This document shows, piece after piece, positions 1 to 61,031 of a stretch of DNA of 61,031 nucleotides. The notes under the pieces are model-generated. The model was not told the origin of the DNA. It made no database searches and was given only the letters and a program-made list of their open reading frames with translations. The DNA comes from Prevotella sp. (lineage in GTDB: Bacteria > Bacteroidota > Bacteroidia > Bacteroidales > Bacteroidaceae): NCBI GenBank assembly GCA_017442825.1, contig JAFRYZ010000020.1, positions 1 through 61,031 on the forward strand. Reading direction: 5' to 3'. The position numbers were made by a program, and so were the translations under genes. How positions within the stretch are numbered: position 1 is the first letter of the stretch; every line of letters begins with the position of its first letter.

Positions 1-72
1 ACAGCTATGATTAGAAAAGGAGAAAGATACAACCCGGATCACGACTATTATGCAGCACTAAAGGTGGCATGA
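1..72 (+). CDS. 3' end of an unidentified CDS (partial)
   Basis: An open frame enters from the left edge and stops with TGA at 70-72. It gives 23 residues ending YYAALKVA, with a basic-acidic stretch (RKGERYNPDHD). I do not recognise the family. No ribosomal or metabolic motif is visible, and it could be a chance open frame. The 107 nt to the fmt stop are AT-rich and contain nothing I can name. Confidence 0.3.
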   Translation, partial: TAMIRKGERYNPDHDYYAALKVA

Positions 73-179
73 AGGTCAAAGTGTTAAAAATATAGTTAAA
101 ACGAAAAATATATTAGGAATTTAACATAGAATGCGGAAAACACGGAAAATGGTTTATAGGTCAAAGGGGTTAGGGGGCT

Positions 180-1196
180 TTAGCGCCAACCGTTGAGGAA
201 GTCACGGGCGTGCATCCTTTTTTTGCCGCTCAGCTGTACTTCAAGGAGTTCGAGGAGGAAGTCCTGACAGTTCACATACAAGTGGGGTTTCTCCGTATAA
301 AGTGTTCCTGCAACACCATTAGCAGGAGTGTTGGTTTTCAACGACTTATAGATTTTCAGAACCAAGGTGTAACCATCGCTGTTGGTCACCTCTGTCCATG
401 CTCCGGGGTATGGACTCAGACCACGGATGAAGTCATAGACGCGCTTCACTGGCTGTTGCCAGTTGACCTGACAGGTCTCCTTGAAAATCTTAGGAGCAAG
501 GGGGAGTGGAGAGTCTAGAGATGAGGGTTGAGAGTCTAGAGTGGAGGGTCTAGAGTTCTTGCTTTGGCAAGCGCTTCGCGATGAGAGAGATGAGGGTTGA
601 GGGATGCTATCGACATGACCGTTGCCGGCAATGATGCGGTCGATGGTGTCGAGGGCTATCGCAGCACCGAGGTGCATGAGTCCGTCATACACATATTCCA
701 CGTCGGCATCGTCGGGGATGTCGAAGGGACGTTGCATGATGATGCGTCCTGTGTCGATGTCGTGGTCGAGGAAGAAGGTGGTGACACCGGTCTGTGTCTC
801 ACCATTGATGACTGCCCAGTTGATGGGGGCTGCACCGCGGTATTTGGGCAGCAGGGCAGCATGGACATTGAAAGTGCCGAAGCGGGGCATCGCCCACACC
901 ACCTCCGGCAACATGCGGAAGGCTACGACAACCTGCAGGTCTGCCTGGTAGCTGCGCAGTTGTTCGACAAACTCCGGGTCTTTCATCTTTACGGGTTGCA
1001 GAACGGGAAGGCCGTGGTCAACAGCATACTGCTTGACTTGCGAGGGTTGCAGGACCGAACCGTGGCGGCCCACGGGTTTGTCGGGCTGGGTGACAACAGC
1101 AACAACGTTATAGTCGTTTTCTACCAATGCTTTCAAGGTCTCCACCGCAAACTCGGGTGTGCCCATGAATATGATTCTGATGTCTTTCTTATCCAT
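180..1196 (-). CDS. fmt: methionyl-tRNA formyltransferase
   Basis: Transfers a formyl group from 10-formyl-THF to initiator Met-tRNA in the cytoplasm. The N-terminal formyltransferase fold starts RIIFMGTPEFAV. The family catalytic triad is visible as Asn110 and His112 (FNVHAALLPKYRGAAP) and Asp148 (DIDTG). A C-terminal OB-like domain (about 235-338) carries the tRNA-binding part. The length of 338 aa is longer than the usual roughly 310-325. The excess is a low-complexity Ser/Pro-rich stretch at about residues 199-229, between the catalytic domain and PLPLAPKIFKETCQ. That stretch matches intergenic repeat DNA elsewhere in the window (see repeat entry). It is the last gene of a minus-strand run after the threonylcarbamoyl-AMP synthase and ClC genes, a grouping I associate with Bacteroidales. 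The ATG start is directly followed by the conserved N-terminus. Confidence 0.95.
   Translation of the reverse strand: MDKKDIRIIFMGTPEFAVETLKALVENDYNVVAVVTQPDKPVGRHGSVLQPSQVKQYAVDHGLPVLQPVKMKDPEFVEQLRSYQADLQVVVAFRMLPEVVWAMPRFGTFNVHAALLPKYRGAAPINWAVINGETQTGVTTFFLDHDIDTGRIIMQRPFDIPDDADVEYVYDGLMHLGAAIALDTIDRIIAGNGHVDSIPQPSSLSSRSACQSKNSRPSTLDSQPSSLDSPLPLAPKIFKETCQVNWQQPVKRVYDFIRGLSPYPGAWTEVTNSDGYTLVLKIYKSLKTNTPANGVAGTLYTEKPHLYVNCQDFLLELLEVQLSGKKRMHARDFLNGWR
512..602 (-). repeat. repeat-derived in-frame insertion inside fmt
   Basis: Contains near-repeats of GAGTCTAGAG and GATGAGGGTTGAG. Positions 555-573 are an exact reverse complement of 3983-4001 (CGCTTGCCAAAGCAAGAAC), which lies in non-coding repeat-rich DNA between the threonylcarbamoyl-AMP synthase and ROK genes. 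The insertion preserves the frame and adds about 30 residues in the interdomain linker. Confidence 0.75.
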
Positions 1197-1244
1197 ATTG
1201 TTTATTTAATATTTTACTCCTCACTCAAGTCGGCTAGCCGCTTG

Positions 1245-1430
1245 GGAGTTAATGCCTTCGGCATGGAAGTTATTGCTTCGCATGGAAGTTATCGCTTCGC
1301 ATGGAAGTTATCGCGGCTATGCCGCTTGGACGTTAGATGTTTTCATTTGCAGATACTATAGTCCTTTTAACTTCGCCGCAAAGCGGCATAACTCCCTTTT
1401 AACTTCAGCCGCGTAGCGGCTAACTTCATA
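1245..1430. repeat. intergenic cluster of short direct repeats and GC hairpins
   Basis: This spacer between ClC and fmt contains GCTTCGCATGGAAGTTATC-type direct repeats at about 1270-1312. It also contains GC-rich stem-loops: GCGGC/GCCGC near 1313-1324, GCCGC-AAA-GCGGC at 1375-1387 and AGCCGC-GTA-GCGGCT at 1407-1421. The last is flanked by TTTTAACTTC and TAACTTC and recurs at 26295-26343. I see no promoter that I would trust here. Confidence 0.6.
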
Positions 1431-1451
1431 AACTTAATTATTTTTTAAATT

Positions 1452-3248
1452 TTACTCCTCGCTCAAGTCGGCTACCATCTGGCGATACATGGTGAACATG
1501 CGGGCACGGGAGATATAGCCGAGGAGGTGACGGTCACGATCGAGGACGGGTAACGTGGAGGCATTGGTACGCTCGAAGGTGTGCATCACATCCTCCATCA
1601 CATCGTTGACACTCAGCACTGCCAGGGGCTGTGTCATGATTTGCGAGACCTTGAACCGATGGTACAGTTCGGTGCGGAAGAGAACATGGCGCAGGCGCGT
1701 GATGTCGATTTCTCCCAGCAAACCACCGGCATCGTCGCAGACGGGGATATAGTTCGTGCGACTGCGGCTGATGACATGAACCAGCTGGCCCATCTCCATA
1801 TCGCTATGGACAGGAGTATATTCGCGTTCGATGACACTGTCGAGACTCATCAGGGTGAGCACGGCATGGTCGGTATGGTGGGTGATGAGCTTTCCTTCGC
1901 GTGCCAGTCGCATGGCATAGATGCTATGAGGTTCGAAGAGGGAGATGGTCAGGTAGGACACCACGCTGACGATCATCAGCGGCAGGAACAGTTGATAGCC
2001 GCCGGTAAGCTCGGCAATGAGGAAGATGCCGGTCAGGGGGGCATGCATGACGCCTGCCATCACACCTGCCATTCCCAGCAGCGTGAAGTTCTTCTCCGGT
2101 ACATAAACGCCAATCTGGTGCATGTTCCACACCCGTGAGAAGAAGAAACCCATGAAACCACCGATGAACAGCGACGGGGCGAAGGTTCCACCACAGCCGC
2201 CGGCACCGTTGGTGGCTGACGTGGCGAAGACTTTCGTCAGGGTGACTAAGCCTACATAGAGCACCAGCAGGTTGCCGTTGCCGGCAAAGAGCGACTGGTT
2301 CAACAACTGGTTCCAGTCGGCTTCGGTCTTGCCGTTGATGAAGATCTGCAGACTGTCGTAGCCTTCTCCGTAGAGGGCTGGGAAACAGAAGATGAGCGAG
2401 CTGAGGAGGATGGCTCCTACCAACAGCTTCAGATAGGGATAGCGTGCCATGCGGGCGAAACCGTTCTCACACCAGGTCATCATGCGCATGAAATACAAGG
2501 AGAGCAGACCGCAGGCTACACCTAATAATATAGTAGGTGGCACACGTTGCAACTCCCATGCGGCATCCATGTGGTAGTCGAAGAGCGACGACGTTCCGGT
2601 AAACAGGTAGGAGAAACAGGTTGCCGTGACGGAGGCAACGAGGATGGGCAACAACGATGCCATGGTGAGATCGACCATCAACACCTCCAGGGTGAACACC
2701 AGTCCGGCGATAGGGGCCTTGAAGATACCGGCGATGGCGGCAGAGGCTCCGCAGCCAACCAGCAACATCAGCGTCTTGTTGTCCATGCGGAACAGCTGAC
2801 CGAGGTTGCTGCCGATGGCGGAACCTGTCAGCACGATAGGTGCCTCGGCTCCCACTGAACCACCGAAGCCGATGGTGATGGCGGAGGCGGCTACCGAACT
2901 CCAGGTGTTATGCCGCTTCAGGCGCGAACGCTTGGAGGAGATGGCATACAACACGCGCGTGATGCCATGTGAGATATTGTCCTTGACGACGTATTTCACA
3001 AACAGATAGGTGAGATAGATGCCGACAACGGGGAACACCAGATAGAGCCAGTTGGAGGACTCCATCTTGAAACCGGAACGTAACAGCAGCTGTATCTGGT
3101 GTATCAGCGTATGCAACACGAAAGCTGCCACGGCTGAGAACAGTCCTACGAAAAAGGACAGCAACAGCGTGAACTGGCGGTCTGAGACGTGTTTCTCTCT
3201 CCACGTCACGACTTTCTCTAACAGCGATATTTTCTTTTCGTCTTCCAT
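1452..3248 (-). CDS. ClC-family chloride channel/transporter with C-terminal CBS pair
   Basis: Integral inner-membrane anion channel or Cl-/H+ antiporter of the voltage-gated ClC family. Ten or more hydrophobic segments span about residues 20-440. The selectivity/gating region reads GFGGSVGAEAPIVLTGSAIG, so the usual GREGP is GAEAP, with the gating Glu retained. Further family motifs are GIFKAPIAGLVFTLE and GAGGCGGTFAPSLFIGGFMG. Residues about 450-590 form two CBS domains, which usually bind adenine nucleotides. The ATG overlaps the stop of the upstream threonylcarbamoyl-AMP synthase gene by one base (TAATG), suggesting translational coupling. The length of 598 aa is normal for ClC-CBS proteins. 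Transport mode and ion specificity are inferred only from the family. Confidence 0.92.
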   Translation of the reverse strand: MEDEKKISLLEKVVTWREKHVSDRQFTLLLSFFVGLFSAVAAFVLHTLIHQIQLLLRSGFKMESSNWLYLVFPVVGIYLTYLFVKYVVKDNISHGITRVLYAISSKRSRLKRHNTWSSVAASAITIGFGGSVGAEAPIVLTGSAIGSNLGQLFRMDNKTLMLLVGCGASAAIAGIFKAPIAGLVFTLEVLMVDLTMASLLPILVASVTATCFSYLFTGTSSLFDYHMDAAWELQRVPPTILLGVACGLLSLYFMRMMTWCENGFARMARYPYLKLLVGAILLSSLIFCFPALYGEGYDSLQIFINGKTEADWNQLLNQSLFAGNGNLLVLYVGLVTLTKVFATSATNGAGGCGGTFAPSLFIGGFMGFFFSRVWNMHQIGVYVPEKNFTLLGMAGVMAGVMHAPLTGIFLIAELTGGYQLFLPLMIVSVVSYLTISLFEPHSIYAMRLAREGKLITHHTDHAVLTLMSLDSVIEREYTPVHSDMEMGQLVHVISRSRTNYIPVCDDAGGLLGEIDITRLRHVLFRTELYHRFKVSQIMTQPLAVLSVNDVMEDVMHTFERTNASTLPVLDRDRHLLGYISRARMFTMYRQMVADLSEE

Positions 3249-3817
3249 TACTTCCTGATGATGGTGACTTCGCCGTCGGCAGTAAGTTTGATGATGCTCG
3301 ACGGTGTATGCGGCTGATGTTCCTGGCGGCGGGAAAAGCAGATGTAGTCAACAGCGTTGAGAATGTCTTCGGAGATGTCGCTGAAGTTCTGTGGAGCCGG
3401 TTCGCCACTGATGTTCGCACTCGTACTCACCAGAGCCTTCTGGAAACGGAAGCAGAGTTCCTGTGAGAAAGGTTCCTTGGTGATGCGGATGCCGATGCTG
3501 CCATCCTTAGCGATGAGGTTCGGTGCCAGGTTAACGGCATTGTCCAGGATGACCGTCGTAGGTTTCACGACAGCATCCAACAACTGCCATGCCACATCGG
3601 GCACATTGCGGACATAACGTTGCAGACGGGCATCGGAATCGACAAGACAGATGAGTGCCTTCGAGTCGTCGCGCTGCTTGATGTCATATACTCTCTTTAC
3701 AGCTTCGGCATTGGTGGCATCGCAGCCGATACCCCATACGGTGTCCGTGGGATAGAGGATCACCCCACCCCGTCGCAACACCTCTACAGCCTGACGAATA
3801 TCATCTTCTCTTTTCAT
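3248..3817 (-). CDS. tsaC: L-threonylcarbamoyladenylate synthase (Sua5/YrdC/TsaC family)
   Basis: Makes threonylcarbamoyl-AMP from Thr, bicarbonate and ATP for t6A37 modification of ANN-decoding tRNAs. The YrdC fold is evident from VEVLRRGGVILYPTDTVWGIGCDATN, KQRDDSKALICLV and ALVSTSANISGEPAP. The product is 189 aa, the short form without the Sua5 C-terminal domain. The open frame extends 72 codons further upstream, but that part translates repeat DNA. The start at 3817 (MKREDDIRQAVEVL) gives the family N-terminus and lies 8 nt downstream of a TATCTTTG box. It is the first gene of an apparent operon with ClC and perhaps fmt. Confidence 0.93.
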   Translation of the reverse strand: MKREDDIRQAVEVLRRGGVILYPTDTVWGIGCDATNAEAVKRVYDIKQRDDSKALICLVDSDARLQRYVRNVPDVAWQLLDAVVKPTTVILDNAVNLAPNLIAKDGSIGIRITKEPFSQELCFRFQKALVSTSANISGEPAPQNFSDISEDILNAVDYICFSRRQEHQPHTPSSIIKLTADGEVTIIRK

Positions 3818-3825
3818 AACGCCTG

Positions 3826-3833
3826 CAAAGATA
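3826..3833 (-). promoter_or_regulatory. -7 promoter box TATCTTTG of the threonylcarbamoyl-AMP synthase gene
   Basis: Matches the Bacteroidetes TAnnTTTG consensus on the minus strand and is followed by CAGGCGTT-ATG, so the 5' leader would be only a few bases. It lies at the downstream end of a dispersed repeat (3826-3890) that shares GTACTCA(C/T)GTTCGGGAAAA and TTAATCGTA(C/T)CTTTGCAG with the cassette at 8263-8360. In this copy the CAATTG array is replaced by a perfect 12-bp hairpin at 3847-3874. Confidence 0.8.
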
Positions 3834-3899
3834 CGATTAAGTGAGCGGAAAAGCAAATAAAAATTTGCTTTTCCCGAACATGAGTACAATTCTGTCATC

Positions 3900-4052
3900 G
3901 CATAGCGCTTCGCTTGTCGAAGTAATCGCGCAGCGCTTGCAGAGACCTCCGCGAAGCGCCTGAGCACCCGCTCGAACTTGTTCGCTTGCCAAAGCAAGAA
4001 CGGAGCGCAAGAAAGCGGCGCAAGTAACTGCATAGCGCTTCGCTTGTCGAAG
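3900..4052. repeat. repeat-rich spacer with a 23-nt direct repeat at each end
   Basis: GCATAGCGCTTCGCTTGTCG plus AAG occurs at 3900-3922 and again at 4030-4052. Between them are variants of GCGCTTCGC and the sequence at 3983-4001 that is also found inverted within fmt. No coding capacity is evident. Confidence 0.7.
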
Positions 4053-4053
4053 A

Positions 4054-4100
4054 ATTGTCAATTGTCAATTGTCAATTATCAATTATAAGTTGTATCTTTG
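4054..4100 (+). promoter_or_regulatory. CAATTG-array promoter of the ROK kinase gene, -7 box TATCTTTG at 4093-4100
   Basis: Tandem ATTGTCA/ATTATCA units run directly into AATTATAAGTTG-TATCTTTG-CAG. The stretch from CAATTATAAG to GACGAAAAAGAAAA is identical to the promoter on the opposite strand at about 8209-8243, so the two genes share a duplicated promoter cassette. Confidence 0.75.
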
Positions 4101-4125
4101 CAGACGAAAAAGAAAAGAAGACGCG

Positions 4126-5094
4126 ATGAAGCAACAGAAACCATACGTGATAGGTCTGGACCTGGGAGGAACGAACTCTGTGTTCGGCTTGGTGGACAGA
4201 AAAGGAGAAATCAAGGCTACCACGAGCATCAAGACGCAAGGCTACGACCTTGCCGAGGATTATGTGGAGGCTTGTGTGGAGGCTTTGCAACCGATAGTGG
4301 AACAGGCTGGTGGCATCGATCACATCCAGGCGATGGGCATCGGTGCACCGAATGCCAACTACTACAATGGAACAGTGGAGCAGACACCGAATATCCAGTG
4401 GGCTCACGACCGTGTGGTGCCTTTGGCGAAGCTTTTCTCTGACAAGGTGGGCATCCCTGTAGCCCTGACCAACGATGCTAATGCTGCCGCCATTGGTGAG
4501 ATGACCTACGGGGTGGCACGGGGCATGAAAAACTTCATCATGCTGACGCTCGGAACGGGTGTCGGTTCAGGTATTGTTGTCAACGGACAACTGGTTTATG
4601 GCAGCGATGGCTTTGCCGGAGAACTGGGGCATGTCGTCATGCAGCGCGAAGGTGGTCGTCTCTGTGGCTGCGGACGTACAGGTTGTCTGGAAACCTATTG
4701 CTCGGCAACGGGGGTGGCACGAACCGCCCGCGAGTTTCTTGCCACCCGCCAAGAACCGTCACTCCTTCGCGCACTGGATGCTGAGAAGATTACCTCCCTT
4801 GACGTGTCTCTTGCTGCTGCCAAGGGCGACCTTCTTGCGAAGGAAATCTATGAGTTTACAGGGAGAATGCTTGGCGAAGCCTGTGCTGACTTCGCTACGT
4901 TCTGTTCACCGGAAGCATTCATCTTTTTCGGAGGCATGGTGAAAGCCGGCGACTTGCTGATGGAACCGCTCCGCCGCAGCTACGACGAGCATGTCATGCC
5001 CATTTTCCGCAATAAAGCCCGCTTCCTCGTCAGCAGCCTCGATGGTGCCAGTGCTGCTGTCCTTGGTGCCTCTGCTGTAGGTTGGGAAGTATAG
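4126..5094 (+). CDS. ROK-family sugar kinase (probable glucokinase)
   Basis: Probably phosphorylates glucose or a related hexose with ATP in the cytoplasm. The N-terminal phosphate-binding motif is VIGLDLGGTNSVFGLVD. The ROK zinc signature CGCGRTGCLE occurs mid-protein, and GxLGHVVM-type residues (GELGHVVMQ) match family substrate contacts. The length of 322 aa is typical. The start at 4126 (MKQQKPYVIG) is preferred over an in-frame start 19 codons earlier, because that extension lies upstream of the TATCTTTG promoter box. It stands alone, convergent with the VanW-like gene. Substrate is not determinable from sequence; glucokinase is the usual annotation. Confidence 0.9.
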   Translation: MKQQKPYVIGLDLGGTNSVFGLVDRKGEIKATTSIKTQGYDLAEDYVEACVEALQPIVEQAGGIDHIQAMGIGAPNANYYNGTVEQTPNIQWAHDRVVPLAKLFSDKVGIPVALTNDANAAAIGEMTYGVARGMKNFIMLTLGTGVGSGIVVNGQLVYGSDGFAGELGHVVMQREGGRLCGCGRTGCLETYCSATGVARTAREFLATRQEPSLLRALDAEKITSLDVSLAAAKGDLLAKEIYEFTGRMLGEACADFATFCSPEAFIFFGGMVKAGDLLMEPLRRSYDEHVMPIFRNKARFLVSSLDGASAAVLGASAVGWEV

Positions 5095-5122
5095 CCGTTT
5101 GTTCCACCCTCAAAGGGTATTC

Positions 5123-5947
5123 TCACATTTCTCTTATCTCGATCGTCGGCGGACAGTCGTACATGACTCTGGCGTGGTTGGTACGAATGAGTTGTTGGTC
5201 AACACATTGACCTGTAATGCGGTCTATGGTGTCGCGATAGACCTCCCCGTTGCGATAGACAATCCCGTTCTCGCGAGAGAAAAATTCGTTCTCAGCATGG
5301 ATATGGAACGTATGGTTTTGCTGTTCCATTGCCCGCAGTTCACCACACAGGTATTCGTCATCCACCTTGAGCCTGAGCTGATAGGTGTTATGGGTTTCGT
5401 TCTTTACCCGATAGTCGATGTAGTTATAGGAGATGCTGGTGCCCGTACCGAAAGGAATCTGTCTGCCAAAGTCAGGGAAGAGGTCCACCCCGTCATGATG
5501 ATGATGCTCCGTTATCGTCAGTTCGCTGTGCAGCACCATCCAGTGAATCAGGTTGGAGAGTTGGCACAAACCGCCGCCGATGCCCTGTGTGGGATTTCCC
5601 TTGGCAATGGTCAGTCCTTCTTTGTATCCCTTTCGTTTGGACGTCCGTCCTACGCGTTTCCAGACAGAGAAGGTCTCTCCCGGACGGATGATGAGTCCGT
5701 CGATATGCTTTACTGCCAAGGCAAGGTTGGTGGCTTTGTTCTCCTGCAGTTGCATGTTGACATTGCCCAGCCGGCGGCGGATGAGGGAGTTATGCCGATA
5801 GATGAGTACGGGCAATGATTCCTCTGTCCGCACTTTGGCAAACTGCGTCTTCTGACGGATGTCGTTCAGATGGCGTTTCAAGATTTCTTTCTCCATCGAC
5901 AGGCGATAGGTGAAAGGAGATATTTCACAAAATAATTTCCGTGCCAT
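5123..5947 (-). CDS. VanW-family protein
   Basis: A 274-aa protein of the VanW family (named from vancomycin-resistance clusters; biochemical role not established). The diagnostic region is LIIRPGETFSVWKRVGRTSKRKGYKEG followed by GIGGGLCQLSNLIHWMVLHSEL and a His-rich TEHHHHDGVD. The C-terminal part has NGEVYRDTIDRITGQCV. No clear signal peptide is visible. The ATG at 5947 gives a plausible N-terminus. The spacer to the upstream gene is filled with CCTAGGA-type repeats. Confidence 0.88.
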   Translation of the reverse strand: MARKLFCEISPFTYRLSMEKEILKRHLNDIRQKTQFAKVRTEESLPVLIYRHNSLIRRRLGNVNMQLQENKATNLALAVKHIDGLIIRPGETFSVWKRVGRTSKRKGYKEGLTIAKGNPTQGIGGGLCQLSNLIHWMVLHSELTITEHHHHDGVDLFPDFGRQIPFGTGTSISYNYIDYRVKNETHNTYQLRLKVDDEYLCGELRAMEQQNHTFHIHAENEFFSRENGIVYRNGEVYRDTIDRITGQCVDQQLIRTNHARVMYDCPPTIEIREM

Positions 5948-5957
5948 TTTTTTCTGG

Positions 5958-6028
5958 TTGTTAGGAGTTTCTAGGATCTTCTAGGAGTTTCTATGTTTTC
6001 CTAAGACATCCTAGGATTTCCTAGAAGT
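5958..6028. repeat. short-period repeat (TTTCTAGGA / TCCTAGGA)
   Basis: Repeated TAGGAGTTTCTAGGATCTTC and CATCCTAGGATTTCCTAGAAG units lie between the VanW and four-helix genes. The repeat supplies the last codons and stop of the four-helix gene (GNPRMS). Confidence 0.6.
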
Positions 6029-6681
6029 TTTGTCAGTTCTTCGATTTTTCTTTTCAATGCTTCGTTTTCTTCTTTTAATTGCTTGTTTTCTATTTCCATA
6101 GCGCGCATAAGGGCATCTTGTTGCTGTCGATAACCCGTGCGAGCAGCATGCATGCGTTCTTTGATTCCGCCTTCTGTTACGAAACGCTTCTCCAGTTTTT
6201 CGATATAGGAACACATCATTTTGTCGGTTTGATGGCAGAGGGTAATCATCAGATTGGCCATCTCTTCATCGTTCATCTTATTGACAAAAGAGGCGTAAGC
6301 GTCGTAGTCATTGTGAGAATGGCAGAATTCGCGTAGTTGTTGCTGTCGTTTGTTGTCGGACTGCCAAAGCTTAAGATGATGTGTATTCAGGTAGTCGTGA
6401 TAATCAGAACGCAGTTCCTGAAGACTGCCACGAGCAACATTTAACAATTTTATCTCCATCTCAGAACTTGTTTGTCCGTCCTCACTGCCCTCCACGATAT
6501 TTTGTTTGCCAGAACGTGCAGCCTGCACCATTTGATCTACAGTGCGGTCTCCATAGGCAGGAAGAAAACGATGACAAAATTCAACCGTCAATTGATAGAT
6601 TGTATCGCTTTTGCGGTAGAAATACAGTTCTTTCCAAACTACTGCCTTTTTAAGCACTTTCCCTTTGGTCTGATATTCCAT
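6001..6681 (-). CDS. four-helix-bundle suffix-domain protein (S23/IVP-like)
   Basis: A 226-aa cytoplasmic protein related to the four-helix-bundle proteins first found in 23S rRNA intervening sequences. The core is visible in QLTVEFCHRFLPAYGDRTVDQM and QAARSGKQNIVEGSEDGQTSSEMEIKLLNVARGSLQEL. A C-terminal coiled coil (ENKQLKEENEALKRKIEEL) follows at about 190-220. The molecular role is unknown. It starts 4 nt after the stop of the secreted hydrolase and so is likely co-transcribed with it, although no functional link is obvious. The last residues come from repeat DNA. Confidence 0.85.
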   Translation of the reverse strand: MEYQTKGKVLKKAVVWKELYFYRKSDTIYQLTVEFCHRFLPAYGDRTVDQMVQAARSGKQNIVEGSEDGQTSSEMEIKLLNVARGSLQELRSDYHDYLNTHHLKLWQSDNKRQQQLREFCHSHNDYDAYASFVNKMNDEEMANLMITLCHQTDKMMCSYIEKLEKRFVTEGGIKERMHAARTGYRQQQDALMRAMEIENKQLKEENEALKRKIEELTKLLGNPRMS

Positions 6682-6685
6682 CTTC

Positions 6686-8188
6686 CTATTGGTTTTGCTT
6701 TATTTTCTTCCCATTCCTGATGACGATGCCTTTGTAGTTTTTACCTACGCGGCAACCTATTAGGTTATAGGGATTGCCCTTCTGTGCGTTTGTCGTTTTC
6801 TCCGTTATTTCGACAATGCCTGTAGGAGTGGGTGCGGTGACATATTTCAGCAGGAAGTCGTACATGCGTTTCAGTGCTGTTGTTGTCTGTGGAACGGCAT
6901 GACCACTGCTATAGTCAGTGAGTGTCTCTGTCGGTGTACCCACCGCGTCAAGTTGTGTTTTCATCAATGCCGCCTGTGTGGCATACTGTCCTTTCGCATC
7001 CTTGTTGTTGTCCTTGAAGTAGTCGTCGGTGTTATAGAAAAACAACGTCGGTGCCGAAGCACTGGTCTGGATAGTTGCCAATGCTCCCTGCATCGTCCAC
7101 GGACAGTCTTTGTTGGCTGCAACATACTTACTCATGTTCGTATATTCTGTCGAAGAACTCAGGGCATGTTCATAGTCGAACATCCCCGGTCCGAGAACGG
7201 CACAAGAGACATGGCTGTCTTCCTCGACAAAGCGACCGCGTGAGGCATCGTCATAAGCCTCCACCTGTCCGTCGCCGACAGCCAGGGCGGCGGCAGTAGA
7301 GCCACGGGAGAAGCCCGTCACAGCCACCTCTCCGTTCAATCCCAGTTCCTTATCCACACCGCGCACGGTGCGGATGGCAGACTTCACCTTTCGGGCAGCA
7401 TCGGGATTCACTTCGATGGCACTGAGACTCTTGTTGGCGCCACCGGTATATTTTCCTTGTCCCCAGTCGCAATATTTAGGATGGTCGCATATCGCCCAGG
7501 CGAAGCCTACGGCAGCAGCCCCCTCTACGAAACTGTCTTTAAAGGCACCCCACGTATAGGGCAGGAACATGCGCTTATGCTTGTTGGCGTCGGTCAGCTT
7601 ACCGCTGCTGTTGGTGGCATAGCTGTTGCTATAGGAGAACGTCACCAACACAGGCACCTCTGCCGACGGGTTGGCAGGATAGACCAAGTCCAGATAGAGC
7701 CAGTCGCCCTCACTATCCTTATACACGTCAGGATAATTATATACGGTGGGGTCATCGTGGTAGTACGGAATGTCGCGGTTGATGCGATAACCCTCCAATA
7801 AGATGTACGATCGGCTCGACGAACAGTCGCGTCCGCAGAACTTACCACCCTGCAGGCTGCTGTTGATGGCAATGATGTCACTGTTCAACTGAGGTGAGAC
7901 GGCATTCTTGTGATTGCCATAATCCAACTCTATCACCTGATAACCCTGACTGAGCAGCCATGCCACATCCTCAGCATTGCTGTTTCGTCCTATCTTGGGA
8001 ATGTTCAGGTTCTCCAGATAGACGATAGTCATCGGTTTCCCACTGACATCAGTAGCCGCACTGCCCGTCGCCGCTGTTGCCGTATAAGGCAATGAGGTGC
8101 TCGTGACACTGCTGTGCCATGTTCCCGTTGCTGCCATCATGCTTTCAACAACAAGCATCAACAACCATAAAACCAATTTTCGTTTCAT
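6686..8188 (-). CDS. secreted alpha/beta-hydrolase-like protein with C-terminal Prevotella tail motif
   Basis: A 500-aa exported protein. The start at 8188 gives a signal peptide (MKRKLVLWLLMLVVESMMA). A nucleophile-elbow motif GFSRGS in EVAVTGFSRGSTAAALAVGDG and a late His (SSGHAVPQT) suggest a Ser-dependent hydrolase. DYEHALSSSTEY and FFYNTDDYFKDNN could hold the acid. It may be an esterase or peptidase; the substrate is unknown. The C-terminus YNLIGCRVGKNYKGIVIRNG is the same tail motif that ends several pectinolytic proteins in this window. It is divergent from the LysE-type gene, and both promoters sit in one repeat block (8209-8360). Confidence 0.7.
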   Translation of the reverse strand: MKRKLVLWLLMLVVESMMAATGTWHSSVTSTSLPYTATAATGSAATDVSGKPMTIVYLENLNIPKIGRNSNAEDVAWLLSQGYQVIELDYGNHKNAVSPQLNSDIIAINSSLQGGKFCGRDCSSSRSYILLEGYRINRDIPYYHDDPTVYNYPDVYKDSEGDWLYLDLVYPANPSAEVPVLVTFSYSNSYATNSSGKLTDANKHKRMFLPYTWGAFKDSFVEGAAAVGFAWAICDHPKYCDWGQGKYTGGANKSLSAIEVNPDAARKVKSAIRTVRGVDKELGLNGEVAVTGFSRGSTAAALAVGDGQVEAYDDASRGRFVEEDSHVSCAVLGPGMFDYEHALSSSTEYTNMSKYVAANKDCPWTMQGALATIQTSASAPTLFFYNTDDYFKDNNKDAKGQYATQAALMKTQLDAVGTPTETLTDYSSGHAVPQTTTALKRMYDFLLKYVTAPTPTGIVEITEKTTNAQKGNPYNLIGCRVGKNYKGIVIRNGKKIKQNQ

Positions 8189-8220
8189 CTTCAAACTCCC
8201 TGCTTTTTCTTTTTCGTCTG

Positions 8221-8228
8221 CAAAGATA
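8221..8228 (-). promoter_or_regulatory. -7 box TATCTTTG of the secreted hydrolase gene
   Basis: Minus-strand TATCTTTG followed by CAGACGAAAAAG, 32 nt before the chosen start. The sequence around it duplicates the ROK promoter at about 4077-4113. Confidence 0.75.
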
Positions 8229-8262
8229 CAACTTATAATTGACAATTGACAATTATAAATCG

Positions 8263-8360
8263 TACCTTTGAACTGAGGTCGCAGGTACTCACGTTCGGGA
8301 AAAGCAAAAAATTGTCAATTATCAATTGTCAATTGTCAATTATTAATCGTACCTTTGCAG
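8263..8360 (+). repeat. dispersed promoter cassette, copy A (upstream of the LysE-type gene)
   Basis: This 98-nt element begins and ends with TACCTTTG (8263-8270 and 8350-8357, 87 nt apart) and contains GGTACTCACGTTCGGGAAAA followed by an ATTGTCA/ATTATCA array. Copy B at 11354-11451 differs at about 8 of 98 positions. The distal TACCTTTG lies 8 nt before the ATG and is the likely -7 box. Confidence 0.8.
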
Positions 8361-8365
8361 GCGAT

Positions 8366-9043
8366 ATGAGTTTAGGCCTACCATTTCAGATAGATATGCT
8401 TGACTGCATTATCAAGGGAATACTCATCGGTATGTTGGCTTCAGCACCGATGGGGCCCGTCGGCATCCTTTGTATCCAGCGTACGCTGAACAAAGGTCGC
8501 TGGTATGGTTTTGTAACAGGCATTGGTGCTGCTGCCAGTGATATTATCTACGCCCTGTTTACAGGTTTGGGAATGAGTTTTGTAATGGATTTCATCAACA
8601 ATGCACAGAACAAGTTCCTCTTGCAGATTTTCGGTTCACTGATGCTGTTGGGATTCGGTATCTATAGTTATATGTCGGACCCCATGAAGAATGCGCACCA
8701 GAGTTCCAACAAGAAGGGGTCGCTGACTCACAATGGCATGACGGCATTCCTTGTCACGCTGAGCAACCCGCTCATTATCTTCCTTTTCATGGCAACCTTC
8801 GGCTCGTTTGCCTTCATCATTCCCGATCATCCTTTGGAGATGACTGTCGGCTACCTCAGCATCGTCATCGGTGCCCTGCTCTGGTGGTTCGGGCTGACGT
8901 GGCTGGTAGATAAGATCCGCAACAAGTTCGATGTCAGCGGCATCGTGATTCTCAATAAGATTATCGGTTCCATCGTCATCGTCTTCTCACTGGTGGCACT
9001 CGTCGGGCTGGTCTTCAATCTGTATCAGTTGCCTGAATGGTAG
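8366..9043 (+). CDS. LysE-family translocator
   Basis: An inner-membrane exporter-like protein of 225 aa with about six hydrophobic segments. The N-terminal LysE/RhtB pattern IIKGILIGMLASAPMGPVGILCIQRTL and GFVTGIGAAASDIIYALFTGLG is clear, as is the later TAFLVTLSNPLIIFLFMATFG. Family members export amino acids or other small metabolites; the substrate here is unknown. The start at 8366 follows the TACCTTTG box. The 40 upstream in-frame codons translate the repeat cassette and are rejected. It precedes the DUF4924-like gene and rfbD. Confidence 0.88.
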   Translation: MSLGLPFQIDMLDCIIKGILIGMLASAPMGPVGILCIQRTLNKGRWYGFVTGIGAAASDIIYALFTGLGMSFVMDFINNAQNKFLLQIFGSLMLLGFGIYSYMSDPMKNAHQSSNKKGSLTHNGMTAFLVTLSNPLIIFLFMATFGSFAFIIPDHPLEMTVGYLSIVIGALLWWFGLTWLVDKIRNKFDVSGIVILNKIIGSIVIVFSLVALVGLVFNLYQLPEW

Positions 9044-9130
9044 AAAGCGCTTCGCTAATTGATAACGGATAAATGACAAAGGATAATGCGTGAATATACA
9101 TTGTAAATCGTTTAATAGTAAATAACAACC

Positions 9131-9688
9131 GTGTTTGTAGCTCAAGAATTAAGAAAGAAAAGCATTGCCGAATACCTGCTGTATATGTGGCAGGTGGAGG
9201 ACATCATACGTGCCTACGACTGTTCGCTGACACGCATTCGAAAGGAGTATATCGACCAGTTTCAATACACCGACGAACAGAAAGAGGACGAGACCGACTG
9301 GTTTGGCGACCTCGTCCGCATGATGAACGGCGAGGGACTGCGCAAAGGCGGACATCTGCAGATTAACCGCGTGGTGATGCAACAGTTGGAAGAATTGCAC
9401 GCCTACCTGTTGGAGTCGAACAATTTTCCCTTCTACACTGCTGAATACTACCGCGTGCTGCCTTTCATCGTTGAACTGCGCAACCACGGAGCCAATAAGG
9501 AAGAACACGAGTTGGAAACCTGCTTCAATGCCCTCTATGGAACGATGATGCTACGACTGCAAAAGAAAGAGATTACGCCTGAGACACAACACGCCATCAA
9601 GGAAATCACTACCTTCATTGGCATGCTCAGCGACTATTTCCAGAAAGACAAGGACGGAGAGTTGGGCGCTTCGCTAAATGATAATTGA
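9131..9688 (+). CDS. DUF4924-like conserved protein
   Basis: A 185-aa, probably cytoplasmic protein starting at GTG (MFVAQELRKKSIAEYLLYMWQVEDIIRAYD), which I recognise as a Bacteroidales-specific family of unknown function (DUF4924). It is largely helical with a charged middle. The GTG start is chosen because no upstream in-frame ATG exists and the conserved N-terminus begins there. The last codons (GASLNDN and stop) are formed by the repeat GCGCTTCGCTAAATGATAA, which returns inverted just before rfbD, so the native C-terminus may have been rewritten by that element. Confidence 0.8.
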   Translation: MFVAQELRKKSIAEYLLYMWQVEDIIRAYDCSLTRIRKEYIDQFQYTDEQKEDETDWFGDLVRMMNGEGLRKGGHLQINRVVMQQLEELHAYLLESNNFPFYTAEYYRVLPFIVELRNHGANKEEHELETCFNALYGTMMLRLQKKEITPETQHAIKEITTFIGMLSDYFQKDKDGELGASLNDN

Positions 9689-9799
9689 CAAAAATGTTAC
9701 CATGACAGAAAACAATATATTTATACGTATTTTAATATCATCCATTAAGACATCGAAAAAGAACTCCCAATAATTATCATTTATCATTTAGCGAAGCGC
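9666..9799. repeat. inverted repeat pair GCGCTTCGCTAAATGATAA bracketing the rfbD upstream spacer
   Basis: The left arm at 9666-9684 covers the stop of the preceding gene. The right arm at about 9781-9799 abuts the rfbD ATG. The intervening DNA is AT-rich and has no ORF. Relatives of the arm occur at 9047-9060 and 14350-14400. It could fold into a long cruciform or be the footprint of a small mobile element. Confidence 0.65.
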
Positions 9800-10651
9800 A
9801 TGAACATATTAATTACAGGTTGTAACGGACAGTTGGGAAATGAGATTCAACTGTTGGAAAGTAAGTATCCGCAACACGACTTTTTTAACACGGATGTAGC
9901 AGAACTCGACATCACCGATGCTGATGCCATTCGACAGTTTGTCAACGACAACCAGATTGACGGCATCATCAACTGTGCTGCCTATACTGCCGTAGATAAG
10001 GCGGAAAGCAACGAAGAGCTGTGTACGAAACTGAATGCAGAGGCTCCGGCTTATCTGGCACAAGCCATCGACGAACGAGGTGGATGGATGGTACAGGTCA
10101 GCACCGACTATGTCTTCGACGGCACGAACCACACCCCCTATCGCGAAGATGAAGATACGTGTCCGAACAGCGTCTATGGCAGTACGAAGCTCGTAGGAGA
10201 ATTGAACGTACAGAAACTGTGCCGGAAGTCGATGATTATCCGCACGGCATGGCTCTACTCCACCTTCGGCAACAACTTCGTGAAGACCATGTTGCGACTG
10301 GGCAGGGAGAAGAACGAACTCGGTGTCATCTTCGACCAGATAGGAACACCGACCTACGCCCGCGACCTCGCCGTTGCCATCATGGCAGCTGTCAGCAAGG
10401 GCATCGTTCCCGGCATCTACCACTTCTCCAACGAGGGTGTCATCTCCTGGTACGACTTCACGAAAGCCATCCACCGCATTGCCGGCATCGACACCTGTCA
10501 TGTCCGGCCGTTGCACACCAGCGAATACCCCACCCCGGCAGCCCGTCCCCACTACTCCGTCCTCGACAAGACGAAGATCAAGGAAACCTACGGCATCGAA
10601 ATTCCTTACTGGGAGGAGAGTCTCAAAGAGTGCATCTCTGCCTTAGGATAA
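9800..10651 (+). CDS. rfbD: dTDP-4-dehydrorhamnose reductase
   Basis: The last step of dTDP-L-rhamnose synthesis for cell-surface polysaccharides. An SDR-type Rossmann fold shows N-terminal ITGCNGQLGNE, the Tyr-Lys catalytic pair in YGSTKLVGE, STDYVFDG, and FDQIGTPTYARDLA near the substrate loop. The length of 283 aa is typical. The ATG directly follows the right arm of an inverted repeat. It is convergent with the PepSY-like gene, with a shared bidirectional terminator between. Confidence 0.95.
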   Translation: MNILITGCNGQLGNEIQLLESKYPQHDFFNTDVAELDITDADAIRQFVNDNQIDGIINCAAYTAVDKAESNEELCTKLNAEAPAYLAQAIDERGGWMVQVSTDYVFDGTNHTPYREDEDTCPNSVYGSTKLVGELNVQKLCRKSMIIRTAWLYSTFGNNFVKTMLRLGREKNELGVIFDQIGTPTYARDLAVAIMAAVSKGIVPGIYHFSNEGVISWYDFTKAIHRIAGIDTCHVRPLHTSEYPTPAARPHYSVLDKTKIKETYGIEIPYWEESLKECISALG

Positions 10652-10673
10652 TCGCTCCGTACTCCGAAAAAAC

Positions 10674-10713
10674 GAAACAGGGTGTGTCATGTTGAAGTGA
10701 CACACCCTGTTTC
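10674..10713. terminator. bidirectional terminator between rfbD and the PepSY-like gene
   Basis: A perfect 16-bp stem (10674-10689 with 10698-10713; arm GAAACAGGGTGTGTCA) with an 8-nt loop. There is a run of A on the left side, which would be the U tract for the minus strand. Confidence 0.9.
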
Positions 10714-10729
10714 TGTACGGTGATGCTGT

Positions 10730-11167
10730 TTAGTCATCTACGCCTATGAGATTGCCCAACTTGTCAAACTTCAGTTCAATGTCGTTAGACAGTTCAATGC
10801 TATAACCATAACGCTCCTTGTCTATCTTTGTAATAAAAAAAGTAGAGAAGTTCGTTTGCACATAAGCGGCAATGGGTGCCGGAATAATGGTTGCAGGAAC
10901 AGCCTGAAAGTCGTGGCAATCTACCTTGTCCCAAACGCCTTTACGATCGAAATCGATCTCGGTTCCGTCGTCAAGGCGAACCTCGTACTTCCTACCATCC
11001 TTCTGGGCATAGAAAATCTTCTTACCAGGGAAATGAGTAGCCACAAACGTCTTTGCACCTTCAGGCAACTGTGTTACGGGAATCACCCTGCCATCTGCAT
11101 AACTCACGGTTGACACCAGCAAGCACACCAGTGCCACCAACATAAATTTCATACTTTTCATACTCAT
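10730..11167 (-). CDS. secreted PepSY-like (PF11396-type) protein
   Basis: A 145-aa exported protein with signal peptide FMLVALVCLLVSTVSYA. Two PepSY-like repeats follow: one around LPEGAKTFVATHFPGKKIFYAQKDG with EVRLDDGTEIDFDRKG, and one around PAPIAAYVQTNFSTFFITKID with SIELSNDIELKFDKLGNLIG. Bacteroidales have many such periplasmic proteins, sometimes described as beta-lactamase-inhibitor-like; the function is unproven. It is a single-gene unit with its own promoter. Confidence 0.85.
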   Translation of the reverse strand: MSMKSMKFMLVALVCLLVSTVSYADGRVIPVTQLPEGAKTFVATHFPGKKIFYAQKDGRKYEVRLDDGTEIDFDRKGVWDKVDCHDFQAVPATIIPAPIAAYVQTNFSTFFITKIDKERYGYSIELSNDIELKFDKLGNLIGVDD

Positions 11168-11251
11168 ATCGTTTTTTGTTCATAAAGGTCCGCGCTATAT
11201 TCTAACACGGTATTGTCTATAACAAGTTTTTTCTCATCTCATTTTATTTTG

Positions 11252-11283
11252 CAAATATATGAAGTACCTGTCAATATTCCAAA
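11252..11283 (-). promoter_or_regulatory. promoter of the PepSY-like gene (TATATTTG at 11252-11259, TTTG at 11280-11283)
   Basis: Both consensus boxes are on the minus strand with a 20-bp spacer, giving a leader of about 80 nt. Confidence 0.75.
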
Positions 11284-11353
11284 TATTTTTTTTACAAGTG
11301 TTGTCAGTCCTACGTTTTTTCCTATTTTACGTTCCTACCTTTAAAAAAAGCCT

Positions 11354-11451
11354 TACCTTTGACCTGCGGCCGAAGGTACTGACGTTCTGGAAAAACAAAA
11401 AATTGTCAATTATCAATTGTCAATTGTCAATTATAAATCGTACCTTTGCAG
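11354..11451 (+). repeat. dispersed promoter cassette, copy B (upstream of prfC)
   Basis: Has the same structure as copy A at 8263-8360: TACCTTTG at both ends 87 nt apart (11354-11361, 11441-11448), GGTACTGACGTTCTGGAAAA and a CAATTG array. The distal box is the likely prfC -7 element. Confidence 0.8.
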
Positions 11452-11471
11452 CCACAAAAATCATAAGTAAC

Positions 11472-13085
11472 GTGAATCCAGAAATTGAACGCAGGCGGAC
11501 GTTCGCCATTATTTCGCACCCGGATGCAGGTAAGACAACGCTGACAGAGAAGTTTCTGCTGTTTGGCGGACAGATACAGGTGGCTGGTGCCGTGAAGAGT
11601 AACAAAATCAGGAAGACAGCGACATCCGACTGGATGGACATCGAGAAACAAAGAGGTATCTCGGTATCGACGTCGGTGATGGAATTTGACTATACGCCTG
11701 AGGGCTCTGAGACAGAATATAAGGTGAACATTCTCGACACACCGGGACACCAGGACTTTGCCGAAGACACTTACCGTACGCTGACGGCTGTTGACTCTGC
11801 CATCATCGTGGTGGACAGTGCCAAGGGTGTGGAGACGCAGACGAGGAAGTTGATGGAGGTGTGCCGCATGAGGAATACGCCCGTCATTATCTTCATCAAC
11901 AAGATGGACCGCGAGGGCCGCGACCCGTTCGACCTGTTGGACGAACTGGAACAGGAACTGCAAATCAAGGTGCGTCCGCTGTCGTGGCCTATCAACCAAG
12001 GACAGAAGTTCAAGGGCGTTTATAATATCTATGAGAACAAACTCGACCTCTTCACGCCCGACAAGCAGCGGGTGACGGAGAAGGTGGAGGTAAGTCTCAC
12101 CCCTACCCCAACCAGCGAGGGGAATCATCAGCCTTTTGTAGATGATCTCATTGGCGAGCAGGACGCGCAACAGTTGCGCGACGACCTGGAACTGGTGGAT
12201 GGTGTCTATCCTGAGTTCAACGTGGAGACCTATCGCGCGGCAGAGGTGGCACCGGTGTTCTTCGGTTCTGCCCTGAACAATTTCGGTGTGCAGGAACTCC
12301 TCAACTGCTTCGTGGAGATTGCCCCGTCGCCGAAACCGACGAAGGCTGAAGAGCGCGACATTCAACCCGACGAACCGAAGTTTACGGGATTCATCTTCAA
12401 AATCACTGCCAACATCGACCCGAACCACCGTTCGTGTATTGCTTTCTGCAAGGTGTGCAGCGGTAAGTTCCAGCGTAACCAGCCCTATCTGCACGTACGT
12501 CAAGGAAAGACTTTGCGCTTCTCCTCGCCTACTCAGTTCATGGCGCAACGCAAGAGCACCATCGAGGAGGCGTGGCCAGGTGACATCGTGGGTCTGCCCG
12601 ACAACGGCATCTTCAAGATTGGCGATACGCTGACGGAGGGTGAGCAGATACATTTCCGCGGTTTGCCATCGTTCTCGCCGGAGATGTTCAAGTATATTGA
12701 GAACGATGACCCGATGAAGTCGAAGCAATTGGAGAAAGGCATCCAGCAGCTCATGGACGAGGGTGTGGCTCAGCTGTTTGTCAACCAGTTTAACGGCAGG
12801 AAGATCATCGGTACTGTGGGACAGTTACAGTTTGAAGTCATCCAGTACCGACTGGAAAACGAGTACAACGCCAAGTGCCGCTGGGAACCCGTCCACCTGT
12901 ACAAAGCCTGCTGGATAGAGGCTGACGACGAGCAGGAACTGGAGAACTTCAAGAAGCGCAAGTATCAGTATATGGCAAAAGACCGTGAGGGACGCGACGT
13001 GTTCCTTGCCGACTCTGGCTATGTGCTCTCGATGGCACAGCAGGATTTCGAGCACATCAAGTTCCACTTCACGAGCGAATTCTAA
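11472..13085 (+). CDS. prfC: peptide chain release factor 3
   Basis: A translational GTPase that recycles RF1/RF2 from the ribosome. The G1 motif is [10 protein letters not shown]3 DTPGHQDF, and G4 NKMD. Domains II-III follow with GNGQ-free RF3 features ([25 protein letters not shown]). The start is the GTG at 11472 ([17 protein letters not shown]). The longer in-frame extension translates the promoter repeat and contains no family sequence. The product is 537 aa. Residues about 208-222 ([15 protein letters not shown]) look like an in-frame insertion of a repeat also present in a pectate lyase at 45290-45335. The stop overlaps the convergent UpxY stop by 3-4 nt. Confidence 0.95.
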
Positions 13086-13639
13086 GCCTCATCAACTGCT
13101 ACACAACACCACCGACTGACCTTCAAGGCTACGCCCATGCCGGGCACCTCTTTCAGCAGGTAGTATTTCTTGCTGATACGTACCAGTCTGCCGGAGAGTC
13201 CTTTCAACGGTCCATATTTCACCAAGACCTTCGCACCGGGTTTCATCTTGGCTTCTTCCTCACTCAGGTATTTCTTCAGTTCCACCTCAGGATTACACAT
13301 GATGCGGAACTCCTCCATCTGGCGTGACGGAATTTCATACAGTTCCCTACTCTCCCTTGTCTTCCTGATGGCAACCATCTTGAAGTTGGACTCTATCATC
13401 AATTGTACCAGCTGGGCATCGTCGATGGTCTTCTTGACGAAAATAAGATTATGGACCACAGGACGAAGTTCGTGATGCAACTTGCCATCGCGACCTTCGA
13501 AATCAACCCACTGCTTAGGGATGAACGTTTCCAAGCCTTTGGACTGGAAATATACTTCTACCTCTTTCTGCTTCAACGAAAACAGGCGGACGGCAAACCA
13601 CGGCAGGGCTATTGCTGGTTTTTCTGGTATCTGTTCCAT
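13082..13639 (-). CDS. UpxY/NusG-like transcription antiterminator
   Basis: A 185-aa paralogue of NusG. The N-terminal NGN domain begins [24 protein letters not shown]-terminal KOW motif follows ([24 protein letters not shown]). In Bacteroidales such proteins (UpxY) promote read-through of a specific, usually adjacent, polysaccharide operon. Here no capsule operon follows within the window: the gene is convergent with prfC and lies downstream of the trp operon with its own promoter (TACCTTTG at 13649-13656). Its target is therefore unknown. The start at 13639 is chosen because the upstream 16 codons translate the CAATTG array. Confidence 0.85.
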
Positions 13640-13648
13640 AATCGCCTG

Positions 13649-13715
13649 CAAAGGTAATATAAATAATTGATAATTGATAATTGACAATTGACAATTGACA
13701 ATTGATAATTGAAAA
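13649..13715 (-). promoter_or_regulatory. CAATTG-array promoter of the UpxY-like gene, -7 box TACCTTTG at 13649-13656
   Basis: A long run of ATTGTCA/ATTATCA units (about 13661-13715) ends at TACCTTTG-CAGGCGATT-ATG on the minus strand. It is the same class as the elements at 4054, 8263 and 11354. Confidence 0.75.
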
Positions 13716-13761
13716 TCTCCAGCTCGCTGAAGCTCGTAGGAGCGGCAAAGACGAACGACAA

Positions 13762-14343
13762 TTATGTCCTTTTCCCGCTGTTCAGCCAGTTGGCTATCAT
13801 CTGTCTGCCGTCGGGCGTCAGCACACTTTCGGGATGGAACTGGATGCCTTGAATGTCGTAGTCACGATGACGGAGTCCCATGATCTGTCCTTCGTCACTC
13901 TCGGCTGTTATCTCCAGACAGTCGGGGAAACCATCTTTGGACACCACCCATGAGTGGTAGCGCCCGATGGTGACCCTATCGGGAAGTCCGGCAAAGAGTG
14001 AGGTGGCACTGTGGTCCAGCACCGTTCCGTCGGTAGCTACACCATGATAGACATCGGAAAGGTTGGATAGTTTGCCGCCGAAGACCTCCCCAATAGCCTG
14101 ATGACCGAGACAGACACCCAGCATGGGCTTGCGTCCGGCATAGGTGCGGATGACATCGAGCAAGAGTCCGGCTTCGGAAGGGATGCCTGGACCAGGCGAC
14201 AAAATGATTTTATCGAATGCCTCTAACTGCGGCAGTTCAAACTGGTCGTTACGGAAGACGGTGACCGCGGCTCCAAGCTCGCGCACCAAATGGGCGAGGT
14301 TGTAGGTGAAGGAGTCGTAATTATCTATAATAACAATGTGCAT
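13762..14343 (-). CDS. trpG: anthranilate synthase component II (glutamine amidotransferase)
   Basis: Supplies ammonia from Gln to TrpE. It is a class I amidotransferase with the nucleophile Cys in GVCLGHQAIGE, the oxyanion region ILSPGPGIPSEAG and the His-Glu pair in FHPESV. The 193-aa length is standard. It is the last gene of the trp operon, 69 nt after trpE; the spacer contains tandem CTAAATGATAAATGATAA repeats. No strong terminator is visible after it. Confidence 0.96.
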   Translation of the reverse strand: MHIVIIDNYDSFTYNLAHLVRELGAAVTVFRNDQFELPQLEAFDKIILSPGPGIPSEAGLLLDVIRTYAGRKPMLGVCLGHQAIGEVFGGKLSNLSDVYHGVATDGTVLDHSATSLFAGLPDRVTIGRYHSWVVSKDGFPDCLEITAESDEGQIMGLRHRDYDIQGIQFHPESVLTPDGRQMIANWLNSGKRT

Positions 14344-14400
14344 GAGGGGGCTTCGCTAAATGATAAATGATAAACGCTTCACTAAATGATAAATGATAAT
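14344..14400. repeat. tandem CTTCGCTAAATGATAA-type repeats in the trpE-trpG spacer
   Basis: Two copies of CTTC(G/A)CTAAATGATAAATGATAA-like sequence. They are related to the inverted repeat around 9666-9799. Confidence 0.65.
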
Positions 14401-14412
14401 GGATAAATCCGG

Positions 14413-15915
14413 TTATAAGTTTTCTGCCATGTGGATAGCTTTGACGAGGGCACCGAGCTTGTGGTTGACTTCCTGCAACTCGTATTCGTCGTTGCTCTTG
14501 GCAACGATGCCACTGCCTGCCTGGAACCACAGTTCACCATTACGGCTGATGAAGGTACGGATGACAATGGCTTGATTGAGATTGCCATTAAAACCGATGA
14601 AGCCGATACACCCGCCATAGGCACCACGGTTATGCGGTTCCAGTTCGCTGATAATCTGCATGGCACGCACCTTGGGGGCACCACTGAGGGTTCCGGCAGG
14701 GAAGGTGTCGATGAAGGTGCGAATCTTGGTGGAGAGGATATCGGAGTAATCGGAGTTTTCAGAATAATCGGAGTTTTCAGAATAATCGGAGTTTTCGGAG
14801 TAATCGGAGTTTTCAGAATACTCAGAATCATCCGATATTTTTCCGCTGACGCGACTCACGAGATGAATCACATGACTGTAGAATTGCATGTCTTTATAGA
14901 AATCGACATGAACATCATGGCAATTGCGCGACAAGTCGTTGCGTGCCAAATCGACCAACATCACATGTTCGGCATTCTCCTTGGGGTCGTTGCGCAGATA
15001 TTCGGCATTCTTGCGATCTTGATCGGCATCGCCTGTTCGCGGAGTAGTACCGGCAATGGGGTCGATAAAGGCGGTGTCGCCCTCTATGCGGCAATGGGTT
15101 TCGGGTGAGGAACCAAAGATTCGGAAACCACCGAAGTCGAAATAGAACAGATACGGACTGGGATTGATGCTGCGCAGGGCACGGTAGAGTTTGAAGTCGT
15201 CGCCTTCGTAGCGCTGTATGAAACGGCGTGAGATGACAATCTGGAAGACGTCGCCACGCAGACAATGGCGGATGCACTGCCGGATATTGGCTTTATGTTC
15301 TTCGTCGGTAAGCGTTGACGTGGTCTCGCCCACCGGACGGAAGTCGTAGGGTTGGATATTGGAACGGTTGATGTCTTTCTGCAACTGTTCGAGGGCTGCC
15401 TCGCCAGCAAGGGTGATGAGAGTCATCTGATTGTTGAAATGGTCGAAGACGACGAGGTCGCGGAACATCACATAATAGATGTCGGGAGCATCGTTCTTCT
15501 CCATCGTCTCATCCTTGACGGGAATGTCTTCAAAATAGCGCACGGCATTGAAGGTGGTATAGCCATAGAGCCCACAACATTCGGATGCTTTGCCTTCAAC
15601 ACGGAAAGAGGAGATGAAACGGCTGATGCCATCAGCCACAAAGTTCTTCGCATGACCTTTTGACGAGGCTTCGATATGCTGACGTTCTACCCGTCCGTCA
15701 GGATAGGTTGTCGTCACCACATCGTGGCCTACGGCGATGCTTGCCAGCGGGTGAATACCGATAAACGAGCGGCTGTTGTCGTTGCCGTGATAGTCGGAAC
15801 TCTCCATCAAGGCACTCTGCGGACAAAGGTCACGCAGCCGCATATAGACTCCCACAGGCGTATAGAGGTCTGCCAGGAGTTTTCGGGTGGTAGTATGATA
15901 CTTAAAAGTCGCCAT
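14413..15915 (-). CDS. trpE: anthranilate synthase component I
   Basis: Converts chorismate plus NH3 to anthranilate. The chorismate-binding core is evident in QIVISRRF, RIFGSSPETHCRIEGD, DPIAGTTPRTGD and FPAGTLSGAPKVRAM. The N-terminal ALMESSDYHG corresponds to the Trp feedback site region (LLES in other TrpE). The length is 500 aa. It contains an in-frame tandem repeat at about residues 361-393 (SENSDY repeated), between VSRVSGKISDD and ILSTKIRTFIDTFPAG, a surface position near the active-site half. The start overlaps the end of trpB by 14 nt, indicating coupling. Confidence 0.95.
   Translation of the reverse strand: MATFKYHTTTRKLLADLYTPVGVYMRLRDLCPQSALMESSDYHGNDNSRSFIGIHPLASIAVGHDVVTTTYPDGRVERQHIEASSKGHAKNFVADGISRFISSFRVEGKASECCGLYGYTTFNAVRYFEDIPVKDETMEKNDAPDIYYVMFRDLVVFDHFNNQMTLITLAGEAALEQLQKDINRSNIQPYDFRPVGETTSTLTDEEHKANIRQCIRHCLRGDVFQIVISRRFIQRYEGDDFKLYRALRSINPSPYLFYFDFGGFRIFGSSPETHCRIEGDTAFIDPIAGTTPRTGDADQDRKNAEYLRNDPKENAEHVMLVDLARNDLSRNCHDVHVDFYKDMQFYSHVIHLVSRVSGKISDDSEYSENSDYSENSDYSENSDYSENSDYSDILSTKIRTFIDTFPAGTLSGAPKVRAMQIISELEPHNRGAYGGCIGFIGFNGNLNQAIVIRTFISRNGELWFQAGSGIVAKSNDEYELQEVNHKLGALVKAIHMAENL
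14737..14834 (-). repeat. in-frame TCGGA/TCAGA short-period repeat in trpE
   Basis: About five near-identical 18-nt units (GGAGTTTTCAGAATAATC on the plus strand) encode Ser-Glu-Asn-Ser-Asp-Tyr. The same 9-nt periodic theme (TCnGAnnAn) appears between trpC and trpF and in the Ser-Asp linker of the lipoprotein at 22649-23344. Confidence 0.85.
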
Positions 15916-17110
15916 ATTCTTTCGCCATTTTCTTGTTGTTGAGATAGGTCATCACATCTTTATCGCCACGACCGCTGACTGTCAGCACGACAACATCGTC
16001 AGGTTGGAAGGTCAGTTTGTTCAAGGCTGCTATGGCATGGGCACTCTCGATAGCCGGGATGATGCCTTCCATGCGTGTCAGCTCGTAACCGCCATAGATG
16101 GCCTCATCGTCATTGATGGCAAGGACTTGGGTGCGTCCGCTCTGCGCCAGGTTGGCATGCATCGGACCGATGCCGGGATAGTCGAGTCCGGCAGAGATGG
16201 TGAAGGCTTCCTTGATTTGCCCGTCGTCGGTCTGCATCACCAGCGACTTGGCACCATGGATGATGCCTACGGTTCCGCAATGCATGGTGGCAGCCGTATA
16301 GTCGGTGTCAATACCGTGTCCGCCAGCTTCTGCCAAAACAATGCGCACGCGCTCGTCGTCGATATAGTGGTAGATGGTTCCTGCAGCGTTGGAGCCCCCG
16401 CCGACACAGGCAATGAGATAGTCGGGATAGTCGCGTCCGACCTTCTCCTGCAACTGCCATTTTATTTCCTCAGAGATGACACTTTGCATACGGGCAACGA
16501 TGTCGGGATAAGGATGGGGCCCCATCGTACTGCCTACAATATAGAACGTGTCCTGCGGATGGCAGCACCAGTCGCGAATGGCTTCGGAACACGCATCGGA
16601 GAGCGTCATGTTGCCAGTGGTCACGGGATGGACCTCGGCACCCAACATCTTCATACGTTCCACATTGGTATGCTGACGTTCCACATCGGTCTTGCCCATG
16701 AAGATTTCGCACTGCATATTCATCAGGGCACACACCGTAGCCGTGGCGACACCGTGCTGACCGGCTCCTGTCTCGGCAATAATGCGCGTCTTGCCCATCT
16801 TCTTCGCCATGAGAATCTGTCCGATGGTATTGTTGATTTTATGGGCTCCCGTGTGGTTCAGGTCTTCGCGCTTCAGATAGAGCTGACAACCATAGTGCTC
16901 ACTCATGCGCTTGGCAAAATACAAAGGTGACGGACGTCCCACATAGTCTTTCAACAGTGCATGATATGCCTGCTTGAAGTCTTCACTCTCGATGATGGGA
17001 AGATAGGCGTCCTGCAAATCATGGACGCACTTATACAATATTTCCGGTACGTATGCGCCTCCGAATTCTCCATAGAATCCGTTTTTATCGACAAAATAGT
17101 TTTTACTCAT
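15902..17110 (-). CDS. trpB: tryptophan synthase beta chain
   Basis: PLP-dependent condensation of indole with serine. The PLP lysine is in KREDLNHTGAHKINN. The phosphate-binding glycine loop is CVGGGSNAAG, and family motifs GEFGGAYVPE and ETGAGQHGVATA are present. The 402-aa length is typical of the TrpB1 type that works with TrpA. It lies 49 nt after trpA and overlaps trpE. Confidence 0.97.
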   Translation of the reverse strand: MSKNYFVDKNGFYGEFGGAYVPEILYKCVHDLQDAYLPIIESEDFKQAYHALLKDYVGRPSPLYFAKRMSEHYGCQLYLKREDLNHTGAHKINNTIGQILMAKKMGKTRIIAETGAGQHGVATATVCALMNMQCEIFMGKTDVERQHTNVERMKMLGAEVHPVTTGNMTLSDACSEAIRDWCCHPQDTFYIVGSTMGPHPYPDIVARMQSVISEEIKWQLQEKVGRDYPDYLIACVGGGSNAAGTIYHYIDDERVRIVLAEAGGHGIDTDYTAATMHCGTVGIIHGAKSLVMQTDDGQIKEAFTISAGLDYPGIGPMHANLAQSGRTQVLAINDDEAIYGGYELTRMEGIIPAIESAHAIAALNKLTFQPDDVVVLTVSGRGDKDVMTYLNNKKMAKEYGDF

Positions 17111-17159
17111 AGTTTTTGTTAGTATTTGTGTAGCTCAAGTTCTTCCTGATTTCATTTGT

Positions 17160-17975
17160 TTATTGTTCTAATGCTTGATAGAGTTGGTTAATGGCTTCCT
17201 CGGCGTCACCCGTTTCACGGAGGAGCGTGACAAACTTGGAACCGATGATGGCACCAGCGGCGTTAGCCTGTGCACTCTCCAATGTTTGTTTGTTGGAGAT
17301 GCCGAAGCCTATCATGCGTGGATTCTTCAGGTTCATGTCGTTGATACGGCGGAAATATTCCAGTTTTGCATCGCCGAAACTGCTTTGTGCCCCTGTAATA
17401 CTGGCACTCGACACCATATAGATGAAACCGTCGGTATGTTCATCGATGAAACGGATGCGCTCTGCCGAAGTCTCAGGGGTAATCATCATGATGACACGCA
17501 GGTCGTAGCGGTCGGCAATAGGCTTTACCTTTTCTATATAGTCTTGGAACGGCAGGTCGGGAATGATGACGCCGGAGATGCCGGCATCGACACACGAACG
17601 GAAGAACGGGTCGAAACCATAGTGCATGACGATATTCAGATAGCCCATCCAAACCAAAGGGATGGTGACTTCGTCCTTGATTTCCTTCAACTGGCTGAAG
17701 AGAATATCCGTAGTCATTCCGTTCTTCAGTGACATGGTGCCGGCACTCTGGATGACGGGACCATCTGCCAACGGGTCACTAAAGGGCATGCCGACCTCTA
17801 TCATGTCGATGCCACGACGCTGCAAGGTCTTGATGACATGGCCCGTATCTTCCAACGTGGGACAGCCGGCACAAAAATATAATGACAACAGTTTCCTGCC
17901 TGTCTGCTGTTGTTCTGCAAACAACTGATTGATTTTATTCATCTTTTTTTCAGGTTTAGTGTTTTGTGTATTCAT
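17160..17975 (-). CDS. trpA: tryptophan synthase alpha chain
   Basis: Cleaves indole-3-glycerol phosphate to indole and GAP. The catalytic Glu is in MIEVGMPFSDPLADGP, and the second catalytic Asp corresponds to FSDP. The TIM-barrel signature GVIIPDLPFQ and the C-terminal phosphate-binding GFGISNKQT are present. It is 271 aa from 17975. An alternative ATG 11 codons later (MNKINQLFAEQQ) matches the usual N-terminus better and cannot be excluded. It starts 2 nt after the trpF stop. Confidence 0.96.
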   Translation of the reverse strand: MNTQNTKPEKKMNKINQLFAEQQQTGRKLLSLYFCAGCPTLEDTGHVIKTLQRRGIDMIEVGMPFSDPLADGPVIQSAGTMSLKNGMTTDILFSQLKEIKDEVTIPLVWMGYLNIVMHYGFDPFFRSCVDAGISGVIIPDLPFQDYIEKVKPIADRYDLRVIMMITPETSAERIRFIDEHTDGFIYMVSSASITGAQSSFGDAKLEYFRRINDMNLKNPRMIGFGISNKQTLESAQANAAGAIIGSKFVTLLRETGDAEEAINQLYQALEQ

Positions 17976-17977
17976 GT

Positions 17978-18643
17978 TTATCCCCTCAGCTCATTCACGA
18001 ACGAACGAAGCTGTTCTACGTCTTTAACTGCAGGGGCCGTTTCGAATCGGGAGTTCAGGTCTATGCCCAACATCTTGGGATGGTGGAACGATTTTACACG
18101 TGCCACATCATCAGGACCGATGCCACCACTCAAGAGGAAAGGAACGTCACCGTCGTAGTCTTCCAGAATGCTCCAGTCGAACTGCTTGCCACTACCACCG
18201 ACCAACGGAGTCTTGGTGTCGAACAAGAAATAATCAACATGACCCACATAATCCTGATAACGCTTCAAGTCTTCTTCTGAAGCGATACTCAACGCTTTCA
18301 TGATCTGAATGCCAGGATGGATATCGGGGTCGAGGGTGCGACGGAGATTGTCTATCATCACCGGACTCTCAGAACCATGCAGCTGGACAATGTCAAGTTC
18401 ATAGTTCACCACTCGCGTGACAATGTTCTGCGGCATATCATCTACGAACACGCCTACGCGCTTCGGCAATGTTTCTAATTCCTGCAGGGAAGAATAGTCG
18501 GGAATAATGCCAGCACGACTACTGATCTGTTGGACATAACGGGGACTATCCTGCCAGAAGATGAACCCCATCCAGTCGATATCCAACGCTTTCACTTCGC
18601 GAATGTTTTCGGCATCGCGCATGCCACATACTTTTATAATCAT
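17978..18643 (-). CDS. trpF: phosphoribosylanthranilate isomerase
   Basis: Amadori rearrangement of PRA to CdRP. The N-terminal IIKVCGMRDAENI holds the catalytic Cys. The Asp acid is in YFLFDTKTP, and GGSGKQFDW and LLSGGIGPDDV are phosphate-binding loops. The 221-aa single-domain form is separate from trpC. The spacer to trpC carries a TCGGATTACTCGGATGATTC-type repeat. Confidence 0.96.
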   Translation of the reverse strand: MIIKVCGMRDAENIREVKALDIDWMGFIFWQDSPRYVQQISSRAGIIPDYSSLQELETLPKRVGVFVDDMPQNIVTRVVNYELDIVQLHGSESPVMIDNLRRTLDPDIHPGIQIMKALSIASEEDLKRYQDYVGHVDYFLFDTKTPLVGGSGKQFDWSILEDYDGDVPFLLSGGIGPDDVARVKSFHHPKMLGIDLNSRFETAPAVKDVEQLRSFVNELRG

Positions 18644-18654
18644 ATTGATGGTTT

Positions 18655-18706
18655 TATCGGATTACTCGGATGATTCGGATTACTCAGATTTTTCAGATTT
18701 TTCATA
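18655..18706. repeat. TCGGATTAC short-period repeat in the trpC-trpF spacer
   Basis: Five to six 9-nt units (TCGGATTAC, TCGGATGAT, TCAGATTTT) fill the gap. They are the same repeat type as inside trpE and the 22.6-kb lipoprotein gene. Confidence 0.75.
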
Positions 18707-19499
18707 TCGCCTTGATAAACTCCTGCAGCGCCTCACCTGGATGGTCGGTCTTCATGAAGTTCTCTCCAATGAGGAAACCGCGGAAACCTGCTTTTCGTAA
18801 CAGCGACACTGTTTCGGGATGACTGATGCCACTCTCGCTGACCTTTACGGCATCTGCTGGCAGCTGAGCTGCCAAACGGAAAGAATTCTCGACATCTGTG
18901 ATAAAGGTGCCGAGGTTACGGTTATTGATACCGCACATATCGGGTTCCAGCTCTACATACTCCAACTCTGGTTCAGAATGCATCTCCAACAACACTTCCA
19001 ATCCAAGTTCATGAGCGGTGTGTATCAGCGACTTACATACGTCTTTCTCAAGATCAGCTGCAATCAGCAAGGAGGCAGAAGCACCACAGAGGCGGGCTTG
19101 GAAAAGTTGGTATTCGTCAATGACGAAGTTCTTATATAAGACGGGGATGGTGACGCCCGAATCTCGTGCTGTTTGGATAAATTCATCACTGCCACCAAAA
19201 TATTTTTCATCGGTAAGAATACTCAATGCTGCAGCACCATGCTGCTGGTAGGACAACGGTATCACCTCGGCTTTACCATCCTCCTTGATCCATCCCTTCG
19301 AAGGTGACTTGCGCTTAAATTCGGCAATGATGCCGCTGTCTGATTGCAACAAAGCACTGCGCATAGAAACCGGCGCCGACGCTTCGTCCATCATCTTTTC
19401 AACAACGGCATAAAGCTGGCGGGGCGGAACGAGCTGCTTGAACTGTTCCACTTCTACCTTCTTATGAGCTACGATTTCTTCTAATATGTCCATATTCAA
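18702..19499 (-). CDS. trpC: indole-3-glycerol phosphate synthase
   Basis: Ring closure of CdRP to InGP. The catalytic Lys-Glu region is IIAEFKRKSPSKGWI, with LTDEKYFGGS, PVLYKNFVIDEYQL and GINNRNLGTF as conserved beta-strand ends. ESGISHPETV and FLIGENFM close the barrel. It is 265 aa, monofunctional. The spacer from trpD carries CTATAG repeats. Confidence 0.97.
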   Translation of the reverse strand: MNMDILEEIVAHKKVEVEQFKQLVPPRQLYAVVEKMMDEASAPVSMRSALLQSDSGIIAEFKRKSPSKGWIKEDGKAEVIPLSYQQHGAAALSILTDEKYFGGSDEFIQTARDSGVTIPVLYKNFVIDEYQLFQARLCGASASLLIAADLEKDVCKSLIHTAHELGLEVLLEMHSEPELEYVELEPDMCGINNRNLGTFITDVENSFRLAAQLPADAVKVSESGISHPETVSLLRKAGFRGFLIGENFMKTDHPGEALQEFIKAI

Positions 19500-19500
19500 T

Positions 19501-19556
19501 TTCTTCTATAGGTTTCTATAGATTCTATAGTTTCTATAGGCTTCTATAGATTGCTA
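19501..19556. repeat. TTTCTATAG short-period repeat in the trpD-trpC spacer
   Basis: Five to six units of TTTCTATAG(G/A) occupy the spacer. CTATAG is palindromic, and no ORF or promoter is recognisable. Confidence 0.75.
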
Positions 19557-19562
19557 TAACTC

Positions 19563-20567
19563 CTACTGATTCAACTCCACAAACTTCTTGAACGTGGAAA
19601 GAGCTCGTCCGCTGTCAATACTCTCGCGGGCAATCTCCACACATTCCTCAATGCTTTTCTGTCCTTTTTCCAGCACCTGAATGCCGAAGGCTGCATTAGC
19701 CAGTACGATATTCTTCTGAGCTGGAAGAGCCGTATTCGCCAATACGTTGTCGAAGATGTCCTTCGCCTCCTGTTCGGTTGCACCGCCGACAAGTTCTTCC
19801 GGTTTGGCTATCTGGAAGCCCAGGTCCTGCGGTTTGAAGACGCGTTCGTAGTGGTTGGTCGTCACCTTGAAATCGCCTGTCAGTGAAATCTCATCATAAC
19901 CGTCCATGCTGTTCACGATACCATAGTCTATATTGATTTTCTGATAGACATGGTGGTAAAGTCGCATCTGGTCGAGATTGGCGACCCCCAGCAACTGACA
20001 TTTCGGTTGACTGGGATTGACCAGCGGTCCCAGCAGGTTGAAGATGGTGGGAAACTGCAATGCCTTTCGGATGGGACCGACGAACTTCATGGCCTTGGCA
20101 AAGAGTTGTGCATGCAGATAGACAATGCCCGCCTCGTTCAAACTGCGGTTCAACTGATCGACATCATCGGTGAACTTGACACCGTGATTGGCAATCACAT
20201 TCGATGCCCCACTGGTCGAAGTGGCGGCATAGTTGCCATGTTTGGCTACTTTGTAACCGGCACCGGCAATGACAAAGCATGCCGTGGTGGAGATGTTGAA
20301 CGTGTTCTTACGGTCGCCACCAGTACCGACAACGTCGATATAGCGGTCGCAATCCAATAGGGCGGGAACACCAGTCTCTAGGATACCGTCACGAAATCCC
20401 AGCAGTTCGTCAACGGTCACACCGCGCATCTGCAGACCTGTCAGCAGGGCGGTAATCTGTTCTTGCGGGAACTCACTCTTGGTGATGCCCACCAAAATCT
20501 CCTTCATCTCCTCACGAGTCAGTTCCTCGTGATTCAACATCCGGTTTAAAACATCCTTCATTGTCAT
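19563..20567 (-). CDS. trpD: anthranilate phosphoribosyltransferase
   Basis: Transfers phosphoribose from PRPP to anthranilate. The PRPP-binding loop is VGTGGDRKNTFNIST. KVAKHGNYAATSTSGASN is the conserved substrate region (canonical KHGNR has Tyr in place of Arg), and GPLVNPSQPK follows. It is 334 aa and the first structural gene of the operon. It is preceded by a leader of about 220 nt with a Trp-rich peptide and terminator. Confidence 0.96.
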   Translation of the reverse strand: MTMKDVLNRMLNHEELTREEMKEILVGITKSEFPQEQITALLTGLQMRGVTVDELLGFRDGILETGVPALLDCDRYIDVVGTGGDRKNTFNISTTACFVIAGAGYKVAKHGNYAATSTSGASNVIANHGVKFTDDVDQLNRSLNEAGIVYLHAQLFAKAMKFVGPIRKALQFPTIFNLLGPLVNPSQPKCQLLGVANLDQMRLYHHVYQKINIDYGIVNSMDGYDEISLTGDFKVTTNHYERVFKPQDLGFQIAKPEELVGGATEQEAKDIFDNVLANTALPAQKNIVLANAAFGIQVLEKGQKSIEECVEIARESIDSGRALSTFKKFVELNQ

Positions 20568-20640
20568 AGTCTTCGTATTTATGTGTCTTGTCTGTAAACT
20601 ACCCCTGCCGTAACAGGGAACTGATTCTTTCTTTACCTAT

Positions 20641-20676
20641 GAAAAAGAGGCCTGTCGTAAGAACGGCAGGCCTCTT
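20641..20676 (-). terminator. trp attenuator hairpin
   Basis: The minus-strand RNA folds into a 14-pair stem with a single C-A mismatch (20663-20676 with 20645-20658; arm AAGAGGCCUGCCGU), a 4-nt loop and then UUUUUC. It lies 45 nt beyond the leader-peptide stop and 73 nt before the trpD ATG, so it would end transcription before the operon. Confidence 0.88.
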
Positions 20677-20720
20677 GTGTATTGGGTGTATCCACACGGC
20701 AACGTTGCTCACGACTTTTA

Positions 20721-20768
20721 TCATCTTGAGAAACGCCACCACCAATTTGCAGATACGACTACTTTCAT
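20721..20768 (-). CDS. trpL: trp operon leader peptide (15 aa)
   Basis: The sequence is ATG-AAA-GTA to TGA, translating to MKVVVSANWWWRFSR. Three adjacent TGG codons in a 15-codon frame lie between the operon promoter and a terminator hairpin. This is the classic architecture of ribosome-mediated attenuation: with charged tRNA-Trp scarce the ribosome would stall at the WWW codons and favour an antiterminator fold. An AT-rich upstream region (AATAAAAGT) replaces a Shine-Dalgarno sequence, as usual in this phylum. I could not resolve a single convincing antiterminator pairing by eye. Confidence 0.85.
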   Translation of the reverse strand: MKVVVSANWWWRFSR

Positions 20769-20797
20769 ACTTTTATTGTTTTGTCATTTATTGACTG

Positions 20798-20828
20798 CAA
20801 AAGTACATCAATTATTTGAATCTGCAAA
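20798..20828 (-). promoter_or_regulatory. trp operon promoter (TACTTTTG at 20798-20805, TTTG at 20825-20828)
   Basis: Both boxes are on the minus strand with a 19-bp spacer. The inferred start is near 20790, about 22 nt before the leader peptide ATG. Confidence 0.85.
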
Positions 20829-20983
20829 CTTTTCGATACTTTTTCTACACTTTTCTTTTCCAAATTGTATAAAAGCAGCATATTCCTTGCATTTACGACT
20901 CGAAAAATATTTTCAACATTTATATAATAAAGACTATCGCATTTGCGTTAATACGATAGAATCATTTAAACAACAATCAGCCT

Positions 20984-21109
20984 ATGAAGTATTTTACCCC
21001 TGAAGAAATTCAACCGTCTGAAAGGACATTAAACATCATCCGCCAGGTCGCCTATTCCTACAGACCTGTTGATAAGGACGGACAACTGCAGTCTATCTTC
21101 GTGAATTGA
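20984..21109 (+). CDS. small conserved-looking protein (41 aa)
   Basis: A frame from ATG 20984 to TGA 21109 gives MKYFTPEEIQPSERTLNIIR then QVAYSYRPV...SIFVN. The N-terminal (F)TxEEIQPSERTLNIIRQ pattern resembles a short Bacteroidales protein that I recall near rpe/comEC/sigma-factor genes; this is memory, not a search result. It has no signal peptide. It lies 35 nt upstream of rpe and is probably co-transcribed. Function unknown. Confidence 0.6.
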   Translation: MKYFTPEEIQPSERTLNIIRQVAYSYRPVDKDGQLQSIFVN

Positions 21110-21144
21110 CCGCTGAGAACAACATCAAGACTTCACGCGAATCG

Positions 21145-21813
21145 ATGAAGACTATTCTGATTTCTCCTTCGTTGCTTGCTGCCGATTTCCTTCACTTGGA
21201 AAAGGAAGTGGAAATGATCAACCGCAGCAATGCCGACTGGCTCCATCTGGATGTCATGGATGGCGTCTTTGTACCGAACATCTCATTCGGATTTTCGGTT
21301 TTAGATGCTGTTGCCAAAGTGTGCAAGAAACCGCTTGACGTGCACTACATGATTCAGCACCCTGAGAAGTTCGTCCAACGGACGGCTAGAATTGGTGCAA
21401 TGATGATGAATGTGCATTATGAAGCTTGCACCCACCTGCACCGGACTGTTCAAGAGATTCACCAGTCGGGTATGAAAGCCGGTGTCACGCTGAATCCCAC
21501 TACGCCCGTCTGCGTGCTGGAAGATATTATAAAAGAGGTGGACATGGTGCTGTTGATGAGTGTGAACCCAGGTTTCGGAGGACAGCCATTCATCGAAAAC
21601 ACCATTGACAAAGTGCGTCGCTTGCGTGATATGATTGACAAAAACGGCAGTAAGGCACTCATTGAGGTCGATGGAGGCGTACAAGAAGAAACGGCTCCGC
21701 GATTGGTCGAAGCCGGTGTCGATGTATTGGTCAGTGGCAGTTATGTGTTCAAATCCAAGGACCCGTTAAAAACCATTGATGAACTGAAGGCTCTGCCGTT
21801 CGACAGAGCCTAA
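21145..21813 (+). CDS. rpe: ribulose-phosphate 3-epimerase
   Basis: Interconverts Ru5P and Xu5P in the pentose phosphate pathway. The TIM-barrel signature is ISPSLLAADFLHLEKEVEMI, then WLHLDVMDGVFVPNISFG (metal His/Asp), LMSVNPGFGGQPFI and VDGGVQEETA with the catalytic Asp. The start at 21145 (MKTILISPSLL) gives 222 aa, the family length; the in-frame sequence before it overlaps the small upstream ORF. A GGCTCTG/CAGAGCC stem (21789-21795 with 21804-21810) lies at the stop. Confidence 0.96.
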   Translation: MKTILISPSLLAADFLHLEKEVEMINRSNADWLHLDVMDGVFVPNISFGFSVLDAVAKVCKKPLDVHYMIQHPEKFVQRTARIGAMMMNVHYEACTHLHRTVQEIHQSGMKAGVTLNPTTPVCVLEDIIKEVDMVLLMSVNPGFGGQPFIENTIDKVRRLRDMIDKNGSKALIEVDGGVQEETAPRLVEAGVDVLVSGSYVFKSKDPLKTIDELKALPFDRA

Positions 21814-21851
21814 TCCTTCTCGGTCAGCGCTCACAAGAGGCTAACCCGTTT

Positions 21852-22451
21852 CTAAGCCAGTTGCAATTGAATGTTGTGCTCCTTTGCCATGCGACGCAGG
21901 TTCAGGAGTGCATAGCGCATACGTCCTAACGACGTATTGATGCTGACGCCTGTCGTCTCGGCTATCTCTTTGAATGACAGTTCCTGATAGAAACGCATAT
22001 AGACAACCTCACGCTGCGGAGCGGGAAGCTGATTCATCATCTTTCTGACATCAGCAAGAATTTGCGTGTTGACAAACTGAGCCTCGATACTGCCATCCAA
22101 CAAGTCATCTTTTCTTCCAACATTCGACAAGTCGTTTTCTTTCGGAGCCTCAACAATCTTGTCCATGCGCTGCTCGCGATACCAGTCCATGATGACATTA
22201 TGGGCAATACGCATCACCCATGCACCAAACTTACCGGTTGGAGAATACTTACCCTGTTGCAGACGGGTAACGACTTTCACGAATGTCTCTTGGAAAATGT
22301 CATCGGCGGTATCACGGTCGTGCACCACAAACAAGATGTAAGCAAACAACTTTGATTGATTACGTGACAACAGTACGTCGAAAGCCCGGTTGTTTCCGTT
22401 TACATATGACATGGCCAACTGTTCATCGGTCATCTCGTTCAGATTCTTCAT
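21852..22451 (-). CDS. ECF-type RNA polymerase sigma factor
   Basis: A 199-aa sigma-70 family protein without regions 1 and 3. Region 2 is LFAYILFVVHDRDTADDIFQETFVKVV followed by FGAWVMRIAHNVIMDWYREQR. Region 4 is LPAPQREVVYMRFYQELSFKEIAETTGVSINTSLGRMRYAL, a helix-turn-helix. No anti-sigma gene is adjacent, so it may be a free-standing housekeeping-like ECF factor as in other Bacteroidales. It has its own promoter. Confidence 0.93.
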   Translation of the reverse strand: MKNLNEMTDEQLAMSYVNGNNRAFDVLLSRNQSKLFAYILFVVHDRDTADDIFQETFVKVVTRLQQGKYSPTGKFGAWVMRIAHNVIMDWYREQRMDKIVEAPKENDLSNVGRKDDLLDGSIEAQFVNTQILADVRKMMNQLPAPQREVVYMRFYQELSFKEIAETTGVSINTSLGRMRYALLNLRRMAKEHNIQLQLA

Positions 22452-22545
22452 TCCTTAAATTCTTATTGTTCTTTAAGTAATGTTGTTCCGATAGGCTTTC
22501 TGTTAATTTAGTTATTTAAATGTACTATTTTATCAAAATCGGCTG

Positions 22546-22577
22546 CAAATATAAAGACTTTTGTACTTTCACGCAAA
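22546..22577 (-). promoter_or_regulatory. sigma-factor gene promoter (TATATTTG at 22546-22553, TTTG at 22574-22577)
   Basis: Minus-strand boxes with a 20-bp spacer. The leader is about 90 nt. Confidence 0.75.
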
Positions 22578-22648
22578 TTTTTTACGCACAAATTCAAGGT
22601 TTTGTACCATTTTTCTATTTCTTTGAGAAGATTTTCAGGTCAAAAGTT

Positions 22649-23344
22649 CTATTTAAATTGTATATCAGAAACATCAACTAACGTCAACATATTGATATGT
22701 TTTTCCCGGTAGCCGAAGGCACTTATTTTATGTTGGTATAAAGTTTGAACATCCTTTTCATCAAACAATTTTCTATTTTTTGTTCCCTTTTTTGCCTCCA
22801 ATCCCATCATTTTGTTAACATCCTTTTCATTGGGATCGTCGGCTAAAAGAATATAAGTATAATCAGAAAAGTCGGCCTTCAGTTTTGCATAGCTCTTATC
22901 TTTTTTGCATGTACCAACAATGTAACCTTCTACATACACACCGTATGAAATATTCAATGTCAAGAAATCACTTACTGAGAGAACTTTATCTTTATACTCA
23001 CCATCTTGCGGTTCACCTTCGATATTAGGCTCCTCATACGGTGTCGTTCGGTCATCCAAAGAGGTATCATCTTCCCCATCATCGCCTGAAGAATCGGAGC
23101 CGTCGGAAGAATCGGAGTTATCAGAGTCATCAGAGTTATCAGAATTATCAGAATCATCAGAATCATCAGACTTATCAGAATCATCTGATTTTTCGGAATC
23201 ATCTGAAGGATTGGTCGGTTCATCGTCATCCACAACCACCGTAGAGGGTTGTGACGACGCCACTTCGTCAAACTGTCCTTTCTCGCACGATAAAAAGGCG
23301 ACAACCAGTGACAACAGGAAAAAGGTAGATATGATTCGTTTCAT
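22649..23344 (-). CDS. lipoprotein with Ser-Asp repeat linker and OB-like (DUF6359-like) C-terminus
   Basis: A 231-aa lipoprotein. The signal MKRIISTFFLLSLVVAFLSC has Cys as the lipidated residue. Residues about 45-95 are a low-complexity SDDSDKSDDSDN-type linker written by tandem TCAGA(n)TCATC repeats. The C-terminal domain (about 115-231) reads VSDFLTLNISYGVYVEGYIVG, then YILLADDPNE and ISAFGYREKHINMLTLVDV. This resembles the OB-fold-like DUF6359 domain seen in Bacteroidales surface lipoproteins. The role is unknown. It is divergent from the GH28-GH105 gene. Confidence 0.75.
   Translation of the reverse strand: MKRIISTFFLLSLVVAFLSCEKGQFDEVASSQPSTVVVDDDEPTNPSDDSEKSDDSDKSDDSDDSDNSDNSDDSDNSDSSDGSDSSGDDGEDDTSLDDRTTPYEEPNIEGEPQDGEYKDKVLSVSDFLTLNISYGVYVEGYIVGTCKKDKSYAKLKADFSDYTYILLADDPNEKDVNKMMGLEAKKGTKNRKLFDEKDVQTLYQHKISAFGYREKHINMLTLVDVSDIQFK
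23062..23220 (-). repeat. TC(A/G)GA 9-nt periodic repeat encoding the Ser-Asp linker
   Basis: About fifteen imperfect 9-nt units (for example CAGAATCAT, CAGAGTTAT). The length should be slippage-prone; because the period is a multiple of 3 the frame survives. Confidence 0.85.
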
Positions 23345-23375
23345 AAAGCATGTAAGGTTTTCGTAAATACAAGGG

Positions 23376-23383
23376 CAAAGGTA
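23376..23383 (-). promoter_or_regulatory. -7 box TACCTTTG of the lipoprotein gene
   Basis: Minus-strand match, 32 nt before the ATG. No clear -33 box. Confidence 0.65.
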
Positions 23384-23446
23384 CGAGAAAAAAGGAGAAT
23401 AAACAAGAATAAAAGAGAAAAATCAAGAAAAAAGATAAAAAAAATA

Positions 23447-23619
23447 GAGGTTGGTGCAGGATGCTACCAACCTCGAGGGAAGATTTCGACAATCTCGAAA
23501 TCGCTAAAAACATGCCGCAAATATAGACCTTTTAACTGAATGCTCCAAATTTTTGGGATGGAAAATCATTTTTTTAACATATTAGAAAAAAAGGAATCCA
23601 CTATTTTGTCGTACCTTTG
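23447..23619 (+). promoter_or_regulatory. GH28-GH105 upstream region: two hairpins and -7 box TACCTTTG
   Basis: The 360-nt spacer between divergent genes holds GAGGTTGGT/ACCAACCTC (23447-23455 with 23466-23474), GATTTCGA/TCGAAATC (23482-23489 with 23495-23502) and the -7 box at 23612-23619. The hairpins precede the promoter, so they are better viewed as possible operator palindromes than as leader structures. The rest of the spacer is AT-rich and featureless. Confidence 0.5.
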
Positions 23620-23704
23620 CACACTGATTAAAGTATGATTTCAATAGCTAAGAATCACTAGTATCCAGGACTAGAAAATCTATCATTCAAAACAAATACA
23701 AATC

Positions 23705-26287
23705 ATGAAGAAAACCTTAAAACTCACGCTCTTGTGCCTGCTGATGGCTATGACGGCAAGCGCACAGAACTGGAACGACGCACTCTACAAACAGATTGAG
23801 AATAGCGTCAAGGAACCGACTTTCAAGGATGCCACTTACAACATCGCCAAGTATGGCGCATCGGTGAAGGCTACAGCTGCCAAGAACCAGAAAGCTATCA
23901 ACAAAGCCATTGAGACTTGCTCCAAGAAGGGCGGTGGCAAGGTGGTTGTTCCTGCCGGTACCTTCGAGACTGGTCCTATCACCCTCAAGAGCAATGTCAA
24001 CTTGGAGATTCAGAAGGATGCCAAGTTGTTGTTCTCTACCGACAAGACCCTCTTCCCCATCGTCCTGACACGTTGGGAAGGCATGGACTGTATGAACTAC
24101 CAGCCCTGTATCTATGCCTATGGTGAGAAGAACGTCGCCATTACCGGTGAAGGAACTATCGATGGCAACGGTTCTAACGACACTTGGTGGAAGATGTGCG
24201 GAAAAGATCGCTTCGGCTGGACTCCAGAGCTGAAAGAGAGTCAGAAGATTGGTCGTCCGCTGTTGTTCGAGTACAGTGAAGCCGGCAAACCGTTTGAGGA
24301 GCGCAACATGAAGGATACAGGTCTGCGTCCGCAGCTCATCAACCTGTACAAGTGCGACAACGTAGCCATCAAGAACGTCACGTTGCTGCGTTCCCCGTTT
24401 TGGGTGATTCACCCGCTGATTTGCAAGAACGTGCTCGTCAAAGGCGTAAAAATATGGAACGAAGGTCCTAACGGCGACGGCTGTGACCCGGAATCTTGTG
24501 AGAACGTTATCATTGAAGACTGCGAATTCCATACTGGCGACGACTGTATCGCCATCAAGAGTGGACGTAATGCTGACGGACGCATCTGGAACCTTCCGTC
24601 GAAGAACATCATCGTACGCAACTGTACGATGGAAGACGGACATGGCGGTGTTGTTGTGGGTTCAGAAATTACCGGCGGTTGCCAGAACGTACTCGTAGAG
24701 AACTGCAAGATGGACTCTCCTCACCTTGACCGTGTGTTGCGCATCAAGACCAACACCTGCCGTGGCGGTATCATCGAAAACATCTACATGCGCAACGTCA
24801 CCGTAGGACAGTGCAAGGAGAGTGTCATGCGCATCAACCTCGGCTACGAACCGAACGAACCTGCCAAGCGTGGTTTCCTCCCCACCGTACGTAATGTTTA
24901 TATGAGCAATGTCACCTGTCAGAAGAGTGAGTTCGGTATCAAGCTGAACGGCCTTGACGATGCTGACAACATCTACAACATCCATGTTGACAACTGCCAG
25001 TTCAATGGTGTCACCAAGCAGGCTGTAGAGCGTACGGGCAAGAGCCACGACGTTTATTTCAACAACCTGACCGTCAACGGCAACACGATTCTTGCCGAGA
25101 AGCCCTACAAGCACTACAGCGAGTGGATGACTCACTCCGAGATGACACGTGTGCCCCATTCCTACCTGCTTGACTTCCCGAAGAACAACAATCCACGTTG
25201 GAGCTATACCAGCGGAACAGAGATGGGTGCTATGTTCGACACGTATATGGCATACAAAGACGAGAGCATCCTGAACTACCTGAAGGAGTATCCTGCGTTC
25301 ATGATTGATGAGAAAGGCAATGCTAAGGGTTACGACTACAACGAGTTCAACCTCGACAACGTACGTCCCGGCAAGGTGCTCTTCGACCTCTATCAGCTCG
25401 ACCCGAAGGAGAAAGACCTGAAACTCCTGAAGACGCTCTACAAGCAGTTGGAGAAACAACCACGCACCAAGGAAGGCGTATTCTGGCGCAAAGCCATCTA
25501 CGCCTACCAAGTATGGCTCGACGGTATCTTCATGGGTCTGCCCTACTACACCAAGGCTGCCCCGATGATGAAGGGAAAGAAAGCCTCTAAGATTTACGAC
25601 GATGCAGTTGACCAGATTGTCAAGACCGACAAGCGCACTTTCGATGCCAAGACTGGTCTGTGGAAACACGCATGGGACGAGACTCATACTCAGTTCTGGG
25701 CAAACAAGGAGACTGGACTGTCAAAGCACACATGGGCTCGCGCCATGGGTTGGTATACGATGGCTATGGTTGAGGTACTCGACAACCTGCCCGCCGACTA
25801 TGCCCGCCGTCAGGAAGTCATCAACGTATTCAAAAAGGCGATGACAGCATTGGTGAAATGTCAAGACCCGAAGACTGGCGTATGGTACGACGTTCTCGAT
25901 GTGAAAGATCCGAGAAACTATCTGGAGTCAACGGCTTCTTCCATGTTCGCTTACTGTCTGCTGAAAGGTTATCGTAAGGGTTACCTCGATGCCAGCTTCC
26001 GCGATGCAGGCGTAAAGGCTTACAACGGCATCCTGAAGCAGTTCATCAAAGTCAACCCCGACAAGACCATCTCCCTCACCCGCTGTTGCGAAGTGAGCGG
26101 ACTGGGTCCGGGTGTCACTCCTGTTGTACTCAAGGCTGCTCCGAACGTCAAAGAAAACAAGCGCCGCGACGGTTCCTTCGAATATTACATGAGTGAACCC
26201 ATCCGCGACAACGACGGCAAGGGTGTCGGTCCGTTCATCTGGGCTTCACTCGAAATGGAACAACAAGGACTGCCCATTGCTGAATAA
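23705..26287 (+). CDS. GH28 polygalacturonase - GH105 unsaturated uronyl hydrolase fusion
   Basis: An 860-aa secreted bifunctional pectinase with signal peptide KLTLLCLLMAMTASA. Residues about 40-480 are a GH28 right-handed beta-helix: NGDGCD at about 256, GDDCIAIKSG at about 278, GHGG at about 313 and RIKT give the NxD, DD, GHG and RxK signatures. Residues about 500-860 are a GH105 (alpha/alpha)6 barrel with YQVWLDGIFMGLPYYTKA, KHAWDETHTQFWA, HTWARAMGWYTMAMVEVLD and YLESTASSMFAYCLLKGYRK. GH28 would hydrolyse homogalacturonan or RG-I backbone, and GH105 would remove the unsaturated uronate left by lyases. It lacks the C-terminal tail motif of its neighbours. Confidence 0.92.
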   Translation: MKKTLKLTLLCLLMAMTASAQNWNDALYKQIENSVKEPTFKDATYNIAKYGASVKATAAKNQKAINKAIETCSKKGGGKVVVPAGTFETGPITLKSNVNLEIQKDAKLLFSTDKTLFPIVLTRWEGMDCMNYQPCIYAYGEKNVAITGEGTIDGNGSNDTWWKMCGKDRFGWTPELKESQKIGRPLLFEYSEAGKPFEERNMKDTGLRPQLINLYKCDNVAIKNVTLLRSPFWVIHPLICKNVLVKGVKIWNEGPNGDGCDPESCENVIIEDCEFHTGDDCIAIKSGRNADGRIWNLPSKNIIVRNCTMEDGHGGVVVGSEITGGCQNVLVENCKMDSPHLDRVLRIKTNTCRGGIIENIYMRNVTVGQCKESVMRINLGYEPNEPAKRGFLPTVRNVYMSNVTCQKSEFGIKLNGLDDADNIYNIHVDNCQFNGVTKQAVERTGKSHDVYFNNLTVNGNTILAEKPYKHYSEWMTHSEMTRVPHSYLLDFPKNNNPRWSYTSGTEMGAMFDTYMAYKDESILNYLKEYPAFMIDEKGNAKGYDYNEFNLDNVRPGKVLFDLYQLDPKEKDLKLLKTLYKQLEKQPRTKEGVFWRKAIYAYQVWLDGIFMGLPYYTKAAPMMKGKKASKIYDDAVDQIVKTDKRTFDAKTGLWKHAWDETHTQFWANKETGLSKHTWARAMGWYTMAMVEVLDNLPADYARRQEVINVFKKAMTALVKCQDPKTGVWYDVLDVKDPRNYLESTASSMFAYCLLKGYRKGYLDASFRDAGVKAYNGILKQFIKVNPDKTISLTRCCEVSGLGPGVTPVVLKAAPNVKENKRRDGSFEYYMSEPIRDNDGKGVGPFIWASLEMEQQGLPIAE

Positions 26288-26294
26288 ATTAAAA

Positions 26295-26343
26295 GGGAGT
26301 TATAAAGGAGTTAAAAACTTCAGCCGCAAAGCGGCTAACTCCC
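26295..26343. repeat. palindromic element GGGAGTTA...AGCCGC-AAA-GCGGCT-AACTCCC
   Basis: Outer arms GGGAGTTA (26295-26302) and TAACTCCC (26336-26343) with an inner AGCCGC/GCGGCT stem. The inner part recurs at 1375-1427. It may act as terminator or processing signal between the GH28-GH105 and PL1 genes. Confidence 0.7.
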
Positions 26344-26384
26344 TAAACATAAAATAAAATTTGAAACAACCAACATAACGCAAG

Positions 26385-28361
26385 ATGAAAAAATTAGCAT
26401 TCTTATTATCAACTATCCTGGCAGGAACGACGGCGTTTGCACAGTCGGAATACGACCTGAACCAGCCCTTTGGTTTCTGTACCCAGTCGTCGCGTACTAC
26501 CAACACCCCCTACAACATCACGGGCGGAGGCTGTTACAGCTATCCCGTACCCGCTGAACTCGAAGCCAATACCGTGGTATTGACATCTACCGGTGCCGAC
26601 ATGAAAGGTACCATCCAGAATGCCATCAAGAACAACAAAGTGGTTATCCTTGACGGCTCCAAAGGCGACTTCATCGTATCGAGCAACGTGGGTGTCACCT
26701 CATCCAACAAGACTATCATCGGTATCAACAATGCCCGCATCTGCACCCAATGGCACATGACTCAAGAGATCAAAAATGCATTGGATGCCGCCGGCGTACC
26801 CAGCATGAGTACCAGCGGTGATGGCGGTACACTTCCCAATGGTCAGTATGTGTCTGAAGAGGCAGAATACAATACGCGAAAGATCATCATGCAACTTACC
26901 GGCGACAACAATGAGGGTTACCGCAATTCGGGAGTCCTTTCACTCAGCGGTTGCCAGAACATCATCATCCGCAACATTACGTTCATCGGTCCAGGCTCTG
27001 TCGATGTCGGCGGCAGCGACCTCATCTCTTCGACAAATGGTGCCAAGAACATCTGGGTGGACCACTGTGCATTCCAGGACGGCATGGACGGCAACTTCGA
27101 CATCACCCAAAAAGCCGACTTCCACACCGTCAGCTGGTGTACTTTCAGCTACTCCAGCAACTCATACATGCACCAGAACACCAACCTCATCGGCAGCAGC
27201 GACAGCGAGGCTACAGGCTATCTGAACACCACCTTCGCCTTCAACTGGTGGGGAACGGGTTGCAAAGCACGTATGCCTATGGCTCGCGTGGGTAAGATTC
27301 ACATGCTGAACAACTATTACAGCACGACCACCGGCGGTAACTGTATCAATCCGCGCAAGAACTCTGAATTCCTCATCGAAGGCAACTACATCGACACGGG
27401 TGTGAAGAGTTTCTATAGTCAGAGTGGTGCTACGGCAGTGACATGGAAGAACGACAACTACATTGCTTCGGGAAGCACACCTGACTCCAAAGGCGCTACC
27501 GTCACGGTTCCTTATGCCTACACCGTTGTTGCAGCTGCCAATGTCAAGGATGCCGTAAAGACCTATGCCGGTGCCACCCTGAAGTTCGAGGGCGGAGACA
27601 CACCAGTTGACCCACCATCAGGAACAGCAGGCAGCATCGTATGGGCATTTGATACAGGTGCTGACGGTCAGGCAGCCAATGTTCAGGCAAGTATCACCGA
27701 GGGTATTCAGGCAACCAGCGTAACCTTAGGTTCCGACCTGGCGTACGACGGCAAGCAGACAGCTCTGGGAGAAACGAAGATTCAAGACCGTACGACCAAC
27801 TTCCCGTCAACAGCAGCTTCAGATGCCAATGCCATCACCTTTAAGGTTGACATGGCTGACGGCTATCAGTTCCTTGCCACCGATGTATCGGTGACAGCAA
27901 CACGCTTGGGAACCGATGCCGGAAAGATTGATATCAGCTGGACGGATGCTGGCGGTACGACCGCACTCTGCCGTGAGGAGACACCGAGCAGAGACAACGG
28001 TTCACCCAATGTCACCACTTATCCGTTTGACCTGCAAGGCAAAGCCGTAGCAACAGAAACCAGTTGCAGCCTCATCATCAACATGTACGGCGTTACTACA
28101 GGATACAAGAAAGACTCAGGCGGCAATCCTACAACAGAAATCAACTACAAGGATTATGGTTTCAAGGATATCGTCATCAGTGGATATCTCATCAATACGA
28201 CAACTGGCATTGCTACACCTGTCACCCTCGCTCCTGTCACCAGTACAGAGTATTACAACCTGGCTGGTCAGCGCATCTATGGCAACGTGCAAGGTCTCGT
28301 CATAGAGCGTCAACGCACTGCCGACGGACGCGTCACGACCAAGAAGGTTATCAAGCGATAA
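26385..28361 (+). CDS. secreted PL1 pectate lyase with C-terminal beta domain
   Basis: A 658-aa exported beta-eliminating lyase acting on (de-esterified) homogalacturonan. The signal peptide is LAFLLSTILAGTTAFA. The beta-helix at about 50-400 shows IIRNITFIG, NIWVDHCAFQDGMDGNFDIT with Ca2+-type acidic residues, and the catalytic-Arg region CKARMPMARVGKIHMLNNYY. A linker DTPVDPPSGTAG leads to a roughly 200-residue beta-sandwich domain of unknown binding role. The C-terminus carries the tail motif EYYNLAGQRIYGNVQGLVIE. It is 97 nt downstream of GH28-GH105 with no obvious promoter, so likely the same operon. Confidence 0.9.
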   Translation: MKKLAFLLSTILAGTTAFAQSEYDLNQPFGFCTQSSRTTNTPYNITGGGCYSYPVPAELEANTVVLTSTGADMKGTIQNAIKNNKVVILDGSKGDFIVSSNVGVTSSNKTIIGINNARICTQWHMTQEIKNALDAAGVPSMSTSGDGGTLPNGQYVSEEAEYNTRKIIMQLTGDNNEGYRNSGVLSLSGCQNIIIRNITFIGPGSVDVGGSDLISSTNGAKNIWVDHCAFQDGMDGNFDITQKADFHTVSWCTFSYSSNSYMHQNTNLIGSSDSEATGYLNTTFAFNWWGTGCKARMPMARVGKIHMLNNYYSTTTGGNCINPRKNSEFLIEGNYIDTGVKSFYSQSGATAVTWKNDNYIASGSTPDSKGATVTVPYAYTVVAAANVKDAVKTYAGATLKFEGGDTPVDPPSGTAGSIVWAFDTGADGQAANVQASITEGIQATSVTLGSDLAYDGKQTALGETKIQDRTTNFPSTAASDANAITFKVDMADGYQFLATDVSVTATRLGTDAGKIDISWTDAGGTTALCREETPSRDNGSPNVTTYPFDLQGKAVATETSCSLIINMYGVTTGYKKDSGGNPTTEINYKDYGFKDIVISGYLINTTTGIATPVTLAPVTSTEYYNLAGQRIYGNVQGLVIERQRTADGRVTTKKVIKR

Positions 28362-28366
28362 AAAAA

Positions 28367-28455
28367 AAATTCCCGTGATGGGAATTTCCACCTTATTATA
28401 TATATAAGGGACTCACACTAGATGGGGGTACGCGCTTTTCGCGCGTACCCTTTTT
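28367..28455 (+). terminator. two successive terminator hairpins after the PL1 gene
   Basis: AAATTCCC-GTGAT-GGGAATTT (28367-28387) directly after the stop, then GGGTACGCGC-TTTTC-GCGCGTACCC followed by TTTTT (28426-28455), a strong intrinsic terminator. Confidence 0.9.
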
Positions 28456-28494
28456 GCTTTTTCTTCATTTTTATAGAAATTAACCTACGAACTA

Positions 28495-28525
28495 TTTGTT
28501 TTATCGGAAACAATGTGTATCTTTG
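28495..28525 (+). promoter_or_regulatory. promoter (TTTG 28495-28498, TATCTTTG 28518-28525)
   Basis: Perfect consensus boxes with a 19-bp spacer upstream of the gene at 28562. Confidence 0.85.
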
Positions 28526-28561
28526 CAGTTAAATTATTAATAACCATAAAACTTTAAGACC

Positions 28562-29965
28562 ATGAACAAATTTTTACGCTATTCATTTTTAAGTTTAATG
28601 CTCATCTTCTGCGGGAGTGTCTTCGCAGACGAAGCAACCTTTAACTTCACCACCCCTGACGGACTGAAAGCAATGGGTGTTGCAGAAGCCAATATCCCTA
28701 CAGTAGAAGCTTCCGCAAGTGCTGGTGTAGCCTTTGAGACTAACGGGCCGTTCACCGTAAACGGTGTGACCATCACTTCTACAGACGGCGGCACTAATTC
28801 TTCGCGCATCTGGTCACCCAAAGGCAACACTGGAACCAGCTACGACTTCCGTGTCTATGGTTCAAAAACCAACGCAGGAACCATTACCTTTACCGCTCCC
28901 ACAGGCAAGGAAATTTCTAAGATTGAACTGACAACTGGTACATGGAATGAACCTACACCTAATGTGGGCAGTATCGCATCCAAGACTTGGAGTGGCGTTG
29001 CCAATTCCGTTACCTTTACTCAGGAAGGTCAATGTCAGTACAAGACCGTTACCGTCACTTTTGCTGATGCCGGTTCTGTTACTTCCAAGAAGGATGCCGG
29101 TTTGTCTTTCTCAGAAGAGACTGTCAACGTTGTTGTCGGCGAACCGTTCACTGCTCCTACCTTGTCCAAGGCTACAACTGCTGATGTCACCTACTCTTCA
29201 ACCAATACGAAAGTTGCTGTCGTGGACGAAGCATTGGGTACTGTTGAAATCGTAGGTGCCGGCACAGCTAAGATTCGTGCTACAACAGAAGAAAATGACG
29301 AGTACTATGCCGGACAGGCAGAATACCAGATTATTGCCACAGAACCTGTTCAGACTGATGTTACCCTTCCCTACGAAGACCTGACCGGCGGTCAAGGCTC
29401 ATTTACCATCGATAATGTAACATTGTCAGAAGGACTCACCTATGTTTGGAAATGGGATAGCAGCAATAAATACATGAAAGCATCAGCTTATGTTAGTGGC
29501 AACAAAGCCAGTGAAAGCCACCTGGTTTCTCCGACCATCGACCTCGGCACAGCTACCGCCCCGACACTGTACTTCTCACAGTGCATCAACAAGTACTTCG
29601 GCACCTATGCCGACGAAGCAAAGCTTCGCATTGTGGTTGACGGTTCAAATGTTGACATCCCTCTGACAGCCCCGACCATCGAATCAGGCAACTGGTCTAA
29701 GTGGGCTGACGAAGAAATAGACCTCACCGCCTATGCAGGTAAGAAAATTCAGGTGAAATTCGTCTATATTTCTACTACTGACGCTGCCGGTACATGGGAA
29801 ATCAAGAACTTCAAGGTGGAAGACAAGGCGGCTTCAGGTCTGAACACTATCGAGGCATCTCCGCTGAATGTCAATGCTCCGATGTATAACCTTGCTGGTC
29901 AGCGCGTCAGCAAGTCTTACAAAGGCATCGTCATCCAGAACGGCAAGAAGATGATCAAGAAATAA
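28562..29965 (+). CDS. secreted beta-sandwich protein with Ig-like and anchor-J-like domains, tail motif
   Basis: A 467-aa exported protein with signal peptide SFLSLMLIFCGSVFA. Residues about 25-175 form a beta domain with a repeated TFTAPTGKEISKIELTTG pattern. About 180-270 is Ig/Big2-like (AGLSFSEETVNVVVGEPFTAP, then GAGTAKIRATTEENDEYY). About 280-430 resembles choice-of-anchor-J/DUF5017-type modules (SHLVSPTIDLGTATAPTLYF, YAGKKIQVKFVYISTTDA). It ends MYNLAGQRVSKSYKGIVIQN. No catalytic motif is visible. By position in a pectin locus it may bind glycan, but that is inference. Confidence 0.65.
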   Translation: MNKFLRYSFLSLMLIFCGSVFADEATFNFTTPDGLKAMGVAEANIPTVEASASAGVAFETNGPFTVNGVTITSTDGGTNSSRIWSPKGNTGTSYDFRVYGSKTNAGTITFTAPTGKEISKIELTTGTWNEPTPNVGSIASKTWSGVANSVTFTQEGQCQYKTVTVTFADAGSVTSKKDAGLSFSEETVNVVVGEPFTAPTLSKATTADVTYSSTNTKVAVVDEALGTVEIVGAGTAKIRATTEENDEYYAGQAEYQIIATEPVQTDVTLPYEDLTGGQGSFTIDNVTLSEGLTYVWKWDSSNKYMKASAYVSGNKASESHLVSPTIDLGTATAPTLYFSQCINKYFGTYADEAKLRIVVDGSNVDIPLTAPTIESGNWSKWADEEIDLTAYAGKKIQVKFVYISTTDAAGTWEIKNFKVEDKAASGLNTIEASPLNVNAPMYNLAGQRVSKSYKGIVIQNGKKMIKK

Positions 29966-29984
29966 GAAACAAACAACCCTCCCC

Positions 29985-30056
29985 GACCCCTTCGTCAACC
30001 CTGAAGGGGTCACCCCCGCGCCCTGCCATCCCCCTCCCGGCAGGGCGCTCTTTTTT
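29985..30056 (+). terminator. GC-rich hairpins and terminator after the 467-aa protein gene
   Basis: GACCCCTTC/GAAGGGGTC (29985-29993 with 30003-30011), then GCGCCCTGCC/GGCAGGGCGC (30018-30027 with 30039-30048) followed by a T run. Confidence 0.88.
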
Positions 30057-30083
30057 ATATCTATAGCTTTCTCATCCCATGAG

Positions 30084-30272
30084 TAAGGCTTACCCACACT
30101 GTCACTAAGGCTTACCCACACTGTCACTAAGGCTTACTCACGGTGTCAGTAAAGCCTACTCATGGTGTCAGTAAAGCCTACTCATGGTGTCAGTAAAGCC
30201 TACTCACGGTGTCAGTAAAGCCTACTCACGGTGTCAGTAAGCTATACTCGCGGTGTCAGTAAGCTATACTCT
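30084..30272. repeat. 22-bp tandem repeat array, about 8.6 copies
   Basis: Units start TAA(A/G)GC and end GTGTCA(C/G), for example TAAAGCCTAC...GGTGTCAG. They fall in three variant classes ordered along the array: the TAAGGCTTAC type, the TAAAGCCTAC type, then the TAAGCTATAC type. A period of 22 is not codon-compatible. No spacers separate units, so it is not a CRISPR array. It lies between a terminator and the CE8 promoter in a 520-nt gap that is otherwise non-coding. Confidence 0.9.
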
Positions 30273-30352
30273 GCATATTATAAGACTTCAGTTCTCTCAA
30301 TTTCATAACTTTTTTTAATAGTCCTTTCCTTATATCTTTAGCAAGAACTTCG

Positions 30353-30360
30353 TACCTTTG
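30353..30360 (+). promoter_or_regulatory. -7 box TACCTTTG of the CE8 esterase gene
   Basis: Consensus box with an unusually long leader of about 120 nt before the ATG. Downstream is a short GACCATCGT...ACGATGGTC inverted repeat (30374-30402) that could be an operator or leader hairpin. Confidence 0.7.
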
Positions 30361-30485
30361 CAAAAATAAAGACAGACCATCGTCTAAAAATCACGATGGT
30401 CCTGCCATAAAACAAACATTACACAATCATCAATAACAAACTGAAAACCAATAACTTTATATTAATAACTTAAACAAAAAATTTC

Positions 30486-33317
30486 ATGATGAAACCATTA
30501 CAAAGAATCGGACTTCTACTCCTGATGTCTGTCTTCGCACTCGCATCTTATGCCGGCGAGAACGATTTGCTTTGGGACTATACGGAGAAGAACATCCCGA
30601 CCTCAGGATCCGACAACGGCCTGACGTATGCCGGTTACGTAAACGATGCCACAGGTACGAACAACGGTCTGCACGGTGTCAAGTTAAACAGTTCCGGCTA
30701 TGCCTACTTCAAGAAGGCAGCAGTAGCTGGAAAGTTGTCACTGACTATCGGTAAAAGACAAGGTTCGGATGCCTACGAAGTGAATGTGTACAACTGCTCC
30801 TTCGACGGCTCTGGCAAGGGAACAAAAGGAGCCCTTATCGGTTCAGTTGGCGTAAGCGAAAGCCCGGGCACTGGCACTATTGAACTGGGTGCCGACGTCA
30901 CTGGTGTTTGGATTGAACGCAAAACAGGCTCTGAAGGTGTGATTGTGAAAATTGCATTTAAAGAAACCGTTGAGCGCACCTTCGTTGACTTCTCCATGGT
31001 ACTGCACAACCTCGCGACTGAGTACGACGTGTCGACATTGCCAGCAGGTGTATCCTTCTCAGGCACCTTCAACACCGATCAGCACGGCTATCGTGGTGCC
31101 TCGATTACCGTACCTGTCGATGGTACTGTAAAATTCACGATTGGCGGATGCCGATATACCAACAAAACCTTCACGGTTACCAACAGCGCAAGCCAGACCT
31201 TGGCAACACTGAGCAACCAAACCAGCAACTGCTACGACCAGGACAACACGCAGGTAGTGACCTATATCTATACAGGTGAGCCCACGACGCTGACGTTCAA
31301 CAACATCCAGTACCTCCCCTACTTCAAGGCTGAAGCCACCGACGTGCAGGAAGTAACCGTCACCTACAAAGACCAGAACGGAAAAGTGCTCGGTACGAAG
31401 AAAGTATTTGAAGGCGACGCCATTGGCGAGGTGCCCTACACGGTTGCCGACCTGACCATTCCTGAAGGAGAAGCATTCCGCGGATGGACCTATACCAGCA
31501 AAATCAAGGTAAACGCTACCGATATCGTCAACGGCGATGTCAGCGTCAACGCATTGGTGACACCTATCGAAAGTGTGGCTGTAGGAACTGTTCAGACCTA
31601 CGACTTCACTCAGAAGAATTTCTACCCAGAAGACCACGAAACCCTCAACGTGACGGATGGAAAGTTCAATGACACCCAGCACGGATGGATGATCAAAAAC
31701 GGCGGTTCGTTCACTGTCGATGTTGCAGGCAATGCTCAGATTGTCCTTACCATCTGCAGGTATGGTAGTGCCAATGGCACATACACCGTTACCGATGCCA
31801 ACAACAATGTAATCCAAGAAGGCATCCCTGCCTATGTCGAGGGTACTGATGGCTCCATCGCCACCGTCAACTACAGCGGTGAAGCAACAAAACTGACGTT
31901 CACTTTGAATGCTGAAAAAGAGGACTACATCCACAAAGTGGTTGTCTATAATGTGATTGACTTCATCAAGAAAGATGAGGCAACAGGCTACTTCATTATT
32001 CCTTCTGGCGATGGTGCTGGCCTGATCTTAGCCCTCAACCAGGCAGCTTCAGAACCCAACTCCAAGATTTTCCTGCCCAACGGCACCTACGATTTCGGCG
32101 AGACGGTACTGACAGGTATCAGCGGAACCAACGTGTCTATCATTGGTGAGAGCATGGAAGGTGTTGTTGTCAGAAATGCTCCTCCCACGACCATGGAAGG
32201 ACTGGGCAAAGCCGACTTGTTCCTCAACACAGGTACGGGACTTTATATGCAAGACCTGACACTGCAGAACGGACTCGACTACTATAGTGCTGGCAGCAAC
32301 GGACGTGCTCCTACGCTCCACGACAAGGGTACGCAGACCGTCAACTACAATGTACGCCACTTGTCCTATCAGGATACCTACTATTCCAACAAGACCGGCG
32401 GACTCTTCTACTTCAAGGGTGGAGAATTGCATGGAACGGTTGACTTCCTGTGCGGAGATGGAAAGGTTTACTTCGACGGAGTAAAGATCGTCAACGAAAA
32501 GCGTAGCTCAGCTACCATTTCTGCTAACTCAGAGCTATACGTCTTCAACAACTGTACCGTTGAGAATAATGCCAACTCTTATAATCTCGGACGCGCTTGG
32601 AGCAACAACCCCGTCTGCATCTACCTCAACACCACGCTGCTGGATCCCAGCAAACTCATCAGCACACGCTGGAACCTCACAGGTATTAACTGCGACTACA
32701 GCATTGCAGGCGAATACGGCACGAAGAATGCAGAAGGAACTGACATCACTCCAGAGAAGAATGAGATTACTTTCACAAAGGCAAGCACGAAGTTGAACAC
32801 CATCCTGACGGCAGACCAGGCTGCCACCTATACCATCGATTATGTCTTGGGTTCTTGGGCTGCCACAGCACAAGCATGGACTGCTCAGGCTGCCGCTCCT
32901 GCTAACGGCAAGATGGAAGGTGACGTCATCTCTTGGGATGCCGTTGAAGGTGCCACCACCTATCTCATTGAGAAGGACGGTGCGTTCGTTGCACTGACCA
33001 ACGAAAACAGCTTCAACACCGCTACCCTCAACAACGCTCCGTTGGCAAGACAGTCTGGTGCCATCACAGCAACAGCTACTCCCGACCCCGTCTATAGCGT
33101 TCGCGCTGCCAACAGCCGCGGTGGTTTCGGTGAGGCTGCCATCATCGCCGCATCAACAGCCATTGCCGAAGTAAATGCTGCCGGCGAGAATGTTGCCAAG
33201 ACTGAATACTTCAACCTTGCCGGTGCACGCGTCAACAAGAACTTTCAGGGCGCAGCCATCCAGGTTCAGAAACTGAACAACGGACAGCATGTAGCGAAGA
33301 AGGTGATATTGAAATAA
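30486..33317 (+). CDS. secreted CE8 pectin methylesterase with N-terminal beta modules, tail motif
   Basis: A 943-aa exported enzyme with signal peptide IGLLLLMSVFALASYA. Two similar beta-sandwich modules (about 25-165 and 170-270; a third related one at about 360-480) share patterns like GTVKFTIGGCRYTNKTFTV and GNAQIVLTICRYGSANGTYTV and look carbohydrate-binding. The CE8 beta-helix at about 500-790 has IFLPNGTYDFGETV, LSYQDTYYSNKTGGLFYFKG, GTVDFLCGDGKVYFDG and LGRAWSNNPV, giving the catalytic Asp pair and Arg region. It would remove methyl esters from homogalacturonan so that PL1/GH28 can act. The C-terminus EYFNLAGARVNKNFQGAAIQ is the tail motif. Confidence 0.88.
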   Translation: MMKPLQRIGLLLLMSVFALASYAGENDLLWDYTEKNIPTSGSDNGLTYAGYVNDATGTNNGLHGVKLNSSGYAYFKKAAVAGKLSLTIGKRQGSDAYEVNVYNCSFDGSGKGTKGALIGSVGVSESPGTGTIELGADVTGVWIERKTGSEGVIVKIAFKETVERTFVDFSMVLHNLATEYDVSTLPAGVSFSGTFNTDQHGYRGASITVPVDGTVKFTIGGCRYTNKTFTVTNSASQTLATLSNQTSNCYDQDNTQVVTYIYTGEPTTLTFNNIQYLPYFKAEATDVQEVTVTYKDQNGKVLGTKKVFEGDAIGEVPYTVADLTIPEGEAFRGWTYTSKIKVNATDIVNGDVSVNALVTPIESVAVGTVQTYDFTQKNFYPEDHETLNVTDGKFNDTQHGWMIKNGGSFTVDVAGNAQIVLTICRYGSANGTYTVTDANNNVIQEGIPAYVEGTDGSIATVNYSGEATKLTFTLNAEKEDYIHKVVVYNVIDFIKKDEATGYFIIPSGDGAGLILALNQAASEPNSKIFLPNGTYDFGETVLTGISGTNVSIIGESMEGVVVRNAPPTTMEGLGKADLFLNTGTGLYMQDLTLQNGLDYYSAGSNGRAPTLHDKGTQTVNYNVRHLSYQDTYYSNKTGGLFYFKGGELHGTVDFLCGDGKVYFDGVKIVNEKRSSATISANSELYVFNNCTVENNANSYNLGRAWSNNPVCIYLNTTLLDPSKLISTRWNLTGINCDYSIAGEYGTKNAEGTDITPEKNEITFTKASTKLNTILTADQAATYTIDYVLGSWAATAQAWTAQAAAPANGKMEGDVISWDAVEGATTYLIEKDGAFVALTNENSFNTATLNNAPLARQSGAITATATPDPVYSVRAANSRGGFGEAAIIAASTAIAEVNAAGENVAKTEYFNLAGARVNKNFQGAAIQVQKLNNGQHVAKKVILK

Positions 33318-33405
33318 TTGACAATTGATAATTGACAATTGATAATTCATAATTCACAATTGACAATTCTTTGCAAGCAAAGCGCTACGCGATTACATAA
33401 TTGAT
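33317..33405. repeat. CAATTG array downstream of the CE8 gene
   Basis: ATTGACAATTGATAATTGAC-type units start at the stop codon and end in TTTGCAAGCAAAGCGCTACGCG, the same repeat family that forms promoters at 4054, 8263, 11354 and 13661. Here it is downstream of a gene. Confidence 0.75.
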
Positions 33406-33452
33406 AAGTAAATCGGGCGGATGTTTTTCATCTGCCCGATTTACTTTATTTT
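33406..33452 (+). terminator. terminator before susC
   Basis: An 18-bp stem with one G-T pair (33406-33423 with 33429-33446; arm AGTAAATCGGGCGGATG), then TTATTTTTT. Confidence 0.88.
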
Positions 33453-33471
33453 TTGATTTCTCACCTAAATA

Positions 33472-33503
33472 TTTGCACGTTTTCAAAAATATGTGTATTT
33501 TTG
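33472..33503 (+). promoter_or_regulatory. susC promoter (TTTG 33472-33475, TATTTTTG 33496-33503)
   Basis: Consensus boxes with a 20-bp spacer. It would drive susC, susD and the binding lipoprotein. Confidence 0.8.
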
Positions 33504-33568
33504 CAAATTAGAAACAGTGTATAGCTAATTGAGAAACCAAATATTCACTAATCTAATTAATAATAACT

Positions 33569-36500
33569 ATGTCGAAAAGCTTAAAGAACATTGTTCGAAT
33601 GGCGCTACTTTTCGTCTTCCTGCTCATGGCAGGAAGCGCTTCAGCGCAACAGACAATTAAGGGTACTGTCGTCGATGCGACAGGTGAGCCTATCATCGGC
33701 GCTTCGGTGAAAGAACCGAAGAGTGCTAATGGTGCCATCACTGACCTTGACGGTAACTTTACCCTCAGTACTAACAGTAAGACGCTTGAAGTCTCATACG
33801 TTGGAATGAAGACCAAAACCGTCAACATTCAAGGTAAGACTACCGTGAATGTCACTCTCGAAGACGACTCTCAAGGTCTGAACGAAGTCGTGGTCATCGG
33901 TTATACCACCGTGCGCAAGCGTGACTTGACCGGTGCCGTATCTCAGGTGAGCGGTAAGCAGATTGAGGATGTCCCTGTGACCAACGTCACCGAGGCCCTG
34001 ACCGGTAAGATGGCTGGTGTGAACATCACCACTCCGGAAGGTTCTCCTGAGGCTGACGTAAAGATTCGCGTGCGTGGTGGTGGTTCTCTCTCACAGGACA
34101 ACTCTCCGCTCTACATCGTTGACGGCTTCGAAGTTGCTTCTATCAACGACATTGCTCCCTCTGAAATCGAGACCATCGACGTGCTGAAGGATGCTGCTTC
34201 TACCGCTATCTACGGTGCCCGCGGTGCCAACGGTGTCGTCATCGTTACGACCAAGAGCGGTAAGGAAGGTGGCGTCCAGGTTACTTTGAACGGATCTATC
34301 GGTTGGCGCAAGATGACCAAGGAAGTTAAGGTCATGGACCCCTACAACTTCGGTCTCTACCAGTATGAAATCAGTTCTGCGACACAGTTCAGTTCTACAA
34401 AATCCAACTATGGTTCTTGGGCTGACCTCGACCTTTTGAAAGGACAGGAAGGTACCAATTATCAGAAGGAGGTATTCGGAAGAACTGGTGTTCAGCACAC
34501 TTACGATGTCAGCGTCAGCGGTGGTTCCAAGGATCTGAAATTCAATGTGACCTATGCTCACAACGACCAGAAAGCCATCATGCTAGGTTCTGACTACAAA
34601 CGTGACAACGTCAGTGCCAAGTTGAATGCAAAAATCAACAAGTGGTTGTCTCTCGACTTCAAGGCTGCTTTGGCTAACGAGAAACTGAACGGTCTCGGTT
34701 CTGGTGCCGACACCAACGAGTCTAATGCTGCCAACTCTATCGTTGCACACACCGTTCGCTTCCAACCGATTATGGGTACTGGCGAAGAGGACGAAGACGA
34801 AGAGAATGCTTCTTCTACCCGTGTGAACCCGTTGGAGCGTATCCTCGGTACCTACAAGCAGAAGCGCACCTTCTCACAGACCTACAACGGAGGTTTGACA
34901 TGGAAGCCGTTCAAGGGCTGGACCTTCAAGACCAAGTTGCAGTATCAGTGGAAGAACATCGACACCGATCAGGTTTGGCTGGGCAAGGCCGCTACCAGTT
35001 CCAAGTATGGCGATGCAGGTAGTCCTCAGGCAGTATTGAGCTATGATGACCGTAGAACCATCAGCAACACCAACACCATCCAGTATGACAACAAGAAACT
35101 CTTCGGCGGTCGCGACCGCATGACCATCATCCTCGGTCATGAGTGGAAGAGCACCAAGCAGACTCAGCGCGAGAGCGTTTCTACCAAGTTCGACAACACT
35201 GCAACTGTTGCCTATATCCTTTCCCACATGTCTGCAGCAGATAACGTAAAGCCGAACTACTCTTACATCTATCCTGACAACACCCTGCTCTCCTACTTCG
35301 GACAGGTATTGTACACCATCAACGACAAATACCTCTTTAACTTGACCCTCCGTACCGACGGTTCCAGCTTGTTCGGCGAAGGTCACAAGTGGGGCTGGTT
35401 CCCAGCAGCACAGTTTGCATGGCGTATGAACGAGGAAGCCTTCCTGAAGGACGTGAAGTGGATTTCCAACTTGAAGCTGCGTCTCTCTTACGGTACCGCA
35501 GGTAACAACCGTATTCCTTCTGGTATCCTCGCCGTACTGTACAAGATGTCTGGCAACACCGGTACACACGTTTACTTCGACGAGAAAGAGACTCCACATG
35601 TTGAAACAGTGAAGTACATTCAGAACAACAACCTGAAGTGGGAGACCACCGTTACACGTAACTTCGGTATCGACTACGGTTTCTGGAGAGGACGCGTCAA
35701 CGGTAGCTTGGACCTCTACTGGAACACCACGAAAAACCTGCTGATGCTGGCACGTGCACAGAGCAACGCGGGTAGAACTTATCAGTACCAGAACTTCGGT
35801 CAGACCTCTAACAAGGGTATTGAGTTCTCTACCAATATCGTAGCTGTTGAAACGAAGAACTTCACCTTAAATGCCAACTTCAACATTGCTTGGAACAGCA
35901 ATAAGATTGACAAGCTGACCACCGACGACCCATGGCAGAGCAGTAGCTTCGCAGGTTCTACCTTCGGTGAGTACAACGACTACTACCTGACTGAAGGTGG
36001 TGCCCTCGGTGAGGTTTGGGGTTATAAGATGAATGGTTACTACAAGCCCGCTACTTGGGATGCAGAAGGAAACTTCACCGGTCAGGCAGGCGACCTCCGC
36101 CTCGTAGGTACTGTATGGTATCCTGTTGATGCCAACGGAAACGCAATTACCAATCCTGACAACTATCCTAACAAGAGCTACACCAAGACTGGTAGTGCAC
36201 TCTATCCAGGTGGACCGAAATTCGAGGTCGACGAAAACGGTAATCCTTACAAGCAGAAGTTAGGCAACACGATTCCTTCTGTTACTGGTGGTTTCGGTAT
36301 CGACGGACAGTGGCGCACCAAGTTTGGTACGTTCGACTACAACGTCTTCTGCAACTACTCTCTCGGCAACAAGATCCTGAATGGAACCAAGGCTGCCAAT
36401 GCCTTCTATTCAGGTTCTGCAGCTAACTGGAACCTTGTATCCGACTTCAATGTTGACAACCGCTTCTCATGGATTGACCCGACTACAGGTCTGAACCTCG

Positions 36501-36892
36501 GTCGTCCAAGCGAGCAGGTTGCCGGCTCTGACTATTTCTCTGATGAAAAGGCTATCATGAACCGCCTGGCTGAACTCAACAATGGCAAGGGTATGTACAA
36601 CCCCGCTGCTGCCAGCACCATGCCGATTACAGACTATGCACTGGAGAAGGCTTCATTCCTGCGTCTGCAGAGCGTTACCATTGGTTATAGCCTGCCGAAA
36701 CTTTGGGTGAAAAAGGCATATCTTGAATCTCTCCGTATTTACTTCACCGCCCACAACCTGGCAACATGGACCAACTATGGTGGCTACGACCCCGAAGTTG
36801 ACGTCAGCAAGAACCCCATGTGCCCGGGCATCGACTATGCAGCTTATCCAAAGAGCCGCTCATACGTGATGGGTGTTAACGTAACATTCTAA
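33569..36892 (+). CDS. SusC/RagA-family TonB-dependent outer-membrane transporter
   Basis: A 1107-aa outer-membrane importer for oligosaccharides. The signal peptide ends ASAQQ. The carboxypeptidase-D-like domain is TIKGTVVDATGEPIIGASV...TDLDGNFTLST. A TonB-box-like stretch NEVVVIGYTTVRKRDLTGAV precedes the plug (LTGKMAGVNITTPEGSPEAD, SPLYIVDGFEVASINDIAPS, YGARGANGVVIVTTKSG). The barrel ends SYVMGVNVTF with the terminal Phe. An acidic insert (GTGEEDEDEENASS) near residue 410 is a likely extracellular loop. It pairs with susD 18 nt downstream. By context the substrate is a pectin fragment. Confidence 0.96.
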   Translation: MSKSLKNIVRMALLFVFLLMAGSASAQQTIKGTVVDATGEPIIGASVKEPKSANGAITDLDGNFTLSTNSKTLEVSYVGMKTKTVNIQGKTTVNVTLEDDSQGLNEVVVIGYTTVRKRDLTGAVSQVSGKQIEDVPVTNVTEALTGKMAGVNITTPEGSPEADVKIRVRGGGSLSQDNSPLYIVDGFEVASINDIAPSEIETIDVLKDAASTAIYGARGANGVVIVTTKSGKEGGVQVTLNGSIGWRKMTKEVKVMDPYNFGLYQYEISSATQFSSTKSNYGSWADLDLLKGQEGTNYQKEVFGRTGVQHTYDVSVSGGSKDLKFNVTYAHNDQKAIMLGSDYKRDNVSAKLNAKINKWLSLDFKAALANEKLNGLGSGADTNESNAANSIVAHTVRFQPIMGTGEEDEDEENASSTRVNPLERILGTYKQKRTFSQTYNGGLTWKPFKGWTFKTKLQYQWKNIDTDQVWLGKAATSSKYGDAGSPQAVLSYDDRRTISNTNTIQYDNKKLFGGRDRMTIILGHEWKSTKQTQRESVSTKFDNTATVAYILSHMSAADNVKPNYSYIYPDNTLLSYFGQVLYTINDKYLFNLTLRTDGSSLFGEGHKWGWFPAAQFAWRMNEEAFLKDVKWISNLKLRLSYGTAGNNRIPSGILAVLYKMSGNTGTHVYFDEKETPHVETVKYIQNNNLKWETTVTRNFGIDYGFWRGRVNGSLDLYWNTTKNLLMLARAQSNAGRTYQYQNFGQTSNKGIEFSTNIVAVETKNFTLNANFNIAWNSNKIDKLTTDDPWQSSSFAGSTFGEYNDYYLTEGGALGEVWGYKMNGYYKPATWDAEGNFTGQAGDLRLVGTVWYPVDANGNAITNPDNYPNKSYTKTGSALYPGGPKFEVDENGNPYKQKLGNTIPSVTGGFGIDGQWRTKFGTFDYNVFCNYSLGNKILNGTKAANAFYSGSAANWNLVSDFNVDNRFSWIDPTTGLNLGRPSEQVAGSDYFSDEKAIMNRLAELNNGKGMYNPAAASTMPITDYALEKASFLRLQSVTIGYSLPKLWVKKAYLESLRIYFTAHNLATWTNYGGYDPEVDVSKNPMCPGIDYAAYPKSRSYVMGVNVTF

Positions 36893-36910
36893 CCCGAAAA
36901 AATTATCAAA

Positions 36911-39061
36911 ATGAAAAATAAGATATTAAAAACCATGTTCCTCGGCTGCGGGGTCTTAGCTCTGACAGCTTGTAGCGACTTCCTTTCACCGGAATCAGAT
37001 TCTCTGACTGAAGACGTGAAGGTATTTGAAAATCCTGCCTCTACAGCTTTGGCTGTCAATGGTCTCTATGCCGACCTCTGTGGTGAGGCATATACTCAGC
37101 TGATGACCATCCATCAAGGTTCGGGTACGGATGTTGAATTGATCGACGGTATCGGTGCAACGGCAACAGCTGCCAGCGAGCGCGGTGCCATGAACTACAA
37201 TGCCACTGCCGGCGGTTGGGCTAAATTAGGAACGCTGTGGGAGAATCTCTACGGAACCATCCTGGATTGCAACCGCGTCATTGACGGTGTCAATGCCAGC
37301 AAGACTTTCACAGAAGGATCGGAAGCCGACAAGCAGCTGATGGGTAAATACCTCTCTGAGGCTTATACCATCCGTGCTATGGTCTATCTCGACCTGGTAC
37401 GTGTCTTTGGTGATGTTCCTTTCATGAAAGAAGCCACCAAGGAAGATCTCTCCAATGCCAATGTCGGCAAGACCGACCGTGACGTCATCCTCGACCAGAT
37501 GATTGCAGACCTGGAATGGGTAGTAGAAAAGAACTATCTGCCTTGGGCTAATCAGGTAACCAGCGAGCATATCAACATGGGCTATGCTGAGGCTTTGCTT
37601 GCCAACATCTATATGACTCGTGCCGGATATGCTATCCGCGAAGCAGGTGGTCAGGCTGAAGGTCAGCCCTACAGTGTTGAAGCAAAATTGGCTGCCGGCT
37701 ATGTCAAGGCTGACTACTCTGATGATGTTTATCAGACCCTTCGTCCTTCTGATGAAGACTGCAAGACCTATTACACCAAGGCTAAAGAACACCTGAAGAA
37801 GGTCATCGACAGTGGTATCCACAAGATGAACCCGTCATTTGTAAACGAATGGTATAATGTGAATCAGTTGAAACTCGATCAGACCTACAATGAGAACATG
37901 TTCGAGATAGCCATGGGCTTCGGAAATGCCGGTGAGTTGGGCTACACTGTTGGTGTGCGTCTGAACGACAGCAAGAAGAAGATGAACAAAATTACTGACT
38001 TTGGATTTACCAACTCATCTGGTAAGCTGAAGACAACCGCCGTTCAGCTCTATTCCTACGCAGCAGGCGACCAGCGTCGCGACATCACCTGTGTCAACTA
38101 CGAGATTGTTGACATCGACCGCTCCGTAACAATTCCTGGCGGAACATGGACAACAGCTGAAACCTTCCTGAGCAACAAGCCATTCGGCCTCTACATTGGT
38201 AAGTGGGACGTTCGCAAGATGTCTGACCAGTGGAGAAACCAGAACCTCACCGCTACTGCGAAGTTTGGTTATGGTATCAACCCCATCCGCATGCGCTATC
38301 CGCAAGTTCTGCTTTGGTATGCTGAGTGTTTGAACGAACTCAACGGTGGCCCGACAGAAGAGGCTAAGGAGTGCGTCAAGAAAGTACATGCACGCGCCTA
38401 CTATGGTGACGAGAGCAATAGCGAGTTGGACGATTTCTTGGAGTATGTCGACGGTATCAGCACCAAGGAAGATTTCCTGAACCTGATCTGCGAAGAGAAC
38501 AAGTTGGAGTTCTGCGGTGAAGGCTTCCGCAAGTGGGACCTCATCCGTTGGAACAAGCTGCACCAGATGATTTGGAAGGCTAAGCAAACTTATCTCAAGT
38601 GGCAGAATGCCGGATACTTCCCAGAGAAGATTTACTGGAAATATACGGATGACACTGAGAAGAAAGTGGACGACGCTTCTATCACATGGTATGGTCAGAG
38701 TGGTTCATGGAATGGCTTCTACGGAATCTCTACGGCTTCCAAGGTTACGGAAATCGACAATGACTGGCTCGAGGTCAACGGTTATCGCTCACCGAAGGGT
38801 GTCGTATATCCAGGTCAGGGTGCCGACGGTAAGGGTCTCAATGCCTGCAGCTATAACAAGGGTGCGTTCGGACAAACTCCTTCCTCACTCGCTGTTGACC
38901 TGCCGTCGATCTGCGGTGGTCTTGTAGGAACCCAGATGCCGACAGCTTCAGCTAAATGCACAGACCAGGGCGTAACAGTCAAGAACCGTTACCTCATGCC
39001 TATCTATACCAACGTGCTCAATTCTTCTAATGGGCGTCTGTATAATTCTTATGGATACTAA
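36911..39061 (+). CDS. SusD/RagB-family outer-membrane lipoprotein
   Basis: A 716-aa surface lipoprotein that caps the SusC barrel and binds glycan. The lipobox is LALTACS. N-terminal AVNGLYADLCGE, the TPR-like YLSEAYTIRAMVYLDLVRVFGDVP and the C-terminal ENKLEFCGEGFRKWDLIRWNKL are hallmark SusD segments. It is longer than typical (about 500-650), with extra sequence at about 560-690. It is co-transcribed with susC. Confidence 0.95.
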   Translation: MKNKILKTMFLGCGVLALTACSDFLSPESDSLTEDVKVFENPASTALAVNGLYADLCGEAYTQLMTIHQGSGTDVELIDGIGATATAASERGAMNYNATAGGWAKLGTLWENLYGTILDCNRVIDGVNASKTFTEGSEADKQLMGKYLSEAYTIRAMVYLDLVRVFGDVPFMKEATKEDLSNANVGKTDRDVILDQMIADLEWVVEKNYLPWANQVTSEHINMGYAEALLANIYMTRAGYAIREAGGQAEGQPYSVEAKLAAGYVKADYSDDVYQTLRPSDEDCKTYYTKAKEHLKKVIDSGIHKMNPSFVNEWYNVNQLKLDQTYNENMFEIAMGFGNAGELGYTVGVRLNDSKKKMNKITDFGFTNSSGKLKTTAVQLYSYAAGDQRRDITCVNYEIVDIDRSVTIPGGTWTTAETFLSNKPFGLYIGKWDVRKMSDQWRNQNLTATAKFGYGINPIRMRYPQVLLWYAECLNELNGGPTEEAKECVKKVHARAYYGDESNSELDDFLEYVDGISTKEDFLNLICEENKLEFCGEGFRKWDLIRWNKLHQMIWKAKQTYLKWQNAGYFPEKIYWKYTDDTEKKVDDASITWYGQSGSWNGFYGISTASKVTEIDNDWLEVNGYRSPKGVVYPGQGADGKGLNACSYNKGAFGQTPSSLAVDLPSICGGLVGTQMPTASAKCTDQGVTVKNRYLMPIYTNVLNSSNGRLYNSYGY

Positions 39062-39081
39062 TTCTTTATAATAGAACAACA

Positions 39082-40320
39082 ATGAAAAAGATTAATCAAT
39101 ATATCATTGCGGCAGCCATCCCCCTTCTGGGGATGCTGGCTGCCTGTACTGACGGAAACGACTGGACAGTAGATTCTTCTGCTGCCCGCCAGCGCACTCC
39201 GGACGGACTTGCGGCGGAAGTTGATGAAACGACCTTGGAGATAGATCTCAAATGGAACAAGGCTGCTGGTGCTATCGGCTATGAAGTCCAAATCAGTGAA
39301 TCTCCCCTCTCAGAAGGATTTGACGACACTGAAGGAATCCCTACTTTCTATACTTCTGAAAGTCCGCTGACCATCGAACGCGATAACGGTCTCATTGAAA
39401 TCAAAGAGAACACCACTTATTATGTTCGCGTACGCGCACTCTCTGAAACGAAGAAACCCAGTAAGTGGATTACCGACGATATCACCAGCGGTAAATTCAA
39501 GGTTAATACTCCTCCTTTGCTGTGGATTGACGATACAGGTGTAGGTGAGACCACACTGACCATGAAGTGGCACGAAATCAAGTATGCTACTCCTTCTGTC
39601 ATCATCAATGAGAACACAGGTGAACTCTACGATTTGGGCGAGGAGGAAAAGGAAGCTATGACCTACACTGCTACAGGTCTGAATGATGGTGAAGAATACA
39701 CTTTCATCCTTCTTGACGAAGAAGGCAACCAGATTGGCAAAGCTATTAAGTCAACAGAAAAAGCGCCGAACATGGAACTTGCTCGTGAGATTATGAACTT
39801 GAGCGGATTCGTATCAGGCGGAACTGCTGTCTTGACAGATGAACAGTTTGGCGACTTCGTGGTTACCATGAACGACCAGGCATCCAAGTACAAGGGTGAG
39901 AACAAGGACATCCGTATGATTAGTCCGACGAATGTTGTCGGTGAAAAGATTACCCACTATCGTTTCAACACGAACACCAAGGAAATGGCAACTCCAAGCC
40001 ATTGGGATGTTGAAAAGGGTGATTACACGAAGAACTACATCAAACTGAGTGTTCCTGCAAAGGGCCGTCTCTACATCTATGCATACACAGGTACTGCTGG
40101 ACGTACTATGAATGTCGGCTATCGAGTTAACAATGATGGACAAATCTCAGAGACTGTAGTTTGGGACGGCGAATTGGACAGCAACTTGAAGGACAATGCT
40201 AAAGAAGGTGAAGCTGTCAACTATATCAAGGTTTATGCCGATCAGCCAGGCGACTACTTCATCAACTGTCCTGTTGGTGCTATCTACATCTACGGATTCA
40301 TCTTCGTTCCCGATGAGTAA
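39082..40320 (+). CDS. surface glycan-binding-type lipoprotein (FN3 plus C-terminal beta domain)
   Basis: A 412-aa lipoprotein (GMLAACTDGND) in the SusE/F position, 20 nt after susD. Residues about 40-135 and 135-230 look like two FN3 modules (IDLKWNKAAGAIGYEVQIS, TYYVRVRALSETKKPSKW; TLTMKWHEIKYATPS, LNDGEEYTFILLDEEGNQIG). The C-terminal 170 residues form a beta-sandwich with KLSVPAKGRLYIYAYTG and YIKVYADQPGDYFINCPVGA, similar to the pectin-binding-like modules in the neighbouring secreted proteins. The role in retaining pectin at the surface is inferred from locus position. Confidence 0.8.
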   Translation: MKKINQYIIAAAIPLLGMLAACTDGNDWTVDSSAARQRTPDGLAAEVDETTLEIDLKWNKAAGAIGYEVQISESPLSEGFDDTEGIPTFYTSESPLTIERDNGLIEIKENTTYYVRVRALSETKKPSKWITDDITSGKFKVNTPPLLWIDDTGVGETTLTMKWHEIKYATPSVIINENTGELYDLGEEEKEAMTYTATGLNDGEEYTFILLDEEGNQIGKAIKSTEKAPNMELAREIMNLSGFVSGGTAVLTDEQFGDFVVTMNDQASKYKGENKDIRMISPTNVVGEKITHYRFNTNTKEMATPSHWDVEKGDYTKNYIKLSVPAKGRLYIYAYTGTAGRTMNVGYRVNNDGQISETVVWDGELDSNLKDNAKEGEAVNYIKVYADQPGDYFINCPVGAIYIYGFIFVPDE

Positions 40321-40359
40321 AGCCTAAGTATCAAAAGAATCACAATCTCTATATGTCTG

Positions 40360-40391
40360 AAGGAGTGCCGATTGGCACTCCTTCTTTCTAT
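40360..40391 (+). terminator. terminator after the susCD-lipoprotein operon
   Basis: A perfect 10-bp stem (AAGGAGTGCC, 40360-40369 with 40374-40383), loop GATT, then CTTTCT. Confidence 0.85.
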
Positions 40392-40451
40392 ATCCACTAC
40401 CCGTTTTGGGATCCGGAAAAAACAAACGAAGTAGTAATTTGTAGCGAAACA

Positions 40452-40482
40452 TTTGTTTTTCGCCAAAATCTTTGTACATTTG
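40452..40482 (+). promoter_or_regulatory. promoter (TTTG 40452-40455, TACATTTG 40475-40482)
   Basis: A 19-bp spacer, 47 nt upstream of the lyase ATG. Confidence 0.8.
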
Positions 40483-40529
40483 TAGCGGATTATCATCATT
40501 CCATCAGCTATTAATTACATATTATAAAT

Positions 40530-42083
40530 ATGAAGCATTTATCAAAACTGATTTATCTGTTCTCTGCCCTGCTCTTTGTAGCCTGCGGCGGAGGTGACGA
40601 CAGTGGAAGTGGAGGCGGCTCCACAGGTACATTACCCGTAAAGACCAAGTCACGCACTTTGGCATTCCCCGGAGCTGACGGTGCTGCCAGCACGATTACG
40701 GGCGGTGCCGAAGGTAGTGTGTATGTCGTGACAAGTCTTGAAGACGACGGCAGTGTTGGTACGCTGCGCAATGCCCTGCAAACAGGAAACCGTACCATCG
40801 TCTTTGCTGTTGGCGGTCAAATCAACCTGAAGAACAAACTGACCATCAACCAATCCAACATCACGATTGCCGGACAGACGGCTCCTGGTGGCGGTATTAC
40901 CATTGCCGGTTATCCCGTATATGTTGGTCAAGAAAACAGCAAGAAACCAGACAACGTGATTATCCGTTATCTCCGTTTCCGTATGGGCGACCAGAACATC
41001 GACAACCCCAATTTTGAAGCCGACGACGGCGATGCTTTGGGAGGCAAAGACGGCAGCAACATCTTGATTGACCACTGCTCTATCTCATGGAGCACAGACG
41101 AATGTGCGTCCTTCTCACGTGTCGAGAACTTCATTCTGCAATACTGCATCATTTCAGAGAGTCTGAAGAAGTCGGCACATCCAAAGGGCAACCACGGCTA
41201 TGGCGGCATCTGGGGTGGCAAGAACGCATCCTACCACCACAACCTCATTGCCTGCCACGATTCGCGTAACCCACGTTTCGACCACGGCTATGTAGCAAGA
41301 GCCTATGGCGGTCCTATCGACTATGTCAACAATGTGGTTTATGGCTGGGGTGGCAACTCTACCTATGGCGGTGAGACAGGCAATACGTACACCTTCCATA
41401 TCAATATGGAAAACAACTATTACAAGCCTGCGTCTTATTCTTCACACAAAGACCGCCTGATAGAGGTTACCACCATGTGCGGCAACTGTACCAACAACGT
41501 TGCTCCTTGTGAGTGTACGCCAGCACAGCTCTACATCAGTGGCAACTATGTCAACGGCGTTGCCAACAAGGATTGGAATGGTGTTGAATGGGGAAAGAGT
41601 ACTAAAGTAAATGGTATAACGTATAACGACAGCCGTACCAATGAGACTTTACTCGGTCTGTCCAAGCTCAACAGTCGCTGGACATCAGGATTGACAGCCC
41701 TCTCTTTCAAAGAGTCTGCAGCGGATGCCTTCAACAGTGTCTTGGGTTGTGCCGGTGCTTCATTGATACGCGATGCTGTTGACCTTCGTGTCATCAACAA
41801 TGTCCGTAATGGTTCTGGTAGTTTGATCGACTCACAGAGCGACGTCGGCGGTTATCCCGACCTTGCTCCTGGCACGGCTCTGACCGACACCGACAAAGAT
41901 GGTATGCCGGACAAATGGGAAATTGATGAGATGCAGAAACTTGGTGTTACGGGTAAAGCCGTCAGCGAGTTCAAACCCAATGCTTACAACATCACGGGCA
42001 AATACACCAATCTGGAAGTGTATATGAACGAACTGGTAATGGCAACCTTCCCCACTGGTGCCAAAGCTACGGCTACACGATAA
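40530..42083 (+). CDS. PL1-like pectate lyase, surface lipoprotein
   Basis: A 517-aa lipoprotein (LLFVACGGGDDSG; the Gly/Asp run after Cys is a surface-export-like signal). The beta-helix core has TIAGQTAPGGGITIAGYPVY, NVIIRYLRFRMGD, ILIDHCSISWSTDECASF, WGGKNASYHHNLIACHDSRN and YVNNVVYGWGG, as in PL1 lyases. A C-terminal Ca-binding-type segment DTDKDGMPDKWE follows. Being membrane-tethered, it likely makes the first cuts in de-esterified homogalacturonan at the cell surface, unlike the two following soluble paralogues. It has its own promoter and terminator. Confidence 0.88.
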   Translation: MKHLSKLIYLFSALLFVACGGGDDSGSGGGSTGTLPVKTKSRTLAFPGADGAASTITGGAEGSVYVVTSLEDDGSVGTLRNALQTGNRTIVFAVGGQINLKNKLTINQSNITIAGQTAPGGGITIAGYPVYVGQENSKKPDNVIIRYLRFRMGDQNIDNPNFEADDGDALGGKDGSNILIDHCSISWSTDECASFSRVENFILQYCIISESLKKSAHPKGNHGYGGIWGGKNASYHHNLIACHDSRNPRFDHGYVARAYGGPIDYVNNVVYGWGGNSTYGGETGNTYTFHINMENNYYKPASYSSHKDRLIEVTTMCGNCTNNVAPCECTPAQLYISGNYVNGVANKDWNGVEWGKSTKVNGITYNDSRTNETLLGLSKLNSRWTSGLTALSFKESAADAFNSVLGCAGASLIRDAVDLRVINNVRNGSGSLIDSQSDVGGYPDLAPGTALTDTDKDGMPDKWEIDEMQKLGVTGKAVSEFKPNAYNITGKYTNLEVYMNELVMATFPTGAKATATR

Positions 42084-42103
42084 CCCCTGATCATCACTAT
42101 TAT

Positions 42104-42136
42104 AAGGCTCACCATAAAAACGGGTGAGCCTTTTTT
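42104..42136 (+). terminator. terminator after the lipoprotein lyase gene
   Basis: A 10-bp stem AAGGCTCACC/GGTGAGCCTT (42104-42113 with 42123-42132) followed by TTTT. Confidence 0.88.
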
Positions 42137-42189
42137 CTTTTTCCACTCATTTCGCCAATAATTCCACCTATAATTGTGCCTTTTCTTCT

Positions 42190-42197
42190 TACCTTTG
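42190..42197 (+). promoter_or_regulatory. -7 box TACCTTTG of the tandem PL1 genes
   Basis: 30 nt upstream of the ATG at 42227. It would drive both lyases. Confidence 0.7.
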
Positions 42198-42226
42198 TAG
42201 CAAGAAAACAAAAAAAACAATTTGGC

Positions 42227-43738
42227 ATGAACAAAAAAATGATGATGATGGGCATGATGGTGGCAGGATGCCTCAGCCTGTGTGCCCAAGACAAGACGCC
42301 TGCATTTCCTGGAGCAGAAGGTTTCGGAATGTACACAACCGGCGGTCGTGGCGGTAAGGTTTATCATGTGACGACCATTGAGGACAACGACCAACCTGGT
42401 TCTTTTCGCTATGCTCTGAATCAGAAAGGTCCGCGAACGATTGTCTTTGATGTGTCGGGAACGATCCACCTGACCTCGGAACTGAAGGTCAAGAACGGTG
42501 ATGTCACCATTGCCGGACAGACAGCTCCTGGCGACGGCATCTGCGTAGCCGATCATCCGTTTGTCATCTCCTGCGACAACATCATCCTCCGCTATATGCG
42601 TTTCCGTCTGGGCAATAAGTTTATTGCTGATCATGAGGGTGACGGTCTCGGTTCTATGGACCACGACAACATTATCGTTGACCACTGTTCCGTCAGCTGG
42701 AGCATCGACGAATGTCTGTCGGTCTATGGGGGAAAGAACATCACCGTACAGTGGTGCATCGCCTCACAAAGCCTCCGCAACTCAGGCCATGCCAAGGGTG
42801 CCCACGGCTATGGCGGCAACTGGGGCGGTAGCGGTGCATCCTACCACCACAACCTGCTGGCTCACCACGACTCCCGTTGCCCGCGCTTGGGTCCGCGTGT
42901 GAGCACGCAGACCGATGAACGGGTGGATATCCGCAACAACGTGTTCTACAACTGGGGCGGCAACGGCTGTTATGGCGGTGAAGGACAGAACGTAAACATC
43001 GTCAACAACTACTACAAGCCTGGTCCAGGCACCATGAAGCGTGGTGAACGTATAGCCACACGCATTGCCCAGATTAACATAAGAACAACCCAATACACCC
43101 ACCATGACACCGACCAACCCAACAAATGGGACGTGATGTGGCACCGATGGGGTAAGTATTACATCGACGGCAACGTCAATGCCAAGTATGGCGACGTGAC
43201 CGACGAGAACTGGGAAGAAGGAGTTTATCCGCAGATTGACAACGAAAAGTGTGACGGTACTTTCACCAAGGAGACTAAAGACACCATCCGACTGGCACAG
43301 CCCATCCCCCATCCCACCACTACCACTCACGATGCAAAGACCGCTTATGAGCGCGTGTTGCAGTATGCTGGTGCCAGCCTGCACCGCGACTGGGTCGATG
43401 AGTTGATGGTCAGTGACACTCGCAATGGTGTGGCAAGTCATACGGGAGTCAAGAAAGACCAGAAAGGACGCAACAATATCCCTGGCATCATCGACTCACA
43501 GGAAGACAACAAACCTGCCGATGCCGGTGCTGACTGGCAGGCATGGCCTGTTCTGAAGAGTGAACCTGCACCGAAAGATTCTGACGGTGACGGCATGCCA
43601 GATGCTTGGGAGAAAGCCAACGGACTGAATCCCAACGATGCTGCGGACGGGAACAAGACCGACAAAGAGGGATATACCCATTTGGAGCGCTACCTGAACT
43701 CCATCGTTGCCGACATCACGACCAAACAAAATCAATAA
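42227..43738 (+). CDS. secreted PL1-like pectate lyase (tandem copy 1)
   Basis: A 503-aa exported lyase. The start at 42227 (MNKKMMMMGMMVAGCLSLCA) gives a signal peptide and lies after the promoter box; the longer in-frame start is rejected. Motifs are PAFPGAEGFGMYTTGGRGG, TIAGQTAPGDGICVADHPF, IIVDHCSVSWSIDECLSVYG and SGASYHHNLLAHHDSRCPRL, with a C-terminal DSDGDGMPDAWEKANGLNPN Ca-binding-type repeat. It is very similar in order and sequence to the next gene (43742-45421) and 3 nt from it, indicating tandem duplication. It lacks the C-terminal tail motif. Confidence 0.88.
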   Translation: MNKKMMMMGMMVAGCLSLCAQDKTPAFPGAEGFGMYTTGGRGGKVYHVTTIEDNDQPGSFRYALNQKGPRTIVFDVSGTIHLTSELKVKNGDVTIAGQTAPGDGICVADHPFVISCDNIILRYMRFRLGNKFIADHEGDGLGSMDHDNIIVDHCSVSWSIDECLSVYGGKNITVQWCIASQSLRNSGHAKGAHGYGGNWGGSGASYHHNLLAHHDSRCPRLGPRVSTQTDERVDIRNNVFYNWGGNGCYGGEGQNVNIVNNYYKPGPGTMKRGERIATRIAQINIRTTQYTHHDTDQPNKWDVMWHRWGKYYIDGNVNAKYGDVTDENWEEGVYPQIDNEKCDGTFTKETKDTIRLAQPIPHPTTTTHDAKTAYERVLQYAGASLHRDWVDELMVSDTRNGVASHTGVKKDQKGRNNIPGIIDSQEDNKPADAGADWQAWPVLKSEPAPKDSDGDGMPDAWEKANGLNPNDAADGNKTDKEGYTHLERYLNSIVADITTKQNQ

Positions 43739-43741
43739 AAG

Positions 43742-45421
43742 ATGAAGAAAATCCTATTATTCACGGCTTGCTTTGTCGGCTGTATTGTCGCTCATGCACA
43801 GACGCAGGTACCGGCTTTCCCTGGTGCTGAAGGTTTCGGACGCTTTGCCACAGGTGGACGTACAGGAACAGTCTATCACGTGACCACCCTTGAAGACAAT
43901 AGTCAACAAGGCTCCTTCCGCTATGCGTGCGAACGGAGTGGTTTCCGGACCGTCGTCTTCGACGTTTCCGGCACTATCCATCTGAAGAGGGAACTTGCCA
44001 TCAAAGGCGACATCACCATTGCCGGACAGACTGCTCCCGGCGACGGCATCTGCGTAGCCGACTATCCCGTTACGCTGAATGGCAACAACGTCATCATCCG
44101 TTATATGCGTTTCCGCCTGGGCAACAAATATGTTGCCAACCATGAAGGCGACGGCTTCGGTTCGATGGACCACAACAACATCATCATCGACCATTGTTCT
44201 GTCAGCTGGAGCATTGACGAATGTCTGTCGGTCTATGGCGGACAAAACCTTACCGTGCAATGGTGCATCGCCTCACAGAGTCTGAAGAATGCGGGACACA
44301 GCAAGGGAGCCCACGGCTACGGTGGCAACTGGGGCGGTTACAAAGCCTCGTACCACCACAACCTCGTTGCCCACAACGAAAGCCGAACCCCACGCTTGGG
44401 TCCGCGTCCTGGTACACAGCAACATGAACACATGGACATGCGCAACAATGTCATCTACAACTGGGCTGGCGAAGGGTGCTACGGTGGAGAAGGCATGAAC
44501 GTGAACATGGTGAACAACTACTACAAGCCAGGTCCGGCAACAATGGCGAAAGTCAGCAGTCTCCAGAGCGACCTCATCGGTAAGCGTATTGCCAAAATCG
44601 GCATACGAACCACAGCCTATACCAAACACGGCACATCGAGCCCTAACGAATGGGATGTCATGTGGCACAAATGGGGAACTTTCTATGTCGATGGCAACTA
44701 CAACAGCCAGTATAACGACGTGACAGCCGACAACTGGACATACGGCATCTACAACCAAATCAGCAACGATGCCAGCGTCGATTATACCTTTACTGACCAA
44801 GTGAAACAAGACATGAGACTCAGTCAGCCCCTGAATTACGAAACAGTGACAACGCATAGTGCACAGACTGCCTACGAGCGCGTACTTGCCTACGCTGGTG
44901 CCAGCCTTCACCGCGATGCCTTAGACAACATCATGGTAACCGACACCCGCAATGGTACGGCAACCATGACGGGAAACGGCAACCTCAGTGGTATCATCAA
45001 TACACAAGATGATGCTGTTTCCTATATCACTGGCACCGACAGTCCATGGCCTACTCTCGTCGGTCAGCCCATGCTGACCGACACTGACGGCGACGGCATG
45101 CCTGACACATGGGAAGACAGTCATGGATTGAACAAGAACAATGCTGCCGACGGCAAGACCATCACCTCCAGCGGCTACACCCATCTGGAGATCTATCTGA
45201 ACGCACTGGTGGAAGATATCACTACGGCACAAAATGCTGACGGTATCGTGATGAGCGGACAAGACATCTTCGTGACGAGTGGCATTGAAAGCCTCACCCT
45301 CACCCCCACCCCCTCTCCAAAGGGAGATGGGAATAGTTTCTATTCACTCACAGGTCAGAAAGTGGATAGAAATTATAAAGGTTTGATGATCCAGAATGGT
45401 AGAAAAGTTGTCATCAAGTAG
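43742..45421 (+). CDS. secreted PL1-like pectate lyase (tandem copy 2), tail motif
   Basis: A 559-aa paralogue of the preceding gene, sharing PAFPGAEGFGRFATGGRTG, TIAGQTAPGDGICVADYPV, IIIDHCSVSWSIDECLSVYG and DTDGDGMPDTWEDSHGLN. It adds about 50 residues at the C-terminus: SGIESLTLTPTPSPKGDGN (a repeat-derived insertion, DNA 45290-45335) and then SFYSLTGQKVDRNYKGLMIQ, the tail motif. The difference between the two paralogues is therefore mostly the acquired tail. It is likely secreted to the same compartment as the other tail-bearing proteins. Confidence 0.88.
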   Translation: MKKILLFTACFVGCIVAHAQTQVPAFPGAEGFGRFATGGRTGTVYHVTTLEDNSQQGSFRYACERSGFRTVVFDVSGTIHLKRELAIKGDITIAGQTAPGDGICVADYPVTLNGNNVIIRYMRFRLGNKYVANHEGDGFGSMDHNNIIIDHCSVSWSIDECLSVYGGQNLTVQWCIASQSLKNAGHSKGAHGYGGNWGGYKASYHHNLVAHNESRTPRLGPRPGTQQHEHMDMRNNVIYNWAGEGCYGGEGMNVNMVNNYYKPGPATMAKVSSLQSDLIGKRIAKIGIRTTAYTKHGTSSPNEWDVMWHKWGTFYVDGNYNSQYNDVTADNWTYGIYNQISNDASVDYTFTDQVKQDMRLSQPLNYETVTTHSAQTAYERVLAYAGASLHRDALDNIMVTDTRNGTATMTGNGNLSGIINTQDDAVSYITGTDSPWPTLVGQPMLTDTDGDGMPDTWEDSHGLNKNNAADGKTITSSGYTHLEIYLNALVEDITTAQNADGIVMSGQDIFVTSGIESLTLTPTPSPKGDGNSFYSLTGQKVDRNYKGLMIQNGRKVVIK

Positions 45422-45462
45422 GAAAAATGATGATTTTTCTGATTTTTCCACCTTTATCCACA

Positions 45463-45502
45463 AAAAAGCCACCCCTTTTGAGGTGGCTTTTTCTTATCTT
45501 TG
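45463..45502 (+). terminator. terminator overlapping the GH3 promoter region
   Basis: AAAAAGCCACC/GGTGGCTTTTT (45463-45473 with 45482-45492). Its T run is directly followed by TATCTTTG (45495-45502), the -7 box of the GH3 gene, so the T tract and promoter abut. Confidence 0.85.
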
Positions 45503-45542
45503 CAACATAAAACGTAAACAAAATTACAAAAACATTACTGTT

Positions 45543-48500
45543 ATGAAGAAAAGAACTTTATCCCTATTGGTTACCTGGATGCTTATCGGCACGATGGCAA
45601 CAGCACAAGACATTGAGAAGTATCCGTGGTTAGACCGGAGCAAGACGTTCCGTGAACGTGCCACTTTGTTGGTAAAAGAACTGACGTTGGAAGAGAAAGC
45701 CGGTCAGTTCGGCTCTGTGGTAACCGATCAGGTGAAGCGTGGCGACGACATCATCCTGCCTCACTACCAATATTGGAACGAAGCCATTCACGGCTATGCA
45801 CGCATGGGTAATGCCACCTCGTTCCCTGAATCGAAAGGCATGTCTGCCACATGGGACCCTGAGCTGGTTTATCAATGTGCCGACGTCATCTCTACCGAGG
45901 CTCGCGCGTACCATATATACAAAACTAACCAGCGCAACTCGTTGGTCAAGGGTTGGAAGATCGGACTGAACGTCTGGTCCCCGACAATCAATATGGCTCG
46001 CGATCCACGTTGGGGACGTGAAGAAGAGAACTACGGTGAAGACCCGTTCCTCTGCGGAATGCTGGCTACTCAGTTTGTGAAGGGTATCCAGGGTGAACAA
46101 GATGCAACCAATCCTTATTATAAGATTGTGGCATGTGCCAAGCACTTTGCTGCCAACAATTACGAGCAGGGACGTCACTCTACCACTTCGTTCGTATCAG
46201 AGAAGAACATGCGCGAATACTATCTGCCTGCCTTCGAGATGTGTGTGCGCAATGCAAACGTACAATCGGTGATGTCGGCTTATAATGCTATTTCCAACGA
46301 CATCAACGAGAAAAATGCGGCTGGTGTTGGAGCCAAAGACGGTAAGGGCGGTCTGCCTTGTTCTGGTAACAAGATGCTGCTCACCGATATCCTGCGCAAA
46401 GAGTGGGGCTTCGGCGGTTATGTCACCAGCGACTGTGCTGCCGTTTCTGATGTGTATCGTGCTACCAAGCACCTCTATTTCGGTAGTTATACCGCTGGAA
46501 CGATTGCTACGGGAGCCGAGGAATGGAAAGATCCCTACCAGAATGCTACCGATGCAGAGAAGATGATGGAAGCTCGTGCTACGGCATTGTGTCTGAATGC
46601 GGGTTTGAATTCCAACTGTGAACAATATTCGAGTTCTGCCGTCCTACAGCGCGCACTGCGCAATGCGTTGTCAAACGAATACAAACAGGCTGATGAACTG
46701 GGCTATGTCAACCTCACGGAGGAAACTGTTGACAATGCACTCATTGAATTGCTAACCACCCGTTTCGCCTTGGGTGAGTTTGACGAGGACTATGTGAATA
46801 TCCCTTGGAACAATGTATCGGAAAGTGATATCGAGAAAACAGAGCACCAAGCGCTGGCTCTGAAAGCTGCCCAAGAATCAATGACGCTGATGAAGAACGA
46901 GGACAATCTGCTACCGATTCCTACTACTGCAAAGGTAGCTCTCATTGGTCCCTATGCCAACTCCATCATGCTGGGTGACTATAGCGGTACGCCGACCTAT
47001 ACCACAACCCCGTTCCAAGCTTTCTCGAAGAAGATGAACTTTGAATTGGCTGATGTCAAAATGGCAAACTCCCTAAATGCCGTTCCTTTCTCCGAGGCTG
47101 TTGTGTCAAAGCGTGGTGCCAGCAACAACGACAAGGGTGCCGGCAACTTGGAGAATACCGCTCCTGGCGATATCTTCCTGTATAAAGATGTAAACTTCGG
47201 AAACCTCGGATGTACCAAGTTTGAGATGTCGTGTGGTGCCAAGAGCAGCGGTTTAGGTACTGTGAGCTTTATCGTTGACGACAAAGACAATGAACCATTC
47301 CTGACGGTCAGCAACGAAGATACCGGCAACTGGACGAAGTGGACGACCATTACTGCTGATTTCAATGAAGCGACTCAAGCTCTCTTGAAAGGTTCTCACG
47401 ACCTTTATGTGAAGTTTGGCGGTACTAACAGCTATGTAGGCAACTACCAGTATTTCCACTTCTCGAATCCCGATGAGGAACTGATTCCTGCTATTGAGAC
47501 GCAAGGTCCGCTCTATATGGTACAAACCAGCGCAAGCGTCAACGAAAAGGCTACCGATGCGATGATTCAGCGTGCCGTAGCCGTTGCGCAGAAGGCTGAC
47601 TACGTCATTTTCCTCGGCGGTACCGACTACAGCAAACCCGACACACACGAGACGGGTACTGAGGGACACGACCGTTGGGTGATTACCCTGCCAGGCAATC
47701 AGGCTGACGTCATCAACGCCCTACACGATGCCAATCCGAATACCATCGTAGTATTGGAAAGTGGTTCGTCACTCGACCTGACAGCCATCAAAAACGTTCC
47801 TGCCATCCTTGAAGCATGGTACGGCGGACAGGCTCAGGGACAGGCTATCTGTGATGCTGTTTTCGGTGACATCAACCCTTCTGGTCACCTGACTTCCACC
47901 TGGTATGCCGATGTCAACGAACTGCCGCAGGCTTCTGAGTCGCAACTGGGTAAGAACGGTTCCAACGGCTTGATGGAGTACAACATCGACGACTGGGGCT
48001 ACACCTATATGTATTACGGCAAGGCTACGAAGAAAACCCAGAAGGGCACACCGCAGTTCCCCTTCGGTCACGGACTCAGTTATACCACTTTCGAATATAC
48101 CAGCGCTTCAGCAACGAAGCCGACCAATGAAACCGACGGACAGGTAACAGTGACCATCAAAAACACGGGAGACCGTAAGGGTGCCGACGTCATTCAGGTA
48201 TATGCCGACTTCAACGACGACAACAACTTCGGCACGCTGAACAAACGACTGGTTGGCTTCCAGCGCGTAGAGCTGGAACCCGGCGAAACGAAGACTGTCA
48301 ACATCCCATTGAGCTATCGTTCGCTGTCCTATTACGACGAAAACCGTCATCAGTATCTCGTTGATGGCCAGCAGATTACCTTGCAGGTTTCAACCTCTTC
48401 TGCAGACAGCGACATCCAAAAGACAGTCAATATCACGCCTGCAGCAGGCGTTGCCGGTGAAACGTATGTATCAACACATATCGACGAGATACCTGTTGTC

Positions 48501-48632
48501 ACTCCTCGCCAGTTGTTGAAGACGGACCATATCTACACTGTCATGGGTGCCTATGTTGGTCCTGCCAGCTGCTTCGACCGTCTGCCAAAGGGTATCTATG
48601 TACTGAATGGTGTAAAGTACATCAAAAAATAA
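45543..48632 (+). CDS. GH3 glycosidase with inserted CBM6-like domain
   Basis: A 1029-aa exported enzyme. The start at 45543 (MKKRTLSLLVTWMLIGTMATAQ) gives the signal peptide. The GH3 N-domain has WSPTINMARDPRWGREEENYGEDPFL, KHFAANNYE and the nucleophile Asp297 in GYVTSDCAAVSDV, the form typical of beta-xylosidase/arabinosidase branches. A CBM6-like module (about 560-650: TKFEMSCGAKSSGLGTVSF, GSHDLYVKFGG) is inserted in the C-domain, followed by GGQAQGQAICDAVFGDINPS and an FN3-like end. The C-terminus AYVGPASCFDRLPKGIYVLN is a degenerate tail motif. It may strip xylose or arabinose from pectin side chains; specificity is uncertain. Confidence 0.88.
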   Translation: MKKRTLSLLVTWMLIGTMATAQDIEKYPWLDRSKTFRERATLLVKELTLEEKAGQFGSVVTDQVKRGDDIILPHYQYWNEAIHGYARMGNATSFPESKGMSATWDPELVYQCADVISTEARAYHIYKTNQRNSLVKGWKIGLNVWSPTINMARDPRWGREEENYGEDPFLCGMLATQFVKGIQGEQDATNPYYKIVACAKHFAANNYEQGRHSTTSFVSEKNMREYYLPAFEMCVRNANVQSVMSAYNAISNDINEKNAAGVGAKDGKGGLPCSGNKMLLTDILRKEWGFGGYVTSDCAAVSDVYRATKHLYFGSYTAGTIATGAEEWKDPYQNATDAEKMMEARATALCLNAGLNSNCEQYSSSAVLQRALRNALSNEYKQADELGYVNLTEETVDNALIELLTTRFALGEFDEDYVNIPWNNVSESDIEKTEHQALALKAAQESMTLMKNEDNLLPIPTTAKVALIGPYANSIMLGDYSGTPTYTTTPFQAFSKKMNFELADVKMANSLNAVPFSEAVVSKRGASNNDKGAGNLENTAPGDIFLYKDVNFGNLGCTKFEMSCGAKSSGLGTVSFIVDDKDNEPFLTVSNEDTGNWTKWTTITADFNEATQALLKGSHDLYVKFGGTNSYVGNYQYFHFSNPDEELIPAIETQGPLYMVQTSASVNEKATDAMIQRAVAVAQKADYVIFLGGTDYSKPDTHETGTEGHDRWVITLPGNQADVINALHDANPNTIVVLESGSSLDLTAIKNVPAILEAWYGGQAQGQAICDAVFGDINPSGHLTSTWYADVNELPQASESQLGKNGSNGLMEYNIDDWGYTYMYYGKATKKTQKGTPQFPFGHGLSYTTFEYTSASATKPTNETDGQVTVTIKNTGDRKGADVIQVYADFNDDNNFGTLNKRLVGFQRVELEPGETKTVNIPLSYRSLSYYDENRHQYLVDGQQITLQVSTSSADSDIQKTVNITPAAGVAGETYVSTHIDEIPVVTPRQLLKTDHIYTVMGAYVGPASCFDRLPKGIYVLNGVKYIKK

Positions 48633-48651
48633 AAGTGTATTCTGCTTAAGC

Positions 48652-48684
48652 AAAAGAGTCGCATCCATCATGCGACTCTTTTTT
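48652..48684 (+). terminator. terminator after GH3
   Basis: A perfect 13-bp stem AAAAGAGTCGCAT/ATGCGACTCTTTT (48652-48664 with 48670-48682), loop CCATC, T run after. Confidence 0.9.
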
Positions 48685-48850
48685 GCTTAGCAATGCTCTC
48701 ACTGCTGTTATATTGCTACGCCATATCGAGGCGCGACTCGGCATTGCTTAAGCAAGCTTAGCAATGCTCTCGCTGCTGTTATATTGCTACGCCATATCGA
48801 GGCGCGACTCGGCATTGCTTAAGCAAGCTTAGCAATGCTCTCGCTGCTGT
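48685..48850. repeat. 71-bp tandem duplication including the 3' end of the HTCS gene
   Basis: Copies start at 48685, 48756 and 48827 (partial). Each starts GCTTAGCAATGCTCTC; copy 1 has one substitution. The partial third copy is the last seven codons and stop of the HTCS gene (QQREHC-stop), so the full copies look like duplications of that gene end plus its 3' flank. The unit also contains a GCATTGCT/AGCAATGC stem around TTAAGCAAGCTT. Confidence 0.9.
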
Positions 48851-51800
48851 CGATATTCAGACGGGGTCATGCCCGTTTCCTTCTTGAAGCACTTGCTGAA
48901 GTATTTCGGGTCGGAGAAGCCAACAGAATAGGCTATCTCAGAGAAGGAACTCTTACTCTTTACAACCAACTGTTCGGCACGCTGGATGCGCAGATGGCGC
49001 ACAAAGTCAACTGGAGTCATGCCGACAACGCTCTTCACCTTACCGTAGAAGACTGAACGTCCAAGGTTGACGGCATCAGCCAAATCCTCTATGCGCAAGT
49101 CAGCATCTCCGATATGCTCTTCCAGATAAGCCATCAACCGCTCCATCATCTCTTTGTCGGCATCGACAATCTGCGGCGCATCCAACCGATAGTGTTGAGC
49201 GTCGGGAGTTGAAGGAGACCCACCCCTGTTCTGGGAGTTAGAGGTAAGGTCGATGGTGGAGGTCTCAGCATCGTGCCATTCCAGTCGTTCCAGATAGGTC
49301 TGTTGCAGCAGTCTTCGTCCGGCGATGATGTTCTCTACACGCTGTTTCAGGTAGGTTGCACTGAAGGGCTTCGTGATATAATCGTCGATACCTTCGCGTA
49401 AACCTTGCAAACGGTCTTCCATCGATGCCTTTGCCGACAGTACGATAATCGGAATATGGCAGATGTCCTTGTTCTGTTTGATACAGTGTACCATCGTCAG
49501 ACCGTCCATCACGGGCATCATCACATCGGTAATGATGAAGTCGGGCATCTCCTGTTCTGCCTTCTCCAAGCCTTCCTGTCCGTTGGCAGCCTGCAGCACC
49601 CTATAGTTTTCACGCAAAATAGAGACAAGGAACGCCCGCAGGTCGTCGTTGTCTTCGACAATGAGGAGAGTCTGGTCATTTGGTGAATTTGTTGTCTCGT
49701 CGTTTGGTAAATTCGTTGTTTGGTCGTTTGGGGGTATTGGGGTATTGACGGAATCCTTTGCCTCATCGCTCACCAGCTCCCCCGCTACTGATGTATCACT
49801 GATATACACCTCTTTCTCACGGCTGTATGTCAGCATGCGATTGACCAATGCCAGCATGCGCTGGGAGTTGCGCTCCACCATTTCCAGAAGTTTACGGCTC
49901 CCCTCCCCCAGTTTTTCTTTGTCCAACACTTCCGCCACCGGCCCGCCTATGAGCGTCAGCGGTGTGCGCAGTTTATGGCTGACATCGGTAAAGAAACGGG
50001 TCTTCATGTCACTCAGTTCACGTTCCATCTTGTTGCGCGTATGTAACTGCCAGATGTAGATGCAAACATAGACAATGCCTGCGAAAATCAGCAGATAGAG
50101 CAGCTTCGCCCACCAGGTTTCCCAGAATGTCGGCGCAGAGTCAATCTCCAGCACGGCTATATTGTCTATCCACACGCCGTCGCTGTTGGTACTCTTCACC
50201 AATAACCGCAAATGTCCGTTCGGCAAGTGGTTGAAGGATGCACTGTGTGCACTACCCACAAAGTTCCAATCCTCGTCTTCTCCCTCTATCTTATAGGCAT
50301 ACTGAACCTTTTCGTTGTCCGTATAGTCGAGTGCCGAGAAGAAAATCGTCAGGTTACGCTGATCGGAAGCCACCTGCAGTCTGTCTGCATTCAGAATAGG
50401 CACCACCTTCTCCTCGCCCTGGAACTGTACGCCCGTGAAGACTATCTGCGGATGGAAATCACTCTTCTTCATGGCTGCAGGCTGCAACGTCATGGCACCG
50501 CCCATGGCTGCCAATACCAGATTACCCGTCTGTTCGTTCCTCACCGGCTGAGCCTCGGAAAACTTCAAACGGTCACCCAACTCATGCGGTCCGAACGATT
50601 CCACCTTCCCCGTCTGACGGTTATAGCGGTCAATGCTGTTTTCGCGGATTACCCACACCAAACCATTACCGTCTTCCAGCAACGACTGCGGCAATCCCTC
50701 TATATCATTCAGTTGTGCTATCGCCCTCATGTGCAGGTTGTCTTGCAGCAACGGACTGGTAATCATCTGCACACCTCCGCCTTGCGTAACCACCATCATG
50801 GAGTCGTCTTTCAGGCGCAACACCTGCAACACATCGTTCGTTATCAGCGATTCCTGGTTTCCTTGCACATGTCGCGTCCGATAACACTGCACCGGCTTAC
50901 CCTCCTTGCAGTCGTCGCGCATCGTTAGCAGTCCATCGTTTGTTGACAGCAACATCACGCCATGACGGTCGTGAGTGATGCGGCGCACTTTCAGGCATTC
51001 TTCTTTCGGGTAACCTTTCATGCCGTTCATCGGATGCAGGAACTTCACCTTCCCGTCTTCCGCCGGCAGGAGGATATTCGGTCCGCCACCGTATGTGGCA
51101 ATCCACAACCTTCCGTGGCTGTCTTCATCGAACCCATATATATCATCGCTGCTGAGTGCCCACAATTCATCCATATGTGTATAATGGGTCACCCTGCCTT
51201 CGGCAGTCCTGCAAAACAGTCCCTCGCCTCTTGTACCTATCCACAGGTTTCCATTCCGGTCTTCATGGATGCAGTAGATGCGGTTGGAGAACTTCACAGG
51301 CGATGACTGTATGGCACCATTGGGAGCAAGATAGCCGGAAATTTGCTGCGCCTTGTCCACGACAGCCACTTCGCCGGTGTACATACCAATCCATGTATTC
51401 CCCTTGCTGTCGATGCAAACGGAGCGGGCTTCCTGATTCGGAACAACCAGCGTAAAGGCATAGCGCCGGTACATGAAGTTAAGCAACGTCAGTGCACGCG
51501 TACCTGTAAACCACAGGTTTCCTTGCTGGTCAGACATGTATTTCGTGATGATAGGCAGGTCGGTATTGCTCCTTCCCGTTTCCAGAGCATAGGCATCCAC
51601 CGCCCCAGGCGTTTGCAGAATATAGGGAACGAGCCGTTTCGCCGTCTCGTCATAGTAACAGAAAGTTCCACCGGTGGGAATCAGCCACACTGTACCGTAG
51701 CTATCCTGATGGAAGACAGGCACCTCACTCTTCGTCTCCAACAGCGGACTGACCGATACCGATGGTAAAGGCAGCTGCGACCAGTCGCGCGTATCGACAA

Positions 51801-52752
51801 CAGTCACGCCGTCCTGCTTCGTAAACACCCACAGGCGTTGGCTCCGGTCAGGGAAAACCGACAATGCCTCTGCCCCGCCTACAGAAAGCAGGCGCAGCGA
51901 ACCGGGCTGTCGTACATCAAACAGCAGCAGGCCACCATCGGTAGCTGCCACAGCACTGTTGCCGTCGAGCTTCACCAAGTCATTAATCCGGGTGACCTCC
52001 GCAGGTGTGCTTACCGTCTTTTCCTTGCTCCAACCCTCACACCATAGTCCCATCTGCCCCGTCGGAGCTGCCAGCAATATGGTTTTCCCCAACTGCAGCA
52101 TATAGTCGTAAACCACCTGCGTATGGAAGTCCTTGCCCAGAAGCGTTGCACCTTGTTCCGTGAATATCCACTCGCGCCCATCATCATCGAGCAGTACCTT
52201 GTGGATATGCTTGCCCCTGAAGGCCTTACCGTCGGCAGCATAGACCGTGATGCCGCCACCTGTTTTCACCAGACTGTCATCGATACAGAAGTTATAGATA
52301 CCCTCATCGCGGCATACCACCCACGACCGTCCGTTCGCCAGCGTGAAAATCGTACGTACGCGAACCTCCTCACCACATATCTCCTTCAGCTGCTCACCCA
52401 CATCCACATACTGGCAGGCATGGGTATCGAACAGATAAAGGTGCCGGTCATACGACGTACACCACAAGTCGTTCTGTGAATTGGGTTTCACTAACAGAAT
52501 GCGGTTGGAGGTCAGCTGGTCGGCATCACTGTTACCATCTCGAAAGGTCATGAAGTTATAGCCGTCGTAACAGCTCATACCGTTCCATGTCGCAAACCAC
52601 ATCAGGTCGTCGCTGGTCTGTCCGAATCCGGAAATGGTATTGGCTGCCAATCCGTCGCGAATGGTAAACGTATGCACACGACAGGCTGGCTGCGCCTGGG
52701 TGATGCCTGCCCAAAGCAGTAAGAGGAATAACGTGAAAAGGCTTTTCTTCAT
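48829..52752 (-). CDS. hybrid two-component system regulator (HTCS) lacking the HATPase_c domain
   Basis: A 1307-aa inner-membrane sensor-regulator. The signal peptide is LFTLFLLLLWAGITQA. A periplasmic two-bladed reg_prop/Kelch-like sensor spans about 25-770, and Y_Y_Y at about 790-865 includes YTDNEKVQYAYKIEGEDEDW. The TM segment is AKLLYLLIFAGIVYVCIYIW. The HisKA-like H-box is FFTDVSHKLRTPLTLI (His926, with Lys in place of the usual Glu after His). Then, only 102 residues after His926, comes REC (LLIVEDNDDL, phospho-Asp1076 in ITDVMMP, Lys in ITKPF). The AraC-type HTH is at about 1205-1305. No N, G1 or G2 boxes exist, so there is no ATP-binding kinase domain. A NDQTTNLPNDETTNSPNDQT linker occupies the gap. 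It is the presumed regulator of the pectin locus, responding to a pectic oligosaccharide. Confidence 0.92.
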   Translation of the reverse strand: MKKSLFTLFLLLLWAGITQAQPACRVHTFTIRDGLAANTISGFGQTSDDLMWFATWNGMSCYDGYNFMTFRDGNSDADQLTSNRILLVKPNSQNDLWCTSYDRHLYLFDTHACQYVDVGEQLKEICGEEVRVRTIFTLANGRSWVVCRDEGIYNFCIDDSLVKTGGGITVYAADGKAFRGKHIHKVLLDDDGREWIFTEQGATLLGKDFHTQVVYDYMLQLGKTILLAAPTGQMGLWCEGWSKEKTVSTPAEVTRINDLVKLDGNSAVAATDGGLLLFDVRQPGSLRLLSVGGAEALSVFPDRSQRLWVFTKQDGVTVVDTRDWSQLPLPSVSVSPLLETKSEVPVFHQDSYGTVWLIPTGGTFCYYDETAKRLVPYILQTPGAVDAYALETGRSNTDLPIITKYMSDQQGNLWFTGTRALTLLNFMYRRYAFTLVVPNQEARSVCIDSKGNTWIGMYTGEVAVVDKAQQISGYLAPNGAIQSSPVKFSNRIYCIHEDRNGNLWIGTRGEGLFCRTAEGRVTHYTHMDELWALSSDDIYGFDEDSHGRLWIATYGGGPNILLPAEDGKVKFLHPMNGMKGYPKEECLKVRRITHDRHGVMLLSTNDGLLTMRDDCKEGKPVQCYRTRHVQGNQESLITNDVLQVLRLKDDSMMVVTQGGGVQMITSPLLQDNLHMRAIAQLNDIEGLPQSLLEDGNGLVWVIRENSIDRYNRQTGKVESFGPHELGDRLKFSEAQPVRNEQTGNLVLAAMGGAMTLQPAAMKKSDFHPQIVFTGVQFQGEEKVVPILNADRLQVASDQRNLTIFFSALDYTDNEKVQYAYKIEGEDEDWNFVGSAHSASFNHLPNGHLRLLVKSTNSDGVWIDNIAVLEIDSAPTFWETWWAKLLYLLIFAGIVYVCIYIWQLHTRNKMERELSDMKTRFFTDVSHKLRTPLTLIGGPVAEVLDKEKLGEGSRKLLEMVERNSQRMLALVNRMLTYSREKEVYISDTSVAGELVSDEAKDSVNTPIPPNDQTTNLPNDETTNSPNDQTLLIVEDNDDLRAFLVSILRENYRVLQAANGQEGLEKAEQEMPDFIITDVMMPVMDGLTMVHCIKQNKDICHIPIIVLSAKASMEDRLQGLREGIDDYITKPFSATYLKQRVENIIAGRRLLQQTYLERLEWHDAETSTIDLTSNSQNRGGSPSTPDAQHYRLDAPQIVDADKEMMERLMAYLEEHIGDADLRIEDLADAVNLGRSVFYGKVKSVVGMTPVDFVRHLRIQRAEQLVVKSKSSFSEIAYSVGFSDPKYFSKCFKKETGMTPSEYRQQREHC
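49672..49750 (-). repeat. TCGTTTGG/AATTCGTTG repeat at the HisKA-REC junction of the HTCS
   Basis: Imperfect units of about 24-27 nt (TCATTTGGTGAATTTGTTG, TCGTTTGGTAAATTCGTTG, TCGTTTGG) encode PNDQTTN-type repeats, exactly where a HATPase_c domain would be expected. Confidence 0.75.
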
Positions 52753-52853
52753 GATTGCAGGGAATAGGTTTCTTTTCTTGATAATATGATTTCGCCCTTA
52801 GTGGGCGTAAGTCCCGCTGAATCCATTTTCAGTGAATGCAGCCGAATCCTATG

Positions 52854-52861
52854 CAAAAGTA
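52854..52861 (-). promoter_or_regulatory. -7 box TACTTTTG of the HTCS gene
   Basis: Minus-strand consensus with TTG about 20 bp upstream (52882-52884). The leader is about 95 nt. It separates HTCS transcription from the upstream small-protein operon. Confidence 0.7.
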
Positions 52862-52893
52862 ATAAAAGAAGAGCAATACTCCAACAATAGCAG

Positions 52894-52934
52894 GAAAAAA
52901 AAGTCCTCCTCCCCCATTAATGGGGGAGGAGGAC
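52894..52934 (-). terminator. terminator after the 63-aa small-protein gene
   Basis: A perfect 32-nt palindrome (52903-52934; arm GTCCTCCTCCCCCATT) followed on the minus strand by eight U residues. Confidence 0.93.
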
Positions 52935-52957
52935 CAAACTTAACTACAAAAACAAAA

Positions 52958-53149
52958 CTAATCTTCTGTGTCTTCCCATGCTTCCCACACCGAATAGTGG
53001 CGTGCCAATGCCTGGTCAGTACCTTCTCCGTCGTCTATGACAGGAGTCAGGTCTGTGGTTCCTTCAACACCAGAAATCACTTGCATGATTCCTTCAGTGT
53101 TGACTGGTACATACTCGGTATAAGGCTTGATATATTTTTTTCTTTTCAT
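52958..53149 (-). CDS. small acidic protein S2, homologous to S1 (63 aa)
   Basis: Starts 16 nt after the stop of the 1328-aa CE8 gene. The N-terminus is MKRKKYIKPYTEYVP, the middle GVEGTTDLTP, and the C-terminus LARHYSVWEAWEDTED. It has no signal peptide and no TM segment. It aligns with the small protein at 57534-57782 through (K/R)K.YI.PYTE..P, GTTD and ARHY..W.AW.D.E. The N-terminal K.YxxP pattern resembles a broad class of short Bacteroidales proteins of unknown function. Candidate roles are a precursor peptide or partner/chaperone of the large secreted protein before it; neither is shown. Confidence 0.8.
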   Translation of the reverse strand: MKRKKYIKPYTEYVPVNTEGIMQVISGVEGTTDLTPVIDDGEGTDQALARHYSVWEAWEDTED

Positions 53150-53165
53150 TACACTTTATTTTTCA

Positions 53166-56100
53166 TTACTTCATGACGACCTTACGTCCATTAATAATCG
53201 CGATGCCTTTATAGTGCTTGCCGACTCGCTGTCCGGCGAGGTTGTACATCGAATCATCATTACTCATTGTCCATTGACCATTGTCAATTATCAATTGTCC
53301 ATTGTCCATTGACGAAATGCCCGTAGTGGTGGCATCTCCATACACGAAGCCAATTATCTTGGCACCCTGTGACAGGGTTTTGGGCAGATAAGCCTTGTTG
53401 GCACCCAGCGTTGAGGGGGTATAGGGTTTAAAGCCAACATTGCCTTTGGCATCGACCACAGCCAGTGTATAGATGCCGTCTCCACAGAGGTCGCTGACAG
53501 CTGTTGTCACCAGTGTGCCTCCCAGTTTGTTGTCGATGGCTGCAGGTGAGTCGGCAGCCTCCAGGAAGTAGGTTCCTGCTATGGCGTTGAAGATGAAGCC
53601 TTCTGCTGCCGGCACTTCCGTCAGCGCGGTAAGGGTCATGGTGGCTTTCGCGTCGGCTGTAGTCACATCGCTGACATAGTATGCCTTCGTGCCTTCAGGA
53701 ATTTTCACCGCTGCGTCGAAACAGCCTGTTGACCAGCCCACGGATGAGGTAGTAATTTTAGCCGCCGGATTATTGACGGTCACGATGACTGTTGATGTCG
53801 AACCGAGTCCTCCGTACAGATTAGCCGAACGCAAGGTATAGACTCCGGCTTCGGTTGTTTCATACGACGTAGTCGTTACGTCCGCCAGGTATTCACCATC
53901 CTTGAAGATGACGTAGCAGCGGGCATCATCGACAGCAGTCCATGTCAGTGTATAGGTTCCTGCATCATACGTAGCTGTAAAGTTTGCTGGAGCAGCAACG
54001 ACTGCTGTCTCTTCCGTAGGCAGCCATGAGTCAGTACCGCCCAGCACATTCTCTACGGTGAACTTGGCAGCCTCGGCAGCCGTGAGTACGGGAGTGTAAT
54101 GGTTGGTGGAGGTAGGAGAATTGCCACGCACGCTCAAGTCGAGGGCGTTGCCGTTCTTATCCATCGAGTTGTACTCATAGAAGTGGGTGGGCAGTGTACC
54201 CATGCTTTTCCATCCGTTGTCTGAAGGCAGCACCTCCATCTTGGTGTTCAGGAAGTAGGTACGTGGTTCGTTCTGCCAGGGACGTCCCAAATCCCAGTCT
54301 TTGTCAACGACAGCTGTTGCCCCCTCCACAGCCTTGATGGTACAGCCTTGGAAGACGTAGCCCCACTTGGTGTCGGCGGTGGTGTTGGGAGCAACAATGA
54401 CATTGTGTGCCCGGTTAAGGAGTATGAGGTCGCACTGGTTGAAGAAGATGTTTCCTCCGCCGCAGATGAAGTCCACCGTGCCGTAGATGTCGCAGTTTTC
54501 CAAGTAGGTGCGCTGTCCGGTGACGTAGGTATCCTGACATGCCTGCATGGCAACATTCTTCAGAACAGCTTTGTTGCCGCCGGTCACAGCCACGCTGACG
54601 CCCTTGTTTGCATTGGGGTAGTCGTAGTTGTTGCGGATGGTCATATCCTGTACGTAGATACCGGTACCGTTGCCGAGGTTCAGCGTTGAGGATGTAATGC
54701 CGTCGGTAGTGCCCTCGATAACGACACCTTCCTTGCTCTCACCGATGAGCGATACGTTATACACGTTGTTCCAGTTGTCAATCTTCAACGACACATTATA
54801 CTGATAAGATCCTTCCAATGTGCCGTAGGTGTAGTTGCCGTTCTTCAGGAAGACGGTCTTGCGGGTGGCACTGGCTGTTCTGTTGGAAGTCTTCAGCGCT
54901 TCCAATGCAGCATCCAGTTCCGAGGCATTGCTCACCACATAGTCGTAGGCAGCCTTGCTGACGGCAGGTTTGGCACTGGTATTGACTGCCACCTCAATGG
55001 CAGCGGCATTCTTATTGCCATAGTTGTCGGTTACAGCATTTGCGGCAATGGTCATCGTGTAGTTGGTGCTGTAGGCGAGGTTCCATATCGGGAACACGAG
55101 CACAGCCGAACCACCCTCTGCCGTCACCGTAGTATTGTTGATGGTGGCAACGACATCACCCGGAATCTCACGGTCGAAAGTCAGCGTCACCACGGCGTGG
55201 TTGTTCACCACGTTCACTACTTCGGCAGTCTTCTGGGGTGCCGTACCTGGATTTTGCTTCACTACGACGAGCTGAATCCATGCCATGGGCTGTCCGCTCT
55301 TCTGCTGGGTCAGCACGATGTCCGCACCAGGGGTATGTCCGTCAATGTTCACGATGATGTCGTGCTTGGCACCTTCAGACTCGTGGTAGTACTTGTTGTC
55401 AACGGGGATGTAGGCAGTAGCACCCGTGCTGGTCACGGCTGTCAGCCGCGCATTGTTGCCGCTGTAGTTGTTCGAACAGTCCTTCATAATCAGCTGCTTC
55501 ACCACCACATCGGCAGGCAGGCTGAGCGTATAGCTGTTGCCGTTCATCTTGAAGTACTCGTTATATCCGTCAAGACTGGTAGTAGAGAGCGTGTAGATGC
55601 CGTTGGTCCATGTGTTGTTCTCGCGTGTACCCTCATTGTTCTTGATGTTGACGCTCTGCTCACTGCCCGTAGGCGTGTACACGTGTACATTATTCAATAC
55701 GAGAGTATAGTCGCGCTCGATGTCTGTATTCTCGATGGCAGCATGGATGGTGTAGGTGTATGTGCTGCCGCTGACCGTGGGAGTGCCCACCGTGGCATTG
55801 GCACCGTCAATCTGAACTGCAGCCACCGTCGGTGCGGTGGTATAGCATCCGCCGTAGGTAGCGGTGTAGGTAGTGCTGCTGCTGTTGATGTCGCCGAGCA
55901 CGTCAACACTGGTGCCGTCGATGGTGACATCCGTCAGCGACATCTCGCCGATGCGGAAGATATTGAAGGTATAGGTGGTCTGCGTTGAATAAGCACCTGC
56001 AGAAGGAGTAAGGACCAGGGTGACTGCGGTAGTCGTCCCCCTTTCCGGCGTTGCTATAGTGAATGTACCGTCTCCATTATCGATAACAGCTACTGCCTGA

Positions 56101-57152
56101 TTATTTCCGTCAACAGCTGTTGCTGCAACTGTTCCGTATTGCGGCGAAACTGAGAATGTAGTAGTAGCATCGTAAGTAACGGGCAGCTGGCAGTACCAGT
56201 CGCTGCTTGCACCTTCACTTACCGTCTGTCCGGTAATGGCAACGTCATTGATTTTGGCAAAGGTTTCAGACAGCCAAGTAAAGGTTGGTGCTTTGTAATT
56301 GCAAATCCAACTGCTTTGGTTGCTGGTGAAGGTGTATTTAATGGTCTTATTCTCACCTTTGGTAATAAAGCCTTCGAGCGTGATGTCTGTAGAGGTATAT
56401 GCCTGGTTTCCTGATTCTATAGCATAGTTCATATTAACCTCTTCCGTGTTAGTATCATCGTCTGTAACAACAATATTCATGGTTCCGCCATTATAACGGG
56501 CAATATCCAGAGTCATCTTGTAAACACCATCCTTTGCACTGATGAAAGGATAGCTTGCCCAGACACCATCTTTGATGTAACCGACATTGGTATTGCTGTT
56601 TTCTGTTTGGCAACCATTATGGGTTCCGTTTGCCAGTGTCAGCGTACCGGGAATACAGTCTTTGTCACAATCATCAAGGGTATATATGGCTAAATCACCC
56701 CAGTTGCCGGCATAGCTTGAAGCCTCTGTCACTTGGAACTTCAATTCATAGGTACCTGCGGGCAGCTGGGAAATCAGGAAATACCGTTTTGTAGATAGCG
56801 ACCAGTTACCCGTGTTGACAACATCAACGCTCTTTGTCAACACGACATCGCTTGTCGATGTATTGGTTACCGTAACCTGCATCTTGGCTTCATACTTGCT
56901 ACCCGTTTTAAAGGTCATCACATAGTCCTGCTGTGTGCTGTTGCTGATGGTAAAGGTTGCAACGGTGCTCGCACTCGTCGAGCCGATGTTGGCTCCGCTG
57001 TTCTCCACGCTGGCATTAGACAACGCGGCATCATTCCAGTCGATGTACGTTCCGGCTGTTGTCGGAATCGTCACCGTTCCGGCAGCACACACACCGCTTC
57101 CAAACAGGAAGACGATTACTGCCGTCAGTAGTTTAATAGTTTTACTTTTCAT
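53166..57152 (-). CDS. very large secreted CE8 pectin methylesterase (1328 aa), tail motif
   Basis: An exported protein with signal peptide LLTAVIVFLFGSGVCAAG. Two CBM6-like modules occupy about 25-300 (FTISNSTQQDYVMTFKTGSK, LPAGTYELKFQVTEASSYAG), then cadherin/Ig-like repeats to about 750. The CE8 beta-helix at about 760-1060 shows KTVFLKNGNYTYGTLEGS, QACQDTYVTGQRTYLENC, GTVDFICGGGNIFFNQ and DLGRPWQNEP (catalytic Gln/Asp/Asp/Arg regions). C-terminal FN3-like and beta domains follow. The tail MYNLAGQRVGKHYKGIAIIN is preceded by MDNGQLIIDNGQWTMSN, an in-frame CAATTG-array repeat (residues about 1281-1296). It is followed 16 nt later by small protein S2. Confidence 0.88.
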   Translation of the reverse strand: MKSKTIKLLTAVIVFLFGSGVCAAGTVTIPTTAGTYIDWNDAALSNASVENSGANIGSTSASTVATFTISNSTQQDYVMTFKTGSKYEAKMQVTVTNTSTSDVVLTKSVDVVNTGNWSLSTKRYFLISQLPAGTYELKFQVTEASSYAGNWGDLAIYTLDDCDKDCIPGTLTLANGTHNGCQTENSNTNVGYIKDGVWASYPFISAKDGVYKMTLDIARYNGGTMNIVVTDDDTNTEEVNMNYAIESGNQAYTSTDITLEGFITKGENKTIKYTFTSNQSSWICNYKAPTFTWLSETFAKINDVAITGQTVSEGASSDWYCQLPVTYDATTTFSVSPQYGTVAATAVDGNNQAVAVIDNGDGTFTIATPERGTTTAVTLVLTPSAGAYSTQTTYTFNIFRIGEMSLTDVTIDGTSVDVLGDINSSSTTYTATYGGCYTTAPTVAAVQIDGANATVGTPTVSGSTYTYTIHAAIENTDIERDYTLVLNNVHVYTPTGSEQSVNIKNNEGTRENNTWTNGIYTLSTTSLDGYNEYFKMNGNSYTLSLPADVVVKQLIMKDCSNNYSGNNARLTAVTSTGATAYIPVDNKYYHESEGAKHDIIVNIDGHTPGADIVLTQQKSGQPMAWIQLVVVKQNPGTAPQKTAEVVNVVNNHAVVTLTFDREIPGDVVATINNTTVTAEGGSAVLVFPIWNLAYSTNYTMTIAANAVTDNYGNKNAAAIEVAVNTSAKPAVSKAAYDYVVSNASELDAALEALKTSNRTASATRKTVFLKNGNYTYGTLEGSYQYNVSLKIDNWNNVYNVSLIGESKEGVVIEGTTDGITSSTLNLGNGTGIYVQDMTIRNNYDYPNANKGVSVAVTGGNKAVLKNVAMQACQDTYVTGQRTYLENCDIYGTVDFICGGGNIFFNQCDLILLNRAHNVIVAPNTTADTKWGYVFQGCTIKAVEGATAVVDKDWDLGRPWQNEPRTYFLNTKMEVLPSDNGWKSMGTLPTHFYEYNSMDKNGNALDLSVRGNSPTSTNHYTPVLTAAEAAKFTVENVLGGTDSWLPTEETAVVAAPANFTATYDAGTYTLTWTAVDDARCYVIFKDGEYLADVTTTSYETTEAGVYTLRSANLYGGLGSTSTVIVTVNNPAAKITTSSVGWSTGCFDAAVKIPEGTKAYYVSDVTTADAKATMTLTALTEVPAAEGFIFNAIAGTYFLEAADSPAAIDNKLGGTLVTTAVSDLCGDGIYTLAVVDAKGNVGFKPYTPSTLGANKAYLPKTLSQGAKIIGFVYGDATTTGISSMDNGQLIIDNGQWTMSNDDSMYNLAGQRVGKHYKGIAIINGRKVVMK
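53265..53313 (-). repeat. CAATTG-array repeat inside the CE8 coding sequence
   Basis: TTGTCAATTATCAATTGTCC units, the same family as the promoter cassettes and the array after 33317, are read in frame as DNGQLIIDNGQW. Confidence 0.8.
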
Positions 57153-57193
57153 TTTGTTGATGTGTTAATTGGTTTTTATTCTTTTTCCGACGG

Positions 57194-57225
57194 CAAAAGT
57201 ATGGAGATTCCAGCAGGCAAAGGTA
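57194..57225 (-). promoter_or_regulatory. two tandem -7 boxes of the 1328-aa CE8 gene
   Basis: TACTTTTG (57194-57201) and TACCTTTG (57218-57225) on the minus strand, 24 bp apart. Either could be used, giving leaders of about 35 or 60 nt. Confidence 0.6.
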
Positions 57226-57533
57226 GAGATTATAGTAGAAGAGGTGGAAAGCACCGAAGCCAAGGGGGGGAATTTCTCACGGAAAAGGTGGAAATCTTTA
57301 TAGAATAAAGCAGTTCAAGTTTCGCTTGTCGCTCAACTTACGGATGGAAAAGAACACAGCTATAGCATAAATCAACATGCCGCACCCTCACGGGCACGGC
57401 ATATCTAATCAATAACTCAAACCAAATTCTAATGTCTTTTCACACAAATCATAAGAAAAGACATCATTCATTACTACTCTTACTTTTCAATTTAATAATA
57501 CCTAACTTATTTAATACCTATTAAAGACTTGTC
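57226..57533. other. non-coding spacer between S1 and the CE8 gene
   Basis: Holds a TGTCTTTTC/GAAAAGACA inverted repeat (57433-57441 with 57455-57463) and an imperfect ATGCCG...CGGCAT hairpin near 57376-57401, either of which could end S1 transcription or bind a regulator. I see no ORF or RNA gene. Confidence 0.5.
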
Positions 57534-57782
57534 TTATTCTTCTTCATCATCGCCCCATGCTGTCCAGGCATTGTAATGTCGGGCACCTACTTCGTCGTAC
57601 TCGCCGGAGTTGTCGATGTTGCTGCTGATGCCTCCTTCTACTACGTTTCCTTGCCAGTCTGTAGTGCCCGTATAACTGGCGGAATGCAGGACGGCAGCGA
57701 TACGCAACGGCGTCTGTTCTGTATATGGGGTGATATATGGTTTCCTGAAAACGGGCTGTTGTGTGATGCTATTTCTTTCCAT
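57534..57782 (-). CDS. small acidic protein S1, homologous to S2 (82 aa)
   Basis: Starts 10 nt after the stop of the 1024-aa secreted protein. The start at 57782 (MERNSITQQPVFRKPYITPY) is chosen because the longer in-frame version overlaps the end of the upstream gene. It shares RKPYITPYTEQTP, YTGTTDW and GARHYNAWTAWGDDEEE with S2. It has about 15 extra residues in the middle (GNVVEGGISSNIDNSG). No signal peptide, TM segment, Cys or Gly-Gly leader. Function unknown; the repeated pairing with a large secreted protein is the main clue. Confidence 0.8.
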   Translation of the reverse strand: MERNSITQQPVFRKPYITPYTEQTPLRIAAVLHSASYTGTTDWQGNVVEGGISSNIDNSGEYDEVGARHYNAWTAWGDDEEE

Positions 57783-57792
57783 GATGATTTCC

Positions 57793-60700
57793 TTACTTAA
57801 CAATAAACTTTTTACCGTTCTTGATATAAATTCCACGCACAGGTTGTGCTATCCGGCGTCCCTGCAGGTCGTAGACAGTCTCCTCACCTGTTGAAGAGGG
57901 GTTGAGCGTAAGACCTTCAATGGCAGCAATGTCTGTCGACACTTCTTCCACGCCGTCTGTATCGAGAGAGAGGATATATTCTTTCGCTTCTGTGTGGTTG
58001 CTGGATTCGAAGAAGAATCTGAATCCTTTGATGTCGAGTGTCTTGCCGGCACGGTGGATACCACCGTCGGCTCCAATAAAGTAGTCGTTCAGCCGGATGC
58101 CGCCCGCCTGCTTGGTATAGGCTGCATTTAATGTAAACTGGGTACCGTCGGTGACAGTTCCTGTTGATCCGCCGTTCTTGCCCAGTTCGATGCTTGAGCC
58201 GCTGAAGGTGACACGGTTCGGTGTTCCGTCGTCAGGAATGATGAAGTTCAGGTTGCCTGTGGTGTTCGAGGGTTTGACGAAACAGGGACGTCCGGCAACA
58301 ATCATCTGATAGTAGTGTTGCTTGAAATGCAGTGTCTTGTTGTTGATTTTGTCGAAGTAGATGACCTTAGTATCGTCGCCGAAGGCTGCCTTGACCTGTG
58401 TCTCGGTCATGCTGAACGGCACAACAACTGCATTCCACACACCACCTGTCAGCGTTCGGTTGCTGGTGGTGATAACGACATTATCAGTACCGTCAGGCAC
58501 ATTCACGGCTGTATTGTCTGTCAGCCAATAAGAAACATCGGTCTTGGTGTCGTCGAGCACAGCCTCCTTGACCGTCACCGCAGTATTGGAATTGAACTGA
58601 TAGCCGAAGAGTGCCATCTTGGAACCGACGACGAACATGAAGTAGGTTTTACCGGCTTCTACGTTAAAGACATACTGGCAAGCTGCCTCCTGAATGATGG
58701 AATAGCCGTTGTTGTCGCGCTCGATAATCTTCTCGAATCCGTCCGTACCGTTCTCCCAATACTCGTCTGCGACGGCATCTCCATTCGTATAAGACGACTT
58801 TTCAACCGTCAATGCCGTATGTGAAGACTTGGAAGCGGCAGCAACGGTGTTGCCCATCTCGTCGGCAAAGTAGAGGATGCGGTTCGTATAAAGGCGGTTA
58901 TCGTCTGCAGAAGCGAAGCCGTTTTGCAATACCGTAACGGTCAGTGTGCCGGCATTGGCAGGTTCAAACTTGTAGTAGGAACCTGTAATGGGCAGGTTGA
59001 AGGTATTTGAATTCGGGGTATAGTTATTGCCTTCAGGGTGACTCTCAGAACCCTCGTCCTTGGGATTTGCGCTGCCAGATGTAGCCATCTGGAAACCTGG
59101 CCAGTTGGCTACCTGGTCTGTGCCCGGCTCCGACCAGTTGTCGTCATTACCATAGGTCATCACGATACCCTCAACGTCGCTGATAGCAAGACCGCTCGAA
59201 GGACGGTCACTGACCATATAGGTGTCTTCGCCATAGGCATAATAGCCGATGATGTTAACCGGATTGGTACCGGAATAGATATAGTAGGTCTTCCCTGTTT
59301 CCATATTGAAGGAGATGGTCTGTTGTCCATGACGGTTTGAACTGGTCTTGGTTGTAATACCCTCTGCAAACTTGTCGATAGGTGTACCCGTTTCGTCAGT
59401 TACCCAGACGGTGCCTGCCTCTGTTCTTTCTTGTATATCGAGGAACACCATGATGTTCTTGTCTTGCTTAGCCGTGAACTTATAGTAGGTGCCAATGGTG
59501 GGCAGTGAGCCGGAATCGGCATAGTCGCCTGTCGTGCTGTTCAACGGCAGAGACAATCCCTCAGCCCGATAGGCGGCACCATTGTAAGTCTTGCTCATTT
59601 CTGCTGCAGAATAGGTATCGTAACCCATCTGGAAGGTCAGGATGCCGGTGTCGTTGATGGTGTATTCCGAAGCGGTTGCATCAGTCGGGATGGCAAACGT
59701 TTCTGTATCGCGGGTAAACGTATAGGAAATCAGTCCGATTTGAGCACCCGACAGGAAGAAGTAATAATCCTTGCCGGCTTCCATGTGGAACGTCATCGTC
59801 TCTACATGGTCTGCAGATTCTGTCGACGGAAGATTATAGTAGTGATAATCCACACCATTAATTGTTCTTTTACTTGCAGAAAGAGTCGTCAACGTAGAGA
59901 AGGTCGTCATCACATCTGCTATCGTGCCGCCATCGTCCGACAACACCCACAACCATCTATTGCTACCGGTATTGTAGTACGTCTGAACGGCAATGGTGCC
60001 AGAGGTGGTTGCACGGAACTTATAGTAGGTGCCTTGTGTGGGAAGGTTGGCATCGTCTCCAAAATTTTTATTACTATCGTCAAGCGGCCGTCCGTCGTGG
60101 ATTGCATAATTACACACCGTTACACCGCCATCTTCCAGATTTGCCACGCTCCATCCTGTTCCTGTGCCGTCGCCTAACGTCAACGTCGTCGAAGTGGTTG
60201 CCAGACTGCCACTTGTCAGATCTGTTGCATCGGAAATAGTCAGTGTTTCGGATTGGGGCGTGAATGCATAAGAAACCAGTCCGATTTCTGTTCCCGACAG
60301 GAAGAAGTAGTAATCCTTGCCGGGTTCCATGCTGAACGTCATCGTCTCAGCATGGTCGGCAGACGACGTCGATGGGAGTTTATACAAGGTGTGGCCCTGT
60401 TTGGTACTTGTTGAAGGAGTCAACGTAGAGAAGGTTGTCGGTACATCAGATATGGTTCCGTTGTCTTCTGACAATACCCACAGCCAGTTTTCGTTAGCGG
60501 TTTTATAGACAGTTTGCACGGCAATGGTGCCGGCTACGGTTGTGCGGAACTTATAGAAGGTTCCTTGCGCAGGCAGATTGCCGGAGTTTTCAAACCTGCC
60601 ACCAGAACCGGAATTGATACCGTCGAGAGGTTCGGCAGTACATATATAATAAGGTGTAGGCGTGGAGCCGTCTTTAAAGCTTGCTACTTTCCAGCCCGTG

Positions 60701-60867
60701 CCGTTGCCTAACGTCATGGTTACATGGGATGTGTTGGTTGAATACGTCGCTACGCGAGAGAAATCCGATGGTACAGTGTAGCGTTCTGTTGTCTCTTGTG
60801 CGCTTACCCCTCCGGGTATGATGCACATAAAAAGGATGTAAATCCTGAAAAATAACTTCTTGTTCAT
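57793..60867 (-). CDS. giant secreted four-repeat protein (1024 aa), tail motif
   Basis: Exported; the signal peptide ends GGVSAQ. It contains four related beta modules of about 140-190 residues, each with a GTYYKF entry and a KDYYFFLSG exit: QGTFYKF with GKDYYFFLSGTEIGLVSY, QGTYYKF with GKDYYFFLSGAQIGLISY, IGTYYKF with GKTYYIYSGTNPVNIIGY, and TGSYYKF with GKTYFMFVVGSKMALFGY. They resemble adhesin or carbohydrate-binding sandwiches. A C-terminal domain (about 800-1000; WNAVVVPFSMTETQVKAAFG, GRPCFVKPSNTTGNLNF) is common in Prevotella secreted proteins. The tail is VYDLQGRRIAQPVRGIYIKN. No catalytic motif found; it may bind pectin. It is followed 10 nt later by small protein S1. Confidence 0.7.
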   Translation of the reverse strand: MNKKLFFRIYILFMCIIPGGVSAQETTERYTVPSDFSRVATYSTNTSHVTMTLGNGTGWKVASFKDGSTPTPYYICTAEPLDGINSGSGGRFENSGNLPAQGTFYKFRTTVAGTIAVQTVYKTANENWLWVLSEDNGTISDVPTTFSTLTPSTSTKQGHTLYKLPSTSSADHAETMTFSMEPGKDYYFFLSGTEIGLVSYAFTPQSETLTISDATDLTSGSLATTSTTLTLGDGTGTGWSVANLEDGGVTVCNYAIHDGRPLDDSNKNFGDDANLPTQGTYYKFRATTSGTIAVQTYYNTGSNRWLWVLSDDGGTIADVMTTFSTLTTLSASKRTINGVDYHYYNLPSTESADHVETMTFHMEAGKDYYFFLSGAQIGLISYTFTRDTETFAIPTDATASEYTINDTGILTFQMGYDTYSAAEMSKTYNGAAYRAEGLSLPLNSTTGDYADSGSLPTIGTYYKFTAKQDKNIMVFLDIQERTEAGTVWVTDETGTPIDKFAEGITTKTSSNRHGQQTISFNMETGKTYYIYSGTNPVNIIGYYAYGEDTYMVSDRPSSGLAISDVEGIVMTYGNDDNWSEPGTDQVANWPGFQMATSGSANPKDEGSESHPEGNNYTPNSNTFNLPITGSYYKFEPANAGTLTVTVLQNGFASADDNRLYTNRILYFADEMGNTVAAASKSSHTALTVEKSSYTNGDAVADEYWENGTDGFEKIIERDNNGYSIIQEAACQYVFNVEAGKTYFMFVVGSKMALFGYQFNSNTAVTVKEAVLDDTKTDVSYWLTDNTAVNVPDGTDNVVITTSNRTLTGGVWNAVVVPFSMTETQVKAAFGDDTKVIYFDKINNKTLHFKQHYYQMIVAGRPCFVKPSNTTGNLNFIIPDDGTPNRVTFSGSSIELGKNGGSTGTVTDGTQFTLNAAYTKQAGGIRLNDYFIGADGGIHRAGKTLDIKGFRFFFESSNHTEAKEYILSLDTDGVEEVSTDIAAIEGLTLNPSSTGEETVYDLQGRRIAQPVRGIYIKNGKKFIVK

Positions 60868-60900
60868 TAGTAAATCAATGTTTTAGTTAGACCTTAATTC

Positions 60901-61030
60901 CGCAACACTATAGTTTAACATTATTTATAAGTGCCTGAGCAACAAAAAGTTGCCCAGGATTTTGCCATGTCAGAATTTTCACTTACCTTAGTGTTGCGAA
61001 AAGAAGACAAGCAAAACTCTAATATGACAT
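60901..61030. promoter_or_regulatory. nested inverted repeats upstream of the 1024-aa protein gene
   Basis: CGCAACACTA (60901-60910) is inverted as TAGTGTTGCG (about 60990-60999). Inside are CCTGAGCAAC/GTTGCCCAGG (60934-60943 with 60949-60958), and CATGTCA (60966-60972) is inverted as TGACATG (61024-61030). No clear TAnnTTTG box was found. They may be regulator-binding palindromes or the end of a repeat truncated by the window edge. Confidence 0.5.
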
Positions 61031-61031
61031 G

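Follow-up and report, generated by a model that had tools for sequence, protein, structure and literature searches.

Why should two large secreted proteins of a Prevotella sp. each be followed by the gene for a tiny acidic protein? The question is raised by two gene pairs in one stretch of 61,031 nt (hereafter the window, meaning the whole stretch that was analyzed). An earlier note on this DNA suggested either that the small proteins act with the export, maturation or regulation of the large ones or that they are precursor peptides.

The two gene pairs and the family of their small proteins

Both pairs lie on the minus strand and are arranged as previously described. In the first, the gene for a 1024-aa secreted protein with repeats (positions 57793..60867), in which no Pfam family scores above cut-off, is followed after 10 nt by the gene for an 82-aa YxxP protein (57534..57782). 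In the second, the gene for a 1328-aa pectinesterase (53166..57152; PF01095, E 1e-28, a family that we take to be CE8) is followed after 16 nt by the gene for a 63-aa YxxP protein (52958..53149). The tails of the two cargos, read directly at their C termini, are of the same type (...YNLAGQRV..KGIAIINGRKVVMK and ...YDLQGRRI..RGIYIKNGKKFIVK), as the earlier note had stated. Pattern matching places the terminal motif NGRKVVMK-stop of the 1328-aa cargo at 53166..53192 and NGKKFIVK-stop of the 1024-aa cargo at 57793..57819, both on the minus strand. Two plus-strand ORFs of 467 and 559 aa, which carry the tail motif (29939..29965 and 45395..45421, pattern matches) and have no small partner, serve as comparison cases. 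The curated Pfam and NCBIfam models of the T9SS C-terminal domain, presumably PF18962 and TIGR04183, match neither window cargo at E<=1. The cargos end in KVVMK (1328 aa) and KFIVK (1024 aa), and a KxxxK ending is a signature of type IX cargo, as in Porphyromonas and Paraprevotella (PMC9477747). The window tails resemble such cargo in this ending and differ from it in being short and in matching no curated model.

The 82-aa and 63-aa proteins, both putative precursors, are homologous (pairwise E 1.7e-6, 42% identity), and by eye neither has a hydrophobic, signal-like stretch, in agreement with the claim that they lack signal peptides. Pfam and NCBIfam scans of the two proteins gave no match at E<=1. 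Searching 59 other genomes of the genus with a single sequence yielded no homologue (E<=0.01), and profiles were needed to find relatives beyond the own genome. The family profile matches both window proteins, which were among its seeds (E 4.6e-24 for the 63-aa protein), and has 17 to 19 matches in the own genome; matches occur in 38 of 40 same-genus genomes and in 113 of 151 same-family genomes (own genome included), with up to 29 per genome. This confirms that the two small ORFs of the window are members of one divergent family that is far larger than first reported. One own-genome match (L050, E 0.104) was discarded on finding that an unrelated ORF of 217 aa begins there.

Members share YxxP near the N terminus, Leu-Leu-x-x-Ser about 20 residues later and, at the C terminus, Trp together with acidic residues. 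The GTTD block, which had been listed as a shared feature, is present in both window proteins and was not seen in the remaining own-genome members, so it does not hold for the family. The leader Tyr is conserved in 93 and the Pro in all 94 of 94 aligned members, a conservation that is partly built in because the first seeds were chosen by eye for YxxP. Ser or Thr stands at +19 or +20 from the leader Tyr in 74 of the 94. Mean column identity is 15%, with a variable C-terminal part, and Tyr, Pro and Trp are kept among proteins that are 13 to 39% identical to the first alignment row.

Pairing with genes for T9SS-type cargo

The tail pattern finds 29 genes in the own genome, compared with 0 in the reversed control, and 10 of the 29 are followed by a family member within 10 to 162 nt. 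Among six further own-genome profile matches that were not seeds (E<0.01), a tail gene lies directly upstream of five; the exception, L048, has no tail gene before it and itself precedes a giant secreted ORF whose length is at least 1822 aa. The earlier note had proposed a profile search across relatives with the upstream gene recorded each time, and such a search bears out the pairing. In the same genus, 106 small ORFs were found, 100 of them with an upstream ORF in range, and this ORF is tail-positive in 89/100. The corresponding values are 24/28 in further genomes of the family and 11/16 in the same order. Other ORFs are tail-positive in 0/95 cases for the same-genus and same-order loci and in 0/48 for the further family genomes, which is 0/143 for background ORFs overall. 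We conclude that the small genes are paired with tail-bearing genes throughout the own genome and across genera. YxxP-like ORFs of two genomes, G114 and G144 (L084, L085, L089, L094, L096 and L099), had no upstream tail gene that we could see, two of them lacking a usable upstream ORF, and may represent another family; they and most other tail-negative members were left out of family set A3, and L091 gave no ORF.

SprA (TIGR04189), from the SprA/Sov translocon gene that also goes with known type IX cargo (PMC9477747), exceeds its cut-off in 38 of the 40 genomes of the genus (own included) and in 0 of 14 controls, and some relatives have a more classical T9SS ending (L086, L107, L185 and L197, by eye). 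Cargos that have a small partner are the longer ones (median at least 1521 versus 651 aa, p 6e-4). Nor is the pairing specific to pectin: only one of 16 partnered own-genome cargos is a pectinesterase. A C10 peptidase, a GH88 and a BNR/sialidase-like protein, each found once, are the other recognized enzyme types among the 16; in the remaining cargos there are only Fn3_assoc, Big_2, InlB-repeat or comparable domains, or there is no family at all. A link of such putative precursors to type IX cargo was not found in the literature searched.

A kinase, peptidase and RRE cassette in the same lineages

The same lineages carry a cassette that encodes an HprK-like kinase, an archaeal-type signal peptidase and a discrete RRE of the PqqD family. 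Of the PqqD regions that were fetched, 36 of 40 contain all three genes, as do 75 of 80 named loci, whereas two of the fetched regions, both from genus g2 (L269 and L270), contain none of them. Cultured laboratory strains that have the cassette include Hallella multisaccharivorax DSM 17128, Segatella albensis DSM 11370 and Prevotella lacticifex JCM 34664. Peptidase residues Ser40, His78 and Asp93 are invariant in 18/18 sequences, and the kinase P-loop Gly-Lys-Ser-Thr is invariant in 22/22. Curated families match weakly, below cut-off (HprK_rel_A, E 7e-4; sigpep_I_arch, E 9e-7), and neither the kinase profile nor the peptidase profile matched a solved structure. The RRE profile does match the leader-bound lasso RREs PbaB1 (9x90), TfuB1 (6jx3) and TbiB1 (5v1u). 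With positions anchored on PbaB1 G42/Q79, Asn occupies the position of LppB N33 in 110/110 RREs of relatives, and Asp occupies that of D70 in 108/110; in LppB, these two residues hold the YxxP leader (PMC13381572).

LppB belongs to the maturation system of linear polyphosphorylated peptides (LPP) of the Paenibacillus alginolyticus type, described in Nat Commun in 2026 and called restricted to Bacillota (PMC13381572). The likeness extends to the HprK-like kinase, to a Ser-His-Asp archaeal-type SpI (LppS uses S29/H68/D93) and to precursors of 35 to 200 aa with a YxxP leader and a variable C-terminal part. The exporter of LPP clusters is MsbA-like; in our material, an ABC exporter adjoins the cassette in some lineages, namely in 6 of the 40 fetched regions (L226, L227, L228, L232, L252 and L256) and in 1 of 80 named loci (L350), and in L241 it is fused to the peptidase. 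The Ser that is phosphorylated in LppA lies 18 residues after the Tyr, and the Ser (or Thr) of the present family mostly lies at 19 or 20. In contrast to LPP clusters, which have one to three precursors each, the putative Bacteroidales precursors are mostly dispersed behind T9SS-tail cargo genes; their leader lacks VLxHQxIxFET, and their C terminus has the Trp-acidic block. An NTP-transferase was not noticed beside the three-gene Prevotella-type cassettes, whose neighbors were clustered by BLAST, mostly without a family scan. Two features of the presumed modification site speak against a precursor role: the residues at the presumed cut do not make up a signal-peptidase site of the classical kind, and in some members the position is taken by Thr, which LppK did not phosphorylate (PMC13381572). 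Lasso peptides of the paeninodin type share the combination of RRE, [Y/W]xxP leader and HprK-like kinase. However, no cyclase or B2 peptidase was noticed on reading the Bacteroidales loci, the family has Tyr and not Trp, and its RREs have Asn where paeninodin RREs have Gly. For the terms searched, the accessible parts of two mining studies, one of RiPPs in Bacteroidales (PMC10352776) and one of RREs (PMC12710340), yielded neither HprK nor a Bacteroidales YxxP system.

A local precursor was looked for beside the Prevotella-type cassettes and not found: the density of YxxP ORFs is equal near and far, and family members lie near the cassette in 2 of 80 named loci, which is no more than chance. 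An apparent small gene 3 kb from PqqD in G365 sits at a contig end and gave no match when the region was fetched. Only in L253 and L254 does a putative precursor share a locus with the RRE and the kinase. In both, these genes stand together with NTP_transf_5 (PF14907) and genes of capsule type, and the small gene is the sole family member of its genome; the setting is like that of LPP. These loci were fetched because searches had already shown the small gene and PqqD close together, and at the mean density of small genes a few such neighbors are to be expected in a sample of this size; what gives the observation weight is therefore that two genera have the genes in the same order, and not how near the genes are to each other. 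That no precursor is tied to the cassette outside these two loci counts against the precursor view.

Across the same 151 genomes of the family, kinase and small genes occur together in 107, the kinase only in 14, small genes only in 6 and neither in 24 (Fisher, 6e-13). The co-occurrence also holds within genera (CMH, p 0.0019), and it is weaker with PqqD in place of the kinase (108, 28, 5 and 10; p 4e-4). In both kinase analyses, a cut-off of 1e-80 was picked after the values had been seen, and more trust should be placed in the table made without it. The own genome, with about 19 small genes, has no kinase and no PqqD match, and since its assembly is 79% complete, loss and absence are indistinguishable there. 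Small proteins with no kinase match were likewise found in G298, G321 (94% complete), G333 (93% complete), G354 and G393, and in the genus sample PqqD was missing from G001 (79% complete, 22 small matches) and G023 (56%, 8 small matches). Small genes in genomes with no kinase match, the weaker association with PqqD, the weak matches of kinase and peptidase to curated families and the rarity of the exporter beside the cassette are further points against precursors.

What the small proteins may be

Type III secretion chaperones are small acidic proteins encoded beside their effectors, and the small proteins could in the same manner be cytoplasmic escorts, each binding the large T9SS-type partner either ahead of Sec export or in the course of it. 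The directly downstream gene, the small size, the acidity, the lack of a visible signal peptide and the greater length of partnered cargos would all suit an escort. However, such a role predicts neither YxxP with a matching RRE, nor co-occurrence with a kinase, nor members in a capsule-type locus (L253 and L254), and the sequences are very variable. We regard an escort role as improbable. The small proteins differ from type III secretion chaperones in having Sec-type cargo and a leader-like YxxP end, and we know of no sequence shared between the two. The precursor evidence would hold unchanged if the cassette matured independent signaling or antimicrobial peptides whose position merely gave them condition-dependent transcription, with no working link to the cargo, and the polysaccharide-type locus around the L253 and L254 members favors such peptides. 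This, too, seems improbable, since the tail-gene pairing is far above background across genera and a chance host operon would not need to favor very long cargos. It is very unlikely that the small proteins lack a present function and were carried along as pairs duplicated many times: both members of some pairs do resemble paralogs (small proteins L009, L010 and L030 and their tails), but the partnered cargos include unrelated types, and Tyr, Pro and Trp persist among very divergent proteins.

Among the options of the earlier note, precursor peptides fit best, based on the YxxP leader, the matching cassette with its leader-holding residues, the co-occurrence and the locus shared by two genomes; the one thing that speaks for action with export or maturation of tail-bearing proteins is co-location. 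In our view, the small proteins are probably made by ribosomes as precursor peptides, which an LPP-like system then matures in trans. What supports this, demonstrated at the level of sequence, is the pairing, the motifs, the cassette, the RRE residues, the co-occurrence and the shared locus. The precursor gene would be expressed together with the cargo gene just upstream. By analogy with LPP, the discrete RRE would then bind the N-terminal K-x-YxxP leader, the HprK-like kinase would phosphorylate the conserved Ser about 19 to 20 residues after the Tyr, and the signal-peptidase-like enzyme, guided by the RRE, would cut next to that Ser. We guess that the acidic core of about 35 to 55 residues leaves the cell, in some lineages via the ABC exporter beside the cassette. 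Most of all a guess is that the peptide, once at the surface, serves the cargo that is expressed with it; tethering or masking at surface polysaccharide is one way in which it might do so. A fuller scheme for Prevotella-type Bacteroidales, which we hold to be doubtful, is genome-wide: many giant type IX cargos would each have their own precursor, one central RRE-kinase-peptidase cassette would serve them all, and the phosphorylated acidic peptides would help in anchoring, masking or maturing their partner cargo at surface polysaccharide.

The family looks like the raw material for a kit of binding protein, kinase and peptidase that has been described in another phylum, and this hypothesis is quickly testable because the leader-contact residues of the RRE have already been mapped in LppB. 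If it is true, LPP-like peptides are not confined to Bacillota, are spread across Prevotella-type bacteria and have far more precursors per genome than the published figure of one to three in each cluster. A family of small proteins for which neither Pfam nor NCBIfam has a model would gain a function, and there would be an explanation for a kinase-peptidase-RRE cassette that mostly stands without an adjacent precursor. The hypothesis would also mean that cluster-based genome mining can miss RiPP-like systems with dispersed precursors. That the putative peptides travel with large surface proteins may be a clue to the purpose of such peptides.

Small genes behind genes for tail-bearing cargos

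Both gene pairs in the window lie on the minus strand, and open reading frame (ORF) reading gives them exactly as the earlier note described them: a 1024-aa cargo followed after 10 nt by an 82-aa protein (pair 1), and a 1328-aa cargo, in which a family scan finds a pectinesterase domain, followed after 16 nt by a 63-aa protein (pair 2). Neither small protein has a match at E ≤ 1 in Pfam or NCBIfam. Their proposed homology was borne out by sequence comparison, in which they match each other at E 1.7e-6. Beyond pair 2, on the same strand, a hybrid two-component regulator (window 48829-52752; sensor, response regulator, and AraC-type end, by eye) probably controls the neighboring carbohydrate locus.

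The DNA pattern NG(K/R)Kxxx(K)-stop, searched over the 2.31-Mb assembly of this genome, found 29 tail sites, compared with 0 in a reversed control. Visual inspection places every one of them in the reading frame of a Y.L.G.(R/K)...KGI.I.NGKK-type tail; the final codon of one (L016) is not a stop, and another (L006) is on a short ORF. At 10 of the 29 sites, a small ORF with K.YI.P or a similar motif close to its start lies on the same strand, 10 to 162 nt downstream. Behind one tail gene (L029; G000:C61:39994-40353), two different family members stand in tandem. A profile of 11 small ORFs chosen by eye behind tail sites (A1) matches 17 sites in the genome at E < 0.01. Five of the six matches from outside the seed have a tail gene immediately upstream that the strict pattern had overlooked, and the sixth (L048) lies upstream of a giant secreted ORF. 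L051, which the profile matches weakly, is also behind a tail gene. A profile of 18 members from this genome (A2) matches 34/40 same-genus and 5/198 same-order genomes (own included in both).

The earlier note had called for a profile search recording the upstream gene. From other genomes of the genus, we took all listed A2 matches that reached E ≤ 1.3e-4 and were free of internal stops, plus one weaker match with a locus, and weaker ones may exist beyond those listed; from the order, we took all 19 matches outside our genome, one of which gave no ORF. Among these matches are 124 small ORFs, 116 with a usable upstream ORF (same strand, ≥80 aa, with its end between -80 and +400 nt relative to the small-ORF start). 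At E ≤ 0.1, a tail HMM built on the 29 tails regardless of partner recognized 100/116 of these upstream ORFs versus 0/95 other ORFs of the same loci. The genus contributes 89/100 positives, with a median gap of 23 nt, and the order 11/16 (89/106 and 11/18 if a missing upstream ORF is counted as a miss). The 94-row profile A3 matches 38/40 same-genus genomes and 113/151 same-family genomes in 25/30 genera (own included). In further same-family genomes, 29 small ORFs, 27 of them from other genera, gave 24/28 tail-positive upstream ORFs versus 0/48, in a set where A3, built mostly from tail-neighboring members, may favor such subfamilies. By eye, some of the negatives across these sets (L107, L185, and L197) have a more classical T9SS-like ending. 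At the level of sequence and gene order, we consider the pairing of small gene and tail gene established.

Type IX-like tails and the cargos

The ending of the tails in this genome agrees with KXXXK, the C-terminal signature given for type IX cargo in PMC9477747, and the translocon gene SprA is present in 38/40 same-genus genomes (own included) versus 0/14 controls. No curated T9SS tail model in Pfam or NCBIfam matches either window cargo, so their export by T9SS is putative.

The 16 partnered cargos of this genome are at least 1521 aa long at the median (six are truncated at the fetched edge), compared with 651 aa for 17 unpartnered tail genes (P = 6e-4; P = 4e-5 with only the 10 pattern-found cargos), a comparison that leaves out the unpartnered sites L006 and L031, for which no length was obtained. 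Partnered cargos include a C10 peptidase with a Spi inhibitor domain (L367:306-3506; family scan), GH88 and BNR proteins, and giants with Fn3_assoc or Big_2, and six have no family at E ≤ 0.001. Unpartnered tail genes (10/17 scanned) include two pectate lyases, one GH88, and two LRR proteins. Based on these mixed domain types and the length contrast, we conclude that the small partner is independent of pectin and of enzyme family and favors long cargos.

A kinase-peptidase-RRE cassette and its distribution

In the A3 alignment, the Tyr and Pro of YxxP are conserved in 93/94 and 94/94 rows. Lys is usual 2 and 3 positions before the Tyr; position 6 from it is often Ile, Thr, Val, or Met. Leu/Ile/Met at positions 16 to 17 precede A-G-S, and 74/94 rows have a Ser/Thr at +19 or +20. 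A near-C-terminal Trp is present in ≥90% of rows. Genome G114 encodes a repeated set of small proteins whose N terminus is longer and which carry KKxYxKPxFEV...LLxxS (L085, L089, L094, L096, and L099). No tail gene was seen upstream of them, and they may represent a second YxxP family that belongs to another Bacteroidales family.

In lasso peptides, discrete RREs bind the leader at a YxxP motif, and we therefore turned the search to PqqD (PF05402), which is found in 35/40 genus and 136/151 family genomes. It usually lies with a kinase (~295 aa), a peptidase (~160 aa), and the 89-aa RRE, mostly in that order, and all three genes are present in 36/40 fetched PqqD regions. The RRE is on the opposite strand in L239, the order differs in L258 and L259, the kinase is missing from L241, no peptidase lies within the fetched part of L254, and none of the three is present in L269 and L270. 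An ABC exporter follows the cassette in 6/40 regions. The family scan identified PqqD at E 3e-18, with weak matches below cut-off to lasso PqqD models, archaeal signal peptidase I, and HprK-related kinase. The peptidase Ser, His, and Asp are invariant (18/18), as is the kinase P-loop (22/22). In a collection of named genomes, the best 80 of 587 confirmed kinase relatives come from Prevotella, Hoylesella, Segatella, Hallella, Palleniella, Paraprevotella, Paludibacteraceae, and other Bacteroidales; 75 of these 80 loci have all three genes, and one (L350) has an adjacent exporter.

In many Prevotella-type cassettes (L222 and similar), the kinase is separated from an rpoD-like sigma factor gene by a gene for a secreted-looking protein of ~150 to 190 aa, which lies three genes ahead of the RRE. 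At L241:7862-11942, in a same-genus genome, PqqD adjoins a fused SpI-like peptidase/ABC exporter, and a different YxxP small ORF (KKKYEKPTMKLVEWNF...) lies beside a 410-aa lipoprotein-like gene; this is perhaps another RiPP-like cluster. Two nearby PqqD genes, a kinase, a peptidase, a 445-aa ORF, and a Cys-rich 46-aa ORF (KKKFEKPQMKVVKLKP...) at L271:6841-10287 are possibly a separate peptide cluster.

Among the 151 family genomes, 107 have both kinase and small proteins, 14 kinase only, 6 small proteins only, and 24 neither (Fisher P = 6e-13). With a post hoc kinase cut-off of 1e-80, these classes are 101, 2, 12, and 36, and with PqqD in place of the kinase they are 108, 28, 5, and 10 (P = 4e-4); shared ancestry inflates these values. 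The association holds when stratified by genus (Cochran-Mantel-Haenszel [CMH] P = 0.0019 uncut and 0.0014 cut; permutation P = 8.5e-4, cut). In the genus sample, the two near-complete genomes lacking PqqD yield 0 (G020) and 1 (G031) small matches, and G004, with PqqD in another setting (L241), yields 0; but G001 (79% complete) and G023 (56%), also without PqqD, yield 22 and 8. Small proteins without a kinase match occur in our genome and in five more; our assembly is 79% complete, and its cassette may be either absent or unassembled.

Comparison with linear polyphosphorylated peptides

Linear polyphosphorylated peptide (LPP) clusters, often in capsule loci and described as restricted to Bacillota, comprise a discrete RRE (LppB), an HprK-like LppK, an SpI-like LppS, an NTP-transferase (LppN), an exporter (LppD), and 1 to 3 precursors of 35 to 200 aa with YxxPxVLxHQxIxFETxxS; cleavage depends on the RRE, and core Ser3 is phosphorylated (PMC13381572, Nat Commun 2026). 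N33 and D70 are the LppB residues that secure the Pro kink and the Tyr (PMC13381572). Mapped through an RRE alignment to PbaB1 (9x90; counterparts G42 and Q79), these positions are Asn in 110/110 and Asp in 108/110 Bacteroidales RREs (RREs scoring E < 1e-10 whose locus also has a kinase at E < 1e-30; the same genome may be counted twice). This conservation was the sharpest of the tests. Since the same residues are common to many lasso and PQQ RREs (PMC13381572), it supports binding of YxxP and not LPP specifically.

On one strand, L253 carries genes for a glycosyltransferase, a sugar transferase, an RRE, NTP_transf_5, and an HprK-like kinase (family scans). The same strand also has genes of the polysaccharide export and chain-length types, one for a family member, and one for an SpI of Peptidase_S24 type. 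Together these make up the LPP gene set, here in a capsule-type setting. Judged by eye, the gene order of L254, which comes from a different genus, is identical as far as the family member (in L254, the NTP transferase alone was scanned). These two family members score E 4e-8 and 8e-9 with A3, and each is the sole A3 match of its genome. Both loci were fetched since the two genes were already known to be near, and nearness is not rare at this sample size; their weight is the order repeated in two genera, not proximity. Elsewhere in the loci examined, no precursor is tied to the cassette, so that cassette and small genes fit one another yet mostly lie apart.

Among the matches listed for open-licence full texts, we found no paper linking RiPP-like precursors to type IX cargo and none describing LPP in Bacteroidota. 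The small proteins might serve their cargo. Precursor peptides were one option offered by the earlier note, and the YxxP-fitting RRE and the kinase co-occurrence make it likely that the small proteins are precursors of an LPP-like system.
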